Below, one piece after another: positions 1-64,000 of a stretch of DNA of 64,000 nt. Positions within the stretch are counted from its first letter, which is position 1; every line of letters begins with the position of its first letter. Position numbers and translations under genes: made by a program. Under the pieces are notes generated by a model, which saw nothing but the letters and a program-made list of their open reading frames with translations, was not told the DNA's origin and did no database searches. Source of the stretch: Ruania alba (GTDB lineage Bacteria > Actinomycetota > Actinomycetes > Actinomycetales > Beutenbergiaceae); the NCBI RefSeq assembly GCF_900105765.1, contig NZ_FNTX01000002.1, positions 2,046,001 through 2,110,000 of the forward strand, in the 5' to 3' direction.

Positions 1-4
1 CTGG

Positions 5-670
5 TCAGATCGAGCCGATGACCTCCACCTGGCGAGCCTTCCCGTCCGCCAGGGCGTACTCCAGACCCACGATCGCGCAGCGCCCTTCCTCGACCGCCGT
101 CGCGAGCGTGGCGGAGTAGGAGTGCAGCATCCGGACTGTGGCGCGCACATGCTCGGACTGAAGGTTCTCCAGGTCCGGCAGACGGACGGTCCGAGGATCA
201 TCGGTGGCCGCGCGGACGCCGTCAGGGCTCCCGGCACCGGTGACCAGGCTCGGGATCACCCGGTCCACCACGGCGCGGACGAAGTTCGACGGCAGATCAC
301 CGGTGGTCAGCGCCTGGTTGGCGGCCGCGATCGCACCACAGCTGTCGTGCCCGAGCACCACCACCAGCGGTGCACCCAGCACATCGACGCCGTACTCGAT
401 CGACCCGATCACTGTGGTGTCCACGACGTGCCCGGCGGTCCTTACCACGAACAGGTCACCCAGGCCGCGGTCGAAGATGATCTCTGCGGCCACCCGGGAG
501 TCCGAGCATCCGAACAGCACCGCGAACGGGTACTGGGCGGAGGAGAGCTCGGCCCGGCGCTGAGCGTCCTGACTGGGATGAGCCATCTCCCCGGAGATGA
601 ATCGGGTATTGCCCTCCTGAAGGGCTGCCCATGCTTCGGCGGGGGTCGCGGGACGGTCGTTCGCGGTCAT
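5..670 (-). CDS. beta-class carbonic anhydrase
   Basis: Beta-carbonic anhydrase of about 221 residues, catalysing reversible CO2 hydration in the cytoplasm. The zinc-site motifs are visible: CSDSR (Cys, Asp, Arg) in the first half and GHDSCGA (His, Cys) about 60 residues later, with RTAGHVV between them as in the family. I start at the ATG whose first bases overlap the stop of the upstream pfkB-type gene by 4 bp (ATGA), instead of a longer upstream reading frame that would run into pfkB and is arginine-rich nonsense. The overlap indicates translational coupling with the PfkB kinase and exonuclease VII genes. The stop lies 5 bp from the window edge. Confidence 0.95.
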   Translation of the reverse strand: MTANDRPATPAEAWAALQEGNTRFISGEMAHPSQDAQRRAELSSAQYPFAVLFGCSDSRVAAEIIFDRGLGDLFVVRTAGHVVDTTVIGSIEYGVDVLGAPLVVVLGHDSCGAIAAANQALTTGDLPSNFVRAVVDRVIPSLVTGAGSPDGVRAATDDPRTVRLPDLENLQSEHVRATVRMLHSYSATLATAVEEGRCAIVGLEYALADGKARQVEVIGSI

Positions 671-1593
671 CCGACTACCTCGTTCTCCAGCTCCTTGCGG
701 GTCGGGGGGTTCGCTCCCGCTCGGGAGACGACGATCGCCGCGATGCGCGCCGCGCGTTCCATCGCGGTGCGCAGGGTGTCGGCGTCGATGAGGGTGAGGG
801 CGTCCCGACGCTTCGCACCGAGCAGCCGGGCGGTCCACAGGGCATCCAGCAGCCCGCTCATATAGGAGTCGCCGGCGCCCACGGTGTCCACGACGTCCAC
901 CCGCGGTGCGGGCACCTCCACCTCCACACCGGTTGCGGTGACCCCGACCGAGCCCGTACCGCCACGGGTGAGGATCACGACGGACGGGCCGGACCGGGAC
1001 CAGCGGCGGACCGCGTCGATGTCGTCGTCATCGGGATAGAGCCAGGCGATGTCCTCGTCGGACACCTTGACGACGTCGGCCAGGCTCACCAGGTGCTCGA
1101 TGTGCCCGCGCACACTGTCGGCGGCGCCCATGATGGTGGGACGCGCGTTCGGGTCGTAGCTGATCGTGGCATGCTCGCGAGCGGCCGCCGCGATCTCCGC
1201 CACGGCGGCGCCGCCGGGCGCCAAGGTGGCGCCGATGGAGCCGGAGTGCAGGACGGCGACGGTGTCGTCGAGCGCGACCTCGGGCACCCGAGAGGTGAGG
1301 TCGAAAGTATAGGTGGCGCTGCCGTCGGCGGCGAGCGTCGCCTGAGAGGTGGAGGTGCGCTCGGCATGGTCCGAGCCCGGGACGAGGTGAACGCCACTGG
1401 CGGTGAGGTGGTCACTGACCAGCCTGCCGCGGGCGTCCTTGCCGAGCCAGGTGGCGAGCTCGGTGTGCCGCCCCAGCCGGGCCAGGCCGAGCGCCACGTT
1501 GGCGGGAGACCCACCCGGGTGCTCGGTGACGGTGCCGTCGGCCGCATGGACCACGTCCACCAGTGCCTCGCCGATCACCAACGCGTGGGTCAT
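667..1593 (-). CDS. PfkB-family carbohydrate kinase (fructokinase-like)
   Basis: Sugar kinase of the ribokinase/PfkB fold, 308 residues, the usual length. The N-terminus [15 protein letters not shown] begins the first strand, [15 protein letters not shown] is the PfkB signature 1 substrate region, and [17 protein letters not shown] near residue 245 is signature 2 with the catalytic Asp and the GAGD anion hole. Fructokinase is the best guess from the GGSPANVA motif, but the substrate cannot be fixed from sequence. Start and stop both overlap neighbouring genes by 4 bp, so it sits in a tight operon with xseA, xseB and the carbonic anhydrase. Confidence 0.92.
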
Positions 1594-1883
1594 CGCTGTG
1601 TCTCCTCGTCTTCGTCCGGTGTGCCTTCGGGGCCTGAGTTCTCGAGTCGCGGTCCGTCGCCGTCGCTGCCCTCACCCTCCCGAGCGCTCTGCGCGGCCGC
1701 GAGCCGGTCACGGGCAGTGTCGAGCCATGCCTGGCAGCGGTCGGCGAGGGCCTCGCCGCGTTCCCACAGTGTCAACGACTCTTCCAGGGACGCGGCGCCG
1801 CTCTCCAGCTTGCCGACCACGTCCACGAGCTCGTCACGTGCTTGCTCGTAGCTCAGGGTGGAGACGTCGGGGGCAGCAGTCAC
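1590..1883 (-). CDS. xseB: exodeoxyribonuclease VII small subunit
   Basis: Small subunit of exonuclease VII, which degrades single-stranded DNA as an XseA-XseB complex. The 97-residue product starts at a GTG ([14 protein letters not shown]) and carries the family core [18 protein letters not shown] followed by [15 protein letters not shown], with an acidic C-terminal tail. The longer upstream frame overlaps xseA and is rejected. It lies 13 bp downstream of xseA and overlaps the kinase start by 4 bp. Confidence 0.93.
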
Positions 1884-1896
1884 GGGGGTTATCCAA

Positions 1897-3183
1897 TCAC
1901 GTCGTGGAGTCACGGGTCGGGCCGATGTCACGGACCGAAACGGTGAGGGCGCCATCAGCGACCAGTGCGGTCAGCGAGTCGCCGACGGCGACGTCCTGCG
2001 GTGCGCGCACGACGGCGCCGTCGTCGGACCGCAGCACGGCGTACCCACGGCGCAGGGTGGCCTCAGGGGAGAGGGTGCGCAACGCCGTCCGGAGATGGCC
2101 CACCTCGCTGCGGCCACGCTCCAGGCGTGCGCTGAACGCAGCCCGGGCTTCGATCCGGAGCCGCTCGAGGGTCTCGCGACGGGCCGTGACCAGTACCTCG
2201 GGCCGGGCCAGTACCGGTCGCGAACGCAGGGCGGTCAGTCGTTCGGACTCCAGGGCCACCCGGCGGTGGATGGCGCGTGCCATCCGCTCGCGGGCCTGAT
2301 CGATGCGGGTGAGCTCGGCAGCGACGTCCGGCACGATGTGCTTGGCGGCGTCGGTGGGCGTGGAGGCCCGATAGTCGGCCACCAGGTCCAGCAGTGGGCA
2401 GTCTGTCTCGTGCCCGATCGCGGCGACCAAGGGCGTGCCGCAGGCAGCGGCGGCGCGCACGAGCGTCTCGTTGGAGAACGGCAGCAGATCCTCGACCGAA
2501 CCACCACCGCGGGCCACCACGATCACGTCCACATCCGGGTCGGCGTCCAGCTCGGCGATCGCCGCGGAGACCTCACGCACGCTGTTCGGGCCCTGAACGG
2601 CGACCTCCCGCAGCTCGAACTGAACCTGCGGCCACCGAGCGCGTGCATTGACCAGAACGTCGTGCTGGGCCTTGGCCTCGCGACCGCTGATCAGCCCGAC
2701 CCGGGCAGGAAGGAACGGTAGCGGCCGCTTGCGATCGACATCGAAGAGACCCTCGGCGGCGAGCACCCGCTTCAACTGTTCGATCCTGGCGAGCAGTTCG
2801 CCCAGGCCGATCGCGCGGATGTCCGTGGCACGCAGGCTCAACGTGCCCCGCTTGGTCCAGAAGGACGGCTTGGCATGCACCACCACGTGCGCCCCCTCTT
2901 CCACGGGAGTGCTCATGCTCTGGAGGATGCGCTTGAGCATCGTCACGTTCAGGGACATGTCCACATCGGTGTCGCGCAGGGTGAGGTAGGCGGTCGCCGA
3001 GGCATTGTGCCGGTTGACCTGGACGAGCTGCCCCTCCACCCAGACAGGTGCCATCTTGTTGACGTAGTCGGCGATCTTCGACGAGAGCAGCCGCACGGGC
3101 CACGGCCGCTCGGCCGTGGTCTCCAGGGCCCGGGCGGGCAGGTCGCTGGGCGCCGGGACACCGGATGGATCGGACGTGCTCAT
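1897..3183 (-). CDS. xseA: exodeoxyribonuclease VII large subunit
   Basis: Catalytic subunit of exonuclease VII, 428 residues from the chosen ATG ([12 protein letters not shown]). The N-terminal OB-fold appears as [19 protein letters not shown] and [13 protein letters not shown]. The catalytic domain shows [36 protein letters not shown] and [20 protein letters not shown], all strong XseA hallmarks, and a coiled-coil region follows. An upstream in-frame start would add a stretch with no family similarity. First gene of the xseA-xseB-pfkB-carbonic anhydrase operon, divergent from the DUF418 gene with a 140 bp gap that should hold both promoters. Confidence 0.95.
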
Positions 3184-3323
3184 GCTCCTAGGGTGCCGTA
3201 TCGCACCGACGGTCGGTGCTGTGACGCGGACACCGGGCGTCTCCTCCTCGCTGGGGAGCCGGCGGCAGCACAATCACCCGGACGGCGGATGTGCCGGTGC
3301 CCCTGCCTCGCCAGGCTGGACCC

Positions 3324-4541
3324 ATGACACTCCCAACCCCACAGGCGCGCCGTGGACCGGTCAGTTCGTCCGAGCGTGCCCTCGCACCGGACCTCGCGCG
3401 CGGGTTCATGCTGCTGCTGATCGCCCTGGCGAACACCCCGTGGTTCCTGTACGGGCAGGACACGAACGGGGTGTCGGCACACCCCACGGACGGGTCAGTG
3501 CTCGACCGCGTGGTGCAGTTCCTCCTGATCGCCGCGGTCGACGCACGCATCTACCCGTTGTTCGCGTTCCTGTTCGGGTACGGCATCGTGCAGCTGTACC
3601 GCCGCCAGATCGAGGCCGGGGTGACCGATCGGGCCGCGCGGGCCATCCTGCGCCGACGGCACTGGTGGATGATCGTGTTCGGCGTCGTCCACGCCGCGCT
3701 ACTGTGGTTCGGCGACATCGTCGGTGCTTACGGGCTGGTGGGTCTGGTCCTGGTGTGGATCTTCTTCCGCCGGATGGACCGCACCTTGATCGTGTGGTCG
3801 GCGGTGCTGACCGGGCTGCTGACCCTCGTCACCGTGCTGGGTCTGGTCTCGCTGCCGTTCATGCCTGCCGACATGACGATCGACCAGGGCGGCTTCGGCG
3901 ACACTGCTGCGATCAATGCTGAGGAGAACTACGGGGCCTCGGTGCTGGCGCGCCTGGCGATGTGGCCGTTGATCGCCCTCGGCCAGGGCATTCTCGGACT
4001 GGTCGTGCCGGTGATGATCCTGCTCGCGTTCTGGGCGAGCAGGCGCCAGATCCTGGAGAACCCCGGTCAGCACCTCCGCCTGCTGCGCCGCACGGCAGTG
4101 ATCGGGGTGAGCGTGGGACTGCTCGGTGGCCTGCCCAACGCGCTCACCCATGTGGGGGTGATCGGCATCGGCGAGCACCAGGCGTGGATCTTCACCCTGA
4201 CCCAGTCGCTCACCGGCCTGTTCGGGGGTCTCGGCTATGTCGCCCTGTTCACCCTGATCGCCGCCCGTGTGCAGTCCTCGCCGGTGGCCCGCAGCGTGCC
4301 CGTGGTGGCGATCCAGGCGGTCGGCAAGCGGTCCCTGTCCAGCTATCTGGGGCAATCGGTGCTGTTCGCACCGCTGCTCAGTGCGTGGGGCATCGGGCTC
4401 GGCGCGAATCTGAACAGCGCCGGGGTGGCGGCGATCGCATGCCTCGGCTGGGTGGTGCTCGCGGTCCTGGCTTACGTGCTCGAACGGCGCGGCACTCGAG
4501 GCCCGGCCGAGGCAGTGTTACGCAGGCTCGCCTACCGCTGA
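3324..4541 (+). CDS. DUF418-family integral membrane protein
   Basis: Polytopic membrane protein of about 405 residues. Family marks are ARGFMLLLIALANTPWF near the N-terminus, YPLFAFLFGYGIVQLYRRQ, the pair of positively charged residues RRRHWWMIVFGVVHA, and the C-terminal domain with GKRSLSSYLGQSVLF, which is the DUF418 core. Roughly nine hydrophobic segments are visible. I choose MTLPTPQARRG over an ATG 33 bp upstream because the family begins shortly before ALAPDLARGF. Function is unknown; relatives are proposed to be acyltransferase-like or transport proteins. It is monocistronic as far as can be seen and is followed by ispH. Confidence 0.88.
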   Translation: MTLPTPQARRGPVSSSERALAPDLARGFMLLLIALANTPWFLYGQDTNGVSAHPTDGSVLDRVVQFLLIAAVDARIYPLFAFLFGYGIVQLYRRQIEAGVTDRAARAILRRRHWWMIVFGVVHAALLWFGDIVGAYGLVGLVLVWIFFRRMDRTLIVWSAVLTGLLTLVTVLGLVSLPFMPADMTIDQGGFGDTAAINAEENYGASVLARLAMWPLIALGQGILGLVVPVMILLAFWASRRQILENPGQHLRLLRRTAVIGVSVGLLGGLPNALTHVGVIGIGEHQAWIFTLTQSLTGLFGGLGYVALFTLIAARVQSSPVARSVPVVAIQAVGKRSLSSYLGQSVLFAPLLSAWGIGLGANLNSAGVAAIACLGWVVLAVLAYVLERRGTRGPAEAVLRRLAYR

Positions 4542-4658
4542 CGTCTCGCCGCTGACGACCGACGCGACGTTCTGGTGCCCCCGCGGCATCGTGCGCAGGG
4601 TGGCTGATCCCACAGTTGCCACCGGCTCCAGCCTGGACCCGGCACGTAGACTGCAAGA

Positions 4659-5675
4659 GTGACCACCTCCACCAAGCGCATCCTGCTCGCCGCCCCTCGT
4701 GGCTACTGCGCGGGGGTCGATCGGGCTGTCGAAGCCGTCGAGCAGGCCCTCGACCACTATGGGGCGCCGATCTACGTGCGCAAGGAGATCGTGCACAACA
4801 AGTTCGTGGTGGAGACGCTCTCCAAGCGCGGAGCGATCTTCGTGCACGAGACCGACGAGGTGCCCGAGGGCGCCCGGGTGATCTTCTCCGCGCACGGCGT
4901 CTCGCCCGCAGTGCACGCCCAGGCAGCCGAGCGGAACCTGGACACCATCGACGCCACCTGCCCGCTGGTGACGAAGGTGCATAAGGAAGCGGTCCGGTTC
5001 GCCAAGGACGAGTACGACATCCTGCTCATCGGGCATGACGGGCACGAAGAGGTCGAGGGCACAGCCGGGGAGGCCCCCGAGCACATCCAGCTCGTGGACG
5101 GCCCGGCCGCCGTCGACAGCGTGACCGTCCGGGACCCGGAGAAGGTGGTCTGGCTCTCCCAGACCACCCTCTCGGTGGACGAGACCATGGAGACGGTACG
5201 CCGACTCCGGGAGAAGTTCCCTGCCCTGCAGGACCCACCCAGCGACGACATCTGCTATGCCACCCAGAACCGGCAGGTCGCGGTGAAGAAGATCGCCCCC
5301 GACGCCGACGTGATGATCGTCGTGGGGTCAGCGAACTCGTCGAACTCGGTGCGTCTGGTGGAGGTGGCGCTGGAAGCCGGCGCCCGATCCGCCTACCGTG
5401 TGGACACCGCCGATGGACTGGACCCGTCCTGGTTCGAAGGGGCCACCAGCGTGGGTCTGAGCTCGGGCGCCTCAGTGCCGGAGATCCTCGTGCGTGACGT
5501 GATCACCCAGCTCGGTGAGTGGGGCTTCGGCGAGGTGGACGAGGTGCGCACCGCGACCGAGGATCTGATGTTCTCCTTGCCGCGCGAACTGCGGGCCGAC
5601 CTGAAGAAGGCCGGCCAGCCCGTACCCCGTCCGGCGCGGGGCTCGCGTCGCTCGTTGGACGTCTCCGCTACCTGA
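4659..5675 (+). CDS. ispH: 4-hydroxy-3-methylbut-2-enyl diphosphate reductase
   Basis: IspH (LytB), the last enzyme of the MEP isoprenoid pathway, reducing HMBPP to IPP and DMAPP with a [4Fe-4S] cluster. The GTG-initiated protein is 338 residues. It shows the first cluster cysteine in [14 protein letters not shown], the KEIVHN and [15 protein letters not shown] segments, the second cysteine in [14 protein letters not shown], and the third in [26 protein letters not shown] is the substrate-binding region. The C-terminus is slightly extended and basic. No redox partner is encoded next to it. Confidence 0.96.
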
Positions 5676-5705
5676 CGGCGTCCCTCGCCTGGGACAGGTA
5701 TGTCA

Positions 5706-5756
5706 CCAGGCCTTGTGGTGCGTCACCTGGCCTGGAAGTTCCCGTGCCTGGGTGAC
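5706..5756. terminator. possible bidirectional terminator between ispH and rmuC
   Basis: The 131 bp between the convergent ispH and rmuC stops contains CCAGGCC at 5706-5712 and GGCCTGG at 5729-5735, a 7 bp stem with a 16 nt loop. An alternative, longer pairing joins 5702-5711 with 5746-5756 with one bulge. No T-run follows, so this is only a plausible terminator. Confidence 0.35.
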
Positions 5757-5806
5757 CTGTGCGGCGTCGTGTTCTCTTGTGGCCGCGACGCCCTGCGCCC
5801 GCTGCG

Positions 5807-7438
5807 TCAGGCCCGCTTGGAGCGCGCGCCACGCGCTGCATCGGTCGAGCCGCCCTGGGCGCGTGTGGCTTTGTCGGCGTCGCGAGACGCGTCCTTGACG
5901 AGTGAGGCGATCTCCGGGTCGGACTCCAGGGTCAGCCCGTCGAGCGGGAGGGGTGTGGTGGGTTCGCGCACCGGCAGCTGGGCGGGGCCACTGTCTTCGC
6001 GCGCCTCAGGCGACTCGTACGCGTCCGGCTTCTGCGCCGGTGTGGCGAGCACCTCCAGCGGCGGGTGGCTGGTGAGCTCGGGCTCCAGACCCTGCAGGGC
6101 ACTGAACCGCCGTGCCTGGGTGATCACCTGGGAGTCCAGCGACCGGTTGAAGGCGTTGTAGGCCTCCACGGTGGAGTTCAGGCGCTTGCCGAGCGTGGTG
6201 AGGTGCTTGCCCAGGGTGCCGAGACGCTTGTGCAGCTCGCGACCGACCTGGAACACCTGCTCCGCCTCGGCAGCGAGCCGCTCCTGACGCCAGGTGTAGG
6301 CCACCGTGCGCAGCAGCGCCACCAGGGTGGCCGGAGTGGCGAGCACGACGTTGCGCTCGAACGCCCGCTCCATCAGACCCGGATCCTGCTCCAGGGCGGC
6401 CTGCAGGAAGGACTCGGCGGGCAGGAACATCACCACGAACTCGGGGGTGTGCTCGAAGTGCTCCCAGTACGCCTTCGCGCCGAGTGAGTCCACGTGGTCG
6501 CGCACGTGCCGGGCGTGCGCCTTGAGGCGTTCGGTGCGCACCGAGTCCTCCCGCGCTTCCATCGCCTCGAGGTAGCCGTTGAACGCGACCTTGGCATCGA
6601 CCACCACCCGCTTCTCGCCGGGAAGGGTGACGATCAGATCGGGGCGCAGGACACCGTCGTCGGTGGTGACGGACTCCTGCTCCACGAAGTCGACGTGTTC
6701 GATCATCCCGGCCACCTCGACCACCCGGCGCAGCTGGAGCTCACCCCAGCGTCCACGTACCTGCGGCGCCCGCAGTGCCGTGACGAGCTGGCTGGTCTCC
6801 TGGCGCAGGTACTCCGAGTCCGATCGCATCTGCGTCACCTGCTCGGCCAGGGTGGCGTGAGCCTCGGTGCGCGACTTCTCGGCCGCGTCCATCCCGGACT
6901 TGACCTCAGTGAGGGTGCGGGTGAGGGGTTCCACCAGCGTGCGCACCGCCTGCTCACGCTTGGCGAGCTCCGCCGTCGAGGCCTCCTGGGCGCGGGTGAA
7001 ACGTTCCTCGGCCTGCTTGAAGAATGCCTCCTGGGTCTGTGCGAGGACCTTGGCCGAGAGGGACTCGAACTCGTCCGACATCCGCTTGGCGTCCGTGCGC
7101 AACTCATCCAGACGCTCGGCGGCGCGGGTACGTTCCGCGTCGATCTCCGCGCGCAGCGCCTGTCGTTCCCGCTCGAAGGCGGCCCGCTCCACGTCGGAAC
7201 GCTCATCGGCTGCCCGCTCGGCCGCCGTCAGGGCTCGCGTGTGAGACTCGCGCTCGACGGCGAGCCGTTCGGTGAGCACCGGGACGTGCCCAGCCTGAGT
7301 CTCGGCGGACTCGAGGCGCTGGGTGAGCCGCGCGATCTCGTCGGCTCCCGGGGCGGCTCGACGGGCGAGCAGGACGCCGGCGACCGCCCCGAGGGCGAGG
7401 CCCACGAGCATGGCCAGAATCACGAGCAGGATGTCCAT
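5807..7438 (-). CDS. rmuC: RmuC-type DNA recombination protein
   Basis: RmuC-family protein of about 543 residues that restrains recombination at inverted repeats in E. coli; an endonuclease-like fold is predicted for the family. The chosen start gives MDILLVILAMLVGLALG, a single N-terminal membrane helix, followed by a long charged coiled coil (about residues 40-200). The conserved domain then runs through LRAPQVRGRWGELQLRRVVE, DLIVTLPGEKRVVVDAKV and PEFVVMFLPAESFLQAAL. The C-terminal tail is low-complexity and charged. It reads towards ispH and is divergent from the ABC transporter genes at 7587. Confidence 0.92.
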   Translation of the reverse strand: MDILLVILAMLVGLALGAVAGVLLARRAAPGADEIARLTQRLESAETQAGHVPVLTERLAVERESHTRALTAAERAADERSDVERAAFERERQALRAEIDAERTRAAERLDELRTDAKRMSDEFESLSAKVLAQTQEAFFKQAEERFTRAQEASTAELAKREQAVRTLVEPLTRTLTEVKSGMDAAEKSRTEAHATLAEQVTQMRSDSEYLRQETSQLVTALRAPQVRGRWGELQLRRVVEVAGMIEHVDFVEQESVTTDDGVLRPDLIVTLPGEKRVVVDAKVAFNGYLEAMEAREDSVRTERLKAHARHVRDHVDSLGAKAYWEHFEHTPEFVVMFLPAESFLQAALEQDPGLMERAFERNVVLATPATLVALLRTVAYTWRQERLAAEAEQVFQVGRELHKRLGTLGKHLTTLGKRLNSTVEAYNAFNRSLDSQVITQARRFSALQGLEPELTSHPPLEVLATPAQKPDAYESPEAREDSGPAQLPVREPTTPLPLDGLTLESDPEIASLVKDASRDADKATRAQGGSTDAARGARSKRA

Positions 7439-7586
7439 GTCCCACACGGTGCCACGTGCCACCGACATTGCCCGTCCGGGCACGCCGCGCAGGCCCGCCG
7501 GGCTCCACTTCCAGGATGAGTCGGAGCGGGGAAATCACTCGCTCGGCGGATCCGGTTCCGGCCGCACGGCCCGTACCTTGGTGTTC

Positions 7587-8465
7587 ATGTCCGACCCGTT
7601 CGCACCACCCCCTGCCGGGGCACCGCCCCACACCGGCCACGACGCCCCGCAGCGCGCCGACACGCCCACGGCGTCGCCGTCGCCGGCCGCCCCTGACCCG
7701 TCGGCCGCATTGTCGATCCGCGGGCTGTGGAAGCGGTTCGGGCAGAAGACCGCCGTCGCCGGCATCGACCTGGACGTCCCGCGTGGGTCGTTCTTCGGCT
7801 TCGTGGGCCCGAACGGGGCCGGCAAGACCACCACACTGTCCATGGCCACCGGACTGCTGCGACCCGACGCCGGGGCTGTCATGGTCAACGGCGCCGACTT
7901 CTGGGCCGACCCGGACGCGGGTAAGGCCCAACTCGGTGTACTGCCAGACGGGGTGCGGCTGTTCGACCGGCTCACCGGTCTGCAACTGCTCACCTATGCC
8001 GGACTGCTCCGCGGGATGGAGCGCGACATGGTCGCCGAGCGCTCCGAGGACCTGCTGCGTGCACTCGACCTCACGGCCGACAAGAACACCTTCGTGGTGG
8101 ACTACTCCGCCGGCATGACCAAGAAGATCGCCCTGGGCTGCGCATTGATCCACGCACCGCGCATCCTCGTGCTGGATGAGCCGTTCGAGGCTGTGGACCC
8201 GGTCTCGGCGGCGAACATCAGGGACATGCTCAGCGACTACGTCCGCTCCGGCGGCACCGTGATCGTGTCCTCACACGTGATGGACCTGGTGCAGCGGATG
8301 TGTGACCACGTGGCCGTGATCGCAGACGGTCACATCCGAGCGGCGGGCACCATCGACGACGTCCGCGCCGGAGGGTCCTTGGAAGACCGGTTCGTCGAGC
8401 TCGTCGGCGGCCGGCAGCAGACGGAGGGACTGGCGTGGTTGCGCACTTCGTCCGACTCCGCCTGA
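7587..8465 (+). CDS. ABC transporter ATP-binding protein
   Basis: Exporter-type ATPase of about 292 residues. After a proline- and alanine-rich leader of about 35 residues it carries Walker A (GPNGAGKTT), a signature motif in the variant form YSAGMTKKIALGCAL, Walker B (RILVLDEPFEAVDP) and the H-loop (VIVSSHVMDL). The family is that of ABC-2 type exporters. The Met start at 7587 follows from the leader; the upstream extension is antisense to rmuC. The end overlaps the GTG start of the membrane partner by 31 bp, so the two form one unit. Substrate unknown. Confidence 0.93.
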   Translation: MSDPFAPPPAGAPPHTGHDAPQRADTPTASPSPAAPDPSAALSIRGLWKRFGQKTAVAGIDLDVPRGSFFGFVGPNGAGKTTTLSMATGLLRPDAGAVMVNGADFWADPDAGKAQLGVLPDGVRLFDRLTGLQLLTYAGLLRGMERDMVAERSEDLLRALDLTADKNTFVVDYSAGMTKKIALGCALIHAPRILVLDEPFEAVDPVSAANIRDMLSDYVRSGGTVIVSSHVMDLVQRMCDHVAVIADGHIRAAGTIDDVRAGGSLEDRFVELVGGRQQTEGLAWLRTSSDSA

Positions 8466-10018
8466 CCCTGCTGGCGAACACCTTCCGCAGGAGCGTGTGG
8501 CAGACCATCGGCTACATCCTGGCGATGCTGTACGCCCTCGGTGTGATCGGTACGGCGATCGTCGGTGCCGTCGCGGGAGGTGGCACCGATCCTCTGCTCA
8601 CCGGCCAGGTGATCGTGCTTGTGGGTGCGCTCGCGATCCTCGGCTGGTGGATCATCCCGATCTTCGCGTTCGGGGTGGATGCCACGTTGGATCCGCAGCG
8701 ATTCGTGAGCTTCGGGATCCCTCGGCGCCGGCTTCTGACCGGGCTCGCCGCGGCAGGCTTCACCTCGATTCCCGGCGCTGCCACGGTGCTGGCCGCCGTC
8801 GGGCTCGCCCTGGCCTGGTGGCGCACCCCGGCGATCGTGCCGGTCGCCGTCATCGGTGGCCTGCTGGCGGTGGCCTGCTGTGTGATCGGCTCGCGCGCCC
8901 TGACGACCGTGCTCGCCCCGTTGTTGGAGTCGCGCCGGTACCGCGAGGTCCTGGCCATCGTCGCGCTCGTGCCGATCGTCATGATCGGGCCTGCGATCAG
9001 CACGATCCCCGCCTACTTCGACGACGGCTCCGTCTCCGCGGAGCAGGCGCGCGTGCTGATCAGCGACGTCGCTCAGATCGCTGCATGGACGCCGTTCGGT
9101 GCCCCGTGGGGTATCGCGGCTGCCATCCACGACGGCGCATGGGGCCTGGCCGGTGCACGGCTCGCCATCGTCTTGCTCACCCTGACGGTGCTCTGGGTGG
9201 TGTGGGATCGAGCGCTGGCACGGTCCTTGGTCACCCCGCCCACGGCGGGCTCCGGCGGGCGTGGCAAGGGCTTGGGCTGGTTCGATCGGCTCCCGGCTAC
9301 TCCGACCGGTGCGGTGGCGGCGCGTGCGTTGACCTACTGGATCCGCGATCCGCGCTACTCCTCGTCACTGGCCGTGATTCCGCTGCTGCCCATCATTCTG
9401 GTGGTGGCCGGCGGTGGCGCATTCTCCGAACTCCTGCTCATCGTGGGGCCATTGGTCGGCTGGATCCTGGGTTTCACGATCTCCAGCGACATCTCGTTCG
9501 ACCACACCGCGTTCGCGCTGCACGTCTCCACGGGAACGTCGGGCCGTGCCGACCGGGCCGGGCGAGCGATGGCGATCGGCATCCCCGGTGCGGTTCTGGT
9601 AGTGATCTTCGCCGTGGTGTCGATCATCGTGACCGACCGCTGGGACCTGGCGCCCCTGGTACTGGGTGTCTCGTTCGGGATGCTCGGTGTGGGGCTGGGC
9701 GTGTCCAGCGTGGTCTCGGCGCGGATGATCTACCCCGTGGTGAAGCCTGGGGAGAGCCCGTTGAAGCAGCCGCAGGGCGCGGCGATGGCCACCATGGTGG
9801 CGCAGGGCCTCGGCCTGCTCGTCGTCATGGCTCTGTCCCTCCCGTTCCTGGTGACGGCGGTCCTCACCCTCGCGGTGTCCCTCACCTTCGGGTGGGTCAC
9901 CTTGGCGCTCGGTGTGGTGATCGGCGCCGTGGTGTGCGTCGCCGGGATCCGGATCGGTGGACGCTGGTACGACCGGCGCACCCCGGAGATCCTGCAGCAG
10001 GTCCTCGCCCAGGCGTAG
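8435..10018 (+). CDS. ABC transporter membrane protein
   Basis: Polytopic permease of 527 residues paired with the ATPase just upstream. It starts at a GTG inside the end of that gene (VVAHFVRLRLTLLANTFRRS), giving a 31 bp overlap. At least ten hydrophobic segments are visible, in two blocks separated by a soluble stretch around residues 175-290. It resembles the large transmembrane subunits of ABC-2 type exporters found next to ATPases in actinobacteria. No transported substrate can be named. Confidence 0.85.
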   Translation: MVAHFVRLRLTLLANTFRRSVWQTIGYILAMLYALGVIGTAIVGAVAGGGTDPLLTGQVIVLVGALAILGWWIIPIFAFGVDATLDPQRFVSFGIPRRRLLTGLAAAGFTSIPGAATVLAAVGLALAWWRTPAIVPVAVIGGLLAVACCVIGSRALTTVLAPLLESRRYREVLAIVALVPIVMIGPAISTIPAYFDDGSVSAEQARVLISDVAQIAAWTPFGAPWGIAAAIHDGAWGLAGARLAIVLLTLTVLWVVWDRALARSLVTPPTAGSGGRGKGLGWFDRLPATPTGAVAARALTYWIRDPRYSSSLAVIPLLPIILVVAGGGAFSELLLIVGPLVGWILGFTISSDISFDHTAFALHVSTGTSGRADRAGRAMAIGIPGAVLVVIFAVVSIIVTDRWDLAPLVLGVSFGMLGVGLGVSSVVSARMIYPVVKPGESPLKQPQGAAMATMVAQGLGLLVVMALSLPFLVTAVLTLAVSLTFGWVTLALGVVIGAVVCVAGIRIGGRWYDRRTPEILQQVLAQA

Positions 10019-10039
10019 GCGCCCGTAGACTCGTCTCCC

Positions 10040-11125
10040 GTGGCTCTTACTATTGGTATCGCTGGCCTGCCCAACGTGGGCAAGTCCACCCTGTTCAACG
10101 CGCTCACCCGCGCCACCGCTCTCGCGGCGAACTATCCGTTCGCCACGATCGAGCCGAATGTGGGGGTGGTGCCGTTGTCGGACGAGCGGTTGGGCACGCT
10201 GGCGGAGATCTTCGCCAGCGAGAAGATCCTGCCGGCCACCGTCTCGTTCGTGGACATCGCCGGTATCGTCAAGGGCGCGAGCGAGGGGGAGGGGCTCGGC
10301 AACAAGTTCCTCGCGAACATCCGCGAGGCAGACGCGATCTGCCAGGTGACCCGCGCCTTCGCCGACCCCGACGTGGTGCACGTGGACGGCAAGGTCTCGC
10401 CGAAGGACGACATCGAGACCATCAACACCGAGCTGATCCTCGCGGACATGCAGACCTTGGAGAAGGCTCTGCCGCGGCTGGAGAAGGAGGTCCGCGGGAA
10501 GAAGACCGAGCAGGCCGTGCTGGACACGGCCCAGGGTGCGCTGGCGTTGCTCGAGGCGGGCACGACGATCGCGGCCGGCGGTGCGGCGGCCGGACTCGAC
10601 CCGGAGATCGTCCGGCAGTTCTCCCTGCTGACGGCCAAGCCGTTCATCTACGTCTTCAACACCGACGACGACGGCCTGGCGGACGAGGCGATGCAGGCTG
10701 AACTGCGTGAGCTGGTGGCCCCGGCGCAGGCGATCTTCCTGGACGCGAAGTTCGAGGCGGAGCTGGTGGAGCTGGAACCGGACGAGGCCGCTGAGATGCT
10801 CGCCGAGTCCGGTCAGGACGAGTCCGGGATGGATCAGCTTGCCCGCGTCGGGTTCGACACCCTCGGGTTGCAGACCTACCTCACCGCCGGCCCGAAGGAA
10901 TCGCGGGCCTGGACCATCGGCAAGGGGTGGACCGCCCCGCAGGCCGCTGGGGTGATCCACACCGACTTCGAACGCGGATTCATCAAGGCTGAGGTGGTCT
11001 CCTTCGATGACCTCGTGGCCGCCGGCTCGATGGCCGAGGCGAAGTCGCGCGGGCGGGTGCGGATCGAGGGCAAGGACTATGTGATGGCCGACGGCGACGT
11101 GGTGGAGTTCCGCTTCAACGTGTGA
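10040..11125 (+). CDS. ychF: redox-regulated ATPase YchF (Obg family)
   Basis: Universally conserved ribosome-associated ATPase/GTPase YchF, 361 residues, full length. It begins at a GTG with LTIGIAGLPNVGKSTLFNAL (G1), then FATIEPNVGVV, VDIAGIVKGASEGEGLGNKF (G3 and switch region), and NTDD in place of NKxD as the G4 motif, typical of YchF's ATP preference. The C-terminal TGS domain ends ADGDVVEFRFNV. The final 25-33 bases are repeated several times downstream, which marks this 3' end as the anchor of the accessory island that follows. Because those repeats preserve the coding sequence, ychF itself stays intact. Confidence 0.96.
   Translation: MALTIGIAGLPNVGKSTLFNALTRATALAANYPFATIEPNVGVVPLSDERLGTLAEIFASEKILPATVSFVDIAGIVKGASEGEGLGNKFLANIREADAICQVTRAFADPDVVHVDGKVSPKDDIETINTELILADMQTLEKALPRLEKEVRGKKTEQAVLDTAQGALALLEAGTTIAAGGAAAGLDPEIVRQFSLLTAKPFIYVFNTDDDGLADEAMQAELRELVAPAQAIFLDAKFEAELVELEPDEAAEMLAESGQDESGMDQLARVGFDTLGLQTYLTAGPKESRAWTIGKGWTAPQAAGVIHTDFERGFIKAEVVSFDDLVAAGSMAEAKSRGRVRIEGKDYVMADGDVVEFRFNV
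11093..11125 (+). repeat. ychF 3'-end repeat R1 (genuine gene end, putative attachment site)
   Basis: This is the reference copy of the island repeat: the last 33 bases of ychF, encoding GDVVEFRFNV and stop. The core shared by most copies includes GAGTTCCGCTTCAACGTGTG. Sequence similarity to the other copies stops at or just after the stop codon, so the repeat is a short site and not a duplicated gene end of arbitrary length. Confidence 0.9.
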
Positions 11126-11189
11126 GGTCCTGGGGTTGGTGCGCGTCGGCAATGACCGAGTGTGTGTCGGGCAAGCCCGGGCCGACGCG

Positions 11190-11864
11190 TTATTGATGGT
11201 CCGGACTAGTTCTGCGCCAGCTCTTGATCGTTTTGTACAGGAGCCACAACGGCACGATCAGCCAGATGAGGGTGATGGGTAAAGGTTCTTCTCCATCGAC
11301 GCCGACGACTCCAACGGCCACGATGCCGGCAGTGAGTAATCCGATGACGATGAGCTGAATCGTCACTATTGCCCAGGACATTGCTCCGACTGCGGCGTTC
11401 TGGGCGCGCGAGAGTTGCAGCGCGGGGCTGGAACCAGTTGATGGGCGGTTCCCAGCTTGAGGATTGCGGAGAGTGATCTCGATCTTGCCGTCTGACAGGA
11501 GCGTGAGCTGCTGCAGGTCGGGTCCGGTGATCTTCCACGCCACTAGGCCGGGAACCGCGGGGACGTGGATCACGCGGCCCCCGACCGTGAAGGAGAGCGT
11601 ACGGCCCACCGTGAAATCGGCCAGGGGAGTGCCGCGGTAGTGGGCCTGCAGGCGGTCGACCATACGACGGTCTTGGCCCCCGGAACTGCTGATGGGGCCA
11701 TCGGGAGCCTGATACGTCCAATCGCCGTAGATCCGCAGCTTCCACCCTTCGGCGGTGTCAATGATGAGGTTCTCGTCAGTGAGAGCGAATTGTTGGGCAG
11801 TCAGGGACATGGGCAGCACGTTCTCCGGAGTCAGATCCTCTAGGCTGAGATGCTCGGAGCTCAT
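11190..11864 (-). CDS. unrecognised membrane protein with C-terminal hairpin
   Basis: 224 residues, family not recognised. A soluble N-terminal part of about 150 residues (MSSEHLSLEDLTPENVLPM onward) contains beta-rich segments such as WKLRIYGDWTYQAPDG, and is followed by two membrane helices (about residues 155-180 and 185-210) and a short basic tail. The chosen ATG overlaps the stop of the upstream gene by 4 bp, so it is the last gene of a three-gene minus-strand operon that fills the first module of the island. Base composition is visibly less GC-rich than the ychF side. It ends 64 bp beyond the ychF stop. Confidence 0.72.
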   Translation of the reverse strand: MSSEHLSLEDLTPENVLPMSLTAQQFALTDENLIIDTAEGWKLRIYGDWTYQAPDGPISSSGGQDRRMVDRLQAHYRGTPLADFTVGRTLSFTVGGRVIHVPAVPGLVAWKITGPDLQQLTLLSDGKIEITLRNPQAGNRPSTGSSPALQLSRAQNAAVGAMSWAIVTIQLIVIGLLTAGIVAVGVVGVDGEEPLPITLIWLIVPLWLLYKTIKSWRRTSPDHQ

Positions 11865-12637
11865 CGTTGTTTCATTTCCTTGGCCATTGCCACTCTGAAG
11901 ATGAGAGCAATGATCCCGGCGAAGATGGCCCCGCCGATGACGCCGATCATGGCGAACACCAGTACGTCGCCCGCGGCGATACCGCCGATCAGCATTGTGA
12001 CAAAGAAGAGGACGAAGAATCCGACCGGTAGCCATCGCTGGAGGTGCCGCAAGAAGGTGCGTCCGGCGCGCTCCCGCGCCGCTTCCCGGTCAGGCTTCGG
12101 TGGCGTCCCGAACCACAGGGCGTAGCTGGGCAGTTGACGTGGGTGGCCGCCGAAGAGCCAGTCCTCAGCTGCCGTGGCGAAAGACTCGGACCCCGGAGAA
12201 GCTGGCTCGCCCTCCCAGCCCCACAGGTCTTCCTCGAACGGCAGGCGATCGCCCCAGCCGAAGCTTTCGATGTCCTCGGCGTTCGGCTCATCCTGATCGG
12301 AGAACTCGACCTTGCGGCCCACACCCTCCCTGCTCGAATCCCGATACTCGAAGCTCACGTAGTCGTTGCCGGTAACCAGCGTGGCGGTGACGCTGTCGAA
12401 CCCTTCCGGTGGCGTGGGGTGCCGCTCGCTGATGTCCTCGCCGGAGGTGATGACGACGCCGTCGTTCCACGCCCCGAAGCAGACCCGCGGGGTGTACCCC
12501 GTTGCCTCGGTGAGGTGGATGTCGTCGTTCCCGAGAATCTGGCGTGCCTGCGCCTGTGCCTGCTCGATGGGCAACAAGGGAAGCGCGACGGCCTCGGCCG
12601 GGTGAGTGCGGGTCCAGGAGAGGGTGTGCCAAGCCAT
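11861..12637 (-). CDS. unrecognised protein with two C-terminal membrane helices
   Basis: 258 residues, family not recognised. The N-terminal 190 residues are soluble and acidic with many aromatic residues (SFGWGDRLPFEEDLWGWEG), and two helices near residues 203-250 (LPVGFFVLFFVTMLIGGIA and a second alanine- and isoleucine-rich span) anchor it in the membrane. It overlaps the next gene by 4 bp and lies 10 bp after the gene at 12648. The shared design with that downstream neighbour, a soluble head and a C-terminal helical hairpin, suggests the two proteins act together at the membrane. No function is assigned. Confidence 0.72.
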   Translation of the reverse strand: MAWHTLSWTRTHPAEAVALPLLPIEQAQAQARQILGNDDIHLTEATGYTPRVCFGAWNDGVVITSGEDISERHPTPPEGFDSVTATLVTGNDYVSFEYRDSSREGVGRKVEFSDQDEPNAEDIESFGWGDRLPFEEDLWGWEGEPASPGSESFATAAEDWLFGGHPRQLPSYALWFGTPPKPDREAARERAGRTFLRHLQRWLPVGFFVLFFVTMLIGGIAAGDVLVFAMIGVIGGAIFAGIIALIFRVAMAKEMKQR

Positions 12638-12647
12638 GAATCGCCTC

Positions 12648-13250
12648 TCAGAGATTTAGGGGCTTCAGGTTTGGGGCCTTCGGCCCGCCGGGTAGTCCGG
12701 GCAGGTCCTCCGGTACTGGCCCGAGGGCAACCAAGTCGCTGATGAATTCAAGGGGGCGGGCGCTACGCAGGAAGCCGCCACGGCGGGGCGGGGTAAAGGG
12801 CTGCGCGAAACGCAGCGAGTCCTCAAGGGCATAGCTATAGCCCTCAAACTGCAGCACGTGCTCGGGCTTGCCATTGAGGGGCATGGTCACTTCAGTGATG
12901 AGCGCCCCCACGCTGAAGTCGACGCTATGGTTCACCAAGAACTCGCGAGCGACGGCGGCCTCCTCGACCACGTCACCGTCGTAGGCCTGCAGGAACCCGT
13001 GCATCTCAGCGGGCGCGTCATTGACTCCCTCGAGCGACCGGTACATGACGATCGCGCTCAACCGCCCGCGGGCATCGCGCTCGCCGTCCTCGATGAGCTG
13101 GCGGACCTGCCCTAGGCAATCTACGACGTGTTGCGCGATCTCCTGCTGGCTCTGCGTCAGTGGCGAATCTGGTCCGACGCCGGAGACGGCGCCGTCCGGC
13201 AGGGACTCGGGCGTCGGATCGCCTGAGGACCGTGGTTCAGGTGAGTTCAT
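12648..13250 (-). CDS. unrecognised soluble protein, first gene of module 1 operon
   Basis: 200 residues, family not recognised, no signal peptide or membrane helix. A helical acidic segment (SQQEIAQHVVDCLGQVRQLI) is followed by a beta-rich part (VDFSVGALITEVTMPLNG, HVLQFEGYSYALEDSLRFA) and a proline-rich tail. First gene of the operon that continues to 11190. It may be an immunity or effector-like accessory protein, but nothing in the sequence proves this. Confidence 0.65.
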   Translation of the reverse strand: MNSPEPRSSGDPTPESLPDGAVSGVGPDSPLTQSQQEIAQHVVDCLGQVRQLIEDGERDARGRLSAIVMYRSLEGVNDAPAEMHGFLQAYDGDVVEEAAVAREFLVNHSVDFSVGALITEVTMPLNGKPEHVLQFEGYSYALEDSLRFAQPFTPPRRGGFLRSARPLEFISDLVALGPVPEDLPGLPGGPKAPNLKPLNL

Positions 13251-13489
13251 GATGAGCTCCGGTGGGTTAGCTGCCGCAGGTCAGCTGGGGCTAGTGCGTT
13301 GATCTTCTTGTCCGAGATGGTCAACACATTATGGATTCTTCGTGCCAGAGGAAACTCGTGAGGGGGTACGACAGATCATGCCCAGCCGAGGCGGTTGGGG
13401 CCGACCAGACGGTGCAAGCCCAGTTCAGTCGCATGATCCCGCGGCATGCACCGCCTCCGCGTCCCCGTGGGCGAGACGTTTCTACGTGT
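13251..13489. other. intergenic stretch upstream of module 1 operon
   Basis: No gene is supported here. It must hold the promoter of the minus-strand operon beginning at 13250. A short open frame on the plus strand runs into the R2 repeat and ends with the YchF-like tail GDVVEFRFNV, but its upstream part has no gene-like character. Confidence 0.5.
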
Positions 13490-13522
13490 GGCGACGTGGT
13501 GGAGTTCCGGTTTAACGTCTAG
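13490..13522 (+). repeat. ychF 3'-end repeat R2 (synonymously diverged)
   Basis: 33 bases matching the end of ychF and still encoding GDVVEFRFNV plus a stop, but with CGG TTT for CGC TTC and GTC TAG for GTG TGA. All differences are silent or a change of stop codon. This is what one expects if the copy derives from the ychF end of another species and arrived with a mobile element, rather than by local duplication. Confidence 0.85.
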
Positions 13523-13555
13523 CGTTATTGACGCGTGGCCTCGTGCACCGGTTGC

Positions 13556-13938
13556 GTGATCAGATCGTTCGGGAGCAGGGACACCGAGCGGATCTGGCGC
13601 GAGCAGTACGTCAGAGGCGTTGATCGGCTGGTGCAGCGCGCGACCTTGCGGAAGCTTGATCCGATCCATCCGGGAGAGAGCCTGATGGAGGACGTCATCG
13701 AGGGCTACGGATCACGCAGAACAAGCTGGCCGTCTCGATCCGCGTGCCGCTGCGGCGGATCAGCGAGATCGTGCACGGCGAGCGGGGAATTACCGCTGAC
13801 ACGGCGATCCGCCTGGCGCGATACTTCGGGACGTCCGAGGAGCTCTGGACGAACCGGTAGTCGAACTACGAGCTGCGGCTGGAACGTCGCACGCTGCACG
13901 ACACGGTCGCTGCGACCAGTCCGCTGAAGGTCGCGTGA
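13556..13938 (+). pseudogene. fused remnant of a HigB-HigA type toxin-antitoxin pair
   Basis: The first part translates as VIRSFGSRDTERIWREQYV and LVQRATLRKL, the N-terminus of a RelE/HigB-family toxin. At LRKL the frame passes directly into the antitoxin (LRKLDPIHPGESLMEDVIEG), so the C-terminal half of the toxin and the intergenic region are missing. LRKL occurs in both proteins and may be the deletion joint. The HigA helix-turn-helix (ITQNKLAVSIRVPLRRISEI, ITADTAIRLARYFGTSEELW) continues only after a one-base frameshift near 13719, and a TAG at about 13858 interrupts it before SNYELRLERR. It begins 33 bp after repeat R2. Assignment rests on remembered family sequences. Confidence 0.8.
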
Positions 13939-14047
13939 GCGTTGGTCCAGAACGTCGACTCGTTCGAAAGGTCGTCGGCAATGTGGTCAGCGACGGACGG
14001 CTGTTGGTGTTCACTCATGACGATGCTCCCCTCAAGATCGTCGGTGG

Positions 14048-14686
14048 TCATTTCGGGAAGTCGACGTCGCCGTCCTCATCCGCCGATTCGAGGGCGCGCC
14101 GTCGCCGAGAACGACGCGCTTCAGCAATCCCGGCGATGATGTTCCACAGAGCGTATGCGAACAGGCCTCCGGCCCCGATTCCCACGATCCACCCGCGGTG
14201 TTCCCCATTCACCACATTGTTGACCCAGCCCAGGTACGGGATCGAGTACGCCACCCGTCCCTGGACCTGGACCGAACGGACCGGATCAGGGTCGGGGTCG
14301 GCGTTGTTGTCCCCCTGCGTGATGAAGCGCGGACCGTCCTCGTCGGGGCTCGCCACTCCGACCACGCGATGGGTGATGACCTCCGGTTCACCGGACCGGA
14401 TCTGATATGTGATCACGTCGCCGACGGCGATCTCGTCCACGTCCACGGGGAACACGACGATCAGTGTCCCTGGAGGCGCCGCCGGACTCATGGAATTGGT
14501 GAGCACGGTCAAGGGAACTCCGCCGCCGAGCCTCGGGATCACCAGTGCGAATGTCGCGAGCGCGACGACGCCGAGCGCGAGGGCGATGCTGAGGACGAGT
14601 GCCACCCAACGCAGCGCGCCGCGGAGTCCGTCCCGTCTTTGCTTCGCCGCGGCGTGCTCTCGTCGGGCCCGTCGGGTCAGGTGCAC
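14048..14686 (-). CDS. SipW-type signal peptidase I
   Basis: Membrane serine protease of about 212 residues related to Bacillus SipW and archaeal/ER signal peptidases, expected to cleave signal peptides of TasA/CalY-like fibre proteins outside the membrane. One N-terminal helix (about residues 26-52) precedes the catalytic serine in VLTNSMSPAAPPG (Ser65). The second catalytic residue is His106 in EVITHRVVGV, where bacterial LepB enzymes have Lys, so this is the Ser-His subtype. GDNNADPDPDPV is the conserved box after it, and a second helix near the C-terminus precedes an acidic tail. I choose a GTG start that overlaps the upstream LAYTG gene by 10 bp. Last gene of the fibre operon. Confidence 0.88.
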   Translation of the reverse strand: MHLTRRARREHAAAKQRRDGLRGALRWVALVLSIALALGVVALATFALVIPRLGGGVPLTVLTNSMSPAAPPGTLIVVFPVDVDEIAVGDVITYQIRSGEPEVITHRVVGVASPDEDGPRFITQGDNNADPDPDPVRSVQVQGRVAYSIPYLGWVNNVVNGEHRGWIVGIGAGGLFAYALWNIIAGIAEARRSRRRRALESADEDGDVDFPK

Positions 14687-15390
14687 GAACTGTCTCGCCG
14701 ACGGCGCTTGCGCACGAGAACCATCGTCGACGCTCCGGTCAGCACCAGTGCCGCTCCGATCACCAGGGCTGTGAATGGCACGTCTGTGCCGGTGTAGGCG
14801 AGGTGATCCTCGTCCTGGTCGGGCGGATCTGAGCCGAGCACAGGGAAATCCCTGCCCCGCTCGCACCTCTCCGGCCATGGCGCACCCGCCGCCGTGTCGC
14901 GGATCGACGCTGTGAGCGAGAACCGAACCGTCTCCTGCTGCGCAACTTCGGCAGGGACGTCACGAAGCCCGACGCTCAGATCGATGCGCACGGACTCGCC
15001 ACTGGCCAACTCGAGTGTCGGAACCACGACGGAACAGGGTGTCAGTTCGTCTGCGGTCGCCGTCGTCTCGTCTCCCGTGCGAGCTTCACGTGATGTGATC
15101 TCGAAGTTCTGTGCAAGCTCGGGTGAGGACAGTTCGATGTCGTCGACGACGACACGCAGTTCGCCGTCGACCTCGGAATCGTTCCGCAGCCACACGCTGC
15201 GGGTTTCGCTCCCCTGCGGCACCAATGCCGGGGGGTGCACGAACACCGGGCGGTCTGTCTCGGCGGCGTAGGTGGTGCCGTCCAAGCTGATGAGGAGCTC
15301 GTCGTCGGTGACGGCTGTGGCGGGCGATGCTACGAGACTCGCCGCCGTTGCGAGCATCATTGCCGTACCGAAGAAGTGCCTGAAGTTCAT
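14677..15390 (-). CDS. secreted protein with LAYTG cell-wall sorting signal
   Basis: 237-residue surface protein. It has a signal peptide (MNFRHFFGTAMMLATAAS, cut near residue 26), a beta-rich extracellular domain of about 160 residues with two cysteines in SVV and ERCERG regions, and a C-terminal sorting signal: LAYTG at 197-201, a hydrophobic helix, and the basic tail RKRRRR. LAxTG is the motif favoured by actinobacterial class E sortases; no sortase is seen in this window, so a housekeeping enzyme would have to act. The gene lies between the DUF11 adhesin and SipW, overlapping both, and probably supplies the wall anchor of the fibre system. Confidence 0.85.
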   Translation of the reverse strand: MNFRHFFGTAMMLATAASLVASPATAVTDDELLISLDGTTYAAETDRPVFVHPPALVPQGSETRSVWLRNDSEVDGELRVVVDDIELSSPELAQNFEITSREARTGDETTATADELTPCSVVVPTLELASGESVRIDLSVGLRDVPAEVAQQETVRFSLTASIRDTAAGAPWPERCERGRDFPVLGSDPPDQDEDHLAYTGTDVPFTALVIGAALVLTGASTMVLVRKRRRRDSSCT

Positions 15391-17225
15391 GGCACCGTCA
15401 CATTCACCTGGTGTGACCATTCGGAGAACCGACCTCCGTCGTCGACGGCCCGCACCTGAAAGGAGTGGTCACCCTCCGGGGTGCCGGTCACGGTGTACGA
15501 CGTGGCGGTGCCGTTCACGGTCCCCACCTCTGTCGTGCCGTTGCGCCGGATCTGGTATCCGTCGATGCCGGATGCTGCGGTGGACGGGTCCCAGGTGAGC
15601 GGCACGTCCGTGGACGTCACCTGACCGTTGGTCCGGAGGTCTGACGGAGTCGTCGGTGCCATGGAAACGGTGGCGTCGTATGCGAGGCTGTTGTTGTTGC
15701 TCCCGGTGTCGGCAGTCGTTCCGCTCAGAGCGGCATCCACTGTCATGGTGCGGGGGTCCTCCTCCGCGGTGAAACTGGAGGGAATCGTTCCCGAGACCCA
15801 GAAGCGTCTGGTCTCTCCCGAAGGAATGTCCCCCAGGGGGCAGGTCGCGGACGAACCGTCGAGGGTGCACTCCACCGGGCTGGTGCCGGCGTCGTTCGAT
15901 GTCGAGTACTGCACGTGGACGTCGGTGAGTTCCGAGGGAATCGACAACGTCGCCGACGAATCCGTCGCCGGATCCGGTCCATTGTTGGTTCCGCGGAAGG
16001 TCCAGGTCGCAGTCCGCCCAGCTGTGGCATTCAGCGGCGTGGTCAGGGCGGATACGGAGAGGTCGGCATTCGAAGCCTCCGAGTCCACCTGTCCACTCGA
16101 CTCCTCCATCGGTGGGCTCGACGCCTCCACCTCGATCGGGGCGTTCGTCGGGTCCGCGTCAATCGACCAGTCCGGCGCAAGCTGGCTCGCGGTACTGACC
16201 TGTGGCTGATAGTCGATCGTCGATCCTGCTGCACTGGACTGGATCGTGGCGTCGAACGTGACAGTGATCGTTGAGTCCGGGAAGATCCGGCCGGCCGGGA
16301 TCTGATTCAGTGGCCGGTCGCCGATCGGCGCGGTGATCTCCCGGGTCGCGGAGTCGTAGGTCGCCGTCGACGCGCCGGTCTGATCATCCTTCTCGGGGTC
16401 GGTGATCTCCAACGTCCCCGGAACGAGCTCGAGCGAGGGCGGCAGTGTGTACGCGTACGACGTACCGACCCCCGGCGCGTCGCCGGTGTTCGTGATGGTC
16501 GTCGCGTATCGAACGCGATCACCGGGGACATAGCTTCCGCTCGTGCCGCCGACCTCCGTCACCGTCGACGACGAGTCCAGGCACGGACCCACACCGAAGG
16601 CGACCGCATCCATGAGGTTCCCGGCGTCATGGTTGTTCCCCGATATGGACCGAATACTGATCGTCGTGGACGTCTGGCCCGGCGGCACGACGTACGCGCC
16701 GGAATGCACTAGCCACTTCCGCGACGTGTTGTTCGAATAATAGTCGCCCTGGGACACCATGGAGCCCGGGACTCCAATCGAGACGCGAACCGTCTCTGTC
16801 CACGAATGTCCCCTGTGGTAGAACGACCAGCCGAGGGTCTCGCCAGGTGTCGTCTCGATCGTCTGCGAGATCGTTCCCCTCGTGGTCGAGTTGAGTTCGA
16901 TCAGCTGCTCGCCGTGCGGCGCGTACCGAGTGTAGTTGCTCGGATATGGCGTGTTCCAGATCTCACCCGGAATCGTATTTCCGGATGCATCCGTCCAAGT
17001 CCACGAGGTCGGCGTTGTGTGCGACCAGCTGCCGTCGCCGACTTCCGGCGACTCGAAGCCGCCGTTGGCCAGCCCTTGTCTGCCGCAACCGCTCACGTCG
17101 CCAACGCGCACGTCGCCCGCGATCGTGGCGTCGACGTTCCACAGAGCCGCTGTTGGGGTCAGCAACCCGAGCACAGTGAAGGTGGTGAGGGCAGTGACGG
17201 CGAACTGCATGGTTCTTCTGCTCAT
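15387..17225 (-). CDS. large secreted adhesin: carbohydrate-binding-like, DUF11 and fibronectin III domains
   Basis: 612-residue exported protein. After a signal peptide (MSRRTMQFAVTALTTFTVLG) comes a galactose-binding-like module of the type beginning GLANGGFESPEVGDGSW (about residues 45-225). Two DUF11 repeats follow, around residues 230-370 (VPGDRVRYATTITNTGDAPG) and 395-515 (ADLSVSALTTPLNATAGRTA), then a fibronectin type III domain at 525-612 (PSDLRTNGQVTSTDVPLTWD). It has no wall anchor of its own, and overlaps the LAYTG gene by 4 bp, so the two are coupled. The FWNDS/LWNV style start of the mature region matches the neighbouring TasA-like proteins, suggesting the same signal peptidase. 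Confidence 0.85.
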   Translation of the reverse strand: MSRRTMQFAVTALTTFTVLGLLTPTAALWNVDATIAGDVRVGDVSGCGRQGLANGGFESPEVGDGSWSHTTPTSWTWTDASGNTIPGEIWNTPYPSNYTRYAPHGEQLIELNSTTRGTISQTIETTPGETLGWSFYHRGHSWTETVRVSIGVPGSMVSQGDYYSNNTSRKWLVHSGAYVVPPGQTSTTISIRSISGNNHDAGNLMDAVAFGVGPCLDSSSTVTEVGGTSGSYVPGDRVRYATTITNTGDAPGVGTSYAYTLPPSLELVPGTLEITDPEKDDQTGASTATYDSATREITAPIGDRPLNQIPAGRIFPDSTITVTFDATIQSSAAGSTIDYQPQVSTASQLAPDWSIDADPTNAPIEVEASSPPMEESSGQVDSEASNADLSVSALTTPLNATAGRTATWTFRGTNNGPDPATDSSATLSIPSELTDVHVQYSTSNDAGTSPVECTLDGSSATCPLGDIPSGETRRFWVSGTIPSSFTAEEDPRTMTVDAALSGTTADTGSNNNSLAYDATVSMAPTTPSDLRTNGQVTSTDVPLTWDPSTAASGIDGYQIRRNGTTEVGTVNGTATSYTVTGTPEGDHSFQVRAVDDGGRFSEWSHQVNVTVP

Positions 17226-17800
17226 GGTCGCACCTGCTCTCCAGTGAGAGTGAGGGTGATGACCGCTGTCGCTTCTCGCACGGATGCCGGGGCGGACTCG
17301 TCCAGTCTCACCTCGAGACAGAGTTCGTCGGTTTCACCAGGGTCGAGGGACAGTGGGCTCAACGTAGTCGGAAGCGCCGTGCCTCGAGGCGTCGTCGTGC
17401 ACGTCGTCCCCGTTGCCGGACGCAGTGAGACGATCGCACTCGACGCGAAATCTCCGTTCGAACTCTCGACGGTGGTCCCTTCCCAGTTCACTGAGAGCGG
17501 GACGGAACCCTCGTTCGCGATGGTCACAGGAGTACTGCGGACGACCGACCCGCCCGGATACAACCCTGCGAAATCCAGGTCGTCGACTGTGAGGGCCGTC
17601 TTCTCGTCGAGCGTCATCTCGATGGATCCCGTGTTCACGTTCGTCGCGTCGGCGGTGACCGAGTCGTTCCAGAACGCGTAGGTCCCACCGGTGGCGGCGG
17701 CGCCCACGACAAGACCTGCCGCAACCATGGCGGTCGTGGTGAGAATGGCACGGACCGGTCGTCCGCGTCGGCGTGGGTCACTCCGGGGCGTGGACCGCAT
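17222..17800 (-). CDS. TasA/CalY-like fibre protein with SipW-dependent signal
   Basis: About 192 residues. A basic leader and hydrophobic segment (AMVAAGLVVGAAATGG) are followed directly by TYAFWNDSVTADATNVNTGS, the pattern of SipW-processed biofilm matrix and camelysin-like proteins. The remaining sequence is beta-rich (VTIANEGSVPLSVNWEG). I take the ATG, although a GTG one codon upstream is equally in frame; a GGGGAG ribosome-binding sequence lies just upstream. It overlaps the adhesin start by 4 bp and follows the second TasA-like gene after a 100 bp gap, so subunits, adhesin, anchor protein and peptidase appear co-expressed. Confidence 0.85.
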   Translation of the reverse strand: MRSTPRSDPRRRGRPVRAILTTTAMVAAGLVVGAAATGGTYAFWNDSVTADATNVNTGSIEMTLDEKTALTVDDLDFAGLYPGGSVVRSTPVTIANEGSVPLSVNWEGTTVESSNGDFASSAIVSLRPATGTTCTTTPRGTALPTTLSPLSLDPGETDELCLEVRLDESAPASVREATAVITLTLTGEQVRP

Positions 17801-17899
17801 CACCTGCTCCCCTCGAATCGTCGGCCACCGGCCGACCTGTTCTCCCGGTTGGTTTCGGTCCTCGGGTCGACGCTCCGGAGACCGTTGCCATCTAGCGGT

Positions 17900-18502
17900 T
17901 TAGGGGCGCACCTGGGTGAGGTCGAAAGCGAGTTCGTCCAGGTCGACCGCGTCGTCGACTTCCTCGCCGTAGGAATCATTGGCGCCGGTCTCCTCGTCCC
18001 CATCGAAGGTGATGGTGACCATGCCGGAGAAGGTGATCGTGGTTCCCGGGTCGTAATCGGAGTTCGGGTCGATCTCGTACGTGGTCGCATTGACCTCGGT
18101 GATCGTCGCAGAGGTCGTGCCGACCGAGTTCAGCTCGAGCTCGACCGTCACATGATCGGAGACTCCCTGCGCGATCGTGTACGAATCGGGATCGATCTGG
18201 AGCTGGGCCCGGAGGTTCTTGCCCCAGGCCGTGACCGTGAACTCCTGTTCGAAGGTGATGACATCCCCTGGAACGATCGAGTCGGTGGTGGGATCGAACG
18301 CAGTGTCGTTCTCGTCGACGTCCGGCGATGCGTCGGTCCACTGCTCCGAATCCGCTACCAGGGCGAGATCGAGATTACCGGTCGAAACCGTGCCTCCCTC
18401 GGCCGTCACGCTCTCGCTCCACAACGCGAACGTACCCGCGCCGCCCAGTAGCAGCGCGACACCGGCGCCACCGGCGATCGAGCCCTTGACGATTCTGTTC
18501 AC
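17900..18502 (-). CDS. TasA/CalY-like fibre protein with alternate-type signal peptide
   Basis: About 200 residues, first gene of the fibre operon. The start is the GTG at 18502 (VNRIVKGSIAGGAGVALLLG), preceded by AAGGGGGAT as ribosome-binding site; the longer upstream frame is rejected. The signal region ends GAGTFALWSESVTAEGGTVS, which matches the SipW-dependent pattern seen in the next gene. The mature part is acidic and beta-rich, typical of a secreted structural subunit (VTVELELNSVGTTSATITEV). Probably the major or first-assembled subunit. Confidence 0.85.
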   Translation of the reverse strand: MNRIVKGSIAGGAGVALLLGGAGTFALWSESVTAEGGTVSTGNLDLALVADSEQWTDASPDVDENDTAFDPTTDSIVPGDVITFEQEFTVTAWGKNLRAQLQIDPDSYTIAQGVSDHVTVELELNSVGTTSATITEVNATTYEIDPNSDYDPGTTITFSGMVTITFDGDEETGANDSYGEEVDDAVDLDELAFDLTQVRP

Positions 18503-18586
18503 GACATCCCCCTTTATGCGAATGTTCCACTGCTCGGCGTCCATCAGAGCGGCGTTGCCCGCTGCGTGCGATGAATGACGGTACAC

Positions 18587-18602
18587 CCGGAGGTTTCTCC
18601 AG
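18587..18602 (-). promoter_or_regulatory. leader hairpin upstream of the fibre operon
   Basis: About 85 bp before the GTG start of the first fibre gene, the minus strand reads CTGGAGAAACCTCCGG, a 6 bp stem (one G-U pair) with an AAAC loop, inside a GC-balanced leader. It could be part of a structured 5' leader, but it matches no riboswitch class that I can identify. Confidence 0.25.
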
Positions 18603-18978
18603 TAAAGTTGGCAGGTTGAGCCGATCGCATAGGGGCAATCCACGCTCTGTGTCCTCTGGGGGCGAACGTTGTCGTCGAGTCGATCGCCTCCGGGCGATCA
18701 GGGAACGGCGTGGTCGTCGTATGTGTCGACGTCGGGCCGATGATGACGAGATTCTCGGTGCTCATCGGAGTGCCCCTCGTGACGAGGACACGGTCACCGG
18801 GAGTCGTGACACCTGTGCCCGGCACACACGTGATGAGGAGACCTCACGTGTATGGGGTCGAGTCCACTGAGAGGTCGGTGGGTCGCTCGACTCTGTGGTG
18901 ACAACAGCCGCTGGCCACGGGGGAGACAGTGACGGGCAGGCATGTCAGGTGCAGTGACCCGCGGCCGAGTTCCAGATG

Positions 18979-19027
18979 TGCGCTGTTCCACACCAACTCG
19001 GCGACGCGGCCTGTGTGGAACAGCGCA
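18979..19027. repeat. perfect 15 bp inverted repeat
   Basis: TGCGCTGTTCCACAC at 18979-18993 is the exact reverse complement of GTGTGGAACAGCGCA at 19013-19027, with a 19 nt spacer. No T-run follows and there is no convincing gene on either side, so it is not an obvious terminator. It could be a recombination or protein-binding structure of the island, or a relic of an element end. Confidence 0.7.
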
Positions 19028-19258
19028 TGCCTGCGAAATCGAACGCTGCCCAGCCGTCGTCGGCCGGGTGTGTCGCGACTGAGACTCGAACGGTGGCCAT
19101 GCCGTCCTGGAGGTCGTGCGGGTTGAAGTGCTGGCCGTCAGTCGTCGCAGGGTCGACGCCATGTGGAGCCTGTCGGTCGGTGCCGCTCCTCGCAGCGGAG
19201 CGTGTACCCACGATGCCGTGGTGCGGAACGGACGTGATGGACCTCCGTACTCGAATGC

Positions 19259-19283
19259 GGTGGAGTTCCGCTTCAACGTGTGA
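19259..19283 (+). repeat. ychF 3'-end repeat R3
   Basis: 25 bases identical to the last 25 bases of ychF, including GAGTTCCGCTTCAACGTGTG. It follows a non-ychF sequence on the left (AATGC) and lies 43 bp from the stop of the SDR gene on the right. Confidence 0.88.
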
Positions 19284-19326
19284 GCGAGAACTCGTGGCTT
19301 TTGTTCTTCGCGAGGGTTCCGTCGTG

Positions 19327-19977
19327 TCAGGGAACGTTGCGACGCACGGCCTCGACGATCTCGACATCGCCCGTGTCGAGCTCGAGGATCTGCCGCCGGA
19401 TCCGTGGTTCGTGGATCAGCGCGCCGAGTGTCTCGGCGACGTCGAATCTGGCGATCTGGCCGTGTACCTGCGCAGGTCCGAGCGCCACGCGCCGGTTCGC
19501 TGCGTCATCGGTAAGCAGCGAGGGCCGCAGGATCACCCAGTCCAGCTCACTGCGCGTCATCGCGACGTCCGCCTGCTTCTTCACGGCGAAGTAGTACTCC
19601 TCGTCGTCGGTGAGATCCCGCTCGCGCCACGCCTCGGGCAGCACTGAGAGCAGCACCGCGCGCTTGCTGCCGGCACCACTCATCGCTTCGATGGTCTTGG
19701 TGACGCCGTCGAGGTCAACTGCGCGGGTGGCCGAGGCGACACCGCCGTTGGATCCGGCGGCGAAGACGACGACGTCGGCGTCTCCGATCGCAGACGCGAG
19801 CTGTTCAGCGCTCATCTGCGCGATGTCGCCGACGACGGCATCGATCCCCTCGGCAGCTAGCACCGCACGCTGTGGCTCACGGCGCACGAGCCCGCGTACC
19901 TCGTCGCCCCGCGTACGGAGCGTCCGCGCGAGCAGAGTTCCGACCCCGCCGGTGATGCCGATGATGAACACGTTCAT
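19327..19977 (-). CDS. NAD(P)-binding SDR/NmrA-like protein
   Basis: 216-residue atypical short-chain dehydrogenase of the NAD(P)H-binding (YwnB/YesF-like) type. The Rossmann glycine motif is GITGGVGTLLARTLR at the N-terminus, then DIAQMSAEQLASAIGDADVV and FAAGS, and later DWVILRPSLLTDD, the usual C-terminal element of this family. The active site appears to be Tyr-Lys spaced as EYYFAVKKQAD. Start set at MNVFIIGITGG with the upstream in-frame extension rejected. It stands alone in its module, transcribed toward R3. Substrate unknown. Confidence 0.85.
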   Translation of the reverse strand: MNVFIIGITGGVGTLLARTLRTRGDEVRGLVRREPQRAVLAAEGIDAVVGDIAQMSAEQLASAIGDADVVVFAAGSNGGVASATRAVDLDGVTKTIEAMSGAGSKRAVLLSVLPEAWRERDLTDDEEYYFAVKKQADVAMTRSELDWVILRPSLLTDDAANRRVALGPAQVHGQIARFDVAETLGALIHEPRIRRQILELDTGDVEIVEAVRRNVP

Positions 19978-20269
19978 GGGTGGCAGTTCCTTCCTCGAAT
20001 GTGTCAGGGCACGCCCATCGGGGAACCAATGGTCCGGCGACCGCATTCCGGTCGTAGCGCGGTCCGCATGCTCCCCTGGCGCAACTTGCTGGGCTGGCGA
20101 CCAGACTGTCATCGAGTACCCAAGAGTCGCCCTCGTCGGGAGTGGATCCGTCGAGCCTTCTGAAGGTTCGGTCGACTCAGTCCCTGATGCCACCGGAGCG
20201 ACGGCCGACCTCATGATGGCGTCGATGACGCGCATTCATCGGAGTCGATGCGAGGCGCGTGCGCGATGT
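19978..20269. other. intergenic stretch upstream of the SDR gene
   Basis: About 290 bp with no convincing gene; presumably the promoter of the SDR gene. Plus-strand open frames here are shadows of it. Confidence 0.5.
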
Positions 20270-20389
20270 AAAACGATCGTCATTCAGTGGGTACTTGGCA
20301 GTGACGCGAACCAGTCTCCTCGGCCGAACGATATTGATCTGCTCCTCATCGGGGCCGCGCCGCGCCGCGCCCGATCGTCGATGTGCTGA
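20270..20389 (+). pseudogene. remnant of a MNT-like nucleotidyltransferase
   Basis: The frame reads TIVIQWVLGSDANQSPRPND and continues IDLLLIGAAP. This resembles the core of minimal nucleotidyltransferases (glycine-serine loop followed by the DxD metal site, usually GSxARGxxxxxSDIDLL), but the first aspartate context is altered to NDID and the rest of the domain is absent. It lies about 80 bp before an HEPN-like remnant, the usual gene order of MNT-HEPN toxin-antitoxin pairs, which supports the call. Confidence 0.5.
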
Positions 20390-20470
20390 CCGGTGACGTG
20401 CAAGCCTGAGGTGACCGAGCAGATGCTGGTGACTTGTCGCCTGAGCGCGTCGAGTTGAGCGCTTGCCGTC

Positions 20471-20818
20471 GTGCAGACGGCGGAGCGTCACATCGCCACA
20501 GCGAAGCTGCTCGCCGAGACGGAAGACCAGGGGATGGCGTTCACCGGGTGCGTATGACGGCGCACGGAAGGCGCTCACGGCCGTTCTTGCGATCGAGGGT
20601 TTGCGCAGGGTGGGCGGGGCCCACCGGAACACAGGAATCGCCGCGGCCGCGTTCGTCGATGACCCGTCGCTGGAGGAGTTCGATTGGATGCGGCAAGTGC
20701 GCAATGCGACTAAATATCCAGATCTCGATCGTCCGACGGCGACCGCTCGGATGTCACCGAGGCGATCGGCGCTTCGGGCGCGATCGTCGCCGCCTGCGCG
20801 GCTCATGTGCGGTGTTGA
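20471..20818 (+). pseudogene. frameshifted HEPN-domain protein
   Basis: Three consecutive frames spell one protein: TAERHIATAKLLAETEDQGM, then AYDGARKALTAVLAIEGLRR through EEFDWMRQVRNATKYPDLDR, then DVTEAIGASGAIVAACAAHV. The R-x4-H type motif of HEPN toxins may be represented by RQVRNATKYPD, where the histidine is replaced by Tyr. The first shift (about 20556) is a one-base insertion, the second (about 20749) is repaired by adding one G to a GG run. It ends 33 bp before repeat R4. Probably a dead toxin of the MNT-HEPN class. Confidence 0.6.
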
Positions 20819-20851
20819 ACCTAACGTCGCCAGAGGTTGTTCGGCTACGAA

Positions 20852-20876
20852 ACGTGGCGGAGTTCCGCTTCAACGT
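20852..20876 (+). repeat. ychF 3'-end repeat R4
   Basis: 25 bases with one mismatch to the ychF end (GTGGCGG for GTGGTGG). It diverges after ...CAACGT, so the ychF stop codon is not preserved and the frame runs on for six codons. An IS481 fragment starts 8 bp further on. Confidence 0.85.
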
Positions 20877-20883
20877 CCAGCCC

Positions 20884-21054
20884 TCATACAACTAGCCCGA
20901 GTTCACCGAAGCGGCGGTAGCGGTTGACCCACTTGGACGCGCACGCACGCGAGATCCCCATCTCCGCGGCGACGTGGGCGATCGGACGGGCGCGGCACCG
21001 CTCGATGAGTCGGCGACGGCCTTCAGGAGAGAGCGGCGCATTACGGTGAGACAC
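20884..21054 (-). pseudogene. N-terminal fragment of an IS481-family transposase
   Basis: From a GTG the minus strand encodes VSHRNAPLSPEGRRRLIERC, then PIAHVAAEMGISRACASKWV and NRYRRFGELGL, the N-terminal helix-turn-helix of IS481-type transposases. The frame then leaves the family and stops after three codons, right beside repeat R4. The DDE catalytic domain is absent, so it cannot transpose. The cut close to R4 suggests that insertion or recombination at the repeat truncated the IS. Confidence 0.8.
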
Positions 21055-21230
21055 GGGCAGGTCCTTTGCTGGCTCGACACAGACGAGATGCTTGGTCGCT
21101 TCTCATCTTTGCCGCAGAGGGCCTGCCCTTCCGGCTACCTCAGCCCCACCGGCCTGTCATCAACGTCCCGCCCCGCAACATCTAGAGGTGCCACCTGACC
21201 AGGGGTTTTGTGTGATTACTCCAGAGTCGC

Positions 21231-22415
21231 TCAGCGTCCCGCAACGAGCACCTCTGCGAGGCCCGACCGTAGATCGTCGACGAACAGTTCGGGTACCTCG
21301 AGGGAAGGGAAATGCCCTCCGTCGTCGGGCTCGCGCCACCGAACGATCCTGCGATAGCGCTCCTGAGCCCACGGGCGAGGACACTTCTCGATGTCCCGGG
21401 GATACACAGTGATCGCCGACGGGACGTCGACCGTGAGGTGGGGATCGACCCTGTTCACCCCGCCGTGGCTCTCGGCATAGATGCGCGCTGCCGACGCGCC
21501 CGTGCGAGTCAGCCAGTACAGCGTCACATCGTCGAGGATGCGGTCCCTGGCGATCCGCTCGAGTGGACTGTGATCGGTATCGCTCCATGTCGCGAACTTG
21601 TCGAGTATCCACGCGAGCAGGCCGACCGGAGAATCCACGAGCGAATAGCCGATGGTCTGTGGAGCGTCTGCCTGCTGTTTCGCGTAGGCCGCTCGGTTGC
21701 CACCCCAGAAATCACGGGTCTCGTCGACCCACCTGCGCTCGGTGTCCGTGAGGTCCTCGGTCGGCAGTCCGGGAGGTGCCTGCGCCAGCGTCGTGTGGAT
21801 GCCGAGTACCCGTTCGGGGAATCTGCTGCCGAGCACCGTCGTGATCACGCCGCCCCAGTCGCCGCCGTGGGCGAGGAATCTCCGGTACCCGAGCCTTCCC
21901 ATCAGCTCGACCCATGCGGTCGCAATCCTGACGACGCCCCACCCCGATGCCGACGGTTTGTCGCTGTAACCGAACCCCGGCAACGACGGGGCCACGACAT
22001 GGAATGCGGGTGTGTTCGGGTCTTCGGGGTTCGCCAACTCGTGGACCAGATGCGTGAATTCCGCGATGCTCCCAGGCCAGCCGTGCGTCAGGATCAGCGG
22101 GGTCGCGTCTGTGCGTGGAGAGCGTCGATGTAGGAAATGGATGCCCAGATCGTCGATGACTGTACGGAACTGGCCGATCTCCTCGAGTCGGGACTCGAAA
22201 GCGCGCCAGTCGTAGGTGGTGCGCCAGTGGTCCACGAGATCTGTGAGATCGATGAGCGGGACGCCCTGGCTCCACCGGCGGGGGCCGGTTGCGCCGCGGG
22301 CGACTGTTTCTGACTCCGGCAACCGCACGGCGGACAGCCGCGCATACAGGTCGTCGAGGTCCGCGTCAGTCGCATGTGCGGTGAACGCATGCGCTTCGAC
22401 GCCCTGATCGTTCAT
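21231..22415 (-). CDS. epoxide hydrolase, alpha/beta fold
   Basis: 394-residue epoxide hydrolase of the EphA/microsomal type. The N-terminal EHN segment (about residues 10-110) includes DLTDLVDHWRTTYDWRAFE. The core has the oxyanion motif HGWPGSIAEF (residues 111-120), the nucleophile Asp186 in GGDWGG, and the histidine in GGHFPSLEVPELF near the C-terminus. The lid tyrosines that polarise the epoxide would lie in the middle section. It is divergent from a CGNR-type regulator across a 95 bp intergenic region, a common arrangement for a detoxification gene and its regulator. Confidence 0.93.
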   Translation of the reverse strand: MNDQGVEAHAFTAHATDADLDDLYARLSAVRLPESETVARGATGPRRWSQGVPLIDLTDLVDHWRTTYDWRAFESRLEEIGQFRTVIDDLGIHFLHRRSPRTDATPLILTHGWPGSIAEFTHLVHELANPEDPNTPAFHVVAPSLPGFGYSDKPSASGWGVVRIATAWVELMGRLGYRRFLAHGGDWGGVITTVLGSRFPERVLGIHTTLAQAPPGLPTEDLTDTERRWVDETRDFWGGNRAAYAKQQADAPQTIGYSLVDSPVGLLAWILDKFATWSDTDHSPLERIARDRILDDVTLYWLTRTGASAARIYAESHGGVNRVDPHLTVDVPSAITVYPRDIEKCPRPWAQERYRRIVRWREPDDGGHFPSLEVPELFVDDLRSGLAEVLVAGR

Positions 22416-22510
22416 GGTCGCTCCCGAAGATAGGTGAGACGTTCACGTGGAACCAGCTAAGACAGTTCTACCATCGATTGGCTCCGATGTGAACCGGCTA
22501 TGCTGGTGCG

Positions 22511-23080
22511 ATGAGCGCCGGACTTCCTGACTTCCGCCTGGGCACAGAACTCGCGACGAGCTTCACGGCAACTCTCACGGAGCGCTGCGGTGACGCGCTC
22601 GAACGCATCCCGACGCCCGACCGACTCGTGGATTGGCTGGTGATCAGTGGCTTTGCGGTCGAGACCTGCACCGCTGCCGACTGGTCGCGCGCTGTGGAAC
22701 TGCGGGAGGCCATCCACACAGCAGCGACCGCCGTCGCCCGCCGAGAGCCGTTGCCGGCTTCGGCGGTCTGTGTCATCAACGACTGCAGCAGCACGGGGCG
22801 GGCTGCGACCGTTCTGACGCCCAGCGGGGAGCGCCAATGGCAGCTGGATCCGGCGTCGGCTGTGCGTGACGCTCTCGGCGTCATCGCCGTCGACGCCATC
22901 AGCATCATTGCCGGAGAGAGAGACGGCAGGCTGGCGCTTTGCGCCTCGTCGACCTGTCGAGCGGTGTTCTTCGACACCAGCCGGAGCCGCACTCGTCGAT
23001 GGTGTGACATGAACACCTGCGGGAACCGCCAGAAGAAGGCGAGATTCAAAGCCGCGAGACATGATGTCGCGGCGAGGTGA
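22511..23080 (+). CDS. ABATE/CGNR zinc-finger regulator
   Basis: 189 residues. The N-terminal part (DFRLGTELATSFTATLTERC, WSRAVELREAIHTAATAVAR) fits the stress-induced ABATE domain, and the C-terminal zinc finger reads LCASSTCRAVFFDTSRSRTR, WCDMNTCGNRQKKARF: four cysteines with the CGNR signature. These proteins are usually transcription regulators. Divergent from the epoxide hydrolase gene, so control of that gene is a reasonable inference. The ATG at 22511 directly precedes the family N-terminus. Confidence 0.9.
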   Translation: MSAGLPDFRLGTELATSFTATLTERCGDALERIPTPDRLVDWLVISGFAVETCTAADWSRAVELREAIHTAATAVARREPLPASAVCVINDCSSTGRAATVLTPSGERQWQLDPASAVRDALGVIAVDAISIIAGERDGRLALCASSTCRAVFFDTSRSRTRRWCDMNTCGNRQKKARFKAARHDVAAR

Positions 23081-23375
23081 CCGAAAGGTTGGTCTGTGAA
23101 CTCGGTGGAGCTCCGTTCTCGATCTAACGTCTGGGTATCGCCTTCGTGGTCGGCCGAGCCAGTTCGCGGGATCGGTCCCTGGAGTGCGTGGGAATCGGTT
23201 GATCACTCCCGGGACATCGGAGTCCATGACGACCCGAAGATCCACGATCTTCTCGGGCGCTGGCCTCCACGTCCGGTTCTCGGCCCGAACGCGGAGCCGG
23301 GTCTGGACTGACGATCTTCCTCTCGTTTCACGAGCAGGTTTCCCACTACGCCAGCCAGTTGATGTCGGCGAGCGA
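23081..23375. other. gene-free stretch with a weak ychF-repeat trace
   Basis: No gene is supported. At 23104-23132 the plus strand reads GGTGGAGCTCCGTTC, an interruption of several bases, then CTAACGTCTG, which can be aligned to the island repeat with an internal insertion. It falls just where a module boundary would be expected, 24 bp after the CGNR gene, but could be coincidence. Confidence 0.35.
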
Positions 23376-23774
23376 TCAGCCGCGGGACAGAGGGAGTCGT
23401 CGCGCATCAGCACCGGTCCCGCAATGTGACTCAACTCTCCCTGCTTCGATGATGTTCTGAAGGTGCTTCAGACTGATCTTCACCGTGGCTTCAGGATGGT
23501 CACCCGGCGGCATCTCTGAGAGCTCGAACCGTACGCCCTGGTCGTGCCACGCCGTGAGTTGTTGCAGCAGTTGATCTGCGAGGCCGTCGTACCAGGCGTT
23601 CGTGAACATCTCCTCCTCGAGGATGGGTGCGCTAGAGATGACCCTCTGCCGAAGCGTCATCAGCCCTGCACCGCCAAGCGATCTCGCGGCGCTCAACACG
23701 GCCGCACTGGTCTCCGTGGTGTGCAGGGTGACGCGGAGTCGTGGCGATTCGGGGACGCGAGACTCGCTGACCAT
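23376..23774 (-). CDS. small protein of unknown function
   Basis: 132 residues from MVSESRVPESPRLRVTLHTT. Mixed alpha-beta character with LSAARSLGGAGLMTLRQRVI and the helical DGLADQLLQQLTAWHDQGVR. No signal peptide or membrane helix. I do not recognise the family. It is the only gene between the 23.1 kb repeat trace and R5. A longer frame upstream is possible but is less gene-like. Confidence 0.6.
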   Translation of the reverse strand: MVSESRVPESPRLRVTLHTTETSAAVLSAARSLGGAGLMTLRQRVISSAPILEEEMFTNAWYDGLADQLLQQLTAWHDQGVRFELSEMPPGDHPEATVKISLKHLQNIIEAGRVESHCGTGADARRLPLSRG

Positions 23775-23943
23775 GACACAAGTATCGTCATCTGAACGGT
23801 GACGGGCAAGAATGTCTGCCGTCGGATTCGAGTCGACCTGAATTCGGCATCGTGATGCACGCACTACATGGTCGGCCAGTCGATGATTGCCAGGTCCACG
23901 TTCTCATAGGTTCGGCCTGCGTCTATCGGGGAGCAACGGCGGT

Positions 23944-23968
23944 CGGTTGAATTCACTTCAACGTGTGA
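23944..23968 (+). repeat. degenerate ychF 3'-end repeat R5
   Basis: Reads CGGTTGAATTCACTTCAACGTGTGA in total; compared with ychF there is one deleted base and three substitutions, but the last 13 bases (CTTCAACGTGTGA) are identical and the position 48 bp before the next gene matches the pattern of the other copies. Confidence 0.6.
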
Positions 23969-24016
23969 TGCTCGGCGTGTTGGATGTTCCCAAGCCTCGT
24001 GGGTGACAATGGTGCC

Positions 24017-24640
24017 GTGAGTTTCCACTACCCATTCTCCGACATTGACTTGGCGCAATTCGAAGGTGCGGGTCTTCGCTTGACCCCACATGCTCGTCGC
24101 CTGTCGGCGCAGCAGGTGCTGGAGACCTGGCCGCTCGCGTGGGTTCCGCAGGTGCGGCTCGCATGGCCGAGGCATTGCCTGCACCCTGACGACTGTTTGC
24201 GTATTGAGGGCCAGGAGCTTGTCGGTAAGGTCTTTGCCGTGAACGATGAGGACGTCCTCGTCGAGCTGGAGAGTGCGTCCGAATCGTGCCTGGTACGAAG
24301 CGTGGTCGAATTGAGTTTTGGGCCGGCTGCGGACTCTGGCGAGAGCATCCGAGGTGGTGCGATCTTGCGGACGGTCAACTCGTCGCTGGCGGCGTTCGCC
24401 CGGTGCCATCTCGCGTGGCTGAGGGCATTGGCGGAGAGCTGGGAGATCCACCTCACCAAGGGTCCGGATCCGCAGCGTTCGAGCGAACAGGTCGCTGCGC
24501 GCTTCTTGGACTCGGTAGCTGCGGTCGATGGTTCGTCGCCATTCTGGGAAGATATGGCATTTCAGATAGAGGACCTCGGAGTTCCGACTACGGCGATCCA
24601 CGAATGGTTGGTCGGCCGCGACGGGCTACCCGACTGCTGA
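24017..24640 (+). CDS. possible SUKH-4-like immunity protein
   Basis: 207 residues from a GTG (VSFHYPFSDIDLAQFEGAGL). The stretch VGKVFAVNDEDVLVELES followed by LRTVNSSLAAFARCHLAWLR resembles SUKH-4 family proteins, where a short phrase like VNSSLxxF precedes the last helices. SUKH proteins are commonly immunity partners of polymorphic toxins, but no toxin gene is seen beside it. The assignment is by visual resemblance only. It lies between repeats R5 and R6, alone in its module. Confidence 0.5.
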   Translation: MSFHYPFSDIDLAQFEGAGLRLTPHARRLSAQQVLETWPLAWVPQVRLAWPRHCLHPDDCLRIEGQELVGKVFAVNDEDVLVELESASESCLVRSVVELSFGPAADSGESIRGGAILRTVNSSLAAFARCHLAWLRALAESWEIHLTKGPDPQRSSEQVAARFLDSVAAVDGSSPFWEDMAFQIEDLGVPTTAIHEWLVGRDGLPDC

Positions 24641-24782
24641 AGTGCGAGTCACGCGCAGCAGCCAGGTCGGTAGAACTCAGGTGAGGTGCCTACACGGATC
24701 GCCTCAGGAAGGTCGGCGAACCGGCCGCCCGTCTGCCGGGTTGGTTCTCGATCGAGGTTGCCCTCGTGGCCTCCACTCAACG

Positions 24783-24812
24783 GTGCCGGTAGAGGCTGGT
24801 CTCTACCGGCAC
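24783..24812 (+). terminator. 12 bp perfect hairpin abutting repeat R6
   Basis: GTGCCGGTAGAG (24783-24794) pairs exactly with CTCTACCGGCAC (24801-24812) around a 6 nt loop. Repeat R6 begins at the next base. No T-run follows. It could terminate transcription from the upstream plus-strand gene or be a structural part of the recombination site. Confidence 0.55.
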
Positions 24813-24839
24813 GCGGTGGCGTTCCGCTTCAACGTGTGA
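24813..24839 (+). repeat. ychF 3'-end repeat R6 (right-most copy)
   Basis: 27 bases matching R3 with a single mismatch (GTGGCG for GTGGAG); translation would read AVAFRFNV and stop. It is the last copy I could find and so may mark the right-hand end of the repeat-bounded island. The DUF4303 gene stops 11 bp beyond it. Confidence 0.85.
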
Positions 24840-24850
24840 CCGTTGCCGCG

Positions 24851-25351
24851 TCACGCACCCTCGGCCGCTTCGGCCAGCCAAGCGTCGAGCAGCGGCCCAG
24901 CCGGGTTGAGGCGTCGGGCGAATCCTGCATCGCTCTCGTCTGGCGGCATCGTCGCCACCACAAGCAGTATGCGGGCGCGCTCGACACCTGTGCCGAAGAG
25001 TCCGGTCTCATCGAGTCTGCGTAGGGCCGCCTCCATCGACGTCAGCCGACGCCAGTACTCCTCCTCCGCATCTGGGACGTCCATGTCGTGGAGTTGTCCG
25101 CGCGCGGTGAACTCCACGTCCGTTCGGGCGAGGATCTCGTCCGCGACCAATGCGTAGGGGCTGTCGGCCAGATCCCATCGGGATTTACCGTGCACAGTCG
25201 CGGTGAGGTAGGGGCGATACGCCTCGCCCGAGGTGACGAGCGCGTAGACGCAGAAGTCCGCTCGATGTTCGGAGCGGAGCCGTCGGATCGCCTCGTCCGT
25301 GGCCTCGGCGATCGCATCGACCAATGCGGGTATCGGATCGCTCGCGACCAT
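24851..25351 (-). CDS. DUF4303 domain protein
   Basis: 166 residues from MVASDPIPALVDAIAEATDE. The sequence IRRLRSEHRADFCVYALVTS followed by SPYALVADEILA is the N-terminal pattern of DUF4303 proteins, which often sit near polymorphic-toxin or SUKH genes. No enzymatic motif is visible. The gene ends 11 bp from repeat R6 and may belong to the accreted material even though no repeat copy follows it. Confidence 0.65.
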   Translation of the reverse strand: MVASDPIPALVDAIAEATDEAIRRLRSEHRADFCVYALVTSGEAYRPYLTATVHGKSRWDLADSPYALVADEILARTDVEFTARGQLHDMDVPDAEEEYWRRLTSMEAALRRLDETGLFGTGVERARILLVVATMPPDESDAGFARRLNPAGPLLDAWLAEAAEGA

Positions 25352-25597
25352 GATTTGATCCCCCGGGTTCGACGCTTGGTCAGAGAGCACTCTGACGTCT
25401 CTGTTCTCCATACCGTCGCCCGTCGACGGTGGAAGATGGCGGTGCGTGCCGCAGCGTCGCCCGACTGCACGCCGAGCACGCGGGCTCCGTTCATTCGATC
25501 GGGAGCCGGGACAGGCTGGCCGGAACTGTGTCGCACGTCAATCTGTCAGTTCGTGTCGTCACGATGAGGTAGAGATGCCGGCTGTGAGGACTGTGCC

Positions 25598-26179
25598 CTA
25601 CAGCCCGCGGTACATGGGCAACTGCAGCTTCTTCGGCGGGTCAGGAGCTGCGGCGATCACTGCGCGCGTTGCGGCGAGCTTCTCGTCATAGGTGCCCGGC
25701 GCTGCGCCGAAGGTCTTCTGTTCCCACGGACCCAGGACATGCTCCAGGAGCATCAGGGCGCGCTCGGCCCAGAACCGTAGCGCTGGGTGGATCCATCCAG
25801 AGGTCTTGAACTGCCCGCACGCTGCCGCAACGTAGACGTCGATCTCGCCGTGGAGGAACCGGACATGGTTCTCGTCAGCGTCGAGCCAGACGACGATCTC
25901 CTCCTGCGAGCTGGTCCAGACAGTCTCGGGAACGAGCGCCCAGTCGGTGATGAGGCTCGCGATGCAGCCGGGCACGTGTTCGTCGGTCCCGCCTTGGATG
26001 AAGTGCTCCTGCAAGGTGCTGAGCGTGTCGTGCCCGTCATCGGTGCCGAACGGTGCACGCGGATCGTCCTCGTTCCAGAACCACTCTGGGGCAGCTGCGA
26101 CATAGGCAGGGTGGCTCGTGTCGGGCGAGAGACCGGCCTGGGAGTTGTCCAGGTACGGGATGTGCTTGGGGCGCTTCAC
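25598..26179 (-). CDS. protein of unknown function
   Basis: 193 residues, soluble, rich in Trp and acidic residues. MKRPKHIPYLDNSQAGLSPD is followed by FGTDDGHDTLSTLQEHF and a helical C-terminal half (PALRFWAERALMLLEHVLG). Similar proteins seem to be sporadic in actinobacteria, but I cannot name the family. A small ORF upstream overlaps its start by 4 bp, so the two may be co-translated. Confidence 0.65.
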   Translation of the reverse strand: MKRPKHIPYLDNSQAGLSPDTSHPAYVAAAPEWFWNEDDPRAPFGTDDGHDTLSTLQEHFIQGGTDEHVPGCIASLITDWALVPETVWTSSQEEIVVWLDADENHVRFLHGEIDVYVAAACGQFKTSGWIHPALRFWAERALMLLEHVLGPWEQKTFGAAPGTYDEKLAATRAVIAAAPDPPKKLQLPMYRGL

Positions 26180-26307
26180 GGGTGCCTCCGTGTCCTGGCG
26201 CCGAACATATCGGCGGTCATGATTTCGTCGAATCCCCTGATCAGCCGATCTTCGGCAGAGGCTGCTGTGCGGTCGGTGAGTACCCTGGCGGTCCGGACGA
26301 TGCCCAT
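26176..26307 (-). CDS. small ORF, 43 residues
   Basis: MGIVRTARVLTDRTAASAED and IRGFDEIMTADMFGARTRRH. No recognised family. Its stop overlaps the start of the gene at 26179 as ATGA, the only argument for its reality. It could be the remnant of a longer gene. Confidence 0.35.
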   Translation of the reverse strand: MGIVRTARVLTDRTAASAEDRLIRGFDEIMTADMFGARTRRHP

Positions 26308-26549
26308 ACTCCTATTCTTGCAGGGCGAGCATGGCATCCACCAGTGGACCTTCGACTCGATCGCCGAGGCCACGGGACAGTCGATGGGTGCGCGTGCACC
26401 GCGCAGGGCGTAGGTCGCCGGATGGCCGTACGTGCCGGCACGTGGTGAAGAGAGCCGCCTACGATCGTTCCCACGGCTGCTTGTCTCTCGATCCGAGCTG
26501 TGGAAGTTCAGCGGGGAGCACGCCGGCGTACCTGCGGGGCAAAGAGCGC

Positions 26550-26780
26550 ATGCTCTACAGACGCGGTACTAACGAGCTCGACCTGCGCCTGTTCGCCGAC
26601 CATGAAGCATGGCGCATAGCCCGCAAGAACCGTGACACCGCCGAGCAGCACCGGCTTCTGTACGACGTCGCGCGCCGATCCTTCGACATCATGCGGAGCA
26701 AACGGATTCCGAACTTCGATGTCGACGCCTTCGAGCGCGACGTCGAGTCGATCGCCGGCGAGCACGGCTGGCGGCGATGA
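26550..26780 (+). CDS. small protein of unknown function, 76 residues
   Basis: MLYRRGTNELDLRLFADHEA then HRLLYDVARRSFDIMRSKRI and FERDVESIAGEHGWRR: a charged, helical, soluble protein with natural composition. A GGGGCAAAGAG sequence lies before the ATG. Family not recognised; no partner gene is apparent. The longer upstream frame is arginine-rich and unlikely. Confidence 0.5.
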   Translation: MLYRRGTNELDLRLFADHEAWRIARKNRDTAEQHRLLYDVARRSFDIMRSKRIPNFDVDAFERDVESIAGEHGWRR

Positions 26781-27094
26781 CGACATCGGCGATCTCACCC
26801 GGGCCTGGCCGTGAGGCCCCGTAGGCGAGCGGTAGACCTCCATTGGCCGGCGGTACGTCCCTGATCGCACGACGAGCATTCGTGATCCTGATAGTGGCTG
26901 AACCCAGATGGCCCCAAGGGATCGTGTCCCACGATGAGCCGCGCATCGAACGTCGGGCGATCGCGGCCAAGCTCGACGCATTCCAGCCAACTCGGGTCAG
27001 TACGAGTTCAGAGGTGTTCAGAGGTCGTCATCGCCGGATAGCTGGTTTGCAGTACCGAGGCGGAAGGCGACATCGTTCGTCCTCATCTGCCCCC
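26781..27094. other. intergenic stretch without a supported gene
   Basis: About 310 bp. Minus-strand frames show phrases such as LIVGHDPLGPSGFSHYQ that look like a decayed gene, but no start, stop and family can be put together. Confidence 0.4.
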
Positions 27095-27634
27095 TCACGT
27101 TGAGCTGACTCTTTCCGAAGGTGGCAGCAGCGCATCATGGTTCGCGCTCTCCCCGGCAGCGTCGTACGCCCGCTGCAGACGGCTGGACGCCGAGGGCTGC
27201 TCGGGGGCGCTGCGCGGAATCCCGAGGTGAAGTTCTCGAAGCTCGTCGATGAGGTCGTCAACGAGGTCCGGCGATTCGGCCAGGATGCGGGCCCGAACGG
27301 TCAGCTCGGGCGAGGTGGAGCGATGCTGCATGCCCCAGGCGCCGAGCGCCACCATCACGGGAAGGGTCTGTATGCCCGCCTCGGTGAGCGAGTAGGTTGC
27401 GCGCTGCCCCCGTGTGGCACTGTCACGGACGAGCAGTCCTTCCTCGACCAGGCTCCGGAGGCGGCTGGCAAGGATGTTGGAGGCAATGCCCTCGTCGTTG
27501 CTGGTGAGAAGTTCGCGGAAGTGTCGGCGAGCGCCGAAGATGATGTCCCGCAGAACGATGAGGCTCCATGCATCCCCGAGGACTTCCACCGCGGCGTTGA
27601 TCGCACATCCCGATCGCGGATGTTCTCTGGCCAC
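27095..27634 (-). CDS. HxlR-family transcription regulator
   Basis: About 179 residues from a GTG preceded by GGGAGG. The winged helix reads INAAVEVLGDAWSLIVLRDI, IFGARRHFRELL, GIASNILASRLRSLVEEGLL and ATYSLTEAGIQTLPVMVALG, the full HxlR/MarR-type DNA-binding domain with the family's CAI N-terminal cysteine. The C-terminal 60 residues are an acidic extension. It faces a decayed plus-strand gene and may once have controlled it. Effector unknown. Confidence 0.9.
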   Translation of the reverse strand: MAREHPRSGCAINAAVEVLGDAWSLIVLRDIIFGARRHFRELLTSNDEGIASNILASRLRSLVEEGLLVRDSATRGQRATYSLTEAGIQTLPVMVALGAWGMQHRSTSPELTVRARILAESPDLVDDLIDELRELHLGIPRSAPEQPSASSRLQRAYDAAGESANHDALLPPSERVSST

Positions 27635-27755
27635 CTGACCTCCCAAGTGATTGCAGATGAGGAGCACTCTACGTGATGGCGCAGGTGATTTCCTGGCGCA
27701 CTCGCCCCCCGAGGTATGTCGCACGTTGTCTCTCTGACGGAGGAGACTGGCAACC

Positions 27756-27914
27756 ATGAGGATGTTGCTCGGTGAGGTGCTGCAGACCGCAGGCGACCTG
27801 CCGTGGACGCACGCGCTGTACGCCTCCGCGGGCAATCGGACGTTCGACGAGTCCGTACCGGTGCTGGTGTGCCCGCGACGCGTTTATCGTGTGGCCTCGT
27901 TGCCGAGGCGGTGA
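27756..27914 (+). pseudogene. N-terminal remnant of a DUF7716-type protein
   Basis: 52 residues: RMLLGEVLQTAGDLPWTHAL then NRTFDESVPVLVCP before diverging to a stop. Intact relatives that I remember continue for another 40 or so residues with an ARELGLRYALD-like part that is missing here. Probably truncated when the adjacent NmrA region was acquired. Confidence 0.45.
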
Positions 27915-27916
27915 CG

Positions 27917-28771
27917 TCAGCTGGCGAGCCGATCTGCCAGTTGATCGCCGATACTGCGCGGTTCCCGCCCGAGCAGTCGGGCGAGCGTGGGATCCGATCC
28001 GGCGAAATGCCCGCTCCGTGTCGCCTGGAACATCGAGAGCGTGAAGCGCGCGACTGCCTCCGGGGTGCCGTGGGCCATCTCATCGGCAACCCAGGTCTCA
28101 TCCTCGATCACGACGCGTTCGACGTGGCGGCCGGTGAGCTCGGAGGCAGCCCGCGCAAAATCGGCAAGAGTGACCGGTGCGGACAACGTCAGATCGATGG
28201 CGCCGTCGAGCGGGGCAGTGCTAGTCAGGATTGCAGCGGCGGCCTCAGCGGCGTCGCGCCGATCGACCCACGAGAACGGACCGTCAGCAGGCTTGGCGAT
28301 CACCCCGGTCGCCCGCCATGGGCCGAGCAGTTGATCGGGGTCACCGTAGAAGCCGTTGCGCAGCGCGGTCCACGCGACGCCGGACGCCTCGAGATGCTGC
28401 TCCGTGGCCGCGTGGATCGCGAGAGGCGGATAGGGGGTGTCGACACCGGTCCCATGGGCGCTGGTGTACACGATCCGGTGGGCCCCTGCGTCGACCGCGG
28501 CGTCGATCGCCGTCCGGTGCTGCCTGACGACGTCCGCGGTGACGTCGCTGGAGGAGACGAGGAGCACCTGCTCGGCGTCAGCGAACGAGTGACGCAGGGC
28601 CTCGGGTTCGTCGTAACTTCCTTGCCGCACGCGGACTCCTCGGTCGGCCAGGTGCTTCGCGCGCTCGGGGTCGCGGACGCTGACGCCGATGCGGGTAGGC
28701 GGGACGTGCTTGAGGAGATGATCGACCGTGGCCCCGTTGAGAGTGCCTGTCGCGCCGGTCATGACGATCAT
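27917..28771 (-). CDS. NmrA-like NAD(P)-binding protein
   Basis: 284 residues, atypical SDR of the NmrA/QOR2 type. MIVMTGATGTLNGATVDHLL has the TGATG Rossmann motif, VRQGSYDEPEALRHSFADAE follows, and YTSAHGTGVDTPYPPLAIHA occupies the position of the active-site region. WTALRNGFYGD is typical of quinone oxidoreductase 2 relatives. The gene is divergent from a TetR regulator; the shared promoter region carries two identical-type palindromes, so it is the likely regulated target. Confidence 0.9.
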   Translation of the reverse strand: MIVMTGATGTLNGATVDHLLKHVPPTRIGVSVRDPERAKHLADRGVRVRQGSYDEPEALRHSFADAEQVLLVSSSDVTADVVRQHRTAIDAAVDAGAHRIVYTSAHGTGVDTPYPPLAIHAATEQHLEASGVAWTALRNGFYGDPDQLLGPWRATGVIAKPADGPFSWVDRRDAAEAAAAILTSTAPLDGAIDLTLSAPVTLADFARAASELTGRHVERVVIEDETWVADEMAHGTPEAVARFTLSMFQATRSGHFAGSDPTLARLLGREPRSIGDQLADRLAS

Positions 28772-28836
28772 GATGATTCCTTTCGGTGTGCTCGGGGCGC
28801 GAGTTGGTGGGCACGCGGAGGGCTGGTGCGATAAAA

Positions 28837-28853
28837 TTGACTAGCCGAGTCAA
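28837..28853. promoter_or_regulatory. operator palindrome 1 for the adjacent TetR regulator
   Basis: TTGACTAGCCGAGTCAA: perfect 6 bp arms TTGACT/AGTCAA around a 5 bp centre. It lies 66 bp upstream of the NmrA-like gene. The arms also resemble a -35 element, so binding could block promoter access. Repeated at 28882-28898. Confidence 0.75.
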
Positions 28854-28881
28854 CTTATTTCCCGGGTCATCGTGCAAGAAG

Positions 28882-28898
28882 TTGACTCGGAGAGTCAA
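28882..28898. promoter_or_regulatory. operator palindrome 2 for the adjacent TetR regulator
   Basis: TTGACTCGGAGAGTCAA: the same 6 bp arms with a different 5 bp centre, 45 bp (start to start) from the first palindrome and 28 bp upstream of the TetR start codon. Two matching sites between divergent genes are a strong sign of autoregulation plus control of the NmrA-like gene. Confidence 0.75.
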
Positions 28899-28925
28899 GT
28901 TTCTGGTCGAACGAGGAGAAGGACG

Positions 28926-29498
28926 ATGGCGGAGGCCCGGCCCTCACTGACGCTTCGCACCGATGCCCGCCGCAATGTGGACCGGATTCGCGCGGCTGCG
29001 GTGCAGGTGTTCCGAGAGCAGGGGCTCGCTGCGCCTCTTGAAGAGGTCGCGTCGGCCGCCTACGTGAGCAAGGCGACGATCTTCAACCGATTCGGGGGCA
29101 GGGTAGGGCTGATCGACGCGGTGATTGACGACGTCGTCGCAGCAGAACTGACGGGCGTCATCGATGAGGCACGGTCCGTTGCTGGGGTCCGGGAGCGGAT
29201 CTGCTCCTACGTCGGGGCGATCCGGGATCTCCAGTACCGGTGGCCGGCGGTCAATGACGTCCTGCTGCAGGAATTCCCTGACTCCGATCACCTCATGGCG
29301 CTGTGTCAGGTCGGAGGGTCCTTCCATGACGACCTGGTTGCCGATGGGCACGCCGCTGGCGTCCTGGCTCCCGGATTCACACCGGGTGACTTTCAGGCGC
29401 TGACCCTCGACAACGCTCTTGCTCTCAAGTACGGCGCTCGGCCGTCTCGAGCCGACTACGACCGTCGGACCGCGTTCGTCCTCGGCGGGATCTGCTAG
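28926..29498 (+). CDS. TetR-family transcription regulator
   Basis: 190 residues from MAEARPSLTLRTDARRNVDR with GAGGAGAAGG as ribosome-binding site. The TetR helix-turn-helix reads IRAAAVQVFREQGLAAPLEE, VASAAYVSKATIFNRFGGRV. The C-terminal ligand domain is the SbtR-like type with ALTLDNALALKYG. The operator palindromes upstream fit autoregulation. An upstream in-frame ATG would start inside operator 2 and is rejected. Confidence 0.93.
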   Translation: MAEARPSLTLRTDARRNVDRIRAAAVQVFREQGLAAPLEEVASAAYVSKATIFNRFGGRVGLIDAVIDDVVAAELTGVIDEARSVAGVRERICSYVGAIRDLQYRWPAVNDVLLQEFPDSDHLMALCQVGGSFHDDLVADGHAAGVLAPGFTPGDFQALTLDNALALKYGARPSRADYDRRTAFVLGGIC

Positions 29499-29589
29499 AG
29501 GGCGATCGTCCACTCCGATCCGATCGGACCGCAGATGTCGGGCGTCGGGGCCCGTCGGCTGGCGAGAGTAGACCGCGAAGGGAGTGACC

Positions 29590-30456
29590 ATGATCGAGAT
29601 CCTCAACCGCTTCGTCCATGAGATCGACGAGCACCTCGGCGACGAGATCGACGTCGACGTGCTCGCCGGCCGGATGGGCACGACCGGCTATCACCTACGC
29701 CGGATGTTCTCGTCGCTGGCGGGAATGCCGGTATCGGAGTACGTGCGCCGACGCCGAATGAGTGTTGCCGCGTCGGACGTGATCGGAGACGAGGGCCTGC
29801 TGACGATCGCCGTGCGGTACGGATACGGATCGACCGAGGCGTTCGGTCGCGCCTTCCGTGCCGTGCACGGAGTCAGTCATGGTGATGTTCGTCGGGATGG
29901 TGGCCCCCTTCGCAGCCAACCACAGCTCAGGTTCCGCCTGACCGTCGAAGGGAGCCTTCCTATGGACGCCCGAATCATCGAACGCCCCGCCTTCCGCCTG
30001 ATCGGCCACGCAGCCCGTGTGCCGTTGATCTATGAGGGCATCAACCCGCACATCCAGGAGCACATCCAGTCCCTACCCGTCGCTGAGCACGAACGACTCA
30101 AGCACCTGAGCAGCACACGTCCAGGCGGCCTGCTGCAGGTCAGTGACGACGTCGATCCGGACTACCAGGAGGGCACGGAACTGACGTATCTGCATGGAGT
30201 GGCCGTCGAGGCAGGTACCGAAGTGCCAGACGACCTCGACACCTTCGAGGTGCCGGCCGGAACGTGGGCTGTCTTCCGCACCTCCGGGGAGCACCCTGCG
30301 GCACTGCAGTCCGCGTATGCGGCAACTGCGACCGAGTGGTTCCCCTCGAACCCGTGGCGGCTGCGACCCGGTCCGTCGATCGTCGCGATCCTCGACCGTT
30401 CACCAGACTTCAGCACCGCGACGTGCGAACTGTGGCTGCCGATCGAGCGCAGCTGA
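29590..30456 (+). CDS. AraC-family regulator with GyrI-like effector domain
   Basis: 288 residues. The N-terminal AraC domain carries both helix-turn-helix motifs: DVDVLAGRMGTTGYHLRRMF and LLTIAVRYGYGSTEAFGRAF. A linker leads to a GyrI-like small-molecule-binding domain (about 125-288) starting ARIIERPAFRLIGHAARVPL and ending ATCELWLPIERS. This architecture is that of Rob/SoxS-like multidrug sensors. No obvious target gene next door. Confidence 0.9.
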   Translation: MIEILNRFVHEIDEHLGDEIDVDVLAGRMGTTGYHLRRMFSSLAGMPVSEYVRRRRMSVAASDVIGDEGLLTIAVRYGYGSTEAFGRAFRAVHGVSHGDVRRDGGPLRSQPQLRFRLTVEGSLPMDARIIERPAFRLIGHAARVPLIYEGINPHIQEHIQSLPVAEHERLKHLSSTRPGGLLQVSDDVDPDYQEGTELTYLHGVAVEAGTEVPDDLDTFEVPAGTWAVFRTSGEHPAALQSAYAATATEWFPSNPWRLRPGPSIVAILDRSPDFSTATCELWLPIERS

Positions 30457-30495
30457 AAGAGTCTGATCGCCACAGCGACCCGGTGCCGCGGGCGA

Positions 30496-30676
30496 TCACG
30501 AGAACCGGGCGTCGGATTCGAGGGCATCGACGGTGGCAGCCGCGTCGTCCACATCGGGAACCTGCGGACCGGGACAGGCCCGGCAGGATCGACTCCCACC
30601 CGTCCATGCTGCTGGTGCCAGTCGTGTGCAGGATGCGAAGGCCGTCGCTGGTCGTCTCGATCCGCGCAGCCGTCAT
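30496..30676 (-). pseudogene. small frameshifted gene downstream of the phosphotransferase-like gene
   Basis: Starts as MTAARIETTSDGLRILHTTG and SSMDGWESILPGLSR; a shift of frame then gives VPDVDDAAATVDALESDARF and a stop. The start overlaps the upstream stop as ATGA. Too short for a family call; it could also be read as a longer unshifted ORF with unlikely composition. Confidence 0.35.
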
Positions 30677-31356
30677 GACGTCACGATGGCATCGGCCTGG
30701 CGAAGCTTCTCGCGCAGCGCGTCGCGGTCGCCCTGTCCCCACGGGCCCGAGCAGGCGAGCGGGATCTCGGTCATGAACCGGCGCTCCGGCTCGGCGATGG
30801 CCGCGACCACACGGTCCGGCTCGCGTTCAGCGGTGGCGTACAGGTCCGGGCCGTCGGCGTAGTACGGGTCGGTGAGGACCAGCCGGCCGTCCGTCGTTCG
30901 CATGACATTGGACGGATTGTCGTCGAGCGGCCCGCACCACGGGAGGTCCCGCTGCGCGTCGTGGTGCACCCGGGTCACAATGTCGGCCAGTTCCTCGAGT
31001 TCCGGTTCGGCTGCCGCGAGTCGTGCCAGGAAATCCTCCGCTTCACATGCCGGCACGCTCGTGAGCCGCTCCATCACCTGGAGATCGCCACCTCCCGCCA
31101 GGCGCCGGTGTGCGTACAGCCGTGGTGTCTGCCCGGTGGCGGCGGCGTCGTGGTAGAGCCGCGCGGTGTACGGACCCACCGGATCGAACGGGCTGATCCG
31201 CGCCACGATGTCGGCGTCGGGTGCGGCGAGCGCGAACGCCCAGTCACCAGCGCCGCACGCAATCCAACCGGAACCACGCAGCAGCTGCTCGACATCCCGA
31301 TGTGTCGATGTCGCACCGATCGCGTCGAGGACCGCGTGCAGGGGTCGCATGGCCAT
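30673..31356 (-). CDS. phosphotransferase-like protein (APH/kinase fold)
   Basis: 227 residues. The order of motifs recalls the aminoglycoside-phosphotransferase fold: ADIVARISPFDPVGPYTARL (nucleotide-binding lobe), LQVMERL hinge, and a catalytic-loop analogue LPWCGPLDDNPSNVMRTTDG followed by LVLTDPYYADGPDLYA, where the DPY replaces the usual metal-binding DxD. The substitution means activity is uncertain. Substrate unknown; possible small-molecule kinase. Confidence 0.6.
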   Translation of the reverse strand: MAMRPLHAVLDAIGATSTHRDVEQLLRGSGWIACGAGDWAFALAAPDADIVARISPFDPVGPYTARLYHDAAATGQTPRLYAHRRLAGGGDLQVMERLTSVPACEAEDFLARLAAAEPELEELADIVTRVHHDAQRDLPWCGPLDDNPSNVMRTTDGRLVLTDPYYADGPDLYATAEREPDRVVAAIAEPERRFMTEIPLACSGPWGQGDRDALREKLRQADAIVTS

Positions 31357-31439
31357 GCGTCAGGAGCCTATCCGCGTCCCGCGAGGTGACCTCCGCCGAG
31401 ACCTACCGGGCGTGGGCTCGGTGTGCGAGCATCGCCAGG

Positions 31440-31918
31440 ATGGGGACGGGAAACAGCGGGCACGACCTCCAGATCCGACCAGGTCGCGCCGACGATGCGA
31501 GCGCGATCTCCGCCGTCGCCATGCGATCCAAGAGCCACTGGGGCTACTCGCCGGAGTTTCTGGAGGCCTGCCGTGAGGAACTCACGGTCTCGCCGGAGAG
31601 ATGCGGCTCCGGGGCGGTCGCCGTGGCAGTCCGCGAGGGCCGCATCGTCGGGTTCTACGCAGTGGACGGATCGCCTCCCGAGGGTGAGCTCGGGGCCCTG
31701 TTTGTCGACCTCGATGTCATCGGCTCGGGGTAGGTGGCGCGCTGCTGCGCCATGCCCTCTCCTCAGCGGCCGACCGCGGGTTCCGCAGTCTGGTTCTCGA
31801 TGCGGACCCCGGCGCCGAGCCCTTCTATGCCGCGCACGGCGCCGAGCGCATCGGCTCCGCCGCGAGCGGATCGATCCCGGGGCGGATGTTGCCACACATG
31901 CGGTTCGACCTCGGCTGA
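31440..31918 (+). pseudogene. GNAT acetyltransferase with a frameshift
   Basis: MGTGNSGHDLQIRPGRADDA starts a GNAT protein; AVREGRIVGFYAVDG and LGALFVDLDVIGSG lead into the acetyl-CoA loop, where the frame meets TAG. Adding one G to the GGGG run near 31726-31730 restores VGGALLRHALSSAADRGFRS and EPFYAAHGAERIGS, completing the fold to a stop at 31918. It is either a genuine single-base deletion or a base-calling error in a homopolymer. Confidence 0.75.
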
Positions 31919-32020
31919 CTGCGGACAGCGAACGGAATTGCCCGCCAGATCTGAGCGCATCGCTGGTCGGAACCGCGCACCGATCTGTTCCACACTCCAG
32001 CACAGCCCTAGACTCCCACC

Positions 32021-32311
32021 ATGGACTGGGAGTTCGCCGGCGAGGTGATCGAGTGGCGCGGTCCCGCGCCGTTCGTCTTCGTCGACATCGCCGCCGAGCT
32101 CAGTGAGGCGATCAAGGACGAGGCGCGCGGCCTCATCTACTGGGGGCAGGTGCCCGTGGAGGCGACGATCGGGCGCACCCGGTTCACCACCGCGCTCTTC
32201 CCCAAGGACGGTCGGTATCTGCTTCCCGTGAAAGTGGCCGTCCAGCGCGCCGAAGAGGTCGTTGAGGGTGACGTGGTGGACGTGGCGCTCGCGTTACGGC
32301 GGTCACGATGA
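32021..32311 (+). CDS. DUF1905 domain protein
   Basis: 96-residue small beta-barrel protein of the DUF1905 family: MDWEFAGEVIEWRGPAPFVF, GQVPVEATIGRTRFTTALFP, and DGRYLLPVKVAVQRAEEVVE are family-typical. Function unknown. Its end overlaps the next gene by 4 bp. Confidence 0.88.
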   Translation: MDWEFAGEVIEWRGPAPFVFVDIAAELSEAIKDEARGLIYWGQVPVEATIGRTRFTTALFPKDGRYLLPVKVAVQRAEEVVEGDVVDVALALRRSR

Positions 32312-32780
32312 CCATCCGCAGCTGGCGCGACGTGCACGTCCCACCACCGGTGTTCTTGGTGGCGGCCGGCCTGGCGCAGCGGGCGCTCAGCAGGAATGCG
32401 CCACCTCCCGGTCCGTGGCGCCGTGCGGTCTCCGTCACCCTGGTCGCGGGGTCGGCCGCACTGCTCACGACGGCGGCCCTCACCTTCACCTCGCGACGCA
32501 CCACGGTGAGTCCGCTCGCCCCGGAGCGGGCCACCTCCCTGATCACCTCCGGCCCGAACGCGCTGACTCGCAACCCGATGTACGTGGGGATGGCGGGCCT
32601 CCTGGCAGCTCGCGCTGTGCAACGGCGCTCCCGGGCCGCCGTCGTCCCCCTCGCGCTCTTCGTCCTGGCGATCGACCGCCTGCAGATCCAGGGGAGGAGC
32701 GCGCTCTGCAGGCCGTGTTCGGTGCCCAGTACGAGGCGTACTGTGCGCGGGTGCCGCGCTGGCTCGGTCCGATTCGCTGA
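32308..32780 (+). pseudogene. isoprenylcysteine methyltransferase-like membrane protein with a frameshift
   Basis: The first frame gives MTIRSWRDVHVPPPVFLVAA and the signature region SGPNALTRNPMYVGMAGLLA of the ICMT/PEMT-like family. It loses the family after LQIQG; adding one G to the GGGG run near 32692-32696 restores EERALQAVFGAQYEAYCARV and PRWLG, the expected C-terminus ending at 32780. As deposited, the product would instead run to 32823 with an unrelated tail. Coupled to the DUF1905 gene. Confidence 0.75.
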
Positions 32781-32844
32781 GTCGCTGTTTGCCGAAACGG
32801 CAAGCGATGTTGCTCATCGGTGAGGTGGGTTGCAGGATGGCCCC

Positions 32845-33531
32845 ATGACGACGACCTCGCATGACCACGACGGCCAGCACGCTTCGCCCAGCGAGGAGGA
32901 TGCAGCCACCTACTTCGAATCACCTGCCTGGGAACAGCGTTATGCCGGTGACGGCGCCCACTGGAGCGGGAACCCGAACACCCAGCTCGTGGCGGAGGCG
33001 TCAGCATTCCCGCCAGGAACGGCACTGGATGTCGGCTGTGGCGAGGGTGGTGACGTGATCTGGTTGGCGCAGCAGGGCTGGCAGGCGACCGGCGCCGACT
33101 TCTCCGCGAACGGCCTCGCCCGCGCCGCGCAGCACGCGCAGGACGCGGGCGTCGGGCAGCGGGTCGACTTCTGGCAGGTGGACGCGCGCACCTTTGACCC
33201 CGAGGGGCGCCAGTTCGACCTGGTGACCACCCACTACCTGCACCCGCCCGACGGCGGAATGGTCGCCGTCATGGGACGCCTGGCCGGGGCCGTGGCACCA
33301 GGTGGGCATCTGCTGATCGTGGGGCACGCCCCGTCGGAGGGTCACCAGGCCGCGACGAACGCCCACCAGCAGGCGATGTTCCTCGCGGCCGACTTGCTGC
33401 CCGGCGTCCCGGCCGGGTTCGACGTGCTTGTGGCCGAGCAGCGACCTCGCACCGTGGTGCGCGAGGGTCGCACTGTCGAGATCGACGACTCGGTCCTCCT
33501 CGCCCGCCGCGCCACCGACAGCGCTGACTGA
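32845..33531 (+). CDS. class I SAM-dependent methyltransferase
   Basis: 228 residues from MTTTSHDHDGQHASPSEEDA. Motif I is ALDVGCGEGGDVIWLAQQGW, then TGADFSANGLARAA, VDARTFDP and FDLVTTHYLHPP. The EYWERRYA-like opening SPAWEQRYAGDGAHWSGNPN is found in methyltransferases related to tellurite- or thiopurine-type enzymes, but the substrate is not evident. A TTG five codons upstream is an alternative start. Confidence 0.9.
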   Translation: MTTTSHDHDGQHASPSEEDAATYFESPAWEQRYAGDGAHWSGNPNTQLVAEASAFPPGTALDVGCGEGGDVIWLAQQGWQATGADFSANGLARAAQHAQDAGVGQRVDFWQVDARTFDPEGRQFDLVTTHYLHPPDGGMVAVMGRLAGAVAPGGHLLIVGHAPSEGHQAATNAHQQAMFLAADLLPGVPAGFDVLVAEQRPRTVVREGRTVEIDDSVLLARRATDSAD

Positions 33532-33540
33532 CCGGGAGCG

Positions 33541-35949
33541 GTGGGTACGGTGAGCACCGTGCCCGCCGATCTCGTCCTCACCGAGGAATTCACCCACGCC
33601 CTCGACCTGCTCGAACGCGGCGAGAACCTCTTCCTCACCGGGAAGGCCGGCACCGGTAAGTCCACGCTGATCCGGCACTTCCTGGCCACCACGGCGCGCC
33701 GCACCGTGGTGGCCGCGCCCACCGGGATCGCCGCGCTCAACGTGGAGGGCTACACGATCCACCGGCTGCTCGGCCTGAGCCCCACCACGTCCCTGGCCGA
33801 CGTGCGCGACGGCTCCTACCGGCCCGGTCGATTCACGAAGACCCTCGCGCACCTGGACACGCTCATCATCGACGAGGCCTCGATGGTGCGAGCCGACCTG
33901 TTCGACCTGCTCACGGCTGCCCTCGAACGCTTCGGCCCACGCCCAGGCACCCCCTTCGGCGGCGTACAGCTGGTGCTCGTGGGCGACCTGTACCAGCTCC
34001 CACCGGTGGTGACCGAGCGCGAGGCGGACTATTTCAGCACCCGCTATGAGACCCCGTACTTCTTCTCCGCCGACTCCTACGAGCGCGAGCAGTTCCCCAC
34101 GATCGAGCTCACCACGGTGTTCCGCCAGCTCGGCGACGACCGGCTCACCGGCATCCTGAACGCGATCCGCGAGGGGGTGCTGCTCGGTCACGCGATGGAC
34201 GAGCTGAACGCCCGCACGGACCGCGAGTTCGAACCGCCCGAGCACGAGTTCTGGCTCACCCTCGCGCCCACGAACCGGCTGGTCAGCGCGCGCAACCGGC
34301 AACGGCTCGAGCGCCTGGAAGGGCACGAACACGTCAGCATCGCCGAACAGAGTGGCGACCTGGCCACCCTCGACCCGCCCGCCGACCAGACGCTGCGTTT
34401 CAAGGTGGGGGCGCAGGTGATGATGCTCAGCAACGACCCCGCCGACCGGTGGGTGAACGGCACGATCGGGCGGATCGAGCACGTCGAGGGCGTGGGTACC
34501 GACGCATCGGTGGTGGTGACGTTCACCGACGGTTCGGCCGCGGAGGTCCGTGCCTACACCTGGGAGGCGACCCGGCCCGTGGTCGAGGGCGGCGCGCTGC
34601 GGCACGAGGTGGTCGGCACCTTCACCCAACTGCCGTTCCGGCTCGCCTGGGCAGTTACCATCCACAAGAGCCAGGGTCAGACCCTGGACCGGCTCGTGGT
34701 GGACCTGACCGGCGGCACCTTCTCCGACGGGCAGGCCTATGTGGCGCTCAGCCGAGCGACCTCGATGCAGGGGCTGGTGCTGCGCCGCCCTGTCTTCGCG
34801 AAGGACCTCAAGACCGACCGCCGGATCACCCGGTTCCTGCGCTCGGGCCGGCCCACGACGACGCAGACCCAGTTCTGCGGTCTTGGCATCCTCACGGTGG
34901 GGGAGGAGGGGCGGATGAGCCGGCCCCGGCCCGTGGAGCTCGCCGTCGCTTTCGCCGACGGCACCGCGCTGAGCACGCTGGTGAACCCCCAGCGAGACCT
35001 CGCCGATGCACGCAGCCGGTACGGGATCACGACGGCGGACGTCGCCCTGGCGCCGACCCTCGCCGAGGCCTGGGCGATCCTTGCGCCGGTGCTCGACGGA
35101 TACACACCGGTGGGGGCCCGAATCGATGAGACCGTGGCGCTGATCGATTTCGAGCTGAAACGCCTCGGTACGGTGCAGCCCCTGCCGTTGGGCGTATCGG
35201 TCCCGGACGCAGCGCGGGATGGCGCCGCTGCCCTCGACCTGGCTCACTCGGCTCTGACGGCGTTCGCTGCCGCGGAGGCTCCCACACAAGCGGTCGACGC
35301 GTTCACCGACCCGGCCGGCACTCAGGACTCGAGCGGGTTGGGTTACCTGCTCACGCGGGATCAGGACGTACCCGCTCCCCGCCCTGCTCATCTGCCCGGG
35401 CTGGCTGAGCTCCTCGCCCTGAGCGGGCCGGTCTCTGCCGCCCTGCTTGGGTTGCCGCGTGAACCCCGGCCGGCGACGACCCGAAGCGACGCACGCCTCG
35501 CAGACACCGCCGGACCGGCGACGTCGCTCGCGAGGGCGCAGGTGCTCACCGCAGCCGGTCGGGTGGAGGCGACTGAGGCGGTGCTGACGAGGGTGCGGCA
35601 GGTCGAGGACCTCCTGGGCGCGGGGCTGGCCGAGGCCGTGGCGGCGCACGCACCCGCGCCCGTCGAGGCCGGCGACATCCTGTACCCCGATGCCAGGGTG
35701 TGCTTCACCGGCGAGGCGCTCACGCCGTCGGGACGCCCGCTGGGCCGGGACGAGATGGAGGCGCTGGCACGTGCCGGCGGGCTCCGGCCCGTCCCCTCGG
35801 TCACCAAGACCCGCACCGACGTGCTCGTCACGGCAGAGGCCGGTACCCAGTCCGGGAAGGCACGCAAGGCACGCGAGTACGGGAAAGCCGTGATCGATGC
35901 GGAGGCGTTCCTCACCTGGCTGGCCCAGCGTGGCGTGGCGGCGGATTGA
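33541..35949 (+). CDS. PIF1-like helicase with C-terminal BRCT domain
   Basis: 802 residues. Domain 1 (about 1-430) is an SF1 PIF1/RecD2-type helicase: Walker A GKAGTGKST, VVAAPTGIAALNVEGYTIHR, Walker B TLIIDEASMV, VLVGDLYQLPPV, and the motif V/VI region LAWAVTIHKSQGQTLDRLVV with YVALSRATS. Domain 2 (about 455-540) resembles a DnaQ-like exonuclease (VELAVAFADGTALSTLVNPQ) but lacks clear acidic catalytic residues. Domain 3 (about 705-795) is a BRCT domain (DARVCFTGEALTPSGRPLGR through FLTWLAQRG). GTG start; two further GTGs within nine codons are alternatives. Probably acts in DNA repair or G4 and replication restart. Confidence 0.9.
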   Translation: MGTVSTVPADLVLTEEFTHALDLLERGENLFLTGKAGTGKSTLIRHFLATTARRTVVAAPTGIAALNVEGYTIHRLLGLSPTTSLADVRDGSYRPGRFTKTLAHLDTLIIDEASMVRADLFDLLTAALERFGPRPGTPFGGVQLVLVGDLYQLPPVVTEREADYFSTRYETPYFFSADSYEREQFPTIELTTVFRQLGDDRLTGILNAIREGVLLGHAMDELNARTDREFEPPEHEFWLTLAPTNRLVSARNRQRLERLEGHEHVSIAEQSGDLATLDPPADQTLRFKVGAQVMMLSNDPADRWVNGTIGRIEHVEGVGTDASVVVTFTDGSAAEVRAYTWEATRPVVEGGALRHEVVGTFTQLPFRLAWAVTIHKSQGQTLDRLVVDLTGGTFSDGQAYVALSRATSMQGLVLRRPVFAKDLKTDRRITRFLRSGRPTTTQTQFCGLGILTVGEEGRMSRPRPVELAVAFADGTALSTLVNPQRDLADARSRYGITTADVALAPTLAEAWAILAPVLDGYTPVGARIDETVALIDFELKRLGTVQPLPLGVSVPDAARDGAAALDLAHSALTAFAAAEAPTQAVDAFTDPAGTQDSSGLGYLLTRDQDVPAPRPAHLPGLAELLALSGPVSAALLGLPREPRPATTRSDARLADTAGPATSLARAQVLTAAGRVEATEAVLTRVRQVEDLLGAGLAEAVAAHAPAPVEAGDILYPDARVCFTGEALTPSGRPLGRDEMEALARAGGLRPVPSVTKTRTDVLVTAEAGTQSGKARKAREYGKAVIDAEAFLTWLAQRGVAAD

Positions 35950-35974
35950 CGCCTCATCCGAGGGAGGGACACCG

Positions 35975-36484
35975 ATGAAGAAGCCCGATGACGTCCTTGT
36001 GCTGCGGCAGATCCACCTGGTGCGGGCGCTGATCGTGGTGACGATCCTGGGGCTCGTGCCGAGCCTTCTCCTGCCGTGGGCGACCTTGACAGGGGACGAG
36101 GCGGGCCGTGTGGGGCTGTTCGAGATGGCCCGGCTCATGGTCGAGAACGACGTCATGTCCGACAATGAGGCGCTCAAGGTGATGGCCGTCGTCGGGTTCA
36201 TCGGGCTTCAGGTGTGCCTCGTGGTGTTGGCTATCGCCGCATCAGCGATGTGGCAGGGATGGATGGGGAAGCGGAAGGTGAGCGTCGTTCGAACGGTGAG
36301 TGTCCTGACCGCACTCGGTGGCTGCGTCCCTGCGCTGATGATCGCGGATGCCTTGGCCTCATCCGGAGGTGTCACCGTTGGCCCGGGTGGGCCGTTCTTC
36401 GTGATCGGACTCATCGCGTGCCTGTTCCTGTCCTGGAACGTTCACGTCGGTCCCGTGACGAGCAGGCCTACGATCGGGCCATGA
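35975..36484 (+). CDS. small membrane protein of unknown function
   Basis: 169 residues with four hydrophobic segments (ALIVVTILGLVPSLLLPWAT; VMAVVGFIGLQVCLVVLAIA; VLTALGGCVPALMIADALAS; PFFVIGLIACLFLSWN). The ATG has AGGGAGGG at good spacing. Family not recognised. The stop overlaps the next start by 4 bp. Confidence 0.75.
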   Translation: MKKPDDVLVLRQIHLVRALIVVTILGLVPSLLLPWATLTGDEAGRVGLFEMARLMVENDVMSDNEALKVMAVVGFIGLQVCLVVLAIAASAMWQGWMGKRKVSVVRTVSVLTALGGCVPALMIADALASSGGVTVGPGGPFFVIGLIACLFLSWNVHVGPVTSRPTIGP

Positions 36485-37011
36485 CGACTGCTGCACAGCT
36501 ACGCAAGGGCGCGCTTGACCTTCCTGAGAGCGAGCTGAGCGGCACCGCGGGTCCTGCTGCTTTCGCAGTGCGGGGCGCGACGTTCGCCTCGCTGACCACG
36601 GACAAGACCGCCGTTGACCTGCGACTTGGACCGGACGCCGTCGAGAAGCTGCTCGCCGAGCACCCCACGGCCGAGGCGATCACCCGCGACCAGACCGTGA
36701 TCGGGGTGCGGATCCCACTCGCCGATGTGAACGGCATGGTCCTGAACGACCTCGTAGCGCAGGCGTGGCGGCACTGCGCACCGAAGCAACTGGGCGACGC
36801 GTTCGACGCCGCCATGCGCGGTGACGCCACGGATCTCCCGGCGATCGGTCGGCCCGCCACCCGGGCGCTGACCGCCGCCGGGATCACCAGCCTGGACCAG
36901 GTAGCCACGCGCACCGAGGCCGAACTCCTGGCGATGCACGGAGTCGGCCCTCGCGCTGTGCGGCTCCTCGGTGAGGCACTCACCGAGCGTGGGCAGCACT
37001 TCGCTCACTAG
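36481..37011 (+). CDS. helix-hairpin-helix protein with YjbR-like N-terminal part
   Basis: 176 residues. The N-terminal 115 residues (AAFAVRGATFASLTTDKTAV, LRLGPDAVEKLLAEHPTAEA) resemble MmcQ/YjbR proteins. The C-terminal segment IGRPATRALTAAGITSLDQV and LLAMHGVGPRAVRLLGEAL is a helix-hairpin-helix of the kind used in DNA binding or in RNA polymerase alpha CTD-like folds. Coupled by ATGA overlap to the membrane protein upstream. Function unknown. Confidence 0.8.
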   Translation: MTTAAQLRKGALDLPESELSGTAGPAAFAVRGATFASLTTDKTAVDLRLGPDAVEKLLAEHPTAEAITRDQTVIGVRIPLADVNGMVLNDLVAQAWRHCAPKQLGDAFDAAMRGDATDLPAIGRPATRALTAAGITSLDQVATRTEAELLAMHGVGPRAVRLLGEALTERGQHFAH

Positions 37012-37155
37012 CAGCACCTGCCTCCTCGAGCGGACCGTACGAGCCTGCCCGTACGCGCTGTGGCCAGATGCGGACACATCTATCGACACCCCCGGACCGG
37101 TGGGCCATGGTGAACGAACGGCCAGGGTTGTCCGTATCGATGGAAGGTGAACGGC

Positions 37156-38655
37156 ATGGATCTGACTCGACGCGACGCACTGAAGGTAGCGTCCGGGATC
37201 GCAGGAGCAGCGGCCATGGGGTCGGCCGGAGTCGCAACCGCGAGCTCGGCCCGCGCCGTGGGCCCCGTCCCACCGGCGACGAACGAGGGATATCCGATCA
37301 TCGCGCCGCACGATCCGACAGAGGTGACGCGCGCGATCACCAGTAGGGGAGCGACGCTCGGCTTCAGCCGCCACGGCGGTGGCTACATCAATTCTCTCGA
37401 CCTTGGGGACGGGGTGAACCTCGTGGCCCCGGGATTCGGTCGGGGAGGCCAGACCGCGGTTCGTGACGGCCTGCACTCCCGCCGGTTCAACCCGACCCAG
37501 GGTGGCTACCGCGACGGGGGCGGAACACCGGTCGACATGTCGGTGACCGCGTCACGGTCCGGCCCAGGAGAACGGCTCGAGATCCCACGCTTCAACTTGT
37601 GCCTGTTCGTCGGCGACGGGCAGTTCAATTACAACGAGCACGAGGATCTTTATCCGAAGCAGCCGGTGTATGGTCCGGGCGATACCGACGGGATCGACGA
37701 GACCGGCCTCTCCCAGGACGACGAGTGCCGTAGCGAGTACGACTTCTTCGGGTTCGTCGAGGACGCCTCGAGCATGGCCGGATCGGCGGGAATCCCGGTC
37801 TTCAAGCACTACACATGCGTGGAGTACCAGCGCGACCCGGGTCCGCCGCTCACCGTGGCCGGGCAGCAGCCGGAGAAGTACAGCGCGATCCATCAGTCCG
37901 GACCCGGCGCCGTCCATCGCAACGGCAGGCCCGCCATCGACGAGTCGAACCGCATCACCGACATCGCTCCCGAGCTCTTCCCGGGTGAGGAGGCCACCAA
38001 CACGGACATGAGCGGCTTCTTCAACCGCTATTCGCTACGCATCGTGCACAGTGCCGGATATCACTATGGGCTCTGGATCGATCCGGCCGGAAACTGGCAG
38101 TCGGAATGGCTGGAGCCCGGTACTGGTCCAAGGCAACAGCGGTTCCGGGAGGACCGATACTACGACCTGGTACCGGGCGGCAGGATCCAAGGTGACGGGG
38201 GAGCCTTCCAGACGCCGGCTTCGGAAGACCTGATCATCGCAGCCACCGGCGAGGACCCGTATGACTCACTGGGCGTCGGCATCTTCTTCCCGCAGGAGAG
38301 TGCCTACAACGCGAACCCGATCGTGGGGATCGACCGCAAGACCGGCAAGGTGCTCTACACCGACGACCGGAGGATGCGCACCCAGGGTCACTTCCACGGC
38401 GGGCTCGGCGGTGGCGGGACCAAGACGGTGCAGGGGGCGACATTCGAGAGCTACTACACGATGTTCCGCACTACCCAGTACCTCACCGGGATGTTCGCCC
38501 CGGGCATCCACGGCCATGCGGATGCGGTGGAGCGGGCGCAGCGAGAGGTTTACCTCTTGATCGGGACTCCGGAGGAGATCCGCGCTGCCGCGGACAACAT
38601 CCGTCGTTCGTTACCGAGGGCCTTCCGGCCTGTGCCTGAGGTGTGGGCGTCGTAG
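37156..38655 (+). CDS. Tat-exported protein of unknown family
   Basis: About 499 residues. MDLTRRDALKVASGIAGAAA contains a twin-arginine-like motif (TRRDALK) and a hydrophobic stretch with an AxA site near residue 33, so export by Tat is likely. The large mature part is rich in Gly, Tyr and Asp and shows no motif that I recognise; phrases such as GATLGFSRHGGGYINSLDLG suggest a beta-sandwich or beta-barrel secreted enzyme. It heads the cluster with the ABC transporter and sulfatase, which suggests action on an extracellular glycan. GGAAGG precedes the ATG; a GTG three codons upstream is an alternative. Confidence 0.7.
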   Translation: MDLTRRDALKVASGIAGAAAMGSAGVATASSARAVGPVPPATNEGYPIIAPHDPTEVTRAITSRGATLGFSRHGGGYINSLDLGDGVNLVAPGFGRGGQTAVRDGLHSRRFNPTQGGYRDGGGTPVDMSVTASRSGPGERLEIPRFNLCLFVGDGQFNYNEHEDLYPKQPVYGPGDTDGIDETGLSQDDECRSEYDFFGFVEDASSMAGSAGIPVFKHYTCVEYQRDPGPPLTVAGQQPEKYSAIHQSGPGAVHRNGRPAIDESNRITDIAPELFPGEEATNTDMSGFFNRYSLRIVHSAGYHYGLWIDPAGNWQSEWLEPGTGPRQQRFREDRYYDLVPGGRIQGDGGAFQTPASEDLIIAATGEDPYDSLGVGIFFPQESAYNANPIVGIDRKTGKVLYTDDRRMRTQGHFHGGLGGGGTKTVQGATFESYYTMFRTTQYLTGMFAPGIHGHADAVERAQREVYLLIGTPEEIRAAADNIRRSLPRAFRPVPEVWAS

Positions 38656-38738
38656 GTGGACGAGTGTGTGCGTGAGGAGGCGACGCGCATGGCGCTGCAG
38701 AACTCTCTCAGCCAGAGACCGGCCGGAACGAGACGTCG

Positions 38739-39686
38739 ATGACGCTGAAGTTCATGGCCCGGCGGGTGGCGGTCGGTGTGGTGATCCTCTGCGCCGTCTG
38801 CCTGATCACCTACGCCCTGCTGTACCTGCGGCCCCCGACGTCGATCGCGCAGAACCTGCTCGGTCCGGACGCGAACGAGAGCGAGGTCGCGGCCAAGGTT
38901 CGTGAGCTCGGACTCGACCGGCCGTTCCTGGTGCAGTTCCGTGACTGGGTCGTCCATGCGATCACGGGGGACCTCGGCGCCTCCTACGGTTCCAGCCAGC
39001 CGGTCATCGGCATCATGTCGACGCGTCTGCCCATCACACTCAGCCTGGTCACGGGTGGACTGCTGGTCGTGGGAACAGCCAGTGTCGCCGTCGGTGTCAT
39101 CGCGGCGACTCGCGGTGGCGCGATCGACCGCGCCCTCCAGGTGTTCTCCATCGCCGCGGCGGCGCTGCCGAACTACTGGGTAGCACTCGTGCTGGTCGTG
39201 GTGTTTGCGTTGAACCTGAGCCTGTTCCCGGCTACCGGCTTCGTCCCGCCGGACCAGGGAGTGGGGCGATGGCTGGCGAGCATCACCTTGCCCGTCGTCG
39301 CGATCGCCGTCGGAGGAATCGCCAACGTCGCGCAACAGGTGCGCGGAGCCATGCTCGGGGAGCTCCGCCAGGACTACATCCGCACCCTGCGCAGCCGGGG
39401 GATCTCGGAACGCGCCATCGTGTACCGGCATGCGTTGCGCAACGCAGCCTCCGCCGGGCTCACCGTTCTCTCGTTGCAGGTGATCGGCTTGCTCGGCGGG
39501 GTGGTGATCATCGAGCGGGTGTTCGCCCTGCCCGGCCTCGGCACCCTGCTGGTGGACGCCGGCAGTGCCGGCGACGTCCCGATCGTCATGGGGGTCGTGG
39601 CGTTCATGGTGCTGGTTGTCGTCGTGGTGAACACCCTCGTCGACCTCCTCAACGGGCTGCTCGACCCGAAGGCGAGGGTGTCATGA
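38739..39686 (+). CDS. DppB-type ABC transporter permease
   Basis: 315-residue inner-membrane permease for oligopeptides or oligosaccharides. Typical DppB features are the N-terminal helix MARRVAVGVVILCAVCLITY, EVAAKVRELGLDRPFLVQFR, and the EAA loop GELRQDYIRTLRSRGISERA contacting the ATPase. Six helices are visible. The start ATG lies 83 bp after the Tat protein, and the stop overlaps the next gene by 4 bp. Confidence 0.93.
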   Translation: MTLKFMARRVAVGVVILCAVCLITYALLYLRPPTSIAQNLLGPDANESEVAAKVRELGLDRPFLVQFRDWVVHAITGDLGASYGSSQPVIGIMSTRLPITLSLVTGGLLVVGTASVAVGVIAATRGGAIDRALQVFSIAAAALPNYWVALVLVVVFALNLSLFPATGFVPPDQGVGRWLASITLPVVAIAVGGIANVAQQVRGAMLGELRQDYIRTLRSRGISERAIVYRHALRNAASAGLTVLSLQVIGLLGGVVIIERVFALPGLGTLLVDAGSAGDVPIVMGVVAFMVLVVVVVNTLVDLLNGLLDPKARVS

Positions 39687-41491
39687 CGGCCGAGAACCTG
39701 GCCAGCGCCGTTCCGAGCCCCCGCGCCCGGCTGCTGACGCGCACCCTGCGGAACCCGCTCGGTCTGATCTCGTTGGCGGTGCTGGTACTCATCGGGCTGG
39801 TCGCGATCGTTGCACCGTGGCTGGCGCCATGGCCGCCGCAGACGGTGCGGCTCGACCTGACGAACGCCCCGCCGTTCGGGCCGGAGTATGTGCTCGGCGG
39901 CGACCAAGCGGGCCGAGACATCCTGAGTCGGCTGATCGTCGGAGCACGGGGAGCGGCCGTCGCGGCTCTCGTCATGACGAGCGTCTCGGCTGCGATCGGG
40001 GTACCGGCCGGACTCGTGGCCGGCTACTACGGCAAACTGTGGGACGCCCTCGCGTCGTGGCTCTTCTACATCCTGATGGCGCTGCCCGGGATCATCCTGC
40101 TGATCGTTCTCTACACCGTCGTCGGGACCTCACCCGTGGTCGCGATGGCCGCGTTCGGGGTGATGTCCTCACCCAGCTTCTTCCGGCTCGTACGAGGACT
40201 CGTGGTCAGTATCCGGAACGAGTTGTACGTCGACGCCGCCCGTGTGGCTGGTCTTCCGACGCACCGGATCATCGGCCGGCACGTGCTGGCGGCCGTCCGG
40301 GCGCCGGTGATCATCATGGCTGCCTTTCTCGCCGGCGCGGCCATCGGGATCCAGGCCGGGCTCGAGTTCCTCGGCCTCGGCGATCCCACCGTGCCGTCCT
40401 GGGGCGGGATGCTGGTCGAAGCGTTCAACAACATCTATGTGGCCCCGGTGCAGGTTGTCTGGCCGGGGCTCGCCATCGGGCTCACCGTCGGCGCCCTGGT
40501 GCTCCTGGCGAACGCCATGCGAGACGCCCTGGAAGCCACCGACACTGTCCCCAGCACGCGTGTTCGCAGCCAGCAGGTCCGGGAGGCCAAGCGGGTCCTC
40601 GGTGTCGACCATCCACCTGGCCGCGCGGACGGTGAACCGGACAGTCGGGACGAAATGCCCGACGGTGCAGCCCCGCCGTTGAGCGTCACCGACCTGCAGA
40701 TCGCGTATCCCACGGACTCCGGCTTCTCCGTCGTCGTCGATAGTGTCTCCCTCGCCGTCCAGCGAGGTGAGGTGCTGGGTCTCGTCGGGGAGTCGGGGTC
40801 CGGCAAGACCCAGACGGCGTTCGGGATTCTCGGCCTGCTCCCGCGGGAAGCGATCATCAGCCGCGGGCAGGTGCGCGTCGATGGTAGGGAGTGCCTCACC
40901 GCGACGGAGCAGCAGATGGCGGTGTACCGGGGGCGCAAGCTCGCCTATGTCCCGCAGGAGCCGATGAGCAACCTGGACCCCTCGTTCAAGGTCGGTCAGC
41001 AGCTCGTCTACGGGATTCGCGCCCAGTCACACTGCACCAGGCGTGCGGCGAAGGAGCTGGCCCTGACCATGCTGGAGCGGGTGGAGATCCCCGATCCGGC
41101 GAAGACGTTCCATTCCTACCCGCACCAGATTTCCGGTGGCATGGCGCAGCGAGTGCTGATCGCCGGTGCGGTGGCGTGCGGACCGGAGATCTTAATCGCC
41201 GACGAACCGACAACGGCGCTCGACGTCACCGTGCAGTCAGAGATCCTCGATCTGCTCCGGGATCTGCAGACCGAGCGGGGCATGTCGATGATCATCGTCA
41301 CCCACAACTTCGGTGTGGTCGCCGACATCTGCGACCGCGTCGCGGTCATGCGGGAGGGACGCGTCGTCGAGACCGGAGAGGTACGCGAGGTATTCGCGCA
41401 CCCGCAGCACGAGTACACCCAGATGCTCCTCGACGCCATCCTCGACGACACCGAACCCAGGGCCGCGACGGCGAACGGAATGAGTTCATGA
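39683..41491 (+). CDS. DppC-DppD fusion: permease and ATP-binding domain in one protein
   Basis: 602 residues. Residues 1-290 form the second permease ([20 protein letters not shown] signature, EAA loop [20 protein letters not shown]). After a linker of about 45 residues rich in charge, an ATPase follows from about 330: [19 protein letters not shown] (Walker A), [15 protein letters not shown] (Q-loop), [16 protein letters not shown] (signature, with M for Q) and [15 protein letters not shown] (Walker B), [10 protein letters not shown] (H-loop). Fused DppC-DppD proteins occur in actinobacteria. It pairs with the second ATPase encoded next. Confidence 0.93.
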
Positions 41492-42330
41492 GCGACCTGC
41501 GTATCGAGGGCTTGCGCGTGGCGTATGGGTCGAGGAGGCACCCCGTGGAGGTGCTGCACGGCATCGACCTCCACGTCGGTCAGGGGGAGACCCTCGGTCT
41601 CGTCGGCGAGTCGGGGTCCGGCAAGACCACCGTGGGGCGTGCCGTGCTCGGCCTCGCACCGGTGACGGGTGGCCGGATCACCTTCGACGGCGAAGAGATC
41701 ACCCACGTGTCCCGCCGACGTCGGCGCGCGCTGGCCCGGCACCTCCAGGTCGTCTTCCAGGATCCCTACTCCTCGCTCAACTCCGCCTTCACCATCGCCG
41801 ACATCCTCTCGGAACCGTTGATCGCACAAGGGGTGCCGGCGAAGGAGGCGCACTCCCGGGTGACCACCCTGCTGGACCGGGTGCGACTGCCGAAATCGGC
41901 CTCGCAACGCTACCCACGGGAGTTCAGCGGCGGGCAGCGGCAGCGCATCGCCATCGCTCGGGCCCTGGCACTGTCCCCGAAGCTGGTGATCTGCGACGAA
42001 CCGGTATCGGCGTTGGACCTGTCGACGCAGGGGACTGTGCTGGAGCTACTGACGGAGATCCAGGACACCACCGGTGTCTCCTACCTCTTCATCTCCCACG
42101 ATCTCGCCGTCGTCCGTCGGATGAGCCATCGTGTCGCCGTGCTCTATCGGGGCGACGTCGTCGAAGAGGGCGCCGCCGGGACGGTCACCTCAGACCCTGA
42201 GCATCCATACACCCGCAGGTTGCTCGCCGCGAACCTCGTCGCCGATCCCGACGAACAGGCCGAACGACGCAAGGCACGGCTCGCACTTAAAGCAGCAACA
42301 GGCTCGGAAGGGAGCGAGGCCGTGGCGTAG
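41488..42330 (+). CDS. DppF-type ABC transporter ATP-binding protein
   Basis: 280-residue ATPase: [73 protein letters not shown] and [20 protein letters not shown] are all present. The C-terminal oligopeptide-type extension [20 protein letters not shown] identifies the peptide/oligosaccharide class. Start ATG overlaps the end of the fusion gene (ATGAGTTCATGA), so expression is coupled. Confidence 0.94.
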
Positions 42331-42405
42331 CCGCCTGTGGCCGATTGCCGCCCGCGCGACGACGCCGGGCGGTGGACAGTGAAATTGTGGAGAGGACCCA
42401 GGACC

Positions 42406-43989
42406 ATGAAAGACACAGACATCGCGCGACCCTTCGGGCGCACCGGTACCAACCGCGGACTCCCGCGGCGCCGGGTGCTCCAGGCGGCCGCCGGCATCCC
42501 GCTGCTCGCTGCCTGCAGCACCGAGCAGGGCGTCGAGGATCCCACTGCGGGCGGGTCGAACGGTGGTGAGTCTCGGACCCTGACTCTCGGGATGAACGGG
42601 GACGTGAGCAGCTGGGACCCTGCCGAGCTGCCGAACGCAGAGATCACGAACATCTACCGGCATGCCGTCTACGACACCTTGCTCGAACGGAGCGCAGACG
42701 GGCGTGAAGTCATCGGGAACCTCGCGAAGACCTGGGAGTACAGCGAGGGCAACACGCTGCTGACCATGGAGCTCCAGGATGGTGTCACCTTCAGCGACGG
42801 TGAGTCGCTCGACGCGGAGGCGGTGAAACTGAGCTTCGACCGTACGGCTGAGAAGAACAGCAACCTCTCCGCCATTGAGAGCGCGACCGTGATCGACGAG
42901 CACACGATCGAGTTCCGGCTCACCGAGCCGAGCCCGACCATCCTCGACATCCTCACCACCAAGCCCAGCATCGTCAGCCCGGCGGCGCTGGAGGACCTCA
43001 CCGAGCTGGCGGTGAACCCGGTCGGCAGCGGTCCGTATCTCCTCGACCGAGACGCGTCGACACCCGAGGTGTCCTACACGTTCGTGCGGAACCCGGACTA
43101 CTGGAATGCCGAGAACTCGCCCTATTTGTTCGACGAGATCGTGATGAATCCGATGCCGGACATCGCTGCACGGTTGAACGCGCTGCGCTCGGGGCAGATC
43201 AACGCCGGAGGAGTCGACGCGGCCTCGGCGCCGGCCATCGAGTCCGCCGGGCTCGACCTGTACCGGACGCCGTCGATGTACTTCGGACTGATCCTCGGCG
43301 ACCGAGACGGTGAGCTGCTCCCGCCGCTCGCCGACGTCCGGGTGCGGCAGGCGATCAACCACGCCATCGACAGGCAAGGGCTGGTCGACTCCATCATCGG
43401 TGGCTACGGACGACCCAGCTCACAGATGGCGGGACCGTCCTCCCCGATCCCGCTGTACGTCGAGGAGCTCGACGACCGCTACCCCTACGACCCGGACCGG
43501 GCCCGTGAACTGCTTGCCGACGCCGGGTACCCGGACGGGTTCGAGCTGGAACTGCCCTCACAGGGGCCGGTATCCGCCGCCGACCCGGCCCTGGTGGAGC
43601 TCCTCGGTGCCATCGGAATCGACGCCACCCTCGAGAACATCCCGCCCGATCGTGGCGTGGAGGTGCGTGAGGGCCAGTTCCCGATGTGGGTCCTGCAAGG
43701 ACAGTTCGGGAACCTGTGGACCAACGAGTTCCCCGTGGATGGCGTCTGGAACCCGTTCGGGTCGACCACCCCAGAGCTGAGCGAGATGATGAGCGCGGCA
43801 GGTGCCGCGCAGAGCGAGGAGGAACGCACAGCAGCCTTTCAGGATGTCGAACGCTTCATGGTCGAAGAAGCATGGTTCGCGCCGTTCTATCACCGGGAGA
43901 CGCTCTACGGTGCCGATGAGACCGTGCAGGTGAGCACAGAGTACGGGGAGTCCTTCCCGCTGCTCAGCCACTTCCAGCCGGCCGGCTGA
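42406..43989 (+). CDS. family 5 extracellular solute-binding lipoprotein
   Basis: 527 residues. A twin-arginine-like leader (RRRVLQAAAGIPLLAACSTE) ends in a lipobox LLAAC, so the protein is a lipoprotein, possibly Tat-exported. The mature part shows family 5 features: WDPAELPNAEITNIYRHAVY, LQDGVTFSDGESLDAEAVKL, VRNPDYWN and VRQAINHAIDRQGLVDSIIG. It delivers the substrate to the permeases encoded upstream. Starts after AGAGGACC-like ribosome-binding sequence; the upstream in-frame extension is rejected. Confidence 0.93.
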   Translation: MKDTDIARPFGRTGTNRGLPRRRVLQAAAGIPLLAACSTEQGVEDPTAGGSNGGESRTLTLGMNGDVSSWDPAELPNAEITNIYRHAVYDTLLERSADGREVIGNLAKTWEYSEGNTLLTMELQDGVTFSDGESLDAEAVKLSFDRTAEKNSNLSAIESATVIDEHTIEFRLTEPSPTILDILTTKPSIVSPAALEDLTELAVNPVGSGPYLLDRDASTPEVSYTFVRNPDYWNAENSPYLFDEIVMNPMPDIAARLNALRSGQINAGGVDAASAPAIESAGLDLYRTPSMYFGLILGDRDGELLPPLADVRVRQAINHAIDRQGLVDSIIGGYGRPSSQMAGPSSPIPLYVEELDDRYPYDPDRARELLADAGYPDGFELELPSQGPVSAADPALVELLGAIGIDATLENIPPDRGVEVREGQFPMWVLQGQFGNLWTNEFPVDGVWNPFGSTTPELSEMMSAAGAAQSEEERTAAFQDVERFMVEEAWFAPFYHRETLYGADETVQVSTEYGESFPLLSHFQPAG

Positions 43990-44013
43990 GGGATCCCTGG
44001 AACGGAGGACTGA

Positions 44014-45510
44014 GTGACTGAGGCACCCGCGCGCCGGCGGTTCCCCAATCTGGTGTACATCTTCTCCGACCAGCAGTCGCGAGACATGGTCGGAACCTAC
44101 GGCGTGGGTGACGTGCGCACTCCGAACATCGACCGGCTGGCTGCGGACGGGGTCACCTTCGACCATTGCGTCTCCAGTGCACCGGTGTGCACTCCGTACC
44201 GAGGGATGCTGCTCACCGGGCAGCATCCGTTGCGGAACAACTGCTTCGAGAACGATCGTCACCTTGCGACCGACATCGGGGACTCGTTCGCCGAGGTGAT
44301 GCGCACCGCCGGCTACCGCAACGGGTACGTCGGTAAATGGCACCTGTTGGGAGGTGACCGGGACCGACCCGTGCCCCCTGGCCCGGACCGGCACGGGTTC
44401 GACGGGGCGTTCCACAGCAACAACTGCCACCTCAACTACGACCCCGAGCACGCGTTCTCCTGGCAGGACGGCGAACGGGTGCCGTTCGGCGCGTGGGAGG
44501 TGGCCGGGCAGACAGACCAGGCCCTGGCATTCCTCGATGAGCAGGACGAGGACGCACCCTTCTCGCTATTCGTCTCCTATCACCCCCCGCATAACCACCT
44601 CGGGGGAGACGCTGAGACCTATTCGGGGTTCGCCGCACCCGAGGAGTTCCTGTCCCTGTACGACCCGGACGAGGTACAGCTGCGGCCGACGGTGCCCGAC
44701 AATGCACGGACCCGTCGCATGGTGTCGGGATACCTGGCGATGTGCAGCGAGATCGATTACCACGTCGGGCGCATCATGGCCCGGCTGGCCGAACGCGACC
44801 TGCTCGAGAACACGATCGTGATCTACACCAGCGATCACGGAGAGACGTTCGGTGCGTACAGCAATCATTGGCACAAGAGCAGTCCCGAGGACGTCTCTGT
44901 GCGGGTGCCGTTCATCCTTCGCCTCCCGGGTCGGACCGGTGCGGGCCGACGCAGCCAGCTCCTGCTCGGAACGTTGGACATCATGCCCACGGTGCTCGGC
45001 CTGATGGGGCTGCCGGTGCCGGAGGAGTGTCAGGGCCAGGACCTTTCGCGCGCGGTCCGCGCTGGGGACGACGACGCCGTGCAGAGCGTGCCGTTGTTCT
45101 ACTTCAGTACGCCGTGGCGTGGGGTTTACACACGTCGTTGGACCTACTCATGCGAGAACCTCGACCGGGCCGAAGCCGCGGCCCCGATCGCCTCCGACGT
45201 CGGACGAACTGCTCTGCTGCGCAGCTTCAACACGTTGTATGACCGCGAGGAAGACCCGGACCAGCTGTACAACCTCTACGGTCATCAGGATATGCCCGGA
45301 CTGCACGGGATCGAGGAGATTCAACGTGAGTTGCATGCCCTGACGCTCCAGTGGCTCGACTCCTTCGACGACCCGTTCCCCGACCGGAGCGAGCTGGAAG
45401 CGGCGCGCGCCCCAGGAGAGGGGCGTCCGATCGACCGGCTGAACGCAGTCTCCCGTGGTGTCAGTCGGGGTCGTCGACGATCCGGATCCGGGCCTCCCGG
45501 AACGGGCTGA
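44014..45510 (+). CDS. type I sulfatase, formylglycine-dependent
   Basis: 498 residues, GTG start preceded by GGAGGAC. PNLVYIFSDQQSRDMVGTYG holds the metal aspartate and glutamine, SSAPVCTPYRGMLLTGQHPL the C-x-P-x-R sulfatase signature whose cysteine becomes formylglycine, GYVGKWHLLG the conserved lysine and histidine, and VIYTSDHGETFGAYSNHWHK the second metal site. No signal peptide, so it probably acts in the cytoplasm on an imported sulfated compound. It follows the solute-binding protein by 24 bp and so belongs to the transport operon. No formylglycine-generating enzyme is seen in the window. Its end overlaps the converging MFS gene by 50 bp. Confidence 0.93.
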   Translation: MTEAPARRRFPNLVYIFSDQQSRDMVGTYGVGDVRTPNIDRLAADGVTFDHCVSSAPVCTPYRGMLLTGQHPLRNNCFENDRHLATDIGDSFAEVMRTAGYRNGYVGKWHLLGGDRDRPVPPGPDRHGFDGAFHSNNCHLNYDPEHAFSWQDGERVPFGAWEVAGQTDQALAFLDEQDEDAPFSLFVSYHPPHNHLGGDAETYSGFAAPEEFLSLYDPDEVQLRPTVPDNARTRRMVSGYLAMCSEIDYHVGRIMARLAERDLLENTIVIYTSDHGETFGAYSNHWHKSSPEDVSVRVPFILRLPGRTGAGRRSQLLLGTLDIMPTVLGLMGLPVPEECQGQDLSRAVRAGDDDAVQSVPLFYFSTPWRGVYTRRWTYSCENLDRAEAAAPIASDVGRTALLRSFNTLYDREEDPDQLYNLYGHQDMPGLHGIEEIQRELHALTLQWLDSFDDPFPDRSELEAARAPGEGRPIDRLNAVSRGVSRGRRRSGSGPPGTG

Positions 45511-46711
45511 ACCACAGGCCGAGGGCTGCCGCGGCGAACAGGACGGCCGCGGCCGCGAGCACCAGGCTCAGATTCGCCCATTCGGCGACGAGGCCTGCCA
45601 GTGGTGCGATCAGCACGACCACGGCCCGGTTCATCGAGCGCATCGTGGTGTTGGTGCGTGCCTGGAGCCCGTCGGGGGTGATTGCCTGCCGGTAGGCCAT
45701 CTCGTGCGAATTGCTCGCGCCCATCGCAAAGCCGTGCAGTGCTTGCCCCGTGCACAGCAGCGCGATTCCGAACCAGTCCGGCCCGGCGTACTGCGCGCTG
45801 AGCACCGTCGCCACTCCTGCCGTGCTGAGGGCGTGCGTCAGGATCACGGTGCCGCCCGACCCGAGCCTCCGCCCGAGAGGGAGGGACGCCATTGCTCCAC
45901 CCAGCGCACCGACTCCTGCGGCCGCTGTCACCAATCCGAACCACAGATAACTCAGTGCCATGGTGGTGAGCAGGTAGACAGCCAGCACGGCACCGAGCGC
46001 CGCCTGACCGGCGAACCACACGTGGGTCCAGATGGCCAGGTGCCGCAGCTCGCGGGTGCGGTACACCCACCGCAGGCCGTCCACGATCTCGCGCCGCAGG
46101 TGGGGGCGCGGGCTGGCTGGTACGGCTTCGTTCACCCGGGTCAGGGCCACCATCACCGCGGAGAAGATGAACGTGCCTGCGTTGACGAGCACGGCCAGCG
46201 GCGCCCCGACCAGGCTGAGGAGCACGCCGCCGGTGGCAGGACCAGCAGTCTCGGCGACCGCGTTCGTTCCATCGATGCGTGCGTGCGCGCGCTGCAGGTG
46301 TACCCGTGGCACGAGGCGCGGAACGAAGGCCTGTGAGGCACTGTCGTTCATCAGCGTCGCGGCGCCGAAGGCGAACACGATCACGAGCAGCACCGGCAGG
46401 GAGAGCACACCGGCCCACCAGGCCAGGGGGATGAGCACCAGCAGAATGGCGCGAACCAGGTCGGTGGCGATCATCACCGGACGGCGTGCCCGCCGGTCGA
46501 TCAAGGCACCCAGGATGAGCCCGAACAGGAGGTACGGGAGCCAGCGCGCCGCGCTGAGCAGGCCGGTGCCGGTCGTTCCGGCCTCGAGATGGGTGACCAC
46601 CAGCGCCTGCAACGCCAGCAGCGTGATCCACGCACCGAAGCCGGAGACCGCCTCGCCAGCCCAGAACCACCGGAACTTCCGCGGCAGCGGCTCAGCAGGG
46701 GACGCGCTCAT
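45461..46711 (-). CDS. MFS transporter
   Basis: 416 residues with about 12 helices; enterobactin-exporter or DHA3-like family: RKFRWFWAGEAVSGFGAWIT, LPYLLFGLILGALIDRRARR (motif A), and GATLMNDSASQAFVPRLVPR are typical of this group. Start set at MSASPAEPLPRKFRWFWAG. It converges with the sulfatase gene, with overlapping 3' ends. Substrate unknown; multidrug or macrolide-like export is the usual guess for the group. Confidence 0.88.
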   Translation of the reverse strand: MSASPAEPLPRKFRWFWAGEAVSGFGAWITLLALQALVVTHLEAGTTGTGLLSAARWLPYLLFGLILGALIDRRARRPVMIATDLVRAILLVLIPLAWWAGVLSLPVLLVIVFAFGAATLMNDSASQAFVPRLVPRVHLQRAHARIDGTNAVAETAGPATGGVLLSLVGAPLAVLVNAGTFIFSAVMVALTRVNEAVPASPRPHLRREIVDGLRWVYRTRELRHLAIWTHVWFAGQAALGAVLAVYLLTTMALSYLWFGLVTAAAGVGALGGAMASLPLGRRLGSGGTVILTHALSTAGVATVLSAQYAGPDWFGIALLCTGQALHGFAMGASNSHEMAYRQAITPDGLQARTNTTMRSMNRAVVVLIAPLAGLVAEWANLSLVLAAAAVLFAAAALGLWFSPFREARIRIVDDPD

Positions 46712-46795
46712 ATCGAGGACTCTGGCACAGCATCGGCTCAATCCCGACTACTCGTTCGCTCCGCGTCTCACGGTCGGGCGCACCTGGCAGGGCCG

Positions 46796-48658
46796 TTATG
46801 GCCAGTACTCCGGGATGTCACAGCCGGAGAGGTCACAGACTGCACCGTCGATGATCACCCACCCCTCAGGTCGATGCTCCATGAGGTAGTTCCCGCCGAA
46901 GTCACCATCGAGCACCGAGTAGTTGCGTCGCTCCCCGTCCACGGCGACCGCCGTGGAGCAGAACATTCCCGTGGTCGGAGCGTTGGGTTCGCACGCACCG
47001 CTGTAGACGTCCTCGAGGTCCTCGTCCGGGTAGGCGATCGACAGGCAGGCACCGATGGCCTCTTCCGGGGTCGGGTAGGCGCCCTCGGGCACCGCGCCGC
47101 CGCAGGGTTCGGCGAGGTTCGGGGTGGGCAGGGGCACCGGCGTGTTCCGTGGGGAGCCGTCGGGTTCGGTGCCGAGCGCGAGCTCGACGGCACGCACCGG
47201 TTGGATGACACCCTCGGCGTCTTGCGCCTGGTCGAGGATCTCCTCGACACCGTCGATGCTCAGGGTGGGGTCCGCCTGCATCACCAGGGCCGCCACGCTG
47301 GTCACGATGGGTGCGGCACCCGAGGTGCCGGAGTCGAAGAAGTAGCTGTCCTGCAGGTGGGCCTGGATCGTGCTGGGCGGCAGCTGTGCACCGGCCAGCA
47401 TGGCCTCGTAGGCGGCAAGCAGCTGTGTCGACGGCAGCGTCGGGAACGGCGCGGCCGGGGCGAGCGCGCTGACCGGGTTGGGGAACCCGGGGTGGACCGA
47501 CGGATCGGCCAGGTAGGGGTCCACCGAGCAGTGCCACCGGGTGCCGGCGGGAGTGCTGGCGCCCACGGAATAGGAGTGCTGGAAGAACGCCGGGAGCGGG
47601 GACTGGTGGCGTTCGTAGTGCCCGAAGCCGCACCACTGGGGTGAGTTCTGATTGGGTGTTCCGCCCCAGTTACCCGATCCTGCCACCACGAGTACCCCGA
47701 CGTCCCGGGCATGGGAGACCGCTGCCTGGAGTCGATTCCGGGTCTCCGCCTCGATCCAGTCCGGTTGCACCGAGAGCGAGACGTTCACCACGTCGGCTCC
47801 CGCTGCCACCGCGTGCTCGATAGCGGCGGCCACATTGTCGGGCGAGGTCGTGGACTTGGTGGCGTAGGTGGTCAGGGTCACCCCGGGAGCGAGGCCGGGG
47901 ATTCGCCCGGTTCCCACGATGATGCCCGCCACCTGGTTGGCATGATGATCGGCGAGCGTCGCCGGGTCCATGTCGGTGATCGGGCCATCGGGTCCGATCG
48001 GGATGCTCGGGGCGAGACCGCGGGGCAGGTGCGGATGATCCGGCTCGATGGCGTCGAACTCGATCACTGCTACCGAGACGCCCTCACCGGTGATCTGCGG
48101 GTACCGGTCACGGAGGGCATTCAGCTCCAGTACGGTGGCCACCCACTCCGGTGCCAGTCTCGGGACGTCCGACCCGTCGTCGACATACAGCGGGTCGAGC
48201 GCGCCGCCGGTGAGTGAGCTGATCGGTCCGTCGTCCGTGCCCGGCTCCGGAATGGTCAGGTCGACGGGTTGGCTCGGCCCGGATCGCAGGTCGCCCTGCT
48301 GGGCCTGGACGGTCGCCGAGATCGTCTGCCCGTACCAGTCGGGGGCGAACATGCGGACGCCGAGCCCCAGGTAGCAGAACTCGTCCGAGCATGCCTCGGA
48401 GGGAACGGTCATCGCCGGCTGATCGGCGATCGTGACGAGATAGGAGTCGGCTCCGGGGGTGACGGCCCAGCTCACCGCGACGGCGTCCGGAGCCTGGTAG
48501 TCCTGAACACTCTCCGGTGCCGCAAGCGCGTCCGGATCCGCATCCGGATCGGAAAAGCCGACCTGCACCACGGCATAACCGCCCAGCACCACAGCCACGG
48601 CCACCAGCCCGGCGACCACCCACCGCCCGCGATGCCTCATCGGCGCGGAGGCCGACAT
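46796..48658 (-). CDS. membrane-anchored S8 subtilisin-like serine protease
   Basis: 620 residues. One N-terminal transmembrane helix (about 13-33) is followed by a beta-rich pre-domain and then the catalytic domain. In numbering from the chosen ATG, Asp202 sits in VAVIEFDAIEP, His239 in DHHANQVAGIIVG, the oxyanion Asn in VVAGSGNWGG and Ser446 in DSGTSGAAPIVTSVAALVMQ. The Asp and His motifs are divergent (FDA instead of DTG, HANQ instead of HGTH), but the triad is complete. A cysteine-rich C-terminal domain follows (CGGAVPEGAYPTPEEAIGAC). The gene stands alone. Confidence 0.9.
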   Translation of the reverse strand: MSASAPMRHRGRWVVAGLVAVAVVLGGYAVVQVGFSDPDADPDALAAPESVQDYQAPDAVAVSWAVTPGADSYLVTIADQPAMTVPSEACSDEFCYLGLGVRMFAPDWYGQTISATVQAQQGDLRSGPSQPVDLTIPEPGTDDGPISSLTGGALDPLYVDDGSDVPRLAPEWVATVLELNALRDRYPQITGEGVSVAVIEFDAIEPDHPHLPRGLAPSIPIGPDGPITDMDPATLADHHANQVAGIIVGTGRIPGLAPGVTLTTYATKSTTSPDNVAAAIEHAVAAGADVVNVSLSVQPDWIEAETRNRLQAAVSHARDVGVLVVAGSGNWGGTPNQNSPQWCGFGHYERHQSPLPAFFQHSYSVGASTPAGTRWHCSVDPYLADPSVHPGFPNPVSALAPAAPFPTLPSTQLLAAYEAMLAGAQLPPSTIQAHLQDSYFFDSGTSGAAPIVTSVAALVMQADPTLSIDGVEEILDQAQDAEGVIQPVRAVELALGTEPDGSPRNTPVPLPTPNLAEPCGGAVPEGAYPTPEEAIGACLSIAYPDEDLEDVYSGACEPNAPTTGMFCSTAVAVDGERRNYSVLDGDFGGNYLMEHRPEGWVIIDGAVCDLSGCDIPEYWP

Positions 48659-48854
48659 CAGGGTGCCCTCGGCGTGTTCGCGAGAACTGTCATGGCTCAG
48701 CCCCCTCAGCGTCGAACGATCCCGCGCGGCCAGTGTACGGCGGGAGCCTCGTGCAGGTGTGGGGTGCGTCACCGTCGTAGATGCGCCGGTCCGCGACGAC
48801 AACGCCCCCGATATTCGCTCGGCTCCTCGCCCGGGCAGGCCGTAGCGTCGCTAT

Positions 48855-49994
48855 ATGACCGTCCGCTTGCACCGCTCGCCGTCCCTCGCCGCGACCGACT
48901 ACGCCTACGCCGCCTCTATCCCGACCTCTGCGCGGCTGGTCCACCTGGCTGGCGCCTGCCCGCTGGGACCGGACGGGACCACGGTGGCGCCGGGGGACTA
49001 CGTGGCCCAGGCCCACGCCGTCGTGGCGAACCTGCGCCAGACTCTGGCCGACCTCGGCGCGGACCTCACGGACGTCGTCTCCCACCGCGTGCTGGTGGCC
49101 TCAGCCACGCAGGCCGACCTGGTCCAGGTGTGGGACGTCGTCCGGACGGCGTTCGGTGAGCACGACGTGCCGTCCACGCTGATGGGGGTGACCGTGCTCG
49201 GCTACGACGACCAACTGGTCGAGGTGGAAGCGGTGGCTGTGCTGCCCGAGCGGCCCGCCGCCGACGGCATCTTCGACGACCCGCGGCTGGCGGCCGTGTA
49301 CGACCCGCTCGACCCGGACCGCTCCGACCTGGATCACTACGTCGCGATCGCCGACGAGTTGGGCGCACGCTCGGTGCTCGACGTCGGGTGCGGCACCGGC
49401 ACGTTCGCCACCATGCTCGCTGCGCGCGGGCACGAGGTGGTGGGTGTGGACCCCGCGGGTGCGTCATTGGACGTGGCGCGCACGAAGCCGCACGCCGATC
49501 GGGTTCGCTGGCTGCACGGCGACGCACCCGCCGCCCGGCGCGAGCTTCCCGACCTGCGGGTCGACCTGGTGACGATGACCGCGAACGTGGCGCAGGTCTT
49601 CGTCACCGACGAGGCATGGGAGGAGAACCTGCACGCGATCGCAGCGCTGTTGAACCCGGGCGGACACCTCGTCTTCGAGACCCGGGTGCCGGAGCGGCGT
49701 GCGTGGCAGTCCTGGAACGCCGAGGACTCCTTCCACGCGGCGGACGTGCCCGGCATCGGCCGGGTCGAGTCCTGGCACGAACTCCTGGACGTGCGCGGTG
49801 AGACCGTCACGTTCCGTAGCCACACACGATTCCCCGACGGCGTCACGATCCCCGCTGAGTCCACGCTGCGGTTCCGTAGCCGCGAGCAGGTGACGGCGTC
49901 CCTGACCGAGTGTGGATTCACCGTCCGGGACGTTCGCGATGCTCCGGACCGCCTCGGCAAAGAGCACGTCGTCATCGCCCAGCGCGCCGGTTGA
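48855..49994 (+). CDS. RidA-methyltransferase fusion protein
   Basis: 379 residues in two domains. Residues 1-133 are a RidA/YjgF-like domain (SARLVHLAGACPLGPDGTTV, DYVAQAHAVVANLRQTLADL, VPSTLMGVTVLGYDDQLVEV), which normally deaminates reactive enamines. Residues 140-379 form a class I methyltransferase (GARSVLDVGCGTGTFATMLA, EVVGVDPAGASLDVARTKPH, DLVTMTANVAQVF). Linker FDDPRLAAVYDPLDPDRSDL links the two and belongs to the methyltransferase. In the RidA half the conserved arginine lies in SHRVLVAS. Start ATG with no close alternative. Substrate unknown. Confidence 0.88.
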   Translation: MTVRLHRSPSLAATDYAYAASIPTSARLVHLAGACPLGPDGTTVAPGDYVAQAHAVVANLRQTLADLGADLTDVVSHRVLVASATQADLVQVWDVVRTAFGEHDVPSTLMGVTVLGYDDQLVEVEAVAVLPERPAADGIFDDPRLAAVYDPLDPDRSDLDHYVAIADELGARSVLDVGCGTGTFATMLAARGHEVVGVDPAGASLDVARTKPHADRVRWLHGDAPAARRELPDLRVDLVTMTANVAQVFVTDEAWEENLHAIAALLNPGGHLVFETRVPERRAWQSWNAEDSFHAADVPGIGRVESWHELLDVRGETVTFRSHTRFPDGVTIPAESTLRFRSREQVTASLTECGFTVRDVRDAPDRLGKEHVVIAQRAG

Positions 49995-50162
49995 CGAGGG
50001 TCCGGTGGGGGATGGGTTCGGGGTCTGTAGGTCATACGCTGCCGGGTGTTCTTTCGCCCCTGGTGGAGGGCAACCCCCATGGTCACGTGGGCCTGGTGCG
50101 ATCGCTGCTCGGCACCTTGCGGCTAGTTGTACCGTGAGTCGCACGAGAATGGGGGCAAGGCG

Positions 50163-50648
50163 ATGAGTCCGACCGGAGCCGATGATGATCGGGTGAACGA
50201 ACTGGCCGAGCGGTTGGACCTGGTGAGCTCCGTGGCGCACACGGCGTTGTCCTGGGCCACCGTGGCGGGCTTGGCGTGCGCCGGCCTGGTTCCGATGTGG
50301 ACCTACAACCCGGCGTCGCCCGATGTTCCGGACGGGGCGAGCCTGGTGTGGCTGCCGACCTACTTCGCACTCGGGGACGGCGACGGGACGTTGCTCGGAG
50401 CGATCGCCTGGATCGTGCTCGGGGCTCTCGTGTGCGCAATCCTGGTGGCATCCTTTTACCGACGTCCGCCGCGGTGGCTGCGCCTGACCGGTGCGGGGAG
50501 CTTCACCGTGCTGATCCTCGCGTCCCCGCTGTTGCTCGTCGTCGGCGCCGAGGAAGACCTCGGCTGGGGGATCCTGTTCCTGGCCGTCGCGTTGTTCCTG
50601 TTCGGCATCCTCATGTGGTCGCCTACGGTCGCCAGGCTGCGGACCTGA
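50163..50648 (+). CDS. small membrane protein of unknown function
   Basis: 161 residues from MSPTGADDDRVNELAERLDL. Four membrane segments are visible (ALSWATVAGLACAGLVPMWT; LLGAIAWIVLGALVCAILVA; GSFTVLILASPLLLVVGAEE; GILFLAVALFLFGILMWSPT). Family not recognised. It ends about 40 bp before the PL8-like relic. Confidence 0.72.
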   Translation: MSPTGADDDRVNELAERLDLVSSVAHTALSWATVAGLACAGLVPMWTYNPASPDVPDGASLVWLPTYFALGDGDGTLLGAIAWIVLGALVCAILVASFYRRPPRWLRLTGAGSFTVLILASPLLLVVGAEEDLGWGILFLAVALFLFGILMWSPTVARLRT

Positions 50649-50684
50649 GCAGGTTCGGCCCGTTGGGTGTGACTTCCGAGGGGC

Positions 50685-50918
50685 CGGGAACATGGGGGCC
50701 GCGAACCGCATCACCACGCTTGCCACCGCGTGGGCCTCCGGCGGCAGTGCCTGCTACCAGACCCCGATCTGCTCAGCGACCTGCAGGGAGCCCTGTGGTT
50801 CCGCTCCGGGCAGTACCGCGCAGACCGGGGCGGCCCGGCAATTGGTGGTTCTGGGAGATCGGCCTGCCGCGCCGGATCGCCGACACCCTGATCCTGCTCG
50901 GTGACGCGGCGTCTGCGG
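50685..50918 (+). pseudogene. partial copy of a polysaccharide lyase 8 gene
   Basis: About 235 bp that closely match 51595-51836 inside the PL8 gene 900 bp downstream, with scattered substitutions and small indels. It covers NRITTLATAWASGG through the region encoding NWWFWEIGLPRRIADTLILL. It contains the same GGGG run (50827-50830) at which the main gene appears frameshifted. The copy joins directly to a Doc-like toxin fragment, forming a chimeric relic. Confidence 0.85.
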
Positions 50919-51094
50919 AGGACGGCAACAAGCCCCAGGGGTGGATGGCGGTGTACGTCTTCTACGGAATCAACGGGTGGGATCTGGCCGCACCCGAGGA
51001 CGACGCCTATGACCTGGTCATCGCTGTCTCGACCGGGGTGCTGGAGCCCCGTACCGCCGCAGATCGCCTGGCCAGATGGGTACGCGCGAACTGA
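50919..51094 (+). pseudogene. 3' fragment of a Doc-family (Fic fold) toxin
   Basis: The frame reads DGNKPQGWMAVYVFYGINGW, DLAAPEDDAYDLVIAVSTGV and ADRLARWVRAN, the C-terminal half of Doc death-on-curing toxins. The Fic core HxFxDGNKR is present only from DGNK onward, with the following arginine replaced by Pro, and the whole N-terminal part is missing. No Phd antitoxin gene is seen nearby. It follows the PL8-like relic without a gap. Confidence 0.75.
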
Positions 51095-51296
51095 GGTCGG
51101 CCGATTCGTGGGCGCCGCGCGCATGTCCTCGCGTGGCAGGCATGTGTCGAGGGCGCGCGCAAGGGCTGGTGGCCTGGCGTGTGATCGTCGCCCGTCCGGT
51201 CTGTAGCCACGTGCGTCGTTGTGGCTTGTGCTCGCAGTGAGTCTTCGCTACCGTCCGTTAAGAATTGCTTTCACCAAGGTAACGGAGCCTTTGAAA

Positions 51297-53731
51297 ATGG
51301 ATTTCACACCCTCCCGTCGGACCTTCGTCCTCGGCGCAACCGCAGCGATCGCAGCCGCGAGCACTGGGATCGCCACCTCTGCCGTCGCGGCAGACCCGTA
51401 CACCGACCTCATCGATCGGCGCCGGGCCTTCCTCACCGGCGGTGATGTCGCGGCCACCCACCCCGCGCTGCAGGAGAAGCGCGAGACGATCGACGCCGAG
51501 GTCGATGAGCTGGTCGCGACGTTCTACCGCGAGTCCGGCCGGACCTACCTGTGGCCTGACCTACCGATCAACGCCGTGTCCAACACCGCCGAGGTCGGGA
51601 ACATGGGGGTGACGGCGAACCGCATCACCACCCTCGCCACCGCGTGGGCCTCCGGCGGCAGCGCCTACCACCAGGACCCCGACCTGCTCAGCGACCTGCA
51701 GGGAGCCCTGTGGTTCCTCTCCGGCCAGTACCGCGCAGATCGGGGCGGCCCGGCAACTGGTGGTTCTGGGAGATCGGCCTGCCGCGCCGCATCGCCGACA
51801 CCCTGATCCTGCTCGGTGACGCCGCGCCGGCCGAGGCGTCGGAGCTGCTGATCGAGGCGGTGCGCTTCCACGCCCCGGACCCGAACGTCCGCCGGGACTA
51901 CTCGTGGCTGAAGGAGACCGGAGCGAACCGCGTGGACAAGGCGCTCTCCTGCATCATGCGAGGACTGCTCAGCGGCACCGAGAGCGAGGTCGTGCTGGGC
52001 CGTGATGCGCTCTCCGACGTGGCCGACGGCGGCCGCAACAGCGTGTTCGGCCGGGTCACCTCCGGCGACGGCTTCTACGACGACGGCTCGTTCGTCCAGC
52101 ACGGCCGGCTGCCGTACTCCGGCACCTACGGCGGTGTGGCGATCACCGGTGTGGCCGAGGTGCTCGCGCTCCTGGCCGGGAGCCAGTGGGCGGTCACCGA
52201 CCCACAGATGGGCAACCTGCTCGAGGCGATCGACATCACCTTCGCGCCCTTCCAGTGGGACGTGCGCACGATGGACACCACCCGCGGCCGCGCCGTCTCC
52301 CGTCAGCACGGTCAGGACTTCCACTCCGGGTTCGCCATCGTCTCGGCGATCATCGTGCTCGCCGATTCCGCGCCTGCCGAGGACGCCGCCCGGTACCGCG
52401 CCATGGTGAAGGGGTGGCTCGAGCGGACCGAGGACCAGCAGGTTGCCACGAACAGCCAGACTCTGGCGGCCACGGCGCGCAGCGTAGCCGTGCTGGAGGA
52501 CCCGGCGGTCGACGTCGCGCCGCCGCGGACCGGGACGACGAACACGTACCACCAGGAACGGATCGTGCACCACCGGGGTGACTGGGCCGCCGTCGTGAAC
52601 ACCTCCTCGGCGCGGATCGGACGCTACGAGTGGGGCAACCGGGAGAACAACCTGGGCTGGTACCAGGGGGACGGGATGATGTTCCTGTACCACCGCAACG
52701 ACCCGGCGCAGTACTCAGCCGACTTCTGGCCCACCGTCGACCCGTACGCCCTTCCCGGGATCACCGTGACCGGTGAGGAGCGCACTTCCGGGCTTGGGGA
52801 CGGCACCGGGATTCCGCGGGCGCAGAACGCCTACGCCGGTGGTCTGACCCTCGACGGTGAGATCGGTACGACGGCGATGGACCTGGAGAACTTCTCCGGG
52901 AACCTGCGGGCGAACAAGTCCTGGTTCTACCTCACTGACCGGATCGTCTGTGTCGGTTCGGGCATCACCGACAGCTCGGGCACCGGGGCGCGCACGATCG
53001 CGGAGAACCGGTCGTTCCCGGTGGGCGAGATCCCGGCGGTCCAGGTCGACGGCGCCCCGACCGCCCTCTCCGATACGCCGGTCCCGGCACGCTCGGTGCA
53101 CGTGGCCGGGCACGCCGGCGTCGTGTCGCTCACCCCGGCCGGCGCCGACGAGGCGGCGTTGTCGGTCCGCGCTGACACCCGGACCGGCACCTGGAAGACC
53201 ATCAACGACGGTTCCGACACCGGTGGCTCGGACGAGGAGGTCAGCCGCGACTACCTGCGGATCGAGCGCGAGCACACCGGCACCGACGACTGGTACGCCT
53301 ATCAGGTCCTCCCGCTCGCCGATGCGGTGACCACGGCGGACGAGGCGGACAGCCCGGGCGTCGCCGTCGTGCTCGCTGACCCCTCGGCGCACCTGATCGA
53401 AGCCTCGGACGGGACCCGGATGGCGCACTTCTTCGCCGGAGGAACCTACGAGGGATACACGGTGAGCGGACCTTGCGCCGTCGGGCACCGGCAGACGCCG
53501 CCACCGCAGAGCGAGGGCAACCCTCGCGCGAAGCGGCAGGTGGAGGTCGTCGTGGCGCAGCCGACGAAGGCCGGCGGCACCGTGACGGTGACCTTCCCGA
53601 TCGACGTGCCTGATGCGGTGATCGAGGCGGATGAGACGGTCACCGTGGTCTCGACGGCACCGTTGGTGCTTGCGGTCGACACCGGGCAGCGGCGCGGTGG
53701 CGAGCACCGCGTGCACTTCGCCAGCCGGTAG
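51297..53731 (+). pseudogene. polysaccharide lyase family 8 with an apparent frameshift
   Basis: Secreted lyase of hyaluronate/chondroitin/xanthan type that cleaves uronic-acid polymers by beta-elimination. A Tat-like leader (MDFTPSRRTFVLGATAAIAA) precedes the alpha-toroid domain. The frame breaks after YRADRG at about 51745; one extra G in the GGGG run at 51742-51745 would restore RPGNWWFWEIGLPRRIADTL and about 660 further residues. Catalytic residues are visible in ETGANRVDKAL (Asn), DGSFVQHGRLPYSGTYGG (His and Tyr) and RGRAVSRQHG (Arg). The beta domains follow to the stop. Together about 810 residues, the usual PL8 length. Either pseudogene, base-calling error, or -1 frameshifting. Confidence 0.88.
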
Positions 53732-53745
53732 GCGATCCGACAGAC

Positions 53746-53791
53746 AAGGAATCCCTCGTCGATCTGCAGCCAGATCGACGAGGGATTCCTT
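53746..53791. terminator. strong bidirectional terminator between PL8 and icd
   Basis: A perfect 21 bp inverted repeat (53746-53766 with 53771-53791, outer bases AAGGAATCCC... and ...GGGATTCCTT) around a 4 nt CAGC loop. It sits 15 bp after the PL8 stop and 10 bp after the icd stop, so it can serve both converging genes. Confidence 0.92.
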
Positions 53792-53800
53792 GGTCTCAGG

Positions 53801-56023
<2,223 letters not shown>

Positions 56024-56626
56024 GCGCAGATGAGTCCCGTCGTCTCGGGTGTATGTACCAGATTGCTCGACATCAAGATATCGCCTCGCGGCTGCTGCGT
56101 GGCGAGGTGACCGCGGGAGCGAGGGGCGGTGGTGCTACCGGTCGCTGGTGCATGAGGTCCGCCGTGGGGTCTTCGAGTGAATCCCGCGGCTGGCGAGAAA
56201 TGCTCGGTCGCCGCGTGCTATTGGCGAATTTCGTCATGGCCAGTAAAGGGAACGAACCCGTGAGAAGGCTGGTTTGTCTCGCCCACTAGAACGACGGTCC
56301 GCATGATGAGACTCGTTGTGGGGTCGGCGTCTGACCTGCACCGACGGCGGCTGAGGGCCAGCCGCGCAATCTCGCGGATTCGCTCTTCAGGGCCCGGAGA
56401 ACGTGCGATCTGAGGTCATGAATGGCCGTGCCGATTGGCCGCTATAGACAGGGGCATGTCGGTTAGGTAACGATGCGGATACAAGATTGTTCGTAGGGGC
56501 ACTCAGCAGTTCGGGGCGTGTGTACAGTTCCCGTGTCCATGGCGGACGCTATGTTCGTCCGACCCACGAGGTCGATCCGGACTCCGGTCTGGGGCGAGCG
56601 GCTCCACGCCATCCAAAGGAGGAACA
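56024..56626. other. long divergent intergenic region icd / transporter lipoprotein
   Basis: About 600 bp without a supported gene; open frames here have no gene-like composition. It should hold the promoters of both icd and the solute-binding protein. A perfect AAAGGAGG ribosome-binding site at 56615-56622 serves the latter. Confidence 0.6.
56066..56077. promoter_or_regulatory. imperfect palindrome upstream of icd
   Basis: CTCGACATCAAG, 43 bp before the icd start codon, has near-symmetric arms (CTCGA/TCAAG). It could be an operator, but only one copy is seen and no regulator is known from the window. Confidence 0.2.
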
Positions 56627-58540
56627 GTGAAGATCAGGCGAATCACCGCCGTCGCTGCCACGTTGGCAGCGAGCGCGCTCGTACTGAGCGCGTGCGAAAC
56701 ACCGGAGACAGAAGGCGGATCCGGGATCACCGAGGACACAGCTCTCTCGGTCGCATGGAACCAGTCGTTCTACGAGTACAACGATGACAGCGCCACGGGG
56801 AACGCGACGGCGAACGCCATCATCTTGTACATGATGAACTCGGGGTTCACCTACTACGACGGCGATCTCAACCTGGCACAGGACACATCGTTCGGGACAT
56901 ACGAGAAGACGAGCGACGACCCGTTGACCGTGGAGTACACGGTCGACGATGATTCGGCGTGGTCCGATGGCACACCCGTGGACGCTGCCGACATGCTGCT
57001 GTTCTGGGCCGCCATGAGCGGACACTTCAACACTGCGACCTTCGACTCCGACGACGATGGTGTGACGGTCTACCCGGAAGACCACGAGGACGCTGGCGAG
57101 CCGGTTCCCGAGGACGTCCTGGCGAACCAGGTGTTCTTCAACGCGACCAATCCGAACATGACCGAGATCGAGTCGATGACGGTCTCCGAGGACGGCAAGT
57201 CGGTCACCGCGGTCTACGCGTCGCCGTTCGCCGACTGGGAGCTGAATGTCGGAATGGGTGTTCCGGCGCACGTCGTGGCGATGCATGCTTTGGACATCGA
57301 GGACCCGATGGAAGCCAAGCAGGCCCTCATCGATGCGGTCGAAGGTGAAGACGCTTCGGTTCTCGCCCCGATCGCGGATTTCTGGAACACGGGCTTCCAG
57401 TTCGGCGACGTGTTGCCGGATGATGAGTCGCTGTACCTCTCCAGTGGCCCGTACCTGATGACGGACTTTGTCCGCGACCAGTACGTGACCCTCGAAGCCA
57501 ACCCGGACTACACCGGGGATCTGCAGCCCAAGGTCGAGACGATCATCGTCCGCTACTTCGCCGATCCGATGGCGGCTGTGCAGGCGCTCGAGAACGGTGA
57601 AGTGCACCTCATTCAGCCGCAGGCGAGTTCCGACACGCTGCAGGCGTTGGAGGGCCTTGGTGACGGATTCGATGTGATCACCGGTGACGGCGCCACCTAC
57701 GAGCACGTCGATCTGATGTTCGCCAATGGCGGTCCGTTCGATCCGGCTACCTACGGTGGCGACGAGGAGACAGCGCTGGCGGTCCGCCAGGCGTTCCTCA
57801 AGTTGATTCCACGGCAGGACATCGTGGATCGGGTCGTTGCTCCGCTGAACCCTGAGGCAACCGTGCGTAGCTCCTTCAACGCCATCCCGGGTGCGCCGAA
57901 CTACGACATGCTGGTGGAAGCGAACCAGATGGACACTGCCTTCCCGCTCGAGATTGATCGAGAAGGCGCGGCCCAACTTCTCGAGGATGCCGGTGTGGAG
58001 ACGCCGGTCGAGGTGCGTTTCCTCACTGCCTCGGACAACCCGCGCCGGATGGACCAGCTGGCACTGATCACCGAATCGGTGGAAGCGGATGGGCTATTCG
58101 CGATCAATGATGTGTCCAGCGCCGAATGGGGATCGATGCTCGCCGACCCGAGTCAGTACGACGCCTCGATGTTCGGGTGGCAATCTACCTCTACGTCGAT
58201 CCTCAACTCTCGTTCCACCTTCGAGACCGGCGGCGGCAACAACTTCGGCGGATTCTCTGACGCACGGGTCGATGAGTTGTGGGCTGAGATCGCCGTTACT
58301 CCGGACTTCGACCAGCAGAGCGAGTACCTCGCGGAGATCGAGTCCATTCTGGTGGAGAACGCGTTCGGAGCCAGCCTCTACCAGCACCCGTCGATCACTG
58401 GGTACAACACCGATCTCCAGAACGTGAGCTCCATCCAGGTGAGCCCGACAATGTTCTGGAACTACTGGGAGTGGGAGACCACGCTGACCCAGGATGACAT
58501 CGTCGAGGGTGAAGGCGAGGAGGGCGAGGGCGACTCCTGA
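56627..58540 (+). CDS. family 5 extracellular solute-binding lipoprotein
   Basis: 637 residues from a GTG with AAAGGAGG. The signal peptide MKIRRITAVAATLAASALVL ends in the lipobox LSAC. Family 5 features include SVAWNQSFYEYNDDSATGNA, YTVDDDSAWSDGTPVDAADM, SSGPYLMTDFVRDQYVTLEA, PDYTGDLQPKVETIIVRYF and VRQAFLKLIPRQDIVDRVVA. The C-terminus is acidic. It is somewhat long for the family. It binds peptides or oligosaccharides for the permeases and ATPase encoded downstream. A strong hairpin after the stop may raise its level relative to the permeases. Confidence 0.94.
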   Translation: MKIRRITAVAATLAASALVLSACETPETEGGSGITEDTALSVAWNQSFYEYNDDSATGNATANAIILYMMNSGFTYYDGDLNLAQDTSFGTYEKTSDDPLTVEYTVDDDSAWSDGTPVDAADMLLFWAAMSGHFNTATFDSDDDGVTVYPEDHEDAGEPVPEDVLANQVFFNATNPNMTEIESMTVSEDGKSVTAVYASPFADWELNVGMGVPAHVVAMHALDIEDPMEAKQALIDAVEGEDASVLAPIADFWNTGFQFGDVLPDDESLYLSSGPYLMTDFVRDQYVTLEANPDYTGDLQPKVETIIVRYFADPMAAVQALENGEVHLIQPQASSDTLQALEGLGDGFDVITGDGATYEHVDLMFANGGPFDPATYGGDEETALAVRQAFLKLIPRQDIVDRVVAPLNPEATVRSSFNAIPGAPNYDMLVEANQMDTAFPLEIDREGAAQLLEDAGVETPVEVRFLTASDNPRRMDQLALITESVEADGLFAINDVSSAEWGSMLADPSQYDASMFGWQSTSTSILNSRSTFETGGGNNFGGFSDARVDELWAEIAVTPDFDQQSEYLAEIESILVENAFGASLYQHPSITGYNTDLQNVSSIQVSPTMFWNYWEWETTLTQDDIVEGEGEEGEGDS

Positions 58541-58568
58541 TCATCAGGATCCGCTGAACGTGCGCACG

Positions 58569-58604
58569 GTGTGGGGGTGCCGGTATCGGCCGGTACCCCC
58601 ACAC
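58569..58604 (+). terminator. hairpin after the solute-binding protein gene
   Basis: GTGTGGGGGT (58569-58578) pairs with ACCCCCACAC (58595-58604); an inner CCGG/CCGG pairing extends it. It lies 28 bp after the stop and 105 bp before the permease start. Partial termination here would favour the binding protein over the membrane parts. Confidence 0.75.
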
Positions 58605-58708
58605 ACGTTCGCCCACCTATCGTCCGCCCTAGTCCTGCGGCCGGATCGGAGTCGACATAGACTCCGCGGCACGGCTGCTCGAGCTATCCACCTGAGGGAA
58701 TCCGACTC

Positions 58709-60241
58709 ATGTTGACCTTTATCGTGCGCCGTACGTTGATCGGCCTCGGCATCCTGCTGGTCTCCTCGCTGATCATGTACGTGCTGGTGGATTTCACCAT
58801 CGACCCCCTGATGGACCTGCGCACGAGCACTGCCCCAGATCGGGATATCCAGATCCAACAGCGGATCGACCTGCTGCGCCTTGACGACCCGGTGCTGCAG
58901 CGCTACCTCTCCTGGATCGGTGCCTTCGTCACCGGCGATCTTGGCACCGCATGGACAACCGGTCGCGATGTCGCCGATATCCTCGCCGGGGCGATCGTAT
59001 CGACTATTCAGCTTGTGACGGCGTCGACCCTTCTCGCGATCTTCCTTGGTATTGCGGTCGGGATCGTCTCGGCTCTGCGGCAGTACACCAGCTTCGACTA
59101 TCTGATCACCTTCTTCTCTTTCCTCCTGTACTCCCTGCCATCTTTCTGGGTGGCTGTCCTGCTCAAGCAGTGGGGTGCCATCGGCTACAACGACTTCCTT
59201 CGTGACCCGGTCATCGCCATCCCGGTGATCTTGGCGATCGTTGTCGTCACGGGATTCCTCTGGTCTCTGGCCTTCGGCGGCAATCTTCGGCGCCGGTTGA
59301 CTGTGGCCGGTACAGCGGCTGGGGTGACGCTCGCGGTGCTTCTCTACATGCAGCTCACCGACTGGTGGAGCCGGCCGAACATCGGTCCGGTACTGCTGAC
59401 CATCACGGCAGTGGCGATCGCGCTTGCCGTCACCACCTTGTCGACCGGTCTGAAGAATCGCCGCGCGCTCTACACCGCTCTCACCGTGGCGGTTCTGGGT
59501 ATCGCGCTCTACTTCCCGATGCAGTGGGGCTTCTATTATCTGACCGTCTACGGCTGGATGAGCTGGGGCACGGCGCTGCTGCTCGGCGCGGTCGCTGCGG
59601 TGGTGGGCGGTGTGATCGGTGCTCTCTACCGTGGCCCGGACTGGCGCCAGTCGGTCCGTACCGGGGCTCTGACCGCTGTGCCGATCGCGGCACTGCTGTT
59701 CGTGGACCGTGTGATGCAGGTATGGCCGGACTACGCGGATGCACTCGGTGGGCGACCTATCGCAACAGTGGGCGACCGCACCCCGAACCTCGGCGGGGAC
59801 TTCTGGGTGGTCACCCTCGATCAGTACACGCACCTGTTGCTGCCGACGATCTCGCTCATGCTGATCTCGTTCGCCGGGTACACGCGTTATGCACGCGGCA
59901 GCATGCTCGAGGTGATGAACCAGGACTACATCCGCACGGCCCGGGCCAAGGGACTCACCGAACGGACCGTCGTGATGCGGCACGGGTTCCGTAACTCACT
60001 CATTCCGATGGCCACGATCGTGCCGATCGATGTGATCACCCTGATCGGCGGGGCCATCATCACGGAGAATATCTTTGGCAGACCGGGGATGGGACAGATG
60101 TTCCTCAGACATCTCGGGGAGAACGACATTGAACCAGTGATGGCGTACCTGTTGATCGTCGCCGCTCTGTCGATCGTCGCCAACATCGTGGCGGACCTCA
60201 TCTATGCCGTCCTCGACCCACGGATCCGGGTGAACGCATGA
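58709..60241 (+). CDS. DppB-type ABC transporter permease, extended
   Basis: 510 residues, longer than the usual 310-340. The N-terminus (MLTFIVRRTLIGLGILLVSS) and the C-terminal permease core with EAA loop VMNQDYIRTARAKGLTERTV and PIDVITLIGGAIITENIFGR are standard. Between them an insertion of about 170 residues (around 175-350) adds several membrane helices (LTVAGTAAGVTLAVLLYMQL; LLTITAVAIALAVTTLSTGL; YLTVYGWMSWGTALLLGAVA). Such extended DppB permeases occur in actinobacteria. The stop overlaps the next gene by 4 bp. Confidence 0.92.
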   Translation: MLTFIVRRTLIGLGILLVSSLIMYVLVDFTIDPLMDLRTSTAPDRDIQIQQRIDLLRLDDPVLQRYLSWIGAFVTGDLGTAWTTGRDVADILAGAIVSTIQLVTASTLLAIFLGIAVGIVSALRQYTSFDYLITFFSFLLYSLPSFWVAVLLKQWGAIGYNDFLRDPVIAIPVILAIVVVTGFLWSLAFGGNLRRRLTVAGTAAGVTLAVLLYMQLTDWWSRPNIGPVLLTITAVAIALAVTTLSTGLKNRRALYTALTVAVLGIALYFPMQWGFYYLTVYGWMSWGTALLLGAVAAVVGGVIGALYRGPDWRQSVRTGALTAVPIAALLFVDRVMQVWPDYADALGGRPIATVGDRTPNLGGDFWVVTLDQYTHLLLPTISLMLISFAGYTRYARGSMLEVMNQDYIRTARAKGLTERTVVMRHGFRNSLIPMATIVPIDVITLIGGAIITENIFGRPGMGQMFLRHLGENDIEPVMAYLLIVAALSIVANIVADLIYAVLDPRIRVNA

Positions 60242-61284
60242 ACGCGCAACCAGAGTCACACGAGCAGGCCGAGAACGCTATCGAGCTGAAGGCGGTCGAA
60301 GGCAAGTCCCAGGGCAAGATCGTCCTGGAGCGCTTCTTCCGCCACCGTGGCGCGATCATCGGGCTCGTCGTACTAATCATGATCGCCCTGCTGGCGATCA
60401 CCTCCATCGGTTTTCCGGTGTTCGGGTGGTATGTCGGTGGTTGGTGGAAGTGGAACGCGGCGGAGACGATGGCCCTGGCCAACCCGGGCGGCACCCCCAC
60501 ACTGACCATGCCGTGGAGCGAGGCCGGCTTCGCCATCGGGGACCACCCGTTCGGGCAGGACGGTATCGGGCGTGACATCTTCGCCCGCACCATGAAGGGT
60601 GTGCAGACTTCCCTGGTGATCATGGTGGTGGTCGGGGCTGTCGCCACGCTCATCGGGGTGCTCGTGGGGGCTCTCTCCGGCTTTTTCCGGGGGTTCACCG
60701 ACACGCTGCTGATGCGAATCACCGACCTGTTCATCACGATGCCGTTGCTCGTGATCGGCGCCGTGCTCGGCAAGCTGGTCAGTTCGCCGAGCGCAGTTCT
60801 TCTTGCCCTGATGCTCGGTGTCATCTCCTGGACCACCCTCGCCCGGCTAGTCCGCGGAGACTTCCTCTCCCTGCGTGAACGGGAGTTCGTGGACGCCGCT
60901 CGGGTGGCCGGTGCCAGCAACAGCCGGATCATCTTCAAGCACATTCTGCCGAATGCGATGGGCGTGATCATCGTGACCGTCACCTTGTTGATGAGCGCGG
61001 CGATCCTGCTGGAGACGGCGTTGAGCTATCTCGGGTTCGGGATCCGGGATCCCAACATCTCCCTGGGCAAGATGATCAGCGACTACCAGAGTTCCTTCGG
61101 CACGCGTCCCTGGCTGTTCTGGTGGCCTGGCCTGTTCATCATCACCATCGTCCTGTGCATCAACTTCGTGGGTGACGGGTTGCGCGATGCCTTTGACCCG
61201 CGGCAGAAGCAGCTGCCGTCGGCGCGGAAGATGGCCAGAGCGAGCCGCCGCGAGCATCAGAGTTCCTCGGCGACGGCGCAGTGA
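60238..61284 (+). CDS. DppC-type ABC transporter permease
   Basis: 348 residues. A charged N-terminal tail precedes HRGAIIGLVVLIMIALLAIT. The DppC hallmark PFGQDGIGRDIFARTMKGVQ and EAA loop [20 protein letters not shown] are present, followed by ALSYLGFGIRDPNISLGKMI. Coupled to DppB by ATGA overlap. The ATPase of the same system is encoded 760 bp further on, separated by an antisense gene. Confidence 0.93.
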   Translation: MNAQPESHEQAENAIELKAVEGKSQGKIVLERFFRHRGAIIGLVVLIMIALLAITSIGFPVFGWYVGGWWKWNAAETMALANPGGTPTLTMPWSEAGFAIGDHPFGQDGIGRDIFARTMKGVQTSLVIMVVVGAVATLIGVLVGALSGFFRGFTDTLLMRITDLFITMPLLVIGAVLGKLVSSPSAVLLALMLGVISWTTLARLVRGDFLSLREREFVDAARVAGASNSRIIFKHILPNAMGVIIVTVTLLMSAAILLETALSYLGFGIRDPNISLGKMISDYQSSFGTRPWLFWWPGLFIITIVLCINFVGDGLRDAFDPRQKQLPSARKMARASRREHQSSSATAQ

Positions 61285-61388
61285 TGGTGGGTACGAGGGT
61301 GCTGAGTAGCCCGCGGGTCCGGGAATCGGGATCGTCGGTGCCATGCAACCGCCGCGACTTCGGTCGCCCGGACATGACCGTCAGGCGC

Positions 61389-61997
61389 TCAGCCGAGCCA
61401 GGATGCCGCAGTGAGGACGGACGCCGCGATCAGCGCCACGATCACCGGGCGGTGCCACGTGGTCGTGACCGGCAGAGTGCCACGGCGGGCACCCGTGAGG
61501 TGCCCGGCGTCCGCCAGCGCGGAGCGGCGCTCGCCGATCGCCAGGGCAGCGGCTTCGGCATTGCCGCGACCGGTCAGTCGGCGCGGTGTCTCCGTGGCAG
61601 CGCGCTCCTCAGCGCTGGCACGGCGCGCACGCCCACGGGACGCGAGGCGTGTGCCGGTGCCGCTGCTGGCCGGCACGCCCCAGGAGCTGACGGTCACGTC
61701 CCCGGCCCGGACCTGCAGCGACCACCGTGCCTCGGCCTCGGTGAACTCCGGCCAGGGCACGTGCACGGTGCGCAACACGTTCACCACGGTGATCCCGCCG
61801 TCGGAGACCTCAGCCCCCGGAACCCAGAACAAGGCCCACATCACCACGATCACGAGCGCCGCCGTCGGGCCGGAACGCCAGAGTTCGGCCGGGCCACCGA
61901 TCCAGATGAAGTAGCCCAGGGCCACGAGACACACCGCAGCCACGATCACAACCAGCGGACGTGCCATCGGGGACCGGAACACCAACGTCTCACCCAT
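61389..61997 (-). CDS. PH-like domain membrane protein
   Basis: 202 residues. Two N-terminal helices (PLVVIVAAVCLVALGYFIWI; TAALVIVVMWALFWVPGAEV) precede a small beta-rich bacterial PH-like domain (VSDGGITVVNVLRTVHVPWP, SLQVRAGDVTVSSWGVPAS), then a charged linker and a C-terminal helix. Common in actinobacteria, function unknown. It lies antisense between transporter genes and is probably unrelated to them. Confidence 0.8.
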   Translation of the reverse strand: MGETLVFRSPMARPLVVIVAAVCLVALGYFIWIGGPAELWRSGPTAALVIVVMWALFWVPGAEVSDGGITVVNVLRTVHVPWPEFTEAEARWSLQVRAGDVTVSSWGVPASSGTGTRLASRGRARRASAEERAATETPRRLTGRGNAEAAALAIGERRSALADAGHLTGARRGTLPVTTTWHRPVIVALIAASVLTAASWLG

Positions 61998-62041
61998 GAC
62001 CCCATGCTCTCACCAGCACCAGGAAGGAACGGTGATCGCGC

Positions 62042-63844
62042 GTGAGCACCCAGGCACCGGAGTCGGTACGCACCGACGATCCGATCATCAGCGTGCGCGA
62101 CCTCAGCATCGACTTCTTCGTCGAGGGGGAATGGTTCCCGGCTGCCTCGAACGTGTCCTATGACGTGCACCCGGGGGAGGTGCTCGCCATCGTGGGCGAG
62201 TCCGGCTCAGGGAAGTCGCAGTCCTCGATGTCCCTGCTCGGCCTGCTGCCCGCGAATGGGCGCGCCACCGGGAGCGCCAAGCTCGGGGACACCGAGCTGA
62301 TCGGTCTCACCGGTGCGCCGATGCGGAAGATCCGCGGCAACGACGTCGCGGTGATCTTCCAGGAGCCGATGACGGCGCTGAACCCGGTGTACCCGGTGGG
62401 TTTCCAGATCGTGGAGACCCTGCGCACCCACTTCGACATGGGGCCGACGGCGGCGAAGAAGCGCGCGATCGAGCTGCTCACCATGGTGGAGATGCCGGAT
62501 CCGGTCACCCGGTACAACTCCTACCCGCACCAGCTCTCCGGCGGGCAGCGTCAGCGCGCGATGATCGCCCAGTCACTGGCGTGCGAGCCGAAGCTGCTCA
62601 TCGCCGATGAGCCCACCACAGCCTTGGACGTGACGGTACAGGCAGAGATCCTGAAACTGATGCGGGACCTGCGCAACCGGATCGACGCCGGGATCATCCT
62701 GATCACCCACGACATGGGCGTGGTGGCGGACATGGCCGACAAGCTCGTGGTGATGCGCCGCGGTGAGGTGGTCGAGCGCGGATCCGCCGATGAGATCTTC
62801 AACCGGCCGCAGCACGAGTACACCCGGGAGCTGCTCACCTCGGTGCCGCACCTGGGTGGCACGCTCAGCCGTGCCGCTGGCGTGGTCGACGACGCTGCGC
62901 GCCGGCCGCCGCAGGCACGCCCGACTGGAGCCGAAGCCGCGTCGATCGGCGGCGAGCCAGTGCTGGAGGCCGTGGACCTGGAGATCGAGTACCCCAAGCG
63001 GGGGCGTACCCCGGCGTTCAAGGCGGTGGACCAGGTGAGCCTGACCATCGCACCCGGCGAGGTGGTGGGCCTGGTCGGTGAGTCCGGGTCGGGCAAGACC
63101 ACCATCGGCCGCGCCGTGGTGGGGCTGCTCCCGGTCTCCGGTGGGCATTTGAAGATCGACGGGCAGGACATGGTGGGCATCGGGCCCAAGGAGCTGCGTG
63201 CCCTGCGCAAGCGGGTCGGCATCGTGTTCCAGGACCCGGGATCCTCGCTGAACCCGCGGCTCCCGATCGGGGAGTCGATCGGGGAGCCGCTGTACCTGAA
63301 CACCGGTATCAAGGGGCCCGAGCTCACCAAGAAGATCGATGTGCTGCTGGACCAGGTGGAGCTGCCGCGGTCGATGCGCAACCGCTACCCACACGAGCTC
63401 TCCGGCGGGCAGCGCCAGCGCGTGGGTATCGCCCGGGCGCTTAGCCTGGAGCCGAGCATCCTGGTGGCCGATGAACCGACCTCCGCCCTGGACGTCTCGG
63501 TGCAGGCGCACGTGCTGGAACTGTTCCAGGAGCTGCAACGTGAGCACGGCTTCGCCACCTTGTTCATCAGCCACGACCTGGCGGTGGTGGAGATGCTCGC
63601 CACCCGGATCGCGGTGATGCACCACGGCAAGCTCGCCGAGATCGGGCCCACCGACCAGATCGTGCAGAATCCGCAGGACCCGTACACCCAGCGGCTCATC
63701 GCCGCTGTGCCGGTGCCGGACCCTGCCGAGCAGAAGATGCGGCGGGAGCGCCGGGACGTGCTACTCGCCGAGGCGGCTGCCGAGCTCGCCGCGGAGGAAC
63801 AGTACGAGGTGGAGCACCGCAAGGATCCGCGCTCGGAACTGTAG
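62042..63844 (+). CDS. double ATP-binding protein of a Dpp-type ABC transporter (DppD-DppF fusion)
   Basis: 600 residues from a GTG. It carries two complete ATPase domains. Domain 1 (about 14-270): [71 protein letters not shown]. Domain 2 (about 300-560): [75 protein letters not shown]. Each is followed by the oligopeptide-type C-terminal extension. It energises the permeases at 58709-61284. Confidence 0.95.
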   Translation: MSTQAPESVRTDDPIISVRDLSIDFFVEGEWFPAASNVSYDVHPGEVLAIVGESGSGKSQSSMSLLGLLPANGRATGSAKLGDTELIGLTGAPMRKIRGNDVAVIFQEPMTALNPVYPVGFQIVETLRTHFDMGPTAAKKRAIELLTMVEMPDPVTRYNSYPHQLSGGQRQRAMIAQSLACEPKLLIADEPTTALDVTVQAEILKLMRDLRNRIDAGIILITHDMGVVADMADKLVVMRRGEVVERGSADEIFNRPQHEYTRELLTSVPHLGGTLSRAAGVVDDAARRPPQARPTGAEAASIGGEPVLEAVDLEIEYPKRGRTPAFKAVDQVSLTIAPGEVVGLVGESGSGKTTIGRAVVGLLPVSGGHLKIDGQDMVGIGPKELRALRKRVGIVFQDPGSSLNPRLPIGESIGEPLYLNTGIKGPELTKKIDVLLDQVELPRSMRNRYPHELSGGQRQRVGIARALSLEPSILVADEPTSALDVSVQAHVLELFQELQREHGFATLFISHDLAVVEMLATRIAVMHHGKLAEIGPTDQIVQNPQDPYTQRLIAAVPVPDPAEQKMRRERRDVLLAEAAAELAAEEQYEVEHRKDPRSEL

Positions 63845-64000
63845 CGCCGGCGGCCCCGAGCATCGGATGGGCGTGCCCCGAATGTCTGACATACCGTCGA
63901 CAGACTGACCGATCTCCGGTGGTGAGTCGGACTGCCGACGATCTGTCAGACGCGGTACCGGCGTGGTGGTGACGGTCGTTACTGGCCCTGCCCCTGGGGC
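63845..64000. other. window end, no gene seen
   Basis: The last 156 bp hold no supported gene. Two short related segments (TGTCTGACAT near 63883 and ATCTGTCAGAC near 63941) lie in opposite orientation and may be an operator pair for a gene beyond the window. Confidence 0.3.

Follow-up and report, generated by a model that had tools for sequence, protein, structure and literature searches.

Detailed knowledge of TasA-class fibres comes from Bacillus and archaea. The members of this class in Actinomycetota go by the catalogue name 'alternate-type signal peptide domain' protein, which no paper in the literature searched was found to use. TasA polymerises via an N-terminal donor strand, with the first strand coming from TapA, which nucleates TasA (PMC9674648, PMC10151520). 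Here we analyse a stretch of 64,000 nucleotides from the genome of Ruania alba (hereafter the window) that carries a locus of five genes at positions 14048-18502. We put at about two in three the probability that this locus is a SipW-dependent donor-strand fibre module of the TasA/camelysin class which came from a Microbacteriaceae-like lineage and constitutes one segment of a ychF 3'-end cassette array. The five-gene kit probably builds a sticky protein fibre on the cell wall.

Gene layout and export signals

All five minus-strand open reading frames of the original prediction are present, with the ends given there. Gene 1 (17900-18502) encodes a camelysin/TasA-like subunit of 200 amino acids from the TIGR04089 (exp_by_SipW_III) family, identified by this profile together with AlphaFold and Foldseek, and gene 2 (17222-17800) a second camelysin-like SipW-type subunit of 192 amino acids, identified by Peptidase_M73, TIGR04088, Foldseek and hhalign. 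Gene 3 (15387-17225) encodes a 612-residue adhesin which combines a SipW-type signal and donor-like N-terminus with a choice-of-anchor-C/DUF642-like region, DUF11 and FnIII. Gene 4 (14677-15390) codes for an LAYTG-anchored wall protein of 237 amino acids with an ordinary signal peptide and a beta-sandwich-like ectodomain, and gene 5 (14048-14686), for which we infer a GTG start at 14686, for a SipW-type (ER/archaeal, Ser-His-Asp) signal peptidase I of about 212 amino acids. Gene 1 lies upstream and ends 99 bases before gene 2; the overlaps measure 4 bases for genes 2 and 3 and for genes 3 and 4, and 10 bases for genes 4 and 5, and genes 2-5 therefore look translationally coupled. The original prediction of five overlapping genes accordingly holds for these four, with gene 1 standing apart. 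Within the five-gene locus there is no sortase gene. A search for RNA or riboswitch control of the operon gave zero Rfam matches across the whole window, and scans for sigma-70 promoters and terminators returned site numbers not above those in shuffles.

The identities expected for the five products, namely two small secreted proteins, a DUF11/FnIII adhesin, an LAYTG protein and a Ser-His peptidase, were all recovered, but the SipW-type signal is found on three of these proteins and not on two. With a hidden Markov model of SipW-type N-termini that was built with the window's own proteins left out, gene 2 scored 22.9 bits, the adhesin 10.6 bits and the LAYTG protein -1.0 bits. No shuffle of the adhesin N-terminus out of 4000 reached 10.6 bits. 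Of 1120 background proteins, 20 did so, and their N-termini, as far as they were listed, are SipW-type and belong to these same operons. TIGR04088 gave no match to the adhesin N-terminus. The N-terminal motifs of genes 1-3 (FALWSES, YAFWNDS and AALWNVD, respectively) have A-x-W-N/S in common, and in each of the three proteins the tryptophan is located two residues past the predicted cleavage site. Ordinary signal peptidase I is hindered by an aromatic residue at P2', and the enzyme that cleaves TasA is SipW (PMC10269814). The presence of a SipW-type N-terminus in the adhesin and its absence from the LAYTG protein point to three SipW substrates and one anchor protein secreted by the ordinary route.

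Among the domains of gene 3, DUF11 (40.3 bits; cut-off 24.6) and fn3 (36.3 bits; cut-off 25) were matched above threshold, and choice_anch_C (33.6 bits) below the cut-off of that model. Gene 4 gave a borderline score of 26.9 bits with the LAVTG anchor domain, just under the cut-off of 27, and direct reading of its C-terminus revealed LAYTG, a hydrophobic stretch and then RKRRRR. The genome encodes a class E sortase (NF033747, 263.8 bits; cut-off 160) at position 911113 of contig C2 of genome G000, and LAXTG is the motif recognised by this class of enzymes (PMC5148588). Gene 5 matched TIGR02228 with 85.2 bits (cut-off 51.85) and the Bacillus SipW equivalog model NF046067 with 70.5 bits, short of the cut-off of 190, and in an alignment of six peptidases the catalytic S, H and D, found in the motifs SM, THR and GD, are invariant. 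Judged by these residues and scores, gene 5 is SipW-like in mode, with a Ser-His pair and not Ser-Lys, but is not the Bacillus equivalog.

Small subunits and the proposed fibre

Gene 1 scored 135.1 bits against TIGR04089 (cut-off 60), 26.8 bits against TIGR04088 (cut-off 19) and 10.6 bits against Pfam Peptidase_M73 (camelysin), which is below the cut-off of 22.5; gene 2 scored 22.2 bits against TIGR04088 and 28.9 bits against Peptidase_M73, above both cut-offs. The families of genes 1 and 2 are homologous according to hhalign (96.7%), and the similarity between the families of gene 2 and the anchor is weaker (75.8%) and might stem from a common beta-sandwich. Single-chain AlphaFold predictions, with input alignments of 40 sequences for gene 1 and 17 for gene 2, yielded all-beta models with a pLDDT of 80 for gene 1 (80-96 in most core blocks) and 63 for gene 2 (about 80 in the core); the N-termini of both monomer models are of low confidence, as expected but not diagnostic. 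When 350,542 PDB chains were searched with Foldseek, the model of gene 1 retrieved the TasA fibre 8aur at rank 1 (probability 0.99, E 3.4e-3) and the archaeal bundling pilin AbpA (7ueg) at rank 5, and the model of gene 2 retrieved AbpA 7ueg at rank 1 (probability 1.00, E 2.9e-4). Chaperone-usher pilins were also found among the Foldseek matches of gene 2 and in a second look with VIA. Furthermore, comparison of the gene 2 profile with PDB sequences gave AbpX and TasA as the top matches, both sub-threshold. These results support a resemblance of both predicted structures to donor-strand fibre subunits, in agreement with the TasA-like or donor-strand fold that had been anticipated for the two small proteins. 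However, the Foldseek TM-scores are low (0.31-0.37) with a large rmsd for both models, and in VIA all Z values were under 8 and many beta-sandwich proteins appeared, with TasA and AbpA scoring no better than unrelated ones, so that the fold class is supported but TasA identity is not proven.

When the genome collection was scanned for members of the gene 1 family, at least 75 loci were detected, a sample whose counts depend on the threshold. Among the loci listed, 70 of the 75 have a SipW-type peptidase gene on the same strand at a distance of up to 6.5 kb, 49 have a gene 2 relative and 41 an anchor relative, and the order gene 1-gene 2-anchor-peptidase occurs in 12, all 12 from Microbacteriaceae. 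Several related loci hold a large SipW-type protein in the slot of gene 3. This protein carries FnIII and a ricin-type lectin region in L020, L021, L031, L042 and L047, with lectin scores near or below the cut-off in L031 and L047; in L062, the lectin protein is placed after the anchor. The full order together with a big protein in the third slot is clearest in L020, L031, L042 and L047. Because the domains of gene 3 differ from those of its counterparts in the same slot, the end piece appears to be replaceable within an otherwise conserved set. The five-gene layout is not unique to Ruania alba, and the adhesin and anchor, which had been regarded as a special addition, recur in the same order, with an exchangeable third protein, in several Microbacteriaceae.

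One alternative, which we consider rather unlikely, is that single beta-sandwich proteins exported by SipW coat the wall without polymerising and that the adhesin works alone. Not only are the structural matches weak in TM-score and Z and spread over many unrelated beta-sandwich proteins, as such a coat would allow, but the Pfam name of the family is that of a metallo-endopeptidase, camelysin. It is countered by the identity of the top Foldseek matches of both subunits, which are known donor-strand fibres singled out from the entire set of chains, by the conservation of the TasA-like A-x-aromatic N-terminal pattern, and by the fact that the peptidase, the anchor and two homologous subunits stay together in many loci.

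The reading of the locus as a fibre is well supported, and its polymerisation can be proposed by analogy with the described systems. The gene 5 peptidase would cleave the signal peptides of genes 1-3, and each N-terminal strand freed in this way would occupy the groove of the subunit that follows. Gene 1 would be the rod, that is, the major subunit, and gene 2 a minor, adaptor or second subunit, both of them donor and acceptor at once, by analogy with TasA and TapA. In gene 3, the donor-like strand is joined to an otherwise unrelated adhesin of several domains; this product would therefore be a donor-only end piece that caps the fibre and contributes binding domains. Gene 4, which takes the ordinary signal route and has a beta-sandwich, no SipW-type N-terminus and LAYTG, would serve as an acceptor-only base that the class E sortase of the genome attaches to the wall.

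The roles could also be reversed, so that the adhesin, linked to the wall or released, is the functional product and genes 1 and 2 are its export chaperones or strand donors, similar to TapA or CapP. TapA indeed carries a donor strand and nucleates TasA (PMC10151520), and the set contains no large binding protein other than gene 3. Nevertheless, we deem this arrangement distinctly unlikely, given that gene 3 lacks an anchor motif of its own and that many related loci encode the small subunits and the peptidase with no recognised lectin or adhesin in the third slot.

The ychF 3'-end array and the origin of the module

The module is located between two copies of the 3' end of ychF, as the original prediction had it. 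The ychF gene itself (10040-11125, plus strand), with an intact 3' end, is the site of the array, and its terminal copy is repeat R1 (11102-11125). R2 (GTGGAGTTCCGGTTTAACGTCTAG; 13499-13522, plus strand) forms the left edge of the module segment, and R3 (19260-19283, plus strand), the core of which is identical to the ychF end, forms the right edge. Altogether, the window contains five copies on the same strand, starting at 11102, 13499, 19260, 20857 and 24816, compared with 0.00 expected from shuffles, and these tandem copies separate gene sets of 1.6-5.8 kb. A conserved sequence precedes many ychF-end copies. The half-site before the core matches at 25 of 26 positions in R4 and at 16 of 26 in R5; R2 matches at 14 of 26, with 0.3% of positions being as good, and R3 at 11 of 26, with 5.9% as good, which is not above chance.

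Directly after R2, there is a decayed remnant of a higBA toxin-antitoxin pair (13556-13935, plus strand), detected with tblastn, which aligns with the intact copies of L095 (HigB, E 1e-18; HigA, E 3e-41) and contains a frameshift and a stop. Several further actinobacterial genomes have intact-looking higBA genes directly behind the GGTTTAACGTCTAG variant of the repeat, and the same stretch is also matched by a Nocardia farcinica record. Plasmid matches cover only R2 and higBA and the phage search was empty, and carriage of the module by a plasmid or phage was rejected. The segment at R5 (24816-25411), with a DUF4303 gene and a flanking repeat, is shared with another Ruania genome (G002, at the distal end of L017).

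Of 149 genomes sampled from the order, about 20 contain similar arrays with different cargo and a shared half-site before the core. In other Ruania and in many Actinomycetales, ychF-end copies number two to four, mostly within a few kb, and the cargo between them varies; open reading frames read directly include VapBC-, HigBA- and SUKH-like genes and a DUF4303 gene. Near the other SipW loci (L019-L093), the search for ychF repeats gave only coincidental matches with three mismatches.

The only tyrosine recombinases of this genome are two, encoded on the other contig and probably XerC and XerD, and no large serine recombinase (PF07508) was found in it; a resident integrase of either type was therefore rejected. 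Elsewhere, a PF07508 large serine recombinase domain (73.7 bits) lies beside ychF-end repeats in L110 (genome G123), and a sub-threshold resolvase fragment adjoins such repeats in L095 (genome G147); both are candidates for the recombinase of the array.

In the peptidase tree, the window copy groups on a long branch with 40 Microbacteriaceae sequences (support 92/83), and the other Ruania copies group with Georgenia or Nocardioides; forcing the window peptidase to join the Ruania/Georgenia-type copies costs 77 log units and is rejected by the AU test (p 2.5e-6). The five module genes have a GC3 of 0.74-0.83 versus 0.88-0.93 in four flanking genes. The adhesin is found only here among eight Ruania genomes, being absent from the other seven. 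A locus in the core genome of the genus at this place, which the original prediction had named as an outcome that would contradict it, was thus rejected. Most of the sampled Ruania have a different SipW module in another place.

Ruania alba itself encodes a second SipW module (L113, 3650-6775; contig C2 of G000, about 729650-732775) that consists of a peptidase, SipW-type proteins and an LPxTG-like protein. This different module lies beside an ino1-like gene in five Ruania genomes (L113-L116 and L016) and keeps the same place in at least five genomes of the genus. A third SipW-type set is a two-gene pair (L117, 2598-4963; contig C1 of G000, about 1635100-1637460) whose peptidase continues into a long C-terminal extension (561 amino acids). 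Other accessory SipW modules were detected in three Ruania genomes.

That the locus is a resident of the lineage which merely sits beside ychF-like repeats, and was not imported, appears very improbable. The repertoire of integrase-type genes in this genome, limited to the two probable XerC/XerD recombinases, is compatible with residence. The number of repeat copies relative to chance, the lack of the adhesin in the other Ruania, the foreign position of the peptidase and the different gene sets that other genomes hold between ychF-end repeats all argue against it. The flanking repeats, the lower GC3 and the foreign phylogeny all fit gain of the module in one step, as initially proposed, but given the array setting without a large serine recombinase in this genome, arrival as one cassette is a reasonable inference and not a demonstration; one-step gain is plausible but unproven. 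A more general scheme appears doubtful to us. In it, a donor-strand pilus kit of Gram-positive bacteria, with its own signal peptidase, an acceptor-only base anchored by sortase E and interchangeable donor-only tips that bind sugars, would be widespread in Microbacteriaceae and could travel as a single cassette in the recombinase-less ychF 3'-end arrays of Actinomycetales, mobilised in trans.

Comparison with described fibres and related modules

Fibre kits of this type are widespread but little studied in the relatives of Ruania alba, and among SipW/TasA-class fibre loci the present one is ordinary in kind and unusual in its completeness and location. A donor-strand fibre set this compact, with five genes that include an adhesive end piece and a wall anchor, would be a tractable model of the way in which a Gram-positive bacterium starts, tips and anchors such a fibre. 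In addition, because it lies in a ychF-end array, the idea that an entire surface fibre spreads horizontally can be tested directly.

The closest counterparts in gene order are the loci of Cryobacterium psychrotolerans (L020), Cryobacterium sp. Y57 (L031) and a Microbacteriaceae metagenome-assembled genome (L042), which share the succession of a TIGR04089 protein, a second subunit, a large SipW-type protein, an anchor and a peptidase, but differ in that their large protein combines FnIII with a ricin-type lectin and ychF repeats are absent nearby. The other SipW modules of Ruania (L013/L014 and the ino1-linked modules) similarly combine a SipW-type peptidase with SipW-type proteins and usually an LPxTG-like anchor, but differ from the window module in gene order and peptidase lineage. 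With the tapA-sipW-tasA operon of Bacillus subtilis, the locus has in common a dedicated SipW-type peptidase, a TasA-like subunit with A-x-aromatic after the cleavage site and an accessory protein with a donor-like N-terminus; the Ruania locus, from a different phylum, is distinguished by two camelysin-like subunits, a multi-domain adhesin and a sortase-anchored protein. The sipW-calY1-bc_1280-calY2 locus of Bacillus cereus (TasA/CalY with CapP) likewise includes two camelysins, an accessory protein and SipW, but this system has been described as sortase-independent (PMC13082335), whereas in Ruania the LAYTG protein is encoded together with the fibre genes. The bundling pili of Pyrobaculum calidifontis, formed by AbpA, the top structural match of gene 2, also consist of donor-strand subunits; they are archaeal, and the Ruania locus adds a dedicated SipW-type peptidase, an adhesin and a wall anchor. 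Finally, type 1 and P chaperone-usher pili follow the same donor-strand logic and bear a sugar-binding end piece, but the Ruania locus is Gram-positive and, in place of a chaperone and usher, has a dedicated signal peptidase and a sortase anchor.
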